Origin: a virus
DNA: 24,771 nt
IMG/VR virus record: IMGVR_UViG_3300013772_000042
Coordinates: 1-24,771 of that record
Reading direction: 5' to 3' (one strand)
Positions 1 through 24,771 of the stretch are shown here, piece by piece. Both the position numbers and the translations under genes were made by a program. The first letter of the stretch is position 1; each line of letters starts with the position of its first letter. Below the pieces are notes generated by a model. The model worked only from the letters and a program-made list of their open reading frames with translations, searched no databases and was not told the origin of the DNA.

Positions 1-99
1 CACGCGAGCACCCTGGCCGCCCTGCCGACGGGCACGTTCCCGGGCGTGGACACGACCGAGGTCTACGAGTTCCTGGACCGCCACGCGCCGACCGCGTGA
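1..99 (+). CDS. 3' end of a GC-rich gene (partial, unknown)
   Basis: An open frame runs from the first base to a TGA at 97-99 and encodes the last 32 residues of a protein ending ...EFLDRHAPTA. All 32 sense codons end in G or C and the stretch is about three-quarters G+C, typical of Streptomyces-type chromosomal genes and unlike the phage genes that follow. No domain can be assigned from so short a tail. It could be host DNA at an insertion or assembly junction, or a recently acquired gene. The reading frame is likely but not certain. Confidence 0.55.
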   Translation, partial: HASTLAALPTGTFPGVDTTEVYEFLDRHAPTA

Positions 100-187
100 C
101 CCGCACCCGGTCCGCCGAGGTCGATGCGGGGATGTCAGCAGGTGTTTGCTAATCTTCTCAGGCTGCACAACGCTTGAAACTGAGCAT

Positions 188-270
188 GTCCGGGTGGCGG
201 AATGGTAGACGCGCTAGCTTGAGGTGCTAGTGGGGGTAACCCCGTGGGAGTTCGAGTCTCCTCTTTGACA
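188..270 (+). tRNA. tRNA-Leu (anticodon GAG)
   Basis: Class II cloverleaf. The acceptor GTCCGGG pairs with CTTTGAC with one C/T mismatch and wobbles. The anticodon stem CTAGC/GCTAG closes loop TTGAGGT, giving anticodon GAG. A GGGG/CCCC variable arm and a T arm with loop TTCGAGT follow. The discriminator is A270 and CCA is not encoded. It is first of a six-tRNA cluster. Confidence 0.88.
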
Positions 271-287
271 CGCAATAACTAAATAAT

Positions 288-369
288 GGGAGTGTGGCGC
301 AACGGTTGACGCGCAGAGTTTAGGCCTCTGTTTCTTTATGATATGTGGGTTCGAATCCCATCACTCCCA
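288..369 (+). tRNA. tRNA-Leu (anticodon TAG)
   Basis: The acceptor GGGAGTG/CACTCCC is perfect. The anticodon stem CAGAG/CTCTG closes loop TTTAGGC, giving TAG. It has a long variable region (class II), T loop TTCGAAT and discriminator A369; CCA is not encoded. The upstream spacer CGCAATAACTAAATA recurs almost exactly before tRNA-Tyr (CGCAACAACTAAATA), suggesting cassette duplication. Confidence 0.92.
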
Positions 370-459
370 CGTTGTTGTAACTGATCGTTGGTGTTTAGGG
401 GTCGATCCCAGACTGCACCATCTAACCATAGTTATGACCGGCAGGCCAGCCGAAAATTG

Positions 460-515
460 GTGGAACGGAAGTCAGAGCCTTCGAGTCGGGTTGCACGGTT
501 GCAAACGTGTTCCAC
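460..515 (+). other. Possible tRNA-like RNA fold between tRNA genes
   Basis: GTGGAAC (460-466) is perfectly complementary to GTTCCAC (509-515). Between them are a hairpin GAAG-7 nt-CTTC and a hairpin CACG-GTTGCAAA-CGTG whose loop vaguely resembles a T loop. No D arm or canonical TTCRANN loop is present, so this is not called a tRNA. It may be a decayed tRNA or a structured processing element in the tRNA transcript. The preceding 370-459 holds a short TGGTG...CACCA inverted repeat and no gene. Confidence 0.25.
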
Positions 516-524
516 GGCGAACTT

Positions 525-597
525 GCCTTTATAGCTCAGCGGAAGAGCGTTGGTTTTCTACACCAAGTCGTCGGGGGTTCGAATCCCTCTAGGGGCA
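525..597 (+). tRNA. tRNA-Arg (anticodon TCT)
   Basis: The acceptor GCCTTTA/TAGGGGC pairs with G-U wobbles. The D arm is TAGCTCAGCGGAAGAGC. The anticodon stem TTGGT/ACCAA closes loop TTTCTAC, giving TCT. The T loop is TTCGAAT and the discriminator A597. It decodes AGA/AGG, which are rare in GC-rich actinobacterial hosts, a common reason for phages to carry this tRNA. Confidence 0.93.
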
Positions 598-615
598 CGT
601 AACAAAAACTAGCTG

Positions 616-652
616 GACCGTACCTCTTATATGGTACCTTTGATGTACGGTC
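616..652 (+). repeat. Inverted repeat between tRNA-Arg and tRNA-Lys
   Basis: GACCGTAC (616-623) and GTACGGTC (645-652) are perfect inverted copies about 21 nt apart, with a GGTACC motif in the loop. In RNA this forms an 8-bp stem. No T tract follows, so a processing signal or protein-binding site is as likely as a terminator. Confidence 0.5.
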
Positions 653-658
653 TGCCTT

Positions 659-733
659 GCCTCCATAGCTCAGCTTGGTTAGAGCATCTGATTCTTAATC
701 AGAGGGTCCTCGGTTCAAATCCGAGTGGGGGCA
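659..733 (+). tRNA. tRNA-Lys (anticodon CTT)
   Basis: The acceptor GCCTCCA/TGGGGGC, D arm TAGCTCAGCTTGGTTAGAGC, anticodon stem TCTGA/TCAGA with loop TTCTTAA (CTT), a perfect CTCGG/CCGAG T stem with loop TTCAAAT and discriminator A733 make a standard tRNA. CCA is not encoded. Confidence 0.95.
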
Positions 734-749
734 CGCAACAACTAAATAT

Positions 750-835
750 GGGGTCATGCGATAGCGGCGATTCGGCCTGACTGTAAATCAGGTACAGAGA
801 AAGACACAACGTAGGTTCGAGTCCTACTGGCCCCA
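750..835 (+). tRNA. tRNA-Tyr (anticodon GTA)
   Basis: The acceptor GGGGTCA/TGGCCCC, anticodon stem CCTGA/TCAGG with loop CTGTAAA (GTA), a long bacterial-type variable arm, T loop TTCGAGT and discriminator A835 are all present. The anticodon arm is nearly identical to that of the downstream tRNA-His (9145-9230). Confidence 0.93.
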
Positions 836-891
836 CGATAATCTTGTGAAACATGGAGATTAATTACCTCTATAAGACCCAGCCTTAGGGA

Positions 892-967
892 TAACACAGG
901 ATACGCCCTGCCGGGTCAATAGGTGTTTCGCTAGTCAGTGCACAGACAAAGCGTATTCCCGGTGTTA
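892..967 (+). other. Structured spacer RNA between tRNA-Tyr and tRNA-Lys
   Basis: TAACAC plus GGATACGC (892-906) can pair with GCGTATTCC and GTGTTA (951-967) with small bulges, enclosing about 45 nt. No tRNA arms or ORF were found here. It may be a processing structure in the polycistronic tRNA transcript or a small RNA. The call rests on base pairing only. Confidence 0.3.
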
Positions 968-984
968 CAAGTGGCGTACAACTT

Positions 985-1056
985 GCCTCTATAGCTGAGT
1001 TGGGATAGCACCGATCTTTTAAATCGGGGACGCGGGATCGAAACCCGCTGGGGGCA
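985..1056 (+). tRNA. tRNA-Lys (anticodon TTT)
   Basis: The acceptor GCCTCTA/TGGGGGC, D arm TAGCTGAGTTGGGATAGC, anticodon stem CCGAT/ATCGG with loop CTTTTAA (TTT), T stem GCGGG/CCCGC with loop ATCGAAA and discriminator A1056 are clear. It is the last tRNA of the first cluster and is followed directly by a strong promoter. Confidence 0.94.
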
Positions 1057-1062
1057 CTCGAA

Positions 1063-1091
1063 TTGACATAGTAAAAACAGTCTGCTAAGAT
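1063..1091 (+). promoter_or_regulatory. Sigma70-type promoter for the 1145 gene
   Basis: TTGACA (1063-1068), a 17-nt spacer and TAAGAT (1086-1091). The leader that follows contains AACGAC repeats and an AAAAGGA Shine-Dalgarno ahead of the ATG at 1145. Confidence 0.8.
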
Positions 1092-1144
1092 AGAGACATA
1101 GCAACAACGACGAACGACAAACGACAAGCAGAAAAGGACAAAAC

Positions 1145-1882
1145 ATGACCAAGCTTAACCAGATCATTGCAGTTGAAAAGGGCGTAAAGTCCAAGGCAAA
1201 CCGCGAATTCACCACACTCCACCGAGAAGTAACCAAAGCCGCACTTCTTCAGGGCCTCTCCCGAGTCTACTACCCGAAGGATGAGGAAAACGGCGACAAG
1301 CTCCCGTCTGAGTCCACTCTCGTGCAGGTCAAGGCCGAGAACGTCATCTCCCGCGTCTCCGAGACCCTGACCAACCTCTTCGATGTCACCCTGACCAAGG
1401 AGAAGGCCAACGGCGCTGCTACGGCGGATGTCAAGGTTGACAGCAAGACCATCCTCTCCAGCGTCCCGGTCACCTACCTCCTCTTCCTTGAGAAGCAGCT
1501 TGTGGAAATCCACGACTTCGTATCCAAGCTCCCGACTCTTGATCCCTCTCAGGAGTGGACCTTTGACGCTGCACAGGGCCAGTACACTACCGGCGTAACC
1601 GAAACCGTGCGGTCCAAGAAGGTCCCCAAGACCTTTGTCAAGTACGAGGCCACCAAGGAACACCCGGCTCAGGTTGAGATCTTCCACGAAGATATCATCG
1701 TGGGTACGTGGTCCAAGCGAGAATTCTCCGGTGCGCTTCCCGCCACCCGAGTCAACGACCTCATTACCCGAGTTGAAGCCCTCCAGACCGCTGTGAAGTT
1801 TGCACGCGAAGAGGCCAACAACACCGAGATCACGGATGCCAAAGCTGGCAAGGCCGTATTCGACTACCTGTTCGCAGCGTAG
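1145..1882 (+). CDS. Conserved phage protein of unknown function (245 aa)
   Basis: The 245-aa soluble protein has no signal peptide or membrane segment. It starts MTKLNQIIAVEKGVKSKANR and is rich in charged helices, with a Val/Thr-rich middle (about residues 60-130). It resembles a family annotated only as a DUF (possibly DUF7873) in actinobacteriophages; this is from memory and untested. No catalytic motif is visible. The ATG is preceded by AAAAGGA, and a consensus-like promoter lies about 55 nt upstream, so it is probably a well-expressed single gene placed between tRNA clusters. It ends in TAG and is followed by two hairpins. Confidence 0.9.
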   Translation: MTKLNQIIAVEKGVKSKANREFTTLHREVTKAALLQGLSRVYYPKDEENGDKLPSESTLVQVKAENVISRVSETLTNLFDVTLTKEKANGAATADVKVDSKTILSSVPVTYLLFLEKQLVEIHDFVSKLPTLDPSQEWTFDAAQGQYTTGVTETVRSKKVPKTFVKYEATKEHPAQVEIFHEDIIVGTWSKREFSGALPATRVNDLITRVEALQTAVKFAREEANNTEITDAKAGKAVFDYLFAA

Positions 1883-1893
1883 TCCCCTAGATT

Positions 1894-1926
1894 CCCTGTT
1901 TGAGCACAGGGTAGCGCATGATGCGC
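1894..1926 (+). other. Two adjacent hairpins after the 1145 gene
   Basis: CCCTGT/ACAGGG (1894-1899 with 1906-1911) is followed by GCGCAT/ATGCGC (1914-1919 with 1921-1926). No T run follows. They separate the upstream mRNA from the leader of the first permuted tRNA and may block exonucleases or act as a weak terminator. Confidence 0.4.
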
Positions 1927-1958
1927 ATAGACTGAAGTTGAAACTCAGACTAAATTAA

Positions 1959-2037
1959 CTAAATCTTTCCAGTGGTGGTTCGAATCCATCTCCCGCGACT
2001 CCGACGCGGGATAGCCCAAATGGTAGAGGCAGAGGCT
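1959..2037 (+). tRNA. Circularly permuted tRNA gene 1 (3' half before 5' half; anticodon possibly CTA)
   Basis: The 3' half comes first: anticodon-stem strand TCTTT (1964-1968), variable CCAGT, T arm GGTGG-TTCGAAT-CCATC (1974-1990), acceptor strand TCCCGCG (1991-1997), A73 at 1998. After only CTCCGA comes the 5' half: acceptor strand CGCGGGA (2005-2011), TA, D arm GCC...GGC with TGGTAGA (2014-2030), anticodon-stem strand AGAGG (2031-2035), then C32 T33. Acceptor strands pair 7/7 and the anticodon stem 5/5 with G-U. Joining T33 to CTAAA (1959-1963) would give loop CTCTAAA, anticodon CTA (amber); other junctions give other anticodons, so identity is open. Sequences outside both halves (1944-1961 and 2037-2054) are complementary. 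No copy in normal order was found. Confidence 0.72.
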
Positions 2038-2113
2038 AGTGAACTTAGACTCAGATTATTGCTCCAGACTAAGCAAAATCACCGCACACAGCTAATCAAC
2101 CGTTCGAGAACTT

Positions 2114-2210
2114 AATTACGAGGCAGGGGTTCGAATCCCCTTCCGGCCTCTGTGTCTAAGACACTTGCAATAATCAAGGCCGGGTAGCTTAGTGGTAGAG
2201 CGCATAATCT
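2114..2210 (+). tRNA. Circularly permuted tRNA gene 2 (3' half before 5' half; anticodon unresolved)
   Basis: 3' half: ATTAC (2115-2119), variable GAGGC, T arm AGGGG-TTCGAAT-CCCCT (2125-2141), acceptor TCCGGCC (2142-2148), N73 T2149. A 28-nt spacer holds hairpin GTGTC-TAA-GACAC (2152-2164). 5' half: acceptor GGCCGGG (2178-2184), TA, D arm GCTT-AGTGGTA-GAGC (2187-2201), anticodon-stem strand ATAAT (2204-2208), then C32 T33. Acceptor strands pair 7/7 (one G-U) and the anticodon stem 4/5. Depending on the junction the anticodon could be CAT, CAA, CCT or ACT. Leader (2102-2110) and trailer (2219-2227) pair over 9 nt, and CACAGCTA pairs with TAGCTGTG farther out. Confidence 0.7.
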
Positions 2211-2269
2211 CAAACTGATTTTCGAACTTTAAACGTGTAGCTGTGGTAAACAATGTGGACATAAACTAA

Positions 2270-2302
2270 GAGGGCCGGTCGTCGGATATGCGACCGGCTC
2301 TC
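2270..2302 (+). other. Strong hairpin after permuted tRNA 2
   Basis: GAGGGCCGGTCG (2270-2281) pairs with CGACCGGCTCTC (2291-2302), 12 bp including one G-U, with a 9-nt loop. No T run follows, so it may be a 3' boundary for tRNA processing or a terminator of unusual form. Confidence 0.5.
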
Positions 2303-2339
2303 GTCCCACATTCCAGACAAAACACAATCTAGGAGAACC

Positions 2340-2513
2340 ATGGCCCAGTCACGAGAAGACAAAATCTACCTTGCGTACAAGGTAACGAAGGCCTCCCTAG
2401 AGAAGCAGGGTCTCACAGACCGTCTCCACGGGCGTACCCTGCTCTACCTCGCTGAGATCTTCAGCATCAACCCGCTCGCGGTCCAGAGGATCATCAACGA
2501 GAGAAAGAAATAA
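2340..2513 (+). CDS. Small helical protein, unknown (57 aa)
   Basis: An ATG at 2340 with a well-placed AGGAG (2331-2335) opens a 57-codon frame ending in TAA, six bases before the next tRNA-like gene. The product starts MAQSREDKIYLAYKVTKASL and ends AVQRIINERKK. It is basic and looks mostly helical; the segment LYLAEIFSINPLAVQRIINE could be a helix-turn-helix, but this is a guess. No family is recognised. Confidence 0.65.
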   Translation: MAQSREDKIYLAYKVTKASLEKQGLTDRLHGRTLLYLAEIFSINPLAVQRIINERKK

Positions 2514-2518
2514 CAAAT

Positions 2519-2589
2519 CGGGAGTTAGTCTAATGGTTTGGCGGCGTAAAGACGTTTCGTTATCGGTGGTTCGATTCCACCACTCCCGA
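2519..2589 (+). tRNA. Atypical tRNA-like gene (anticodon not assignable; GAC by position)
   Basis: The acceptor CGGGAGT/ACTCCCG (perfect), D arm GTC-TAATGGTTT-GGC, T arm GGTGG-TTCGATT-CCACC and A73 (2589) are canonical and in normal order. The anticodon arm is not. The best fit is GCGTA/TTCGT with a T-T mismatch around loop AAGACGT, which lacks the near-universal T33 and has a 4-nt variable loop. A GGCGT-AAAG-ACGTT hairpin with a 4-nt loop is an alternative. It may be a decayed tRNA or one with an unusual anticodon arm. Confidence 0.6.
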
Positions 2590-2749
2590 CTTAATCTATA
2601 GCGGACAAGGCTGATCGAAAGATCATAAGGCTCGTGAGGAATATCCAAGCGGTAGGAGACTTAGGTCGCTTTCACTACTTAATGGGTTCCAAACCGGGAT
2701 GGGAAGCGCGTGGCTCACTGGATTATTAACTTAGATTATAGGAAAACAT
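2590..2749 (+). other. Non-coding spacer with tRNA-like remnant
   Basis: No convincing gene. It holds the hairpin TGATC-GAAA-GATCA near 2610, a D-arm-like TATCCAAGCGGTAGGA near 2643 and GGTTCCAAACC near 2687. Acceptor and T stems could not be completed, so this may be a decayed tRNA. The last 20 nt carry the AGGAAA ribosome site of the HNH gene. Confidence 0.3.
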
Positions 2750-3370
2750 ATGCTTGGTGATAAAATAGCTGAATTGAAATTGGCCGGAAAGTCACACAAA
2801 GAAGTTGCGTTGCTTCTCAATTGCAGCGAAAGTACAGTAACGTACTGGGTACGTAAAAAAGGATTACCGCGCTCTAAGAAGCCTAAGCACCAGAACACTT
2901 TTGAACGAGATGTATTAGAGGCAGCGATCTCCCGTGTCAAGTGCTGGTCGGACCTTTGTACAGTACTTGGGAAGAAAAGGACGGCATCGCTTCATATAGC
3001 CTTGAGGGATCAGGCTGAGGACTATAGCATCGATGTCTCTCACTTTATCTATGCAGACCCTAGGAAGTCTCCAGCAGTCGGTAGAACCAAAGGAGGACGC
3101 ACTCTGGAGCAAATGCTCCAATCAAAAACCACTAAATCCGATGACTTGCGAAAAAAGCTAATATCAGACGGACTAAAAAGTCACGAATGTGAGAAGTGCA
3201 AGCTCACCGACTGGATGGGAAGCCCAATAACACTGGAGTTGGACCACATTGATGGGGACCATTTCAATAACGCTCTGACTAACCTACAAATCCTGTGCCC
3301 AAATTGTCACTCCCAGACACCACACCATCGAGTACCATTTAGGCTTAGAAAAGCCATTAAACAGCAATAG
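2750..3370 (+). CDS. HNH endonuclease with N-terminal helix-turn-helix
   Basis: The 206-aa protein has an N-terminal HTH (about residues 5-40: KEVALLLNCSESTVTYWVRK) and a C-terminal HNH nuclease. Zinc-ligand pairs are C147/C150 and C183/C186; the catalytic core LELDHIDGD gives D165-H166, with N173/N174 in HFNN and H187 after CPNC. The family nicks or cuts DNA; the HTH plus HNH layout and the location among tRNAs suggest a homing-type mobile endonuclease. AGGAAA precedes the ATG. Flanking by the odd tRNA and the tRNA-like remnant suggests past insertion. The exact DNA target is unknown. Confidence 0.9.
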   Translation: MLGDKIAELKLAGKSHKEVALLLNCSESTVTYWVRKKGLPRSKKPKHQNTFERDVLEAAISRVKCWSDLCTVLGKKRTASLHIALRDQAEDYSIDVSHFIYADPRKSPAVGRTKGGRTLEQMLQSKTTKSDDLRKKLISDGLKSHECEKCKLTDWMGSPITLELDHIDGDHFNNALTNLQILCPNCHSQTPHHRVPFRLRKAIKQQ

Positions 3371-3377
3371 GAACAAA

Positions 3378-3782
3378 ATGCTACAGAACCCTGTCTACAT
3401 CCAGTCCAACCCCGGCTATGTTTACCAAGCTGTTATCGCAAAGTGGGTTGACGGAGACACCGTTGACGTTGACATCTTCATCTGCGTGGATTATGGATTC
3501 CACTGGAAGGAAATCAAGCAGTCCGCTCAGCGTCTCAGGCTCTACGGCATCAACACACCGGAGCGCGGACAGACAAACTTCCACGAGGCTACCATCTTCG
3601 AAGAGGACCACGCCCCTGTTGGTACTGAGGTAGTTGTGAAGACCTACAAGATGCCAACATCCTACGCATCCACCGAAAAATATGGCCGCTACTTGGCTGA
3701 CATCCTTGTTCAGGACGTAAATCTTAACGAAACTATCCTTGCATCGGGGCTAGCTGTAGCCTATTTTGGCGGAACTAAGTAA
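3378..3782 (+). CDS. Staphylococcal nuclease-like (SNase/TNase) protein
   Basis: The 134-aa protein matches the SNase OB-fold: WVDGDTVDVDI (residues 23-33), RLRLYGINTPERG (52-64), KYGRYLADI (101-109) and a C-terminal LASGLAVAYFGG. Arginines equivalent to SNase R35 and R87 (R54, R104), the first Asp (D25) and the Glu equivalent to E43 (E62) are kept. The calcium-binding Asp of the usual (I/V)D(T/A)PE motif is Asn here (N59), which may alter metal use or activity. No signal peptide is visible, so it acts inside the cell, perhaps on host or competing DNA/RNA. The start lies 7 nt after the HNH stop; GGAAC is a weak ribosome site. Confidence 0.88.
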   Translation: MLQNPVYIQSNPGYVYQAVIAKWVDGDTVDVDIFICVDYGFHWKEIKQSAQRLRLYGINTPERGQTNFHEATIFEEDHAPVGTEVVVKTYKMPTSYASTEKYGRYLADILVQDVNLNETILASGLAVAYFGGTK

Positions 3783-3798
3783 CCTGCATCACCATGTG

Positions 3799-3855
3799 CT
3801 CTCCCTGAATGATGGTAAAATAGAGTACCATACTCTATACCTCTTTCAGGGAGAG
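3799..3855 (+). promoter_or_regulatory. Inverted repeat sequestering the endolysin ribosome site
   Basis: CTCTCCCTGAA (3799-3809) is the perfect complement of TTCAGGGAGAG (3845-3855). The second arm contains the Shine-Dalgarno AGGGAG of the gene starting at 3860. A nested 7-bp hairpin ATAGAGT-ACCAT-ACTCTAT lies at 3820-3838. RNA containing both arms should hide the ribosome site. Confidence 0.75.
3813..3821 (+). promoter_or_regulatory. Extended -10 promoter inside the endolysin leader
   Basis: TGG followed by TAAAAT (3816-3821) fits an extended -10. No -35 is seen. Transcription would start near 3828, downstream of the first arm of the inverted repeat, giving an mRNA in which the Shine-Dalgarno is free. 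The same ATGGTAwAAT motif occurs at 8089, 17850 and, inverted, at 21465. Confidence 0.6.
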
Positions 3856-3859
3856 ACAC

Positions 3860-5587
3860 ATGTCAACACCCCAAACAATTCTAGAATGGTTGGCGACCGC
3901 TCAGGGCGTATCCATGAACCCAGACGGTCACTACGGTCTCCAGTGTGTCGATCTTGTTGATCAGTACGCACAGGATATCTTTGGTGTGCCTTGGAGTACA
4001 TGCATGGGTGGCGTTCCCGGTGCGAAGGCACTCCTAGACGCGGCTCCCGACGAGTACTGGGTACGTACCGACAACAACCCGAACGACCCCAACGCGGTCC
4101 CATCTCAGGGAGATGTTATTGTCTTCGCTGGAAGTGCAATCAACGAGTGGGGGCACACCGCTGTCGTTGACTCCGCTGATGCAACGGGAATGTGGGTCAT
4201 CCAGCAGGACGGCTTTGCTGCTCCGCTAATCTGGGCTGACGGTAGCTGGTACTCCAACAAACCAGCCGAACGAGCATGGCTGAACTACTACAGCAATGGC
4301 ACTGGCCCTCTAGCCGGTTGGCTCACCCCTCGCCCAGCTAAGCTGGCTCAGCAGGATGCTCCCACGGTGGCCCCTGCATCCACTACCCCTACGTCGTCGG
4401 TTTCTGGTAATCAGCGTGTCTCTGGCGCTGCTGTCAATCAGCGATCCGCAGCTAACCGAACAGCAGCCGTCGTGAATACCTTCGATGCTAACACGATCCT
4501 TGATTTCAAGGGCTTTGTTCACGGAGAAAACGTGGATGGAAATGATGTTTGGTTCGTTGGAGCATACTCGGATACCTACTTCTGGTCGGGCGGATTCAAT
4601 GACACGTCCACAAACGGTCTCGCTGACCTCACACCAGCCCCTCTAGCGCCTCCAGCACCGTCTCTAAGCCCCTACCAGCGTACGGTTGGGTCATCGGTCA
4701 TCCGTTACCGTAAAGACGCTAACACGGACGCTGAGATCATCATAGAGTACCAGCCCGGAGACATCCTGACCTTCGGCCAGTTCAAGCACGGACAGGCTAT
4801 CAGCGGAAATGACATCTGGTTCAAGGGTGCCATCTCCGGTGGGTACGCGTGGTCCGGTGGATTTGACGACCAGTCCACCAACGGTATGACTGAGGAAGCC
4901 GCTTCGGCACCCACACCGGCCCCATCTCCGGTGCCCACACCAACCCCAGCGCCAGTCACACCTACCCAGCCTGTAACGCAAACTTACAAGTTCACACCTG
5001 ACTTCGACTTTGTTGAGGTCATCCCGGCAGGTATCGGCAACTTCATGTACGGCAACTTCCCGGATAATCCTCAGGATGCTGTGATCCACCAGTTTGGAAC
5101 GCTAGGCGTAGATACTCTAAACAGCACCGTGAACACATTCTCCAACCCAAATGGTGACCGTAGGGTTTCTGCCCACTTCGTTGTATCCGGCAAGCGCATT
5201 ATCCAGATGGTTTCCCTGAAGGATCGTGCGTACCACGCTGGTACAGTTGGAAACAACTACGTCGGGATCGAGACTGATCCGGCTCAGGATGCTGATACCA
5301 TTGCCTCCGTCAAGAAGCTACTACAGGCGCTCAAGGATAAGTTTGGTTATGAGCTAACCAAGATCCTCCACAAGAACGTTCCGGGTAACTCGACAAACTG
5401 TGGTGCATCCATTACACTATCTAACTACGACCTCACGGCTCCGGTCGTGATACCAGTACCGGCACCGGTCCCAGTACCAGTGCCGACTCCGGAACCCGCA
5501 CCGACACCGGCTCCAGAGTTCACCAAGGAAGAAGTCATTGACGACTTCCTTGCATGGTTGAAGAAAGAATACTTCGCCAGCAAGTAA
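3860..5587 (+). CDS. Endolysin with CHAP-like peptidase, SH3-like repeats and Amidase_2 domains
   Basis: The 575-aa protein digests host peptidoglycan at lysis. Order: an N-terminal CHAP/NlpC-like cysteine peptidase (residues 1-160; C29 in YGLQCVDL, H99 in EWGHTAVV); a linker; two related wall-binding-type repeats (about 205-260 and 275-345), each ending in a W-SGGF-D-STNG signature; a Pro/Thr linker; and an N-acetylmuramoyl-L-alanine amidase type 2 domain (about 375-525) with zinc-site motifs VIHQF, YHAG and a C-terminal His/Cys region (LHKN, NCG). A Pro-rich tail ends in an acidic-basic helix. No signal peptide is seen, so a holin is expected but none is adjacent. Expression is probably controlled by the hairpin and promoter just upstream; a terminator follows. 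Confidence 0.93.
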   Translation: MSTPQTILEWLATAQGVSMNPDGHYGLQCVDLVDQYAQDIFGVPWSTCMGGVPGAKALLDAAPDEYWVRTDNNPNDPNAVPSQGDVIVFAGSAINEWGHTAVVDSADATGMWVIQQDGFAAPLIWADGSWYSNKPAERAWLNYYSNGTGPLAGWLTPRPAKLAQQDAPTVAPASTTPTSSVSGNQRVSGAAVNQRSAANRTAAVVNTFDANTILDFKGFVHGENVDGNDVWFVGAYSDTYFWSGGFNDTSTNGLADLTPAPLAPPAPSLSPYQRTVGSSVIRYRKDANTDAEIIIEYQPGDILTFGQFKHGQAISGNDIWFKGAISGGYAWSGGFDDQSTNGMTEEAASAPTPAPSPVPTPTPAPVTPTQPVTQTYKFTPDFDFVEVIPAGIGNFMYGNFPDNPQDAVIHQFGTLGVDTLNSTVNTFSNPNGDRRVSAHFVVSGKRIIQMVSLKDRAYHAGTVGNNYVGIETDPAQDADTIASVKKLLQALKDKFGYELTKILHKNVPGNSTNCGASITLSNYDLTAPVVIPVPAPVPVPVPTPEPAPTPAPEFTKEEVIDDFLAWLKKEYFASK

Positions 5588-5600
5588 CACCCGTAACGGC

Positions 5601-5639
5601 AGAAAGGCAGCGGATTTGCATTCGCTGCCTTTCTCGTTA
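5601..5639 (+). terminator. Terminator after the endolysin
   Basis: AGAAAGGCAGCG (5601-5612) and CGCTGCCTTTCT (5623-5634) form a perfect 12-bp stem with a 10-nt loop, then TCGTT. The -35 box of the next promoter lies in its loop. Confidence 0.75.
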
Positions 5640-5645
5640 TACAAT
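5616..5645 (+). promoter_or_regulatory. Promoter for the secreted NlpC/P60-like gene
   Basis: TTGCAT (5616-5621), an 18-nt spacer and TACAAT (5640-5645). The same pair (TTGCAT, 17 nt, TACAAT) occurs at 6386-6414. It overlaps the endolysin terminator. Confidence 0.65.
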
Positions 5646-5718
5646 AGTAACCTCACCACTACTACACGAAAGAATCAGAAGGACGCCTAACAGCACGAAC
5701 ACCACCTACCAAGGAACT

Positions 5719-6393
5719 ATGAAAAATCACATGAAGTACTCAGCCCTTGTCACTACTACCCTGCTCGTTGCGGCCCTCGCAGGCCCCGCGCAAGCCCAAA
5801 CACCTTCGACTGTCCCGCTGGACAAAGTACCAACCGACACCAGCCAGCTTGTGGCAGTCAAGGCCGACACGACTTCCCAACTAAAGTTTGAACGCCCTGC
5901 TGTCACCACGACTCCTGCCCCTAAAGCAGTCGAGCCGGTAGCAGATCTTGTAACCGTTCAGGCAGCTACGGTGGAAGTGACGCCCACGAACACTGCACCG
6001 TCATCCCCTGTGGCCACTCAGGCCGTATCAGCACCGGCTGTACCCAAACCGCAGCCGTCCGCTTCGGGAAAGGGTTCAGCCATCCTGTCCGCAGCATATG
6101 GCCAGCTTGGAATCCACCAAGACTGCACGGCCCTAGTCAGTAATGCGCTGTCTGCCGTGGGAATCCACTTCCATGACTGGCCAGCAGGGTACCTATCTCT
6201 AGGAACTGTAGTCCCAGCCTCTCAGGCTCAACCCGGAGATCTGGCGTACTACGTCAATGGCGGCGGCGGAATGGCGCACATTGCCGTCTACGCCGGTAAT
6301 GGTCAGGCTGTCCACGGTGGGTTCAACGGAAACCAGACCGTTGTATCCAGCGTCAACGTTGGCTCGGGTCCGATTTTTATCCGCGTTGCATAA
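5719..6393 (+). CDS. Secreted NlpC/P60-like cell-wall peptidase
   Basis: The ATG at 5719 is chosen because AAGGA sits just upstream and it opens a clear Sec signal peptide (MKNHMKYSALVTTTLLVAAL, cleavage likely after AQA at residue 26). The 224-aa product then has an Ala/Pro/Thr-rich linker (27-115) and a C-terminal NlpC/P60-type cysteine peptidase with C136 (QDCTALV) and H187 (GGMAHIAVY). The family cuts peptide stems of peptidoglycan. Export by the host machinery separates it from the endolysin: it could help late lysis, or remodel the wall from outside and block superinfection. A promoter and terminator isolate it as its own transcript. Confidence 0.88.
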   Translation: MKNHMKYSALVTTTLLVAALAGPAQAQTPSTVPLDKVPTDTSQLVAVKADTTSQLKFERPAVTTTPAPKAVEPVADLVTVQAATVEVTPTNTAPSSPVATQAVSAPAVPKPQPSASGKGSAILSAAYGQLGIHQDCTALVSNALSAVGIHFHDWPAGYLSLGTVVPASQAQPGDLAYYVNGGGGMAHIAVYAGNGQAVHGGFNGNQTVVSSVNVGSGPIFIRVA

Positions 6394-6414
6394 TTAAACC
6401 TTCTATGTTACAAT
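6386..6414 (+). promoter_or_regulatory. Promoter for tRNA-Met and the VWA operon
   Basis: TTGCAT (6386-6391), a 17-nt spacer and TACAAT (6409-6414), immediately before tRNA-Met at 6424. The -35 box overlaps the last codons of the upstream gene. Confidence 0.65.
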
Positions 6415-6423
6415 AGAATGGTA

Positions 6424-6497
6424 CGCTCATTCGACAGGAGTTGGTTCCTGCCCCGTCTCATAAGCGGAGTACAGTGGTTCGAATCCACTATGAGCGA
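6424..6497 (+). tRNA. tRNA-Met (anticodon CAT)
   Basis: The acceptor CGCTCAT/ATGAGCG is perfect. The D arm is CAGG-AGTTGGTT-CCTG, the anticodon loop CTCATAA (CAT), the T arm AGTGG-TTCGAAT-CCACT and the discriminator A6497. The lower anticodon stem has one mismatch. C1-G72 pairing argues against initiator use; a C34-modified Ile tRNA is also possible. It is probably co-transcribed with the genes below. Confidence 0.9.
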
Positions 6498-6528
6498 CTG
6501 AAAGACAAGCAAACGACGAAAGATAACT

Positions 6529-7110
6529 ATGACAAACCCTGATTACACCGCACTACTTTTCATTATCGACCGTTCCGGCTCCATGACTATGATTAAAACT
6601 GACATGGAAGGCGGAATCAACGGTGTCCTCGAAGAGCAGAAGAAGCTTCCCGGAGAGGTAACCGTGGATGTCGCGTACTTCGACTCCCAGCTTATCTACG
6701 AAGAGCACTTCCTGTCCCTCGAATCCGCGTCCATCGAAATCAAGCCTCGCGGTATGACGGCTCTCCATGACGCCATCGTGATTAGCACCAAGAAGTTCGG
6801 TGAGTCATTGGCCCAGCTTCCGGAAGAAGACCGTCCGGGAACCGTCCTGACCATCATCGTAACAGACGGTGACGAGAACTCGTCAAACCACCACACCCTC
6901 TCCGATGTCAAGGAACTGATCACCCAGCAGCAGGATATTTACGGCTGGGAATTCCTCTTCCTCGGTGCCAATCAGGATGCAATCGCAACCGGAGATGCCT
7001 TCGGACTCCGTAAAGGTGCGTCGATGACCTACACCGCGAACTCTGCTGGAACTAGGGACGCGTCATTTGCCATGGCCAGCACCATCACGTCTGCCCGTAC
7101 CCGCGTTTAA
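6529..7110 (+). CDS. von Willebrand factor A domain protein
   Basis: The 193-aa protein is essentially one VWA domain. The MIDAS metal site is complete: D14-S16-S18 in IIDRSGSM, T77 in KPRGMTAL and D113 in IIVTDGDENSS. Such domains bind partner proteins through Mg2+; cytoplasmic phage versions are common but their partner is unknown. No signal peptide or membrane segment is present. GAAAGA within a CAAACGACGAAAG leader is the ribosome site. Its TAA overlaps the ATG of the exonuclease gene by one base, implying translational coupling. Confidence 0.92.
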   Translation: MTNPDYTALLFIIDRSGSMTMIKTDMEGGINGVLEEQKKLPGEVTVDVAYFDSQLIYEEHFLSLESASIEIKPRGMTALHDAIVISTKKFGESLAQLPEEDRPGTVLTIIVTDGDENSSNHHTLSDVKELITQQQDIYGWEFLFLGANQDAIATGDAFGLRKGASMTYTANSAGTRDASFAMASTITSARTRV

Positions 7111-7841
7111 TGACGGTATGGTATGAAGGTCCGCTCCTGTCCCTAGACACTGAAACCACAGGTGTTGATGTGTTTACGGACAGGATCGTGACCTGCAACA
7201 TCACGTACGACGCGCCCGGACAAGAACCGGTCATCTGTAACTGGATGATCAATCCGGGAATTGATATCGCGGAAGGTGCCAGCGCCGTCCACGGAATCAC
7301 CAATGAGGTAGCCCGCGAACAGGGCGGGAATCCTTACGACGTTCTGAACAACATAGCCGACCATCTAAGGAATTGGGATAAGCTTGGTCACCCTGTGGTT
7401 ATTTACAATGCTAGCTTCGACGCTAGCCTACTTGTTACTGAGTTTGATCGTTATGGCATCCCTAGCCCTACTAATTTTGATCGGGTTATTGATCCACTGG
7501 TTCTGGACAAGGAACTAGACAAGTACCGGAAGGGCAGTCGTAAGCTAATTGACACGGCACGCTACTATGGTATAGAATTAAGCGAAGAAGATGCACACAG
7601 CGCAGACTTCGACGCTATGGCTTCCGTGAAGATCTCTCGCGCAATTGGTCGCAAGTTCGAGATCGATGTACCTATTGAGGAAGTCCACGCCATGCAGAAG
7701 CAATTCAAGGCACGGCAGGCAGCGAGCTTCCAAGAATATCTTAGGAAGAAACGGGATGAAGAGGGAAACCTCGTAGACCCTAGCGCAATCATTAATCAAG
7801 AATGGCCCATACAAACGACGAAAGAGACACATGCCAGTTAA
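7110..7841 (+). CDS. DnaQ-like 3'-5' exonuclease (DEDDh)
   Basis: The 243-aa protein has the three exonuclease motifs of the RNase T/DnaQ superfamily: D13 and E15 in SLDTETTG (Exo I), D104 in IYNASFDASLL (Exo II) and H163/D168 in HSADFDAM (Exo III, DEDDh type). It removes nucleotides from DNA or RNA 3' ends; a role in proofreading, DNA turnover or tRNA 3'-end trimming is possible. The C-terminal 60 residues are basic and helical. The start overlaps the VWA stop (TAATG), and the last codons carry the ribosome site of the next gene. Confidence 0.93.
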   Translation: MTVWYEGPLLSLDTETTGVDVFTDRIVTCNITYDAPGQEPVICNWMINPGIDIAEGASAVHGITNEVAREQGGNPYDVLNNIADHLRNWDKLGHPVVIYNASFDASLLVTEFDRYGIPSPTNFDRVIDPLVLDKELDKYRKGSRKLIDTARYYGIELSEEDAHSADFDAMASVKISRAIGRKFEIDVPIEEVHAMQKQFKARQAASFQEYLRKKRDEEGNLVDPSAIINQEWPIQTTKETHAS

Positions 7842-8067
7842 CGACCCTAAGACCCCCAAGCCCGAAGACATCGTGCACGACCTCGTAAACGGCTTCCTTA
7901 AGAGCTTCAGCACGCCGACCACTCCCGCCGTTGATCCGGTTGCAGAAGTCAATCGTCTGCTCAAGAAGGCAGAAGAGGCAGAGTACTCTGTTGAGGCACA
8001 AGAGTTTCTTCAGATCGCTGACCGTCATATCAAGATCATTGAACTGGCGCTCGCTTATCAGAACTAG
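7831..8067 (+). CDS. Small helical protein, unknown (78 aa)
   Basis: It overlaps the exonuclease 3' end by 11 nt, with a GAAAGAGA ribosome site inside the CAAACGACGAAAG module. The product is acidic, with a Pro/Thr-rich middle and a C-terminal helical part (EVNRLLKKAEEAEYSVEAQE) that could pair as a coiled coil. No family is recognised. It is third in the operon after the VWA protein and exonuclease, followed by a new promoter. Confidence 0.8.
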   Translation: MPVNDPKTPKPEDIVHDLVNGFLKSFSTPTTPAVDPVAEVNRLLKKAEEAEYSVEAQEFLQIADRHIKIIELALAYQN

Positions 8068-8097
8068 TTGACAGTCACTTGATTACTATGGTATAAT
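8068..8097 (+). promoter_or_regulatory. Strong promoter for the second tRNA cluster
   Basis: TTGACA (8068-8073), an 18-nt spacer and TATAAT (8092-8097), both perfect consensus; the -10 is also in the ATGGTATAATAG extended context. The first tRNA begins at 8103, close to the expected start site. Confidence 0.88.
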
Positions 8098-8102
8098 AGA
8101 GT

Positions 8103-8183
8103 TGTAGAGTGGAGAAGTACGGTATCTCGCTGGACTCATAATCCAGAGGACGCATTAAAGTGGTTCGAATCCCGCCTCTGCAA
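8103..8183 (+). tRNA. tRNA-Met/Ile (anticodon CAT) with weak T stem
   Basis: The acceptor TGTAGAG/CTCTGCA, D arm GAGA-AGTACGGTA-TCTC and anticodon stem CTGGA/TCCAG with loop CTCATAA (CAT) are good. The variable region is long (about 12 nt). The T arm pairs as GTGG/CCGC only if the loop is 8 nt (TTCGAATC). Discriminator A8183. A C34-modified tRNA-Ile is an alternative identity. Confidence 0.8.
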
Positions 8184-8224
8184 CTAGCAGTACGTCCCCG
8201 CCTTGTGACGTTAAAAAGGCACCT

Positions 8225-8296
8225 TCCCCTGTAGCTCAGCGGCAGAGCGCTTGACTGTTAATCAGGATGTCCTAGGTTCGATTCCTAGTGGGGGAG
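8225..8296 (+). tRNA. tRNA-Asn (anticodon GTT)
   Basis: The acceptor TCCCCTG/TGGGGGA, D arm TAGCTCAGCGGCAGAGC, anticodon loop CTGTTAA (GTT), T arm CTAGG-TTCGATT-CCTAG and discriminator G8296, the usual base for tRNA-Asn. Confidence 0.95.
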
Positions 8297-8414
8297 CGCA
8301 ATATCAGTGTGACAACACCGGAAAAACATGTATAACAGGGTAGTGACCCACCACTAGGGCAGCGACTTACCTCCTAGCTTGACTAGGTGCGGATTCCGTA
8401 GAAAAAGTCGGCTT
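8297..8414 (+). other. Structured spacer between tRNA-Asn and tRNA-Ala
   Basis: No ORF or tRNA found. It contains the hairpin CCTAG-CTTGA-CTAGG near 8372 and several short inverted repeats near 8338-8358, comparable to the structured spacer at 892-967. Confidence 0.3.
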
Positions 8415-8488
8415 GGGGCCTTAGCTCATTTTGGCAGAGCGTCTGATTTGCAATCAGAAGGTGACCGGTTCGATCCCGGTAGGCTCCA
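8415..8488 (+). tRNA. tRNA-Ala (anticodon TGC)
   Basis: The acceptor GGGGCCT/AGGCTCC contains a G3-T70 pair, the alanine identity element. The D arm is GCTC-ATTTTGGCA-GAGC, the anticodon stem TCTGA/TCAGA with loop TTTGCAA (TGC), the T stem ACCGG/CCGGT and the discriminator A8488. Confidence 0.94.
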
Positions 8489-8528
8489 CTCTTAGGTTAC
8501 AATGTTGTCCTATAGGGGAAGGCATGTT

Positions 8529-8645
8529 ATGGTTGTCTACATGTATCAATGTGACGAGTGTGCCACATGTACCAGTGATCCTCCAAATGAATTTGGAATT
8601 TATCACTGTGACAGGCATAAAGCACTTGACACATCTTCCCTCTAG
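8529..8645 (+). CDS. Micro-gene: 38-aa putative zinc-binding protein
   Basis: An ATG at 8529 with GGGGAAGG (8515-8522) six bases upstream encodes MVVYMYQCDECATCTSDPPN followed by 18 more residues. C8 and C11 (QCDEC), C14, and the HCDRH motif (H26, C27, H30) form a likely zinc site. The frame is 38 codons, ending in TAG inside the tmRNA promoter region. No known family; too short for standard gene finders. A TACAAT box lies at 8498. It could be a regulator or a partner of a larger protein. The strong ribosome site and the Cys/His spacing support it being real. Confidence 0.55.
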   Translation: MVVYMYQCDECATCTSDPPNEFGIYHCDRHKALDTSSL

Positions 8646-8655
8646 GGTATATAGT
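8626..8655 (+). promoter_or_regulatory. tmRNA promoter
   Basis: TTGACA (8626-8631) and TATAGT (8650-8655) with an 18-nt spacer, or TATATA (8648-8653) with 16. The tmRNA starts at 8668. The -35 lies within the 38-aa micro-gene. Confidence 0.75.
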
Positions 8656-8667
8656 GTAATTAAGAAT

Positions 8668-8992
8668 GGGGATGACCGGTTTCGATTGGCATCTTTGAAG
8701 TAAGAAACGCAACCGGAAACCGGGCTACATTCCTTAAAGTGGCTCAAACGAATATCTGCAAACGATTTCGCACTAGCTGCATAGCTGCCCTGTACTTCGG
8801 CTGTTCCGAGTAGTACGACGGGTTCATAGGAACTGAGGCACCACCGAGTAGGTCAGAACTACGTGGATGCTGAAATTTATCTGACAAACCTCTGAGGTCG
8901 CTAGCAGGCCGAAAGTTGTATCTCGCTAGCAATGGTTGTATAACGTCCTTACGGATCATGACAAGACGAGGGTTCGATTCCCTCCATCTCCA
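8668..8992 (+). ncRNA. ssrA: tmRNA (ssrA), tag peptide ANDFALAA
   Basis: The 5' end GGGGATGACCGG-TTTCGATTGGC and the 3' end GAGGG-TTCGATT-CCCTC-CATCTCC-A form the alanine-tRNA-like domain (acceptor GGGGATG/CATCTCC with one G-U). The reading frame GCA AAC GAT TTC GCA CTA GCT GCA TAG (8758-8784) gives tag ANDFALAA, shorter than the 10-codon tag of E. coli but keeping the LAA C-terminus recognised by proteases. tmRNA rescues stalled ribosomes by trans-translation; phage-borne copies are known. The gene has its own promoter, and two hairpins follow. Confidence 0.93.
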
Positions 8993-9002
8993 CCCTGAGC
9001 GG

Positions 9003-9066
9003 TTAGGTTTGCGGCTGCAACCTAATTGAATAGTGCGAGTGCCGGAACGCATGCTCAACTTCCGGC
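9003..9066 (+). terminator. Hairpins following tmRNA
   Basis: TTAGGTT/AACCTAA (9003-9009 with 9019-9025) and GCCGGAA/TTCCGGC (9041-9047 with 9060-9066). The second is followed by TTT, so it may terminate tmRNA transcription or mark its processing from the tRNA-Asp transcript. Confidence 0.5.
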
Positions 9067-9069
9067 TTT

Positions 9070-9143
9070 CCCTTCATAGACTAGCGGTCCAAGTCACTTC
9101 CCTGTCACGGAAGAAATCGCGGGTTCAAATCCCGCTGGGGGGA
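9070..9143 (+). tRNA. tRNA-Asp (anticodon GTC)
   Basis: The acceptor CCCTTCA/TGGGGGG, D arm GACT-AGCGGTCCA-AGTC, anticodon stem CTTCC/GGAAG with loop CTGTCAC (GTC), T arm GCGGG-TTCAAAT-CCCGC and A9143. C1-G72 and A73 differ from the usual G1-C72 and G73 of tRNA-Asp. Confidence 0.9.
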
Positions 9144-9144
9144 C

Positions 9145-9230
9145 GTTGTATGAGGCAGATACGTTTTGCTGCGCCTGACTGTGAATCAGGTTCCCGAAAG
9201 GGAGTGCGGGTTAGAATCCCGTCATACACC
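9145..9230 (+). tRNA. tRNA-His (anticodon GTG) with long variable arm
   Basis: The anticodon stem CCTGA/TCAGG closes loop CTGTGAA (GTG). G9145 can serve as G-1 paired with C73 (9230), the histidine identity pair. The D stem is GCAG/CTGC. The variable region is long and forms TCCC-GAAA-GGGA, typical of Tyr/Ser/Leu rather than His. The T loop is TTAGAAT, and position 1-72 is a T-C mismatch. The anticodon arm differs from the phage tRNA-Tyr only at the third anticodon base, suggesting a Tyr-to-His switch. Confidence 0.82.
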
Positions 9231-9275
9231 CCATTTAATATAAAAACAAAGATAAAGTACAAATGAAAGGCAATT

Positions 9276-10244
9276 TTGCGTCAGCTAGTCACGCTCGAAA
9301 CCATTTCCGAAATCAACCCCATTCCAGATGCCGATGCAATTGAAGTATGCAAAATTAAGGGATGGAATGTCGTTACCAAGAAAGGTGAGTTCAAAGTAAA
9401 TGAAGAAATTCTCTACTTTGAGGTTGACAGTTTCCTCGCTATCTCAGATCCTCGATTCGCTTTCCTTGAACCGCGTGGAGTCCGCGTGCAGGACGGGATT
9501 ACAGGACATGTCCTCCGAACTATACGCCTCCGTGGTCAGTACTCGCAAGGGCTTATTAAGCCAGTCAGCGAGTTCCCTGAGGGAATCCCTGATGTTGTCA
9601 AGTTCGATCCGCCTCTACCGGCTGGGCTGGAAGGATCGGTTGAGGGACAGTTTCTCTACCAGTTCGCACCGAAAACGGATGCAGAGAGAATTCAGAACCT
9701 CGGAAGAGTTCTCCCGGAGATTCTTGAGAACGAGTGGATCGCAACCGAGAAGATCGACGGCACGTCAACTACAATCGTAAATGACGCCGGAACTATCCGC
9801 ATCTGCTCCCGCAACTGGGAGATCAGCCGACCCAGCGCTCGCTTTGATCTGGCCGACAAGCTGAATCTGGCAGAGATCCTGCCGGTTGATCATACACTAC
9901 AGGGCGAGTACTTTGGTGAAAACATTCAGGGAAACCCTCTGGGCATCAAGGGAACCGACTTCAAGGCCTTCAATCTGTACAAAAAGACCGAAAACGGCCC
10001 TGTAGCGATTCCGTTCAACGAGTGGCCCGACGCACTTGCCTCTCTACAGGTCCCAGTGCTGCCTCTAAGCCTCCCGCAGACCATCGATGACATCGTGGAG
10101 CAGGCTGACGGCTTGAAGTCTCAGATCAGCCCACAGCGCCTCTCAGAGGGTATTGTGTGGCAGGGCACCAAGGGCTTCCAGTTCCTCGGTAACCGTCCGG
10201 GGTTCAAGGCCATCTCCAACAAGTACCTCACCAAACAAAAGTGA
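9276..10244 (+). CDS. ATP-dependent RNA ligase (Rnl5/DraRnl-like)
   Basis: The 322-aa protein has covalent nucleotidyltransferase motifs: motif I EKIDGTS with catalytic K159, motif III-like DFKAFNLY (about 228-235), motif IV SEGIVW and motif V GFKAISNKYL near the C-terminus. The N-terminal ~120 residues look like the OB-fold found before the ligase domain in Deinococcus-type RNA ligases. The family joins 3'-OH and 5'-phosphate RNA ends after self-adenylation, typically repairing cut tRNA. Start: TTG at 9276 with AAAGG six bases upstream; the nearby ATG is out of frame. Lying after the second tRNA cluster, it could repair tRNAs cut by host defences or join the permuted tRNA ends. Confidence 0.9.
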   Translation: MRQLVTLETISEINPIPDADAIEVCKIKGWNVVTKKGEFKVNEEILYFEVDSFLAISDPRFAFLEPRGVRVQDGITGHVLRTIRLRGQYSQGLIKPVSEFPEGIPDVVKFDPPLPAGLEGSVEGQFLYQFAPKTDAERIQNLGRVLPEILENEWIATEKIDGTSTTIVNDAGTIRICSRNWEISRPSARFDLADKLNLAEILPVDHTLQGEYFGENIQGNPLGIKGTDFKAFNLYKKTENGPVAIPFNEWPDALASLQVPVLPLSLPQTIDDIVEQADGLKSQISPQRLSEGIVWQGTKGFQFLGNRPGFKAISNKYLTKQK

Positions 10245-10621
10245 AGAATTATTGTAATCCGAGCCTCCATCTGTTACACTTGGATGGGTTTGCGTACCCA
10301 AAGCTTCACTTTTGGACTGGCGAAGAGTCGTACGGGAATCTTGACAGGCAGGAAGAGGTAAAGCTCTTCTTCTCTCAGCCGTTTGCGGGTCGTATGACCT
10401 CCCACTATGTGTTCCACGGGTACCCTTACAACGAGAATCTGGATGAGATCCGTCAATTCGTCAAGTGGTTCAACAGCAATCTCAAGGAAAACTGGGACAA
10501 CGTGATCTTCGATTTGCTGTCCAAGCAGGAAGCTGCTACGATTATGGAGATCGCTTCTCGTAAGGACTCCCTGAAGACAATCCGGAGGACCATGAAGAAA
10601 TTCTCTACAGGAAAAGGATAA
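10241..10621 (+). CDS. Hypothetical protein (126 aa)
   Basis: It begins at a GTG that overlaps the RNA ligase stop (GTGA), so is probably translated by coupling. The start is not certain because no clear Shine-Dalgarno is present. The product has an aromatic-rich N-terminal part (YPKLHFWTGEESYGN; FHGYPYNENLDE) and a basic C-terminal helix. No family recognised. The TAA is followed at once by the ATG of the NTase-like gene, with AAAAGGA shared. The context suggests a job with RNA ligase and the downstream protein. Confidence 0.8.
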   Translation: MKNYCNPSLHLLHLDGFAYPKLHFWTGEESYGNLDRQEEVKLFFSQPFAGRMTSHYVFHGYPYNENLDEIRQFVKWFNSNLKENWDNVIFDLLSKQEAATIMEIASRKDSLKTIRRTMKKFSTGKG

Positions 10622-11416
10622 ATGACTACCACTCTTATTGGCTCTCTTGCCACGCGTACCCACTTCCCGGACTCTCGGGAACCCAAGGATGTTGACTTCT
10701 TCGCAGAGGAGGGTGACGCTATTAACTGGTCGCTCACAGTCGATGGCAAGGACATCAAGATTGAGCGCTTCTGGCATCCTGACCTCGCTAAGTGGGGCTG
10801 GGGAACGGTAGCAACACCTGATGAGCTATACACTATCAAGGTTTCGCACGCATTCTGGGAACTGAAGAACGGCTCTTGGTCCAAGCACATGATGGACGTG
10901 TTGTTTTTGCAGTCCAAAGGTGCTAAACTGATTCCAGAGTTGTACAAGATCCTGTACAAGGTGTGGGAAGACACACACGGCAAGAAGAAGGTCAACCTTG
11001 AGTCTGACCCCGAAACGTTCTTCAATGACAAGATTGTCAAGCGTGTCTACGACCACGACTCGATCCACGAATCCGTAGCTTACTACGACCGACCTCTTTT
11101 TGAGCGAATTCTGCGTGATGACTCAGACGTGGCAGTAGACAAGTCCAAGTGGGACGCAATGGATCACGAGGACAAACTGAAGATGGTCCGCGAGGAGATC
11201 TACGCAACCGCTCTTGAGCGCAAGCTGGTCCCTTCCGACTACAAGTCCTCACCCGGCGCAGCCTACAACTGGACGCTCCGCAAGACAATCACAAGCCTTA
11301 CCAAGGGCTGGTTCGCCTTGTTCGTTGTCGAAAACTTCAAAGACCTCACAAGGGCCGATGTTGATTACGTCAAGCGACACAAGGATAACGCCCACATGCT
11401 CCGACCCTACAAGTAA
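10622..11416 (+). CDS. Putative nucleotidyltransferase-fold protein
   Basis: In the 264-aa protein, the N-terminal LIGSLATR (residues 5-12) followed by REPKDVDFF (19-27) resembles the G-S and D-x-D signature of small nucleotidyltransferases; a middle segment (PDELYTIKVSHAFW) is also typical of this phage family. A third catalytic acidic residue was not identified, so enzymatic activity is unproven. The rest is helical and charged. It may be related to the phage DUF7275 family (from memory). It follows RNA ligase and a small protein with no gap, suggesting an RNA-modification or repair operon. AAAAGGA precedes the ATG. Confidence 0.78.
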   Translation: MTTTLIGSLATRTHFPDSREPKDVDFFAEEGDAINWSLTVDGKDIKIERFWHPDLAKWGWGTVATPDELYTIKVSHAFWELKNGSWSKHMMDVLFLQSKGAKLIPELYKILYKVWEDTHGKKKVNLESDPETFFNDKIVKRVYDHDSIHESVAYYDRPLFERILRDDSDVAVDKSKWDAMDHEDKLKMVREEIYATALERKLVPSDYKSSPGAAYNWTLRKTITSLTKGWFALFVVENFKDLTRADVDYVKRHKDNAHMLRPYK

Positions 11417-11435
11417 CCTCGAAAGGTACAATAAA

Positions 11436-11798
11436 ATGGCAGTAACAGATATCACACAGGAAATTCTCGACTGGTTCAACGTCAATGACACCGAAGAGGT
11501 CTCTGACAGCATCAGCGAAGTCTGGGACGAGTTCTACGACAACCTGTCCACTAAGGCAAACGTCGAGAAGTACGACTACGCTCACGCTCCGGTCCTGCCG
11601 TCCGGTCCTGCATTCCTTGTGGAGGACTTCGGTGGCGAAGGTCAGGGAGAGACCCGCTACGTCGTGTTCTCCGTGGGCGATCAGTTCTTCCGCGTCGATG
11701 GCTACTACGCCTCATGGGATGGCACCACGTGGGAAGACCCGACCCCGAGCGAGGTAATCGCCAAGGAAGTCACCGTCGTCAAGTACGTAAGGGCGTAG
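11436..11798 (+). CDS. Tandem paralogue 1 of a small acidic phage protein family (120 aa)
   Basis: The start chosen is ATG 11436 (GAAAGG at 11421), not an earlier in-frame codon inside the previous gene. The product is acidic. Its C-terminal half reads VVFSVGDQFFRVDGYYASWD and ends EVTVVKYVRA, a pattern shared with the next three genes: a short beta strand with V/IFSV, an aromatic-D-G segment, SW, then an E-rich turn and a V-x-V-x-Y strand. The N-terminus (TQEILDWFN) is also shared. No enzyme motif is seen; function unknown. Confidence 0.85.
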   Translation: MAVTDITQEILDWFNVNDTEEVSDSISEVWDEFYDNLSTKANVEKYDYAHAPVLPSGPAFLVEDFGGEGQGETRYVVFSVGDQFFRVDGYYASWDGTTWEDPTPSEVIAKEVTVVKYVRA

Positions 11799-11802
11799 TC
11801 TA

Positions 11803-12168
11803 GTGGCAACAGCAGAAGATATCAAGCAAGACATCGTTGACTTCCTGAACGAGAAACACGGTGGCAAGTACGGTGTATATACTCTCGATGAGTTCACCAG
11901 TGCGTTCTACCAGTTCGTTGAAGATTTCGGATGGGGTCAGGCCGAGATCGAGCTTGCGTCCGGTACCGCCAAGGTGGTAGAGTTTGAAGATGCTGGGGAA
12001 GGCGACTACTCGGCAGACACCCACCTTATCTTCTCGGTCAACGGTCAGATCTTCCGGGTTGACGGCCATTACGAGTCGTGGGCCGGAACCGAGTGGGAGT
12101 CAAACGACCTGTACGAAGCAACGCCAGTCCCCGTGCTGGTAACAGAATATCAGAGGAAGGTACTTTAA
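11803..12168 (+). CDS. Tandem paralogue 2 (121 aa)
   Basis: It starts at GTG 11803, four bases after the previous stop, probably by coupling. It is the clearest relative of paralogue 1: IKQDIVDFLNEKH at the N-terminus, LPS/ASGTAKVVEFED in the middle, LIFSVNGQIFRVDGHYESW and VPVLVTEYQRK at the C-terminus. Acidic, soluble, no known domain. Order and spacing indicate one operon of duplicated genes. Confidence 0.85.
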   Translation: MATAEDIKQDIVDFLNEKHGGKYGVYTLDEFTSAFYQFVEDFGWGQAEIELASGTAKVVEFEDAGEGDYSADTHLIFSVNGQIFRVDGHYESWAGTEWESNDLYEATPVPVLVTEYQRKVL

Positions 12169-12171
12169 AGT

Positions 12172-12504
12172 ATGGCATTTCGGTTCAAGACCATCGGTCA
12201 GGAAATCAACGTATGGTATACCCTGAACGAAGGCTACAACTATGACGGCCCGAACAAGGCGTTCTTCGACACGATCTCGACTCTCAGGACGGTTGAACTC
12301 AACGACGGCCTTGCCACGCTGGTAGCCAAGAGTGACGGCGACCGCTACGAGGGCGACTCGTGGGTAGTCTTCGAGTACAAGAGCCAGCAGTGGCGTATGG
12401 ACATCGATGAGTACGATTCGTGGGAGCAGGGCGAAGAGCCTACCGAGCCGTACCGCGTTGAAGCCAAGCCCGTCAGCGAAGTCCAGTACGTGAGGGTCAA
12501 GTGA
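12172..12504 (+). CDS. Tandem paralogue 3 (110 aa)
   Basis: The most diverged copy. It keeps WVVFEYKSQQWRMDIDEYDS followed by W and an EGEEP turn, and the C-terminal VSEVQYVRVK, which matches the VVKYVRA end of paralogue 1. The N-terminus differs. The ATG at 12172 follows the previous TAA by 3 nt. Its TGA overlaps the next GTG. Confidence 0.83.
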   Translation: MAFRFKTIGQEINVWYTLNEGYNYDGPNKAFFDTISTLRTVELNDGLATLVAKSDGDRYEGDSWVVFEYKSQQWRMDIDEYDSWEQGEEPTEPYRVEAKPVSEVQYVRVK

Positions 12505-12815
12505 GCTTCGCCAAGGCACTAAGGCAGGAAATCCTTGACTGGGCCAGCGTTCAGGGCCTTAATTACCACAACACGTACTTTGACCTCTTCTGGGCCACGC
12601 TGGAGTCTGAAGACATCGAACTTCCCTCTGGTACGGCTGAGTATGTAGACATGGAGGCCTATGGTGGTGATGGAGAGTCGCTTGCCATCTTCTCCGTTGC
12701 TGGGACCAACTACGCATTCGGCGGCTCCTACAGTTCATGGGGCAGCGAGTGGGATTCTGGCCCTTACGAGGTTGAGAAGCGCACCGTAACCATCGAGCGC
12801 TGGGAAACGGTCTAA
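12501..12815 (+). CDS. Tandem paralogue 4 (104 aa)
   Basis: It begins at GTG 12501 overlapping the previous stop (GTGA). It shares LRQEILDWASVQ with paralogue 1, LPSGTAEYVDME with paralogue 2 and LAIFSVAGTNYAFGGSYSSW with both, and ends TVTIERWETV. Acidic and soluble; function unknown. A strong hairpin follows, closing the four-gene block. Confidence 0.84.
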   Translation: MSFAKALRQEILDWASVQGLNYHNTYFDLFWATLESEDIELPSGTAEYVDMEAYGGDGESLAIFSVAGTNYAFGGSYSSWGSEWDSGPYEVEKRTVTIERWETV

Positions 12816-12822
12816 TTTGCAA

Positions 12823-12855
12823 GTATGGCCCCAGTCTGATAGGCTGGGGCCATAC
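12823..12855 (+). terminator. Hairpin closing the paralogue operon
   Basis: GTATGGCCCCAG (12823-12834) and CTGGGGCCATAC (12844-12855) form a perfect 12-bp stem with a 9-nt loop. No T run follows, which is common for actinobacterial terminators. Confidence 0.7.
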
Positions 12856-12876
12856 CCGATTAAATAAAGGGTAATA

Positions 12877-13161
12877 ATGAATTCAGGTATTAAAGACATC
12901 CTTGGAAACCCGCTTGCGGTAGGGGATGAGATTGTGGTAGCATTTCCTGATGGAGGCTCAAGTGCTGAGCTTCGGATCGGGGCAATCCTCCAGATCATCG
13001 AGAAGCCGACCGAGCGGTGGAACCGCGACCTCAAGACATACTTCCCCGGTCCTCCGACATACACGTTGGAAGTCAAGTGGGATAAGGATAAGTCTCCTTC
13101 ATTCACACCGGAGAAATCCAAAATGAGCAAACCTGCTGGGCGCATTATGAAGCTCAAGTAA
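12877..13161 (+). CDS. Small conserved-looking phage protein (94 aa)
   Basis: The 94-aa product begins MNSGIKDILGNPLAVGDEIV and is predicted to be mostly beta structure, with a basic, Lys-rich C-terminus. The DILGNPLAVGDEIVVAFPDG start is a type often seen in phage small beta-barrel proteins, but no function is known. AAAGGG precedes the ATG. It lies between a terminator hairpin and the rII genes. Confidence 0.82.
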   Translation: MNSGIKDILGNPLAVGDEIVVAFPDGGSSAELRIGAILQIIEKPTERWNRDLKTYFPGPPTYTLEVKWDKDKSPSFTPEKSKMSKPAGRIMKLK

Positions 13162-13189
13162 CATACACTACAGGAAAAGGACAAATAAT

Positions 13190-15316
13190 TTGAAGATTCA
13201 GCAACAAGCAACCACCGTCACGTCTAACCTCCCTCAGGGGCGTAGCCGTACCAACGGCGTCAGCCTCAAGGGAATGGCTCACATCATCGGCCTGCTCACC
13301 AACCTGTACAACGACCGCGAGCTTGCAGTCATCCGTGAGTATTACACCAACGCTCTGGACGCCCACAAGCACGTAGGTAACCCGAACCCCGTACGGGTCA
13401 CTCTCCCGACGTGGGACAAGCCAAACTACATCGTGCAGGATTTCGGTGTTGGTATGACGGAAGACACACTCTTTGATGTGTACGGCGAGTATGGCGAGTC
13501 CACCGGGCAGGACAACAACGACATCGTTGGCGGCTTCGGGCTGGGTTCGAAGTCTGCGTATACGATTGCCAAGGCGTTCACTGTGGTCTCGGTGAAGGAC
13601 GGCATGCGGACCACCGCCCACTATTCCAAAAAGGCACATGGAGTCTATGATTCCCAGATCATTGACTCACGGCCCACCACGCAACCCAACGGTACGACCG
13701 TCAATATTCCGGTTGGTGTTGAAGACCTCGCCGTGTTCAACTCCAAGGCGCATAAGTTCTTCGCCTACTCCGTTCCCGGCTCCGTTCTGGTGGATGGCAA
13801 GGAACCGTCTAACGCGTTGGAACACGCAGAGCGTTTGGAGAATCCCAAAGACCCTGCTATGATGGTGTACCTGAAGCCCAAGGAGTCCGGTGATTCCTTC
13901 GTGATCATGGGTAACGTCCCGTACTTCCTGAGCAACAATGAGATCCGCCTTAGCCTTGAACGGCTCAAGGTGCAGGCTGCTGATAACTTCATTCGGATGC
14001 CGAAGTTCTTTACTGTGCCGATTGGCTCTGTGGACATCTCGCCTAACCGTGAGGGTCTTCAGATGACGGACATGACCAATGATGAAGTGGATAAGCATAT
14101 CTCCTTCATCGTCAATGACCTTCAGGAGATCGCCAAGAAGGAGATGGACAAGGCTGAGGATCTTGAGGAGTTCTACGGGTCCTACGCTCGATGGAACTCC
14201 ATGGTAACGGTCCCCAAGGCGTACAAGGGTGAGACGGTGCCTAACGAGATCAAGACTTCTTCTGAGGCCCGGATCATCTCAAAATCCAACTGGGGCAACG
14301 CGTCCCACACGGAAACGAACTGGGTTCAGGTCAAGGTCGGCTCTAAGCGCCTCATCGTGACCGGCTACAACTCCGACACGTACAAGAAGGTCAACAACTA
14401 CCTGACCCCGTTTATGGCCGCTGAGGGTATCGGAAGCATGACGTTCATCGTCTCGGATGCTGACGATCTGGTGAACAACAAGTGGGTCAAGTTCTCCAGC
14501 CACTTTGATGTCATTTCCGGTGACAAGCTGATCGAAATCGGACGCGCACAGCGTAAGCTTGAGCGTCAGGCAGCTTCCAAGCTCAACGGCACGGCTAACA
14601 AGACCAAGATCCGCTACCCGATTCTGTTTGTGGATGAGGCTGAAATCCGCTGGGTGGACCACGATGAGATCGATTCGAAGACCCCGTACCTTCAGGTGTC
14701 CGATATGAACATCGGAGCGGACATGTCCGACTACATCAAGAGCGTCTACAAGGCCTTCAACTATGACCGTAGTGTTTCGGACAAGATGACCGAGTACTTT
14801 GAACTGGTCACGGATGCCAAGGAGATCATTCTGCTCTCCAACACGCGCACTGTCAAGGCGTTGCTCCAGCGTGTCAAGGAAACAACCGCGCTGATCGAAG
14901 AGATCAAGGTGGCTGCGAACAATGCCAGCATGGTCATCACGCCCGAACTGGTCAAGCATCACGCGGTCAAGGAAAGCTCTTGGCACCGGTTCCTGCTGAA
15001 CGCCGGTATCGACAAGATGATCAAGGATGTAAAGGACCCTGAGATCATCGAGATCATTACGCCGACAGCTAAGACTCTGGAGGACTATAAGAAGTTCGAA
15101 ACGACTACAGGTGCCCTTGAGTGTTTCCGTTACGCTGGAATGCCCTACGTCAAGCACATCGACACGTCCAGTGACGCTACGGTGAAGCACCTGAACATCA
15201 AGTACCCGCTGGTGGAGTCGCTGAACGCTTGGACCCTCAAGCAGCGCGGCGTCGTCCACATCGTGAAGTACCTCAACATGGTCCACAACGAGTCGAAGCT
15301 TCCTCTCGGGGCTTGA
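13190..15316 (+). CDS. rIIA: rIIA-like protein (GHKL ATPase fold)
   Basis: The 708-aa protein has an N-terminal GHKL/HATPase module: N-box REYYTNALDAH (49-59, with N54), G1 box QDFGVGM (83-89) and G2 box GGFGLGSKSAY (114-124). The layout and length match T4 rIIA and its actinophage relatives. rIIA works with rIIB near the host membrane in lysis timing and resistance to exclusion by resident prophages; the mechanism is unclear even in T4. Start: TTG 13190 after AGGAAAAGGA; there is no in-frame ATG nearby. The gene is directly followed by rIIB, which has its own promoter. Confidence 0.88.
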   Translation: MKIQQQATTVTSNLPQGRSRTNGVSLKGMAHIIGLLTNLYNDRELAVIREYYTNALDAHKHVGNPNPVRVTLPTWDKPNYIVQDFGVGMTEDTLFDVYGEYGESTGQDNNDIVGGFGLGSKSAYTIAKAFTVVSVKDGMRTTAHYSKKAHGVYDSQIIDSRPTTQPNGTTVNIPVGVEDLAVFNSKAHKFFAYSVPGSVLVDGKEPSNALEHAERLENPKDPAMMVYLKPKESGDSFVIMGNVPYFLSNNEIRLSLERLKVQAADNFIRMPKFFTVPIGSVDISPNREGLQMTDMTNDEVDKHISFIVNDLQEIAKKEMDKAEDLEEFYGSYARWNSMVTVPKAYKGETVPNEIKTSSEARIISKSNWGNASHTETNWVQVKVGSKRLIVTGYNSDTYKKVNNYLTPFMAAEGIGSMTFIVSDADDLVNNKWVKFSSHFDVISGDKLIEIGRAQRKLERQAASKLNGTANKTKIRYPILFVDEAEIRWVDHDEIDSKTPYLQVSDMNIGADMSDYIKSVYKAFNYDRSVSDKMTEYFELVTDAKEIILLSNTRTVKALLQRVKETTALIEEIKVAANNASMVITPELVKHHAVKESSWHRFLLNAGIDKMIKDVKDPEIIEIITPTAKTLEDYKKFETTTGALECFRYAGMPYVKHIDTSSDATVKHLNIKYPLVESLNAWTLKQRGVVHIVKYLNMVHNESKLPLGA

Positions 15317-15341
15317 TTTCCTAAGTAAAACCTGATATACT
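15313..15341 (+). promoter_or_regulatory. Promoter for the rIIB-like gene
   Basis: TTGATT (15313-15318), a 17-nt spacer and TATACT (15336-15341). The -35 overlaps the rIIA stop codon, so rIIB can be made separately from rIIA. Confidence 0.75.
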
Positions 15342-15367
15342 GTTAAACAAATGAAAGGTAATATCGC

Positions 15368-16528
15368 ATGACAATGTTTTCCCTGACAGAGGACTACAAG
15401 GGTAAGTCCCTCGCACTCTTCTACGCTGACGGTGACAGCGAAACGATTCCCGAAACCCACGTAAGCTTCCAGCCCATCATCGACCTGCTGCTCTCCGGTG
15501 CCGCAACGGATGAGGATGTCCGCGACCTGACCAACGTTCTGGTGACGGTTGCCCGTAAGATGTCCGCGCTGTCCGAGCGTGTGTCTATCGACGGAACCGA
15601 TGTCTACTTCGACGGCGACCCGCTAGCTGGCGAACTGACTGAGGTCATCAAGTCCCTGTTCGCTGAAGGCAACACGAACTTCAGGCCTCTGGTCAACTTC
15701 CTTGAGAAGTGCAAGCAGAACCCGTCCCAGCAGTCCGTGGACGACCTGTACCGCTGGATCAAGAAGGGCGACTTGGTAATTGACCCTGACGGCGATATTA
15801 TCGCGTACAAGGGCGTTGGCAAGGACAAGAACGGCGTCTCCCAGTCCATTCACAAGGGTAACGCCTTTGTCGATGGTGTAGAGTACAATGGGCACATCCC
15901 GAACGCTCCCGGCTCCGTCGTTTCCATGGCCCGTTCTCTCGTTGTGGATGATCCGCACATCGGCTGCTCCGTGGGTCTCCACGCCGGTACGCACGGCTAC
16001 GCCATGCAGTACCTTGGCTGGCAGAACGAAACACGCCTGATCCTTGTCAAGATCAATCCGCGTGACGTTGTGTCTGTACCGGTCGATGAGCAGGACCGTA
16101 AGATGCGTGTTGCACGCTACACGGTTCTGACCGAGATCGAGGCTCGCCTGAAGTCCGCCGTCTACCAGCCGACTCTTGAAGAAGACGAGACTGAAGAAGA
16201 CTACTTCGATGACGATGACTACGACTACGAAGAAGACCTCTTCGAGGACGAAGACGAAGACGACGAGTGGGACGAAGAGGCGGAAGCTGAAGAGGCGCGA
16301 GCCATGGAAGCGGCCTACAACGATGCTGCTGGCAACTACCCGGACCTTGCAGACTGGGAGCGCGAGCTTCTTGGACTGCCTGAGAAGGCCGAGGAAGCCC
16401 CTGTAGCGGACGAAGAGCCGGAAGAGGAGCCTTCCCTTACGGACGAGCTTCGCGAGGCTCTGGAGCGCTTCAGCAAGCTCACGGATGTTCCTGCCAAGCG
16501 TGACGAAAACGGAAGGTTCATTCTCTGA
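15368..16528 (+). CDS. rIIB: rIIB-like protein with acidic C-terminus
   Basis: In the 386-aa protein, the core (about residues 105-255) shows the rIIB pattern: FLEKCKQNPS, LYRWIKKGDL, DGDIIAYKGV (141-150), HIPNAPGSVVSMAR, HIGCSVGLHAG (197-207) and KINPRDVVSVPVDE (228-241). A run of mostly Asp/Glu follows (271-311), which is unusual and could bind metal or mimic nucleic acid. It is the partner of rIIA in T4. It has its own promoter and GAAAGG ribosome site. Its TGA overlaps the ATG of the next small membrane protein. Confidence 0.87.
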   Translation: MTMFSLTEDYKGKSLALFYADGDSETIPETHVSFQPIIDLLLSGAATDEDVRDLTNVLVTVARKMSALSERVSIDGTDVYFDGDPLAGELTEVIKSLFAEGNTNFRPLVNFLEKCKQNPSQQSVDDLYRWIKKGDLVIDPDGDIIAYKGVGKDKNGVSQSIHKGNAFVDGVEYNGHIPNAPGSVVSMARSLVVDDPHIGCSVGLHAGTHGYAMQYLGWQNETRLILVKINPRDVVSVPVDEQDRKMRVARYTVLTEIEARLKSAVYQPTLEEDETEEDYFDDDDYDYEEDLFEDEDEDDEWDEEAEAEEARAMEAAYNDAAGNYPDLADWERELLGLPEKAEEAPVADEEPEEEPSLTDELREALERFSKLTDVPAKRDENGRFIL

Positions 16529-16710
16529 TGGAAAGTAGTGGCGGAATCGGTATCGTAGGCGTACTGACCATTGTCTTTGTGGTCCTGAAGCTGGTCGGAG
16601 TAATCGCGTGGTCGTGGTGGTGGGTTCTCTCGCCCCTGTGGATCGCGGTTGGGCTGTGGGTAGTAGTAGCCCTCATCTTCGGTGTGATAATGTGGATCGC
16701 CAACCGATAG
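16528..16710 (+). CDS. Small membrane protein (60 aa)
   Basis: It starts at an ATG overlapping the rIIB stop (TGATG). The product has two hydrophobic segments separated by a Trp-rich turn (SWWWVLSPLW). It resembles a phage family labelled transmembrane Fragile-X-F protein (Tmemb_185A), from memory. Location right after rIIA/rIIB suggests it acts with them at the membrane, for example in lysis control. It could be mistaken for a holin, but distance from the endolysin and its family look argue for an rII-linked role. Confidence 0.82.
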   Translation: MESSGGIGIVGVLTIVFVVLKLVGVIAWSWWWVLSPLWIAVGLWVVVALIFGVIMWIANR

Positions 16711-16716
16711 TTTGAC

Positions 16717-16748
16717 AGAAATACCGCCTCTCGGGGCGGTATTTCTTT
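16717..16748 (+). terminator. Terminator after the rII operon
   Basis: AGAAATACCGCC (16717-16728) pairs with GGCGGTATTTCT (16735-16746), 12 bp, loop TCTCGG, followed by TT. It ends one base before tRNA-Arg. Confidence 0.85.
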
Positions 16749-16819
16749 ACCCTTGTAGCTCAGCGGAAGAGCATTGGTTTCCTAAACCATGTGCACCGGT
16801 TCGAACCCGGTCAGGGGTA
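16749..16819 (+). tRNA. tRNA-Arg (anticodon CCT)
   Basis: The acceptor ACCCTTG/CAGGGGT, D arm TAGCTCAGCGGAAGAGC, anticodon loop TTCCTAA (CCT) on a stem with one T-T mismatch at its base, T arm ACCGG-TTCGAAC-CCGGT and A16819. It decodes AGG. Confidence 0.92.
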
Positions 16820-16849
16820 CGATTAACAAACGACGAAAGGACATACACT

Positions 16850-17365
16850 ATGGAAAACACAATTGTATACATCGATGTTGACGGCGTGATCAACTCATTC
16901 AACGAGTCACGTACGCTCACCGGCTGGGAAGGCGAGTGGAAACTTGCCAAGGTAACCAAGTACCACATCCACTGGTACACTGATCTTGTTGAGTCGATCA
17001 ATAAGCTCGCGGCAATGGAGAACGTAACCGTCAAGTGGCTCACCACATGGCAGGACAAGGCCACAACGGAACTCTGCGAGCCTCTGGGCATCGAGGGTAG
17101 GTACTGGGACGTTCTGTACAACGAACCGCACGAAGGTCTCTTTGACCGACATTCAGGTTGGTGGAAGCTCAATGCCATCATCAAGGACGTAGCGATCCAT
17201 ACACCGGATAAAATCGTCTGGATTGACGACGATTTCAAGTACGAGCGAAACGCCATCGAGTGGGCTACCCATGTCGGCAACGTCCTCCCAATCTCACCGA
17301 CTATGGACTTCGGGATGACAAAGGAAGATTTTGAGGGTATCATTGCTTACATTGAAGACGTGTGA
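16850..17365 (+). CDS. HAD-superfamily hydrolase
   Basis: The start is ATG 16850 (GAAAGGA in a CAAACGACGAAAGG leader); an earlier in-frame start would run through tRNA-Arg. The 171-aa protein has HAD motif I YIDVDGVIN (D9 nucleophile, D11), motif II WLTTW (T65) and a motif III/IV region VWIDDDFKY (D126-D128), with K106 as possible motif III Lys. The family removes phosphate groups. The substrate is unknown; phage relatives act on nucleotides or on RNA/DNA 3' phosphates (as in T4 Pnk), which would complement the RNA ligase at 9276. Soluble, no signal peptide. Confidence 0.85.
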   Translation: MENTIVYIDVDGVINSFNESRTLTGWEGEWKLAKVTKYHIHWYTDLVESINKLAAMENVTVKWLTTWQDKATTELCEPLGIEGRYWDVLYNEPHEGLFDRHSGWWKLNAIIKDVAIHTPDKIVWIDDDFKYERNAIEWATHVGNVLPISPTMDFGMTKEDFEGIIAYIEDV

Positions 17366-17849
17366 GCATTGCCGAGAGGAATTCCAACCTGTAAAGTCAG
17401 TACGTAAGTTTTGCTCTAGGATTTGCTCTGATGCCTCCAGAGTCAAACCTAAGAAGCAGTGCCAGCAATGCAGCAAGGAATTGTCCAACAGGTCCAGCAC
17501 CTATTGCAATAGCATGTGCCAACATAAATACCAGTACGACGATTACATTGCTAAATGGCTTTCCGGTATCGAGATTGGTGGGCATAAGTATGGTGTAACA
17601 TCTCAGGTCAGGAGATGGGTCCGTGAGCTTTATGGACTCTTCTGCTGGGAGTGTGGATGGAGTAGGCCTCACCCCGATACGGGTGAGCCTCCTCTCCAGA
17701 TAGATCATATTGACGGAGACGCAGGTAACAATCGACCTGAGAACCTACGGCTCCTCTGCGGTGGATGCCACAGCCTGACACCGACATACGGGAACCGAGG
17801 CGGAAGAACATCCGCCAGAACCTACCGATATGGCAAGTCGAAAAATTAA
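17331..17849 (+). CDS. HNH endonuclease with zinc-ribbon N-terminus
   Basis: The 172-aa protein has two zinc ribbons (C11/C14 with C28/C32, and C44/C47 with C59/C63), then an HNH nuclease: C105/C108 (CWECGW), D125-H126 in QIDHIDGD, N134, C143/C146 and H147 (CGGCHS). Start: TTG 17331 after AAGGAAG, or TTG 17343 after GAGGG; either way it overlaps the HAD gene by 23-35 nt. Freestanding HNH of this type behave as homing or mobile endonucleases. Position between the HAD gene and tRNA-Thr suggests insertion into a tRNA region. Confidence 0.9.
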   Translation: MRVSLLTLKTCEHCREEFQPVKSVRKFCSRICSDASRVKPKKQCQQCSKELSNRSSTYCNSMCQHKYQYDDYIAKWLSGIEIGGHKYGVTSQVRRWVRELYGLFCWECGWSRPHPDTGEPPLQIDHIDGDAGNNRPENLRLLCGGCHSLTPTYGNRGGRTSARTYRYGKSKN

Positions 17850-17858
17850 TGGTATAAT
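17850..17858 (+). promoter_or_regulatory. Extended -10 promoter for tRNA-Thr and tRNA-Cys
   Basis: TGG followed by TATAAT (17853-17858), no clear -35. tRNA-Thr starts at 17872. Confidence 0.65.
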
Positions 17859-17871
17859 AGGAACATACCAT

Positions 17872-17946
17872 GCTTCCTTAGCACAGTGGTAGTGCGCCAA
17901 CTTGGTAAGTTGGAGGTCATGAGTTCGATTCTCATAGGAAGCTCCA
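17872..17946 (+). tRNA. tRNA-Thr (anticodon GGT), CCA encoded
   Basis: The acceptor GCTTCCT/AGGAAGC is perfect. The D arm is GCAC-AGTGGTA-GTGC, the anticodon stem CCAAC/GTTGG with loop TTGGTAA (GGT), the T arm ATGAG-TTCGATT-CTCAT, and T73 is followed by genome-encoded CCA (17944-17946), unlike the tRNAs of the first cluster. Confidence 0.95.
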
Positions 17947-17947
17947 T

Positions 17948-18023
17948 GCGGGTATGGATGAATGGCAAAGTCGTCTGACTGCAAATCAGAAGAGTCCCGG
18001 TTCGACTCCGGGTTCCCGCTCCA
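17948..18023 (+). tRNA. tRNA-Cys (anticodon GCA), CCA encoded
   Basis: The acceptor GCGGGTA/TTCCCGC has one T-T mismatch. The anticodon stem TCTGA/TCAGA closes loop CTGCAAA (GCA), the T arm is CCCGG-TTCGACT-CCGGG, and T73 is the cysteine identity base, followed by encoded CCA. It lies 2 nt after tRNA-Thr. Confidence 0.93.
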
Positions 18024-18052
18024 CTTAAATTACGAAAGAAGAAAGGACCACA

Positions 18053-18571
18053 ATGAGTATCGCTACATATCAGGTAAGGGTAATCAACGCTTCCTACGAG
18101 GATCTAGCGCCGACCACCCTTGACCGTGCTATCGCGCTCGTTGAGGTTCAGAAGCGTGCTGAGATCATTGAAGTTGATGAGTCCCGGTTACTCCGAACAT
18201 TCAGTGGCGAGCCATACTTTTTGCCGAAGGTTATTCGAATGTTGAGTATGCTCAAGGTTCCGTTCCACTACGGTGACGAGTACTTCTCCAAGCACGGAGT
18301 ATTACGTCGAGACAATAACACCTGTGGGTACTGTGGAAAGACCGCAGCCAAGGATAGAGTTGTCCTCACTCACGACCACATCATCCCCAAAAGTCGTGGC
18401 GGCGGCGATACTTGGGAGAACGCCATCACGGCCTGTGTAAAGTGCAACGGTAAGAAGGCAAACCGAACACCTGAAGAGGCCAGAATGCCCCTCCTGTTCC
18501 AGCCTACAGTCCCTCAGAGGATATACCTCAAGAGTGACAAGCCACGCCGTAAGCGCAAGAAAGATCGATAA
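18053..18571 (+). CDS. HNH endonuclease (McrA-like type)
   Basis: The 172-aa protein has an N-terminal ~80 residues of mixed structure followed by a compact HNH: C91/C94 (CGYCGK), THDHIIPKSRGG (D108-H109), WENAITAC (N123, C128), C131-N132 and the RTPEEA tail typical of bacterial and phage HNH nucleases. A basic C-terminus (RRKRKK) probably contacts DNA. The class cuts or nicks double-stranded DNA; roles range from homing to packaging. AAAGGA precedes the ATG. Unlike the two other HNH proteins here it lacks an HTH or extra zinc ribbons, so a standard phage function is more likely. Confidence 0.9.
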   Translation: MSIATYQVRVINASYEDLAPTTLDRAIALVEVQKRAEIIEVDESRLLRTFSGEPYFLPKVIRMLSMLKVPFHYGDEYFSKHGVLRRDNNTCGYCGKTAAKDRVVLTHDHIIPKSRGGGDTWENAITACVKCNGKKANRTPEEARMPLLFQPTVPQRIYLKSDKPRRKRKKDR

Positions 18572-18575
18572 ACTG

Positions 18576-18606
18576 GTAGCCCTCACTTCGGTGGGGGCTA
18601 CTTTCG
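18576..18606 (+). terminator. Terminator after the third HNH gene
   Basis: GTAGCCCTCAC (18576-18586) pairs with GTGGGGGCTAC (18591-18601), 11 bp with one wobble and a TTCG tetraloop, followed by TTTCG. Confidence 0.85.
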
Positions 18607-18616
18607 TATAACCATG

Positions 18617-18640
18617 AATAAGGGATACACTATCCTTATT
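18617..18640. repeat. AATAAGG inverted repeat (possible operator)
   Basis: AATAAGGGATA and its near-complement TATCCTTATT flank CAC just upstream of the -35, and a third AATAAGG lies between -35 and -10 (18657-18663). The arrangement fits a repressor binding site. Confidence 0.45.
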
Positions 18641-18669
18641 TGACACCCTAAGTCTGAATAAGGTATGCT
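18640..18669 (+). promoter_or_regulatory. Promoter giving a leaderless mRNA
   Basis: TTGACA (18640-18645), an 18-nt spacer and TATGCT (18664-18669). The ATG at 18676 is 7 nt past the -10, the expected start of transcription. Confidence 0.7.
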
Positions 18670-18675
18670 CAATCC

Positions 18676-18942
18676 ATGGAACAGTACATCATCGTAAAAG
18701 TAAGAGACGCCAAAGCTAGCTTCCCTGAGAAGGCCGTCGCAGCTAATGGACAACTCATCTGGCCGCACAGCAACGTGGCAAAGATCCGTAGAGCCATCCA
18801 CGCAACGGCAGTTGAGCAGTTCATCTCTATTTCTGAGGTATTGACGCACACTCCGTGGCTGACTCAGGAGGAGACCGAGGCAGTTGAAAGAATCTTCAAC
18901 GATGCCATGAACCGTGCAAAGCGGGCAACGCCGCCCAAATAA
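18676..18942 (+). CDS. Small protein, unknown (88 aa), leaderless
   Basis: The 88-aa soluble protein begins MEQYIIVKVRDAKASFPEKA and has a C-terminal helical region with TQEETEAVERIF. No family recognised. No Shine-Dalgarno is present; the ATG coincides with the predicted transcript start, as in leaderless actinobacterial genes. The promoter is flanked by AATAAGG repeats, so the gene may be regulated. It faces a minus-strand gene across a shared terminator. Confidence 0.78.
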   Translation: MEQYIIVKVRDAKASFPEKAVAANGQLIWPHSNVAKIRRAIHATAVEQFISISEVLTHTPWLTQEETEAVERIFNDAMNRAKRATPPK

Positions 18943-18944
18943 AG

Positions 18945-18972
18945 AAGGCCCCGTTCCGAAGAACGGGGCCTT
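18945..18972. terminator. Bidirectional terminator between convergent genes
   Basis: AAGGCCCCGTTC (18945-18956) and GAACGGGGCCTT (18961-18972), 12 bp perfect with a CGAA loop, flanked by A-rich and T-containing sides. It serves the plus-strand gene ending at 18942 and the minus-strand gene ending at 18983. Confidence 0.88.
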
Positions 18973-18982
18973 ACTTGTTAGG

Positions 18983-19972
18983 CTACTTGGTGGTATAGCT
19001 GTCAAGCCAAGCTTGAGCAGGTACACGTAGATAGGCCGGAACTGTGCCCTTCTTAGCCAGTGCACGTGTCAGAGCCTTGGCAAGGTCCGCGTCCGTCGAA
19101 GCAGGAACCGGGACAGGTGCAGGAACGGGGGTCGGGACCGGTGCAGGTGTTGGAACCGGTGCAGGAGTCGGGGCCGGAAGCGGCAGGTCTCGCCCTGTGA
19201 GATCCTTGTAGGCAAGCGCAAGAGCAGAGAGGTTGACTCCTGCAAGGAACGTCTGGTCCTGAAGCATCTCGGGCCAGATGACAACCCATGCTTCGTCATC
19301 CTGTGAGTTGATGAAGTTACGAGTTGTCGGCATTTCTTCAGCCCACGTGATGACGCTTACACGGTCAGATGCCGTTCCGGCAGGGTCAGTGTATTTCCCG
19401 GCCAGAACAGCGTGTCCGCCCCATTGACCAGACCCTGCCACGTGGTTCCAAGTTGTCTGAGACTGTTGAGCCACATCCAGAGTCAGACCGAGAAGGACAC
19501 CACCGAAGATAGCGATAGCCTTGTCAAGAGTGTCCATGTCATCCGGAGAGATCTTTGCGAAGGCTACTGGCTTGACTCCTCCAATGCCATCAGCCGTCAG
19601 AGCTTCAAGCATGGTCTGCATGTCCACGCCGTTGTCTTCCTGCTTAGGATCAGACCCAGAAAGACTTGGGTTGAAGTTAGGGTTTCCTGATCTCTTGTAA
19701 AGGTCGAAAACGTCCTGTAGAGTAGGAGCATGCTCAGCGCCTAGGAGAGCCGACGTAATCAGTCTTCGGTGATTCGCTACGGAAGTTGGTCCGCAGGTTC
19801 CGAACTTGTCGTTGGCTCCGAGTTCCCAGCCACTGGCTTGGGAGAAGTGGTCAGCAGCAACGGGAATCGCCGGGAGACCCGAACCAGTGTTGAGGATATC
19901 CTTGAGCATAAGGGCTGGCTTGAGACTTGGGGCTTGCTTACCAAGTTTGAGGTCTGAAAAATCTACTGACAT
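18983..19972 (-). CDS. Putative cysteine-peptidase-like protein with Pro-rich repeat
   Basis: The start at 19972 (MSVDFSDLKLGK) is chosen because a TATAAT box lies at 20005-20010, too close to an earlier in-frame ATG for that to be transcribed. The 329-aa product has FGTCGPTSVANHRRL and GQWGGHAVLAGKY, a Cys...His pair resembling papain-like (C39-type) enzymes; this is a tentative fold guess. Near the C-terminus is a long PAPTPAPVP repeat linker (about 35 residues) and a final AKALTRALAKKG... segment. No signal peptide. The Pro-rich linker resembles those in the endolysin, so a wall- or virion-associated role is possible. Confidence 0.75.
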   Translation of the reverse strand: MSVDFSDLKLGKQAPSLKPALMLKDILNTGSGLPAIPVAADHFSQASGWELGANDKFGTCGPTSVANHRRLITSALLGAEHAPTLQDVFDLYKRSGNPNFNPSLSGSDPKQEDNGVDMQTMLEALTADGIGGVKPVAFAKISPDDMDTLDKAIAIFGGVLLGLTLDVAQQSQTTWNHVAGSGQWGGHAVLAGKYTDPAGTASDRVSVITWAEEMPTTRNFINSQDDEAWVVIWPEMLQDQTFLAGVNLSALALAYKDLTGRDLPLPAPTPAPVPTPAPVPTPVPAPVPVPASTDADLAKALTRALAKKGTVPAYLRVPAQAWLDSYTTK

Positions 19973-20004
19973 GGGATTCTTTCTTTGGAGGGAGTTACCA
20001 TTCA

Positions 20005-20010
20005 ATTATA
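20005..20010 (-). promoter_or_regulatory. -10 box for the minus-strand 18983-19972 gene
   Basis: On the minus strand this is TATAAT. The -35 is weak (TGCTAA at 18-nt spacing). A short leader of about 25 nt would precede the start at 19972. Confidence 0.5.
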
Positions 20011-20030
20011 GCGTATTTAACCTGAGAGTT

Positions 20031-20066
20031 AGCAGAAAAGACCCTCACTAGGAAGGTCTTTCTGCT
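20031..20066 (-). terminator. Terminator after the metallophosphoesterase
   Basis: On the minus strand AGCAGAAAGACC pairs with GGTCTTTTCTGCT (one bulged base), about 12 bp with an 11-nt loop, just past the stop at 20072. Confidence 0.75.
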
Positions 20067-20071
20067 ATAGG

Positions 20072-21457
20072 CTATAGTACTGTGAAGCTTTGAAGATCGA
20101 ATCCGATCTCGCTGTCAACCACGAAGGCCATCAATCCGGGATCGGAGTCCGAACCGCTCTTGTTGGCCCACCAGTCTGAACCGTTGTCCAGTGTCGGTGT
20201 GGCAATCCAGTACTTCTGCTTGCCGGTCTTGCGGCTACGTCCTGAGGGCTTTAGCCCCAGAGTGTGATAGTGCGCGGTGATCAGGATGTCAGCCTCAGCA
20301 ATGGGGGAGTTTCCGTGAACCTGCTTGGCCCACCAGTTCTCCATCTGTGCGAGCGAGGAGTCCTCGCCGTGCACAAGGCCGATGTCGAGGCCCTGAACGG
20401 GGATATTAAGGCCTTTCTCCCAGTCGCCGGGGTAGAGGAAGTCCACGTGCCCGTAAGCCTCTGGAGCGAGCTTGTACGCCTTCTGGATCTGCTTCAGGAG
20501 GAACAGGCCCCAGTCATCTGACGGACGGCCAAGAATGTCCTTACCCTTGCGCCATGCTGAGTGGTTGGATGGGACACCGCCAACAGTTACCTTGTCATGC
20601 GTTGAGGCAAGAAGAGAAATGAATTCCTGCTCCAGCGTACCGGCAAGGTCAAGCTGCTGCATGATGCTAAGATCGTTGGTGAATCCCTGCTGAGCTACGT
20701 TCTCAAAGCTCTCAACAACGTCTCCACCGTCGAGGAAGACGGCCTCTGAACAGTTCTGCTCACCGATGTACTTGGCAAGCTTCTCTTTCTTCTCCAGAAC
20801 ACGCTCAATCAGGTCTTGGGAGTCTCCACGGGAGCCAACCTTACCTGCCTGAAGGTCCGAGAACGGAACGATGAGGGTACGATTTGACTTTTTCTCAGGT
20901 ACTGTTGTAGTCTTGGGGAAAGAAAGACGGTAGTCTACAGCTTGTTTGACCTCACTAAAGAGGGTCGGAAGATCAACGGTCTCGCCGGATCGCTTCTTCT
21001 GGATCTCAAACTTGTAGGATGTCAGCCAGTCTCCAGACATGGACTGCCATTTGGAGATGCGAGCGTTGCCAACGACTTCGAATTCTTCGGGATCGATATC
21101 GAACTCAAGCAGAAGGCTGGAGAAGTCGGAGATCTTTCCGTCTGTCTGTGGAGTGGAGGTCACCTTACCGGTGTCTCCCTCAAGTTCAAGGCTAGCTTCC
21201 CAGCCTTTGGGTGGTGTTGCAGGCGGCTTGACGACGCCGAGAAGTGGTGCTACAGTTTCTGTAGAAGGTACAAGGGCGTGCTTGCGGATGTGGTTGGAGA
21301 TGGCATCAGGAGAGATCGGGAAGACAGGGGTAACGGTGGTTGAGATGAACTCGTACGAGTCTCCCGCGTTGAACATGTCGAGGATCTGCTGCTGAATGGC
21401 CGGATCTGCGTTGCACGTGCGGCACTGCTGTGAATATCCTGTGGGGTTAGTTGTCAT
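20072..21457 (-). CDS. Calcineurin-like metallophosphoesterase
   Basis: The start at 21457 is preferred over an ATG 9 nt upstream, because the -10 at 21465-21470 predicts transcription from about 21457 (leaderless). The 461-aa protein has an N-terminal CRTC and HTH-like region (about 12-60: DAISNHIRKHAL), a variable middle, then phosphoesterase motifs: PFSDLQAGK, FLDGGDVVE, GVPSNHSAWRKG and ITAHYHTLG, with an HGE before the last. These are the D-x-H, GD, GNH and GH-x-H metal sites with small changes. The family cuts phosphodiester bonds in DNA, RNA or nucleotides. Substrate unknown; the N-terminal part suggests DNA binding. Confidence 0.85.
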   Translation of the reverse strand: MTTNPTGYSQQCRTCNADPAIQQQILDMFNAGDSYEFISTTVTPVFPISPDAISNHIRKHALVPSTETVAPLLGVVKPPATPPKGWEASLELEGDTGKVTSTPQTDGKISDFSSLLLEFDIDPEEFEVVGNARISKWQSMSGDWLTSYKFEIQKKRSGETVDLPTLFSEVKQAVDYRLSFPKTTTVPEKKSNRTLIVPFSDLQAGKVGSRGDSQDLIERVLEKKEKLAKYIGEQNCSEAVFLDGGDVVESFENVAQQGFTNDLSIMQQLDLAGTLEQEFISLLASTHDKVTVGGVPSNHSAWRKGKDILGRPSDDWGLFLLKQIQKAYKLAPEAYGHVDFLYPGDWEKGLNIPVQGLDIGLVHGEDSSLAQMENWWAKQVHGNSPIAEADILITAHYHTLGLKPSGRSRKTGKQKYWIATPTLDNGSDWWANKSGSDSDPGLMAFVVDSEIGFDLQSFTVL

Positions 21458-21464
21458 AGGTACC

Positions 21465-21473
21465 ATTTTACCA
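21465..21473 (-). promoter_or_regulatory. Minus-strand extended -10 promoter
   Basis: On the minus strand the sequence is TGG-TAAAAT, the same extended -10 as before the endolysin. It is back-to-back with the plus-strand promoter at 21486-21514. Confidence 0.55.
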
Positions 21474-21485
21474 TGCCTTGCCGTT

Positions 21486-21514
21486 TTGCCATAATCGGTG
21501 TACTGTGGTAAACT
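21486..21514 (+). promoter_or_regulatory. Plus-strand divergent promoter (leaderless)
   Basis: TTGCCA (21486-21491), a 17-nt spacer and TAAACT (21509-21514). The ATG at 21521 is 7 nt past the -10. Confidence 0.68.
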
Positions 21515-21520
21515 GTAGGA

Positions 21521-21937
21521 ATGACAAATACCACACCCGAACGCGTACAGATTCTAACCGAAGCCTCCGGACTGATCACCGGTCAGAGGCAGGAAGACTA
21601 CGGAACACCGGAAGTAAACTTCCAGCGCATGGCTGACTACGCCAACATCCACTTCGCCTACAACCTTGCGAACAACATCCCGATCTCTCCGCGACAGACC
21701 GCCGAGTACATGATCCTCCTTAAGATGGCACGAACCATTAACAGCCCGACCCGCGACTCCTACGTGGACATCAGTGGCTACGCTGGCATTGCCGGTGAGC
21801 TTGCCAAGAGCGAAGCAGAGCGCAACGACATCAATAGGCCTAAGAGTGCCCGTCACATTGGTGACGAAGCAGTAGTGCCCCACCCAGCCGTATTGGTAGC
21901 GCTCAGCAGCCCCACCAACACCGGAAAGATCGGCTAA
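21521..21937 (+). CDS. DUF6378-like phage protein
   Basis: The 138-aa protein contains EASGLITGQRQEDYGTP (residues 14-30), IPISPRQTAEYMILLKMAR (about 53-71) and TRDSYVDISGYAGIAGE (about 76-92), a pattern seen in phage proteins annotated DUF6378 (from memory). The role is unknown; such proteins often sit near nucleotide-metabolism genes. Leaderless start. Its TAA overlaps the next ATG. Confidence 0.85.
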   Translation: MTNTTPERVQILTEASGLITGQRQEDYGTPEVNFQRMADYANIHFAYNLANNIPISPRQTAEYMILLKMARTINSPTRDSYVDISGYAGIAGELAKSEAERNDINRPKSARHIGDEAVVPHPAVLVALSSPTNTGKIG

Positions 21938-22128
21938 TGCTGGGAGACTACCAGAACTATGAAGTAACTGTCAAGTTCATCTTTGAAGCTGAGGTCTTCC
22001 CTGAAGACCCGGATGATGTCTTTGAACTGGCCCAACTGGAAGAGAAGAGCGTAGCTGAGCAGCTATCTATCGCCTTCCCCGAACTGGAAATTCTGGATCT
22101 CACTGTGAGTCCAGTTATTGGAGAGTAA
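21937..22128 (+). CDS. Small acidic protein (63 aa)
   Basis: It begins MLGDYQNYEVTVKFIFEAEV and overlaps the upstream stop and the downstream start by one base each (TAATG), so is translationally coupled. Acidic, probably a small alpha/beta fold. No family recognised. Confidence 0.8.
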   Translation: MLGDYQNYEVTVKFIFEAEVFPEDPDDVFELAQLEEKSVAEQLSIAFPELEILDLTVSPVIGE

Positions 22129-23192
22129 TGAAGATAGTTGGACTAGCTGCTGACAGTGGTGGTTGTGGTTTTTACCGCATGCGTGCCCCAGCTAAGGAAG
22201 CTGCCCTCCTTGGTGTGGACATTATCATTGAAGAAGGAATCGATGTAGATGCAACTAAGGACACAAAAACAGGTATTGTCGAGGTAAATGAAATCCACAC
22301 GGACGCTGATCTCATCATTGTTCAGCGTCCGTTGGATAACGCTATGACAGCCATCATCAAGCAGGCAAAACGTCAGGGGATCGCCACAATTGTGGAGATC
22401 GATGACGACTTCTCTAGTGTACATAAGGATAATGTTGCACATGGAGCCATGGTTGGAGAAGCCTCAGGCCATCAGTGGGTCACACAAGCTGCCAATATTG
22501 CTGACCATGTAATAACATCAACCCCTCAGCTTGGAAAGTACGCACGGCACGGAAGGTACTCGGTACTTCGCAACTGCGTGCCGGATTCTATCTTCGACAC
22601 ACCTGTTTACCCTACTGACAGTGCTATATGGCCCAGAGTTGGCTGGACGGGTACTGTCCAGACACACCCTAATGATCTTCAGGAGACCAAGGGACGGCTC
22701 AGGAACCTACTGCTAAGCAACAAGCTCCCGTTCAACGTCGTTGGTGATGGGAAGTACGTTTCCCGGAACCTTGGATTGTCCTCTGAGACGACCCTGTACG
22801 CTACCGGGTGGATTGATCTTGAGGCTTATTACGCACATGTGGTGAGTTTTATTGATATTGGTATAGTCCCTCTGGAGATTTCGTCGTTCAATCAGGCCAA
22901 GTCGTCTTTGAAGGGTCTGGAGTACGCCGCCCTTGGTATCCCGTTTGTTGCTTCTCCGACCCGTGAGTACGAGCTTCTGGAGATCAACGGTATAGGTAAG
23001 ACAGCAAAGTCTCCCGGAGAATGGGCTAAGCATACCCAACGGATGATCGACCGGCCAGCAGAGACCGAGCGAATCGCCAATGAGGCACGTGATAGAATTA
23101 AAGCAGAGCACGTATACAGCGTGGCCGCTCCCAAATGGATCGAAGCTTGGGAGAAAGCTATAGACTATCGAAAGACCCACCCTCATGAATAA
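22128..23192 (+). CDS. Glycosyltransferase (GT-B fold, family 4-like)
   Basis: The 354-aa protein's N-terminal domain has GLAADSGGCGFYRMRAPA (5-22) and a Rossmann pattern DLIIVQRPLD, then EIDDDF. The C-terminal domain has GWTGT, FNVVGDGKY, VSFIDIGIVPLE and the nucleotide-sugar-binding segment SSLKGLEYAALGIPFVAS (about 264-281) typical of GT4/GT1 enzymes, with a final helix returning to the N-domain. The enzyme would transfer sugar from a nucleotide sugar to DNA bases, protein or surface polymers. The target is unknown; DNA hypermodification is possible for phages. It starts coupled to the previous gene. Confidence 0.9.
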   Translation: MKIVGLAADSGGCGFYRMRAPAKEAALLGVDIIIEEGIDVDATKDTKTGIVEVNEIHTDADLIIVQRPLDNAMTAIIKQAKRQGIATIVEIDDDFSSVHKDNVAHGAMVGEASGHQWVTQAANIADHVITSTPQLGKYARHGRYSVLRNCVPDSIFDTPVYPTDSAIWPRVGWTGTVQTHPNDLQETKGRLRNLLLSNKLPFNVVGDGKYVSRNLGLSSETTLYATGWIDLEAYYAHVVSFIDIGIVPLEISSFNQAKSSLKGLEYAALGIPFVASPTREYELLEINGIGKTAKSPGEWAKHTQRMIDRPAETERIANEARDRIKAEHVYSVAAPKWIEAWEKAIDYRKTHPHE

Positions 23193-23427
23193 ACAGCAAC
23201 TGCTCGAAGAGATCAACAAGCTCCCTGATGATGTAGACATCCTTTCGACTAAGGACGACGAAGGTAACGGGTACCGTTGGATTAACGGAATCTCCCTTGA
23301 GTACATCGACAAATCCGAAGACACAGGCTGGGAAACCGAGTCGGTTATGTCTGAAGAGGATGTCAAGGAGGATTATACGGATGCGGAAGCTGAGTTGTAT
23401 CTCAAGAGAGTTGCTGTGATCTGGTAG
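23185..23427 (+). CDS. Small acidic protein (80 aa)
   Basis: It overlaps the glycosyltransferase end by 8 nt. The product begins MNKQQLLEEINKLPDDVDIL and continues with acidic, Trp- and Tyr-containing segments (GYRWINGISLEYID; VMSEEDVKEDYTDAEAE). It resembles short phage accessory proteins of unknown role. Ends in TAG just before a long hairpin. Confidence 0.8.
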   Translation: MNKQQLLEEINKLPDDVDILSTKDDEGNGYRWINGISLEYIDKSEDTGWETESVMSEEDVKEDYTDAEAELYLKRVAVIW

Positions 23428-23447
23428 GCACGCTTGACAGTATGGAG

Positions 23448-23505
23448 AGTCCTCCTGTAGTGTATTGGTTATAGAACAAACCGACGCACTACAGGGGGAC
23501 TTTTC
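23448..23505 (+). terminator. Long-stem terminator
   Basis: AGTCCTCCTGTAGTG (23448-23462) pairs with CACTACAGGGGGACT (23487-23501), 15 bp with one wobble, loop 24 nt, followed by TTTT. A TTGACA box at 23434 lies just upstream, so the element could also be a short terminated RNA. Confidence 0.8.
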
Positions 23506-23545
23506 CGTTTCACTGCCGGGCATCGGAACCCAAATAATCATAGTG

Positions 23546-23574
23546 TTGACAAGCTGAGTCCCATACAGTAGAGT
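23546..23574 (+). promoter_or_regulatory. Promoter for the DUF932-like gene
   Basis: TTGACA (23546-23551), a 17-nt spacer and TAGAGT (23569-23574); the ATG is at 23622 after AAAAGGA. Confidence 0.78.
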
Positions 23575-23621
23575 AAAGACATCAGCAAGACATCAACCAC
23601 TCAAAGAAAAGGATTAAGAAA

Positions 23622-24593
23622 ATGGCACACGAACTCGAATTTAATGCAGACGGAACCGCCAACATGTTCTCCGGTGAAGGCCTTACCCCGTGGCACGGCC
23701 TCGGAACCGTCATCGACGGACTGGCAACCGCAGAGGAAGCCCTGAAGCTCGCCGGTCTCGACTGGGAAGTTGAGAAGGTCCAAGCGACCAAGACGTGGGA
23801 CGGCAAGACGGTCAACATTCCGGGCCGATTCTCCAACACCCGCGTTACGGACGGCAAGGATCTGGGCATCGTCTCGGATGACTACAAGGTCTTCCAGAAC
23901 CGCGAGTCCTTCCACTTCCTGAACAACCTCACGGACACCGGCTCCGGAGACGCTGTGTACTCCACTGCTGGCTCGCTGTTCGGCGGATCACGGACCTTCC
24001 TTACCCTGAAGATCGGTGAAACGTTCAAGGTTGCGGGGGACGACGCCCACGACCTGTACCTGATGGCTACCAACAGCCATGACGGTACTCAGGCATTCAC
24101 CGTATCGGTCACCCCTATCCGCGCCGTCTGCAACAACACGGTCACTCTCGGCCTCAAGGAAGCCAAGACCAAGTGGACCATCCGCCACAAGATGGACCTG
24201 TCGGGTCAAGCCCAGAACGCCCGTGACATCCTCAAGATGAGCTTCGCCTACGAAGACTCCTTCCAGAAGATGGTCGAAGAGTTGATGGACATCGAGGTTC
24301 GCAAGGACCAGTTCCACAAGATCGGGGACAAGATCATCCCGGCCTCTCCTCGCCAGCACGACCTCACGGTTGAGGAGATCGTGGAGATCTGGGAGAACGA
24401 ACCAACGGTCTCCATGGGCGACCGCGACTACAACGCGTGGGAAGCATTCAACGCTCTGACCTTCTGGACCGACCACAAGGAATACCGCACCCCGGAGTCC
24501 AAGTTCAACTCGGTCATCGGCACCGGCACCGGTCAGGGTCTCGCTGAAGGTCTTCGCCCGAAGATGCAGAAGGCGCTCCTCGCACTGGCGTAA
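23622..24593 (+). CDS. DUF932 / phage-plasmid-like protein
   Basis: The 323-aa protein has the family landmarks: TPWHGLGTVID (22-32), LDWEVEKV (46-53), DYKVFQNRESFHFLNNL (87-103), GGSRTFLTLKIGE, LYLMATNSHDGTQAFTVSVT and PIRAVCNNTVTLGL (about 167-180). Proteins of this family (DUF932, TIGR03299) are common in phages and plasmids, often highly expressed; the function is unknown. Strong promoter, AAAAGGA ribosome site and a terminator downstream make it a self-contained transcript. Confidence 0.93.
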   Translation: MAHELEFNADGTANMFSGEGLTPWHGLGTVIDGLATAEEALKLAGLDWEVEKVQATKTWDGKTVNIPGRFSNTRVTDGKDLGIVSDDYKVFQNRESFHFLNNLTDTGSGDAVYSTAGSLFGGSRTFLTLKIGETFKVAGDDAHDLYLMATNSHDGTQAFTVSVTPIRAVCNNTVTLGLKEAKTKWTIRHKMDLSGQAQNARDILKMSFAYEDSFQKMVEELMDIEVRKDQFHKIGDKIIPASPRQHDLTVEEIVEIWENEPTVSMGDRDYNAWEAFNALTFWTDHKEYRTPESKFNSVIGTGTGQGLAEGLRPKMQKALLALA

Positions 24594-24616
24594 GTTGCAA
24601 AAAGCATCATAAACTG

Positions 24617-24655
24617 GTAGGATGGTTCTAGAAATAGAACCATCCTACTCTTATT
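24617..24655 (+). terminator. Terminator after the DUF932-like gene
   Basis: GTAGGATGGTTCTA (24617-24630) pairs with TAGAACCATCCTAC (24635-24648), a 14-bp perfect stem with GAAA loop, followed by TCTTATTT. Confidence 0.9.
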
Positions 24656-24668
24656 TAAGGACCAAACT

Positions 24669-24771
24669 TTGCCTTGGAGCGCCGACGAAAACCGTGACTT
24701 CCTGCTTGCCCAAATCGGACCCGACGACCGAGTTCTTGATGTGGGGGCTGGTGCAGGTATCTGGGCCGACC
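24669..24771 (+). CDS. SAM-dependent methyltransferase, 5' part
   Basis: It begins at TTG 24669 with AAGGA (24657-24661) upstream and runs off the window. The first 34 residues (MPWSADENRDFLLAQIGPDD, then RVLDVGAGAGIWAD) contain class I methyltransferase motif I (VLDVGAGAG), the SAM-binding loop. Substrate cannot be told from this fragment; proximity to the glycosyltransferase may hint at joint modification of DNA or a glycan. Confidence 0.75.
   Translation, partial: MPWSADENRDFLLAQIGPDDRVLDVGAGAGIWAD

What the first reader, a model, noticed from the sequence alone, without database searches (positions are those of the whole stretch)
1944..2054. Circularly permuted tRNA gene in a phage (copy 1)
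A canonical T arm and 3' acceptor strand (1974-1997) are followed after 6 nt by the matching 5' acceptor strand and D arm (2005-2030). The acceptor strands pair 7/7, and the anticodon-stem strands (AGAGG and TCTTT), at opposite outer ends, pair 5/5 with G-U. The flanks 1944-1961 and 2037-2054 are complementary at 14 of 18 positions, extending the anticodon stem and bringing the ends together with a 4-bp helix (TAGT/ACTA) next to the predicted joint. Permuted tRNA genes are known from some algae and archaea, where the splicing machinery makes a circular intermediate. I know of no characterised bacterial or phage example with a dedicated maturation route.
Basis: partly seen in the sequence, partly recalled or inferred. 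Interest (0 to 1): 0.93.

Follow-up and report, generated by a model that had tools for sequence, protein, structure and literature searches.

The report
Twin tRNA-mimic RNA beside DUF7873
The scrambled 'tRNA gene' is one half of a widespread, structurally conserved non-coding RNA that carries two tRNA look-alike heads, has no anticodon, and almost always sits right behind one uncharacterised protein gene (DUF7873) in large phages and in actinobacteria; that makes it a tRNA mimic rather than a tRNA.

Summary
In detail: T arm, 3' acceptor strand, 7-nt loop, 5' acceptor strand, D arm. A second such module lies 151 nt downstream. The permuted-tRNA-gene reading is not supported. Both modules keep the tRNA core (T, D and acceptor pairing, the 8-14 and 15-48 contacts), with strong covariation across relatives. 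The would-be anticodon loop is unconserved: U33 in 13/63 and 23/63 sequences, against 13/13 real tRNAs in the window. Where an anticodon arm should be, each module has its own long helix. This is the architecture of bacterial YrlA-type Y RNAs (tRNA mimics).

The protein directly upstream (1145-1882) is Pfam DUF7873. A covariance model of module 2 hits 146 of 150 DUF7873 loci. In 61 Streptomyces genomes all 32 with DUF7873 have the RNA beside it; none of the other 29 has a comparable match. The element is independent of Ro/TROVE: absent from three phage genomes searched whole and from 10 of the 32 Streptomyces genomes. It lacks the stem motifs of Ro-linked Y RNAs and scores 17-33 bits against Rfam YrlA (cut-off 69).

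Best reading: a Y-RNA-like twin tRNA-mimic RNA whose likely protein partner is DUF7873. Anatomy and linkage are shown; binding and function are inferred.

The parts
1145..1882 (+). DUF7873 protein (245 aa, PF25283), gene directly upstream of the RNA
   Evidence: Pfam E 2.6e-101; conserved in all relatives
1894..1926 (+). two small hairpins at the likely 5' end of the RNA (CCCTGT...ACAGGG and GCGC...GCGC); equivalents seen in relatives
   Evidence: read from sequence; covariation not tested
1929..1969 (+). module 1, 5' strand of the long stem that replaces the anticodon arm
   Evidence: own-end pairing -23.4 vs -17.9 kcal/mol for mismatched loci, p 2e-7 over 63 loci
1974..1990 (+). module 1 T arm
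1991..2011 (+). module 1 acceptor hairpin: 3' strand 1991-1997, loop ACTCCGA 1998-2004, 5' strand 2005-2011
   Evidence: 7/7 bp; all 7 pairs show changes on both sides among relatives
2014..2030 (+). module 1 D arm
2031..2073 (+). module 1, 3' strand of the long stem
1963..2049 (+). module 1 core as found by the module 2 covariance model
   Evidence: 42.6 bits, E 8.9e-9
2079..2248 (+). module 2 (copy 2): long stem H1-H2-H3 plus tRNA-like head; T arm 2125-2141, acceptor 2142-2148 with 2178-2184, loop 2149-2177, D arm 2187-2201
   Evidence: 95.2 bits, E 3.6e-21; 36 pairs, 34 with changes on both sides
2270..2302 (+). terminal hairpin GAGGGCCGGTCGT-CGGATAT-GCGACCGGCTCTC with a recurring loop, roughly nGGnYAy
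   Evidence: a hairpin found in 54 of 63 relatives, loop motif in most

Best explanation
The feature is module 1 of a roughly 400-nt structured non-coding RNA (about 1894-2302) downstream of, and probably co-transcribed with, the DUF7873 gene. Each of its two modules is a tRNA mimic: T arm, D arm and a hairpin-closed acceptor stem folded into a tRNA elbow with 8-14 and 15-48 contacts. Each is carried on a long helix that takes the place of the anticodon arm, which forces the circularly permuted order. It is built like a YrlA-type Y RNA but doubled, with different stem motifs, and tied to DUF7873 instead of Ro. Most likely mechanism: DUF7873 binds the stems or the internal loops to form an RNP, and the two tRNA-like heads engage, tether or titrate proteins that recognise the tRNA elbow and acceptor (processing or modifying enzymes, or tRNA-attacking nucleases). 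Shown: fold, covariation, linkage, independence from Ro. Inferred: the RNP, co-transcription, and what the heads bind.
For: DUF7873 next to the element in phage and bacterial loci. Strict modules within 700 nt downstream in 73/75 bacterial and 62/69 viral loci, against 0/75 and 2/69 in an upstream control stretch and none on the reverse strand. Module 2 covariance model hits 78/80 bacterial and 68/70 viral DUF7873 loci (two viral misses are truncated contigs). Module 2: 91.2% of cells paired, covariation 0.698 vs 0.227 shuffled, 0/500; the flanking helices H1-H3, which were not used to choose sequences, are 80-93% paired with changes on both sides in every pair. Module 1: 0.445 vs 0.140. The 15-48 pair is A-T or G-C in 58/63 and 60/63, with both types common in module 2. 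Each module pairs with its own ends, not with the other's. Streptomyces: 32/32 DUF7873 genomes have the RNA beside the gene (31 at 110 bits or more, one at 60), 0/29 others exceed 57 bits. Still one module in Rhizobium and Vibrio phages at 28-30% protein identity. Ro-linked Y RNAs of Streptomyces carry the same head directly upstream of a TROVE gene.
Against: No expression or binding data. The DUF7873 model (pLDDT 91, pTM 0.67) has no convincing match to a known RNA-binding fold. Copy 1 alone does not fold better than shuffled sequence. Many relatives have NCCA right after the acceptor strand, as a real tRNA end would (26/63 in module 1, 22/63 in module 2), so acceptor processing is not excluded. 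The loci were partly chosen by T, acceptor and D pairing, so only the flanking helices and the 15-48 pair are free of that bias.
Confidence: 0.72

Rival explanations
1. An ordinary Ro-dependent YrlA Y RNA: the phage RNA is bound by the host's or the phage's Ro (TROVE) protein, and DUF7873 is an accessory or unrelated.
For: Same permuted tRNA-like head as Ro-linked Y RNAs; Rfam YrlA is the best Rfam family, at 17-33 bits; TROVE occurs in 22 of the 32 DUF7873 Streptomyces genomes and weakly in one phage.
Against: No TROVE in the three phage records searched whole (Racecar, NiceHouse and the 122,563-base record behind L108) nor in 10 of 32 DUF7873 Streptomyces genomes; TROVE is about as common without DUF7873 (17/29). 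The stem motif next to Ro genes (3' GATCTCNGG, 5/6) is in 0/63 modules of either kind, and the DUF7873 loop TTAAAYG (48/63 in module 2) is in 0/6 Ro Y RNAs.
Confidence: 0.12
2. Antitoxin-like or cis-acting RNA: DUF7873 is a toxin, nuclease or regulated product, and the RNA downstream neutralises or regulates it, as in type III toxin-antitoxin or defence modules.
For: A free-standing two-part unit with no conserved neighbour in bacteria, patchy among Streptomyces (32/61) and carried by phages.
Against: No match of DUF7873 to any PADLOC or NCBIfam model or known toxin fold. Two complete tRNA mimics are more than simple regulation needs, and type III antitoxins are short tandem repeats upstream of the toxin gene (own knowledge).
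Confidence: 0.1
3. Decoy for tRNA-cleaving or tRNA-sensing host defences, carried by tRNA-rich phages.
For: The window and its relatives are dense in tRNA genes and the window encodes an RNA ligase. PMC7790460 proposes a competitive-inhibitor role for the tRNA-like part of YrlA.
Against: The same unit is at least as common on bacterial chromosomes; no anticodon loop is present for anticodon nucleases to recognise.
Confidence: 0.2
4. A genuine circularly permuted tRNA gene with a dedicated maturation route.
For: Complete tRNA core with tertiary contacts; NCCA after the acceptor strand in over a third of relatives; an RNA ligase is encoded in the same phage.
Against: No conserved anticodon, U33 not kept; the helix continues where the anticodon loop should open, with conserved internal loops of another kind; acceptor loops of only 4-10 nt in many relatives; two modules always beside one protein gene in bacteria.
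Confidence: 0.03

Closest known systems
YrlA-type bacterial Y RNAs (Rfam RF02553), partners of Ro60/Rsr
   Same: T arm, acceptor hairpin and D arm in permuted order, on a long stem in the anticodon position; tRNA mimicry; genes beside an RNA-binding protein gene
   Different: Scores 17-33 bits against a cut-off of 69; usually two heads; a different stem and internal-loop sequence; linked to DUF7873 and independent of TROVE
Circularly permuted tRNA genes of red and green algae and archaea
   Same: 3' half before 5' half, acceptor strands closed by a short spacer
   Different: No conserved anticodon or U33, long covarying outer helix, no sign of bulge-helix-bulge processing
Permuted two-piece tmRNA (Rfam RF04321)
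   Same: T arm and 3' acceptor strand precede the 5' acceptor strand; processing inside the acceptor loop is possible
   Different: No tag reading frame or tmRNA pseudoknots found; a full D stem is present; an ordinary tmRNA lies elsewhere in the window at 8668-8994
Pfam DUF7873 (PF25283)
   Same: The upstream protein is a clear member
   Different: Family of unknown function; no paper in the held library mentions it

Membership tests
Circularly permuted tRNA gene | 3' half precedes 5' half with full acceptor, T and D pairing | tested here: met
Circularly permuted tRNA gene | An anticodon loop with U33 and a kept anticodon forms when the ends are joined | tested here: not met
   U33 in 13/63 and 23/63; positions 32-37 near-random, against 13/13 U33 in real tRNAs of the window
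Circularly permuted tRNA gene | Joined, circular or charged RNA exists | not testable with these tools
   needs RNA from infected cells
YrlA-type Y RNA (RF02553) | tRNA-like head of T arm, acceptor hairpin and D arm on a long stem | tested here: met
YrlA-type Y RNA (RF02553) | Reaches the Rfam gathering score | tested here: not met
   17.1 and 30.2 bits in the window, up to 33.1 in relatives, cut-off 69. Caveat: Streptomyces Y RNAs directly beside TROVE genes also fail this cut-off, so it is a weak test of exclusion
YrlA-type Y RNA (RF02553) | Linked to a Ro/TROVE gene | tested here: not met
   no TROVE in the 24.8-kb window (a fragment), in the three phage records searched whole, or in 10/32 DUF7873 Streptomyces genomes
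YrlA-type Y RNA (RF02553) | Stem motif shared by actinobacterial Ro-linked Y RNAs | tested here: not met
   0/63 against 5/6 for the 3' motif
YrlA-type Y RNA (RF02553) | Binds Ro protein | not testable with these tools
   biochemistry needed
DUF7873 (PF25283) | Profile match over the curated cut-off | tested here: met
   338.9 bits, cut-off 27
Ro60/Rsr | DUF7873 is a Ro homologue by profile or fold | tested here: inconclusive
   hhalign probability 1.2% against an actinobacterial Ro; no fold match to Ro listed, but no PDB match is convincing

The most novel reading that the evidence does not exclude
A class of ribonucleoprotein distinct from Ro: DUF7873 bound to an RNA with two tRNA-mimicking heads and a conserved terminal hairpin, spread across actinobacterial chromosomes and the phages of actinobacteria, cyanobacteria and proteobacteria, acting on tRNA metabolism, RNA quality control or tRNA-directed defence.
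Probability: 0.55. Interest if true: 0.88.

Novelty: new variant of a known kind. Interest (0 to 1): 0.76.

Why it matters
It turns an apparent oddity in one phage into a widespread RNA family with a tightly linked protein of unknown function, so both can be tested together. It would extend bacterial Y-RNA-like tRNA mimicry beyond Ro, to a protein family with at least 439 loci in the genome collection. It also gives a practical warning: permuted tRNA order can signal a tRNA mimic, or simply two neighbouring ordinary tRNA genes, rather than a permuted tRNA gene.

Tried and rejected
Normal-order tRNA made of the module 1 D arm and the module 2 T arm: Rfam 19.2 bits with broken acceptor pairs, rejected. 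Cross-pairing of flanks between modules: not above the mismatched-locus control (p 0.51 and 0.19). Weak module-model hits all over Streptomyces genomes: those covering model positions 28-127, 40-116 and 24-131 that were opened are tandem ordinary tRNA-Asn genes, where the T arm of one meets the D arm of the next; those covering 48-104 that were opened lie upstream of TROVE genes. Conserved gene neighbourhood in bacteria other than DUF7873 and the RNA: none found. DUF7873 fold search: best Z 8.2 but rmsd 9.3 to an uncharacterised Corynebacterium protein (3kdq), not trusted; sequence search of solved structures gave nothing. A hand-made pairing scheme for the stem of module 1 aligned badly, so only its outer helix and core were scored. 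Literature: no paper on DUF7873, none combining Y RNA, tRNA-like and Streptomyces; the key paper on bacterial Y RNAs (Chen 2014, PMC4201824) and a review (PMC10870794) are not held.

Full report
What is there. The described element is in the sequence. Window 1974-2030 reads T arm, 3' acceptor strand, a 7-nt loop, 5' acceptor strand, U8-A9, D arm; the flanks 1944-1961 and 2037-2054 pair at 14 of 18 positions (counted by hand). A second module of the same order lies at 2125-2201. Strict modules are expected 0.003 times per simulated window and two are found. Neither ARAGORN nor Rfam calls a tRNA at either place. Rfam's best family is YrlA, a bacterial Y RNA with a tRNA-like part: 30.2 bits over its full length for module 2 and 17.1 bits for module 1, both under the cut-off of 69.

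What it belongs to. The gene immediately upstream (1145-1882) is Pfam DUF7873, E 2.6e-101. Relatives were fetched by that protein, not by the RNA: 10 and 78 viral loci, 80 bacterial loci kept of 439, and named phages of Arthrobacter, Rhodococcus, Gordonia, Pseudanabaena, Microcoleus, Rhizobium and Vibrio. A permutation-aware scan finds a strict module within 700 nt downstream in 73 of 75 bacterial and 62 of 69 viral loci, usually two about 150 nt apart. In an equal stretch upstream it finds 0 and 2; on the reverse strand, none. A covariance model of module 2 finds 78 of 80 bacterial and 68 of 70 viral loci; the two viral misses are contigs that end within 200 nt of the DUF7873 stop. Even Rhizobium and Vibrio phages, at 28-30% protein identity, keep one module. 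The model built on module 2 also recognises module 1 of the window at 42.6 bits, E 8.9e-9, so the two are probably related.

Structure. In module 2, 36 pairs in six helices were counted on a plain MAFFT alignment of 38 sequences: 91.2% of cells paired, 34 pairs with changes on both sides, covariation 0.698 against 0.227 in shuffles (0 of 500) and at most 0.17 when slid. The three helices of the long stem, which played no part in choosing the sequences, are 80-93% paired and covary at every pair. Module 1 gives 94.9% and 0.445 against 0.140. The base pair 15-48, a tertiary contact of real tRNAs, is A-T or G-C in 58/63 and 60/63, and in module 2 it switches between the two (39 and 21). U8 and A14, the GG of the D loop and the TTC of the T loop are kept. 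Each module's outer strands pair with each other far better than with those of other loci (p 2e-7 and 1.6e-18) and not across modules. A further hairpin with a recurring loop, roughly nGGnYAy, follows module 2 at 2270-2302.

Why it is not a tRNA gene. If the ends were joined, positions 32-37 would form the anticodon loop. In 63 divergent relatives these positions are close to random, and U33, present in 13 of 13 real tRNAs of the window, is present in 13/63 and 23/63. The stem continues with its own conserved internal loops (ATCGA and TTAAAYG in module 2). The permuted order needs no special maturation: it is what results when a tRNA-like head is mounted on a stem in the place of the anticodon arm, as in YrlA RNA (own knowledge of Chen 2014 and the later crystal structure; PMC7790460 describes a tRNA-like domain in YrlA).

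Why it is not simply a Ro Y RNA. Streptomyces and Actinomadura loci with a TROVE gene carry the same kind of head directly upstream of it, so the head is shared. The stems differ: the 3' motif of the Ro-linked RNAs is in 5 of 6 of them and in 0 of 63 DUF7873 modules, while TTAAAYG is in 48 of 63 module 2 stems and in none of the six. TROVE is missing from the three phage records searched whole. Among 61 Streptomyces genomes it is in 22 of 32 with DUF7873 and 17 of 29 without. All 32 DUF7873 genomes have the RNA beside the gene, 31 at 110 bits or more and one at 60, while no genome without DUF7873 has a match above 57 bits. The weaker matches that were opened are tandem ordinary tRNA genes or Ro-linked Y RNAs, which also shows how a permuted signal can arise trivially.

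How it probably works. Strict linkage, conserved anatomy and autonomy suggest an RNP of DUF7873 and this RNA, with the two heads facing proteins that read the tRNA elbow and acceptor stem. The linkage and anatomy are shown; binding, co-transcription and targets are inferred. AlphaFold gives a confident monomer (pLDDT 91, pTM 0.67) with no trustworthy structural neighbour, no similarity to Ro by profile, and no match in PADLOC or NCBIfam. NCCA after the acceptor strand in about a third or more of the modules leaves open that some acceptor ends are cut free; the window copies have ACTC and TCTG.

Novelty and limits. Rfam 15 has no family that reaches its cut-off here, Pfam lists DUF7873 as unknown, and no held paper mentions it. 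A 2025 paper (PMC12282133) suggests Y RNAs and an Rsr in a Listeria phage and cites Chen 2014 for Y RNAs in mycobacteriophages. That paper could not be read here, so some of these loci may already have been listed there as YrlA-like. I therefore rate it a new variant of a known kind. The window is a 24.8-kb fragment of a viral record, so the phage's full gene set is unknown.

Noticed in passing
window 2518-2589: Divergent tRNA-like sequence not called by ARAGORN; Rfam tRNA-Sec at 26.6 bits, below the cut-off.
   Followed up: no
window 9146-9230: Rfam tRNA match at 36 bits (over the cut-off) directly after tRNA-Asp that ARAGORN does not list.
   Followed up: no
window 6529-7110: 193-aa protein (phrog_7371) beginning TNPDYTALLFIIDRSGSM, which looks like a von Willebrand A metal-site motif; a similar small vWA-like gene follows the RNA in L157. 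Ro proteins also have a vWA part, but only a handful of cases were seen.
   Followed up: partly
window 9276-10244: RNA ligase of the DRB0094 type (TIGR02306 at 132 bits, just below its cut-off) next to the tRNA and tmRNA cluster.
   Followed up: partly
window 8668-8994: Phage-encoded tmRNA with tag ANDFALAA.
   Followed up: no
L189, L191, L192: Tandem tRNA-Asn genes in Streptomyces give false permuted-tRNA matches, because the T arm of one pairs with the D-side acceptor strand of the next.
   Followed up: yes
L190 and L193, minus strand: Two permuted tRNA-like modules about 240 nt apart directly upstream of a TROVE gene in Streptomyces; these likely Ro Y RNAs also fail the Rfam YrlA cut-off.
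   Followed up: partly
L002 1453-1483 and L004 453-483: Rfam abiF RNA at 33 bits (cut-off 37) among the tRNA genes of Arthrobacter phages Mimi and Talia1610.
   Followed up: no
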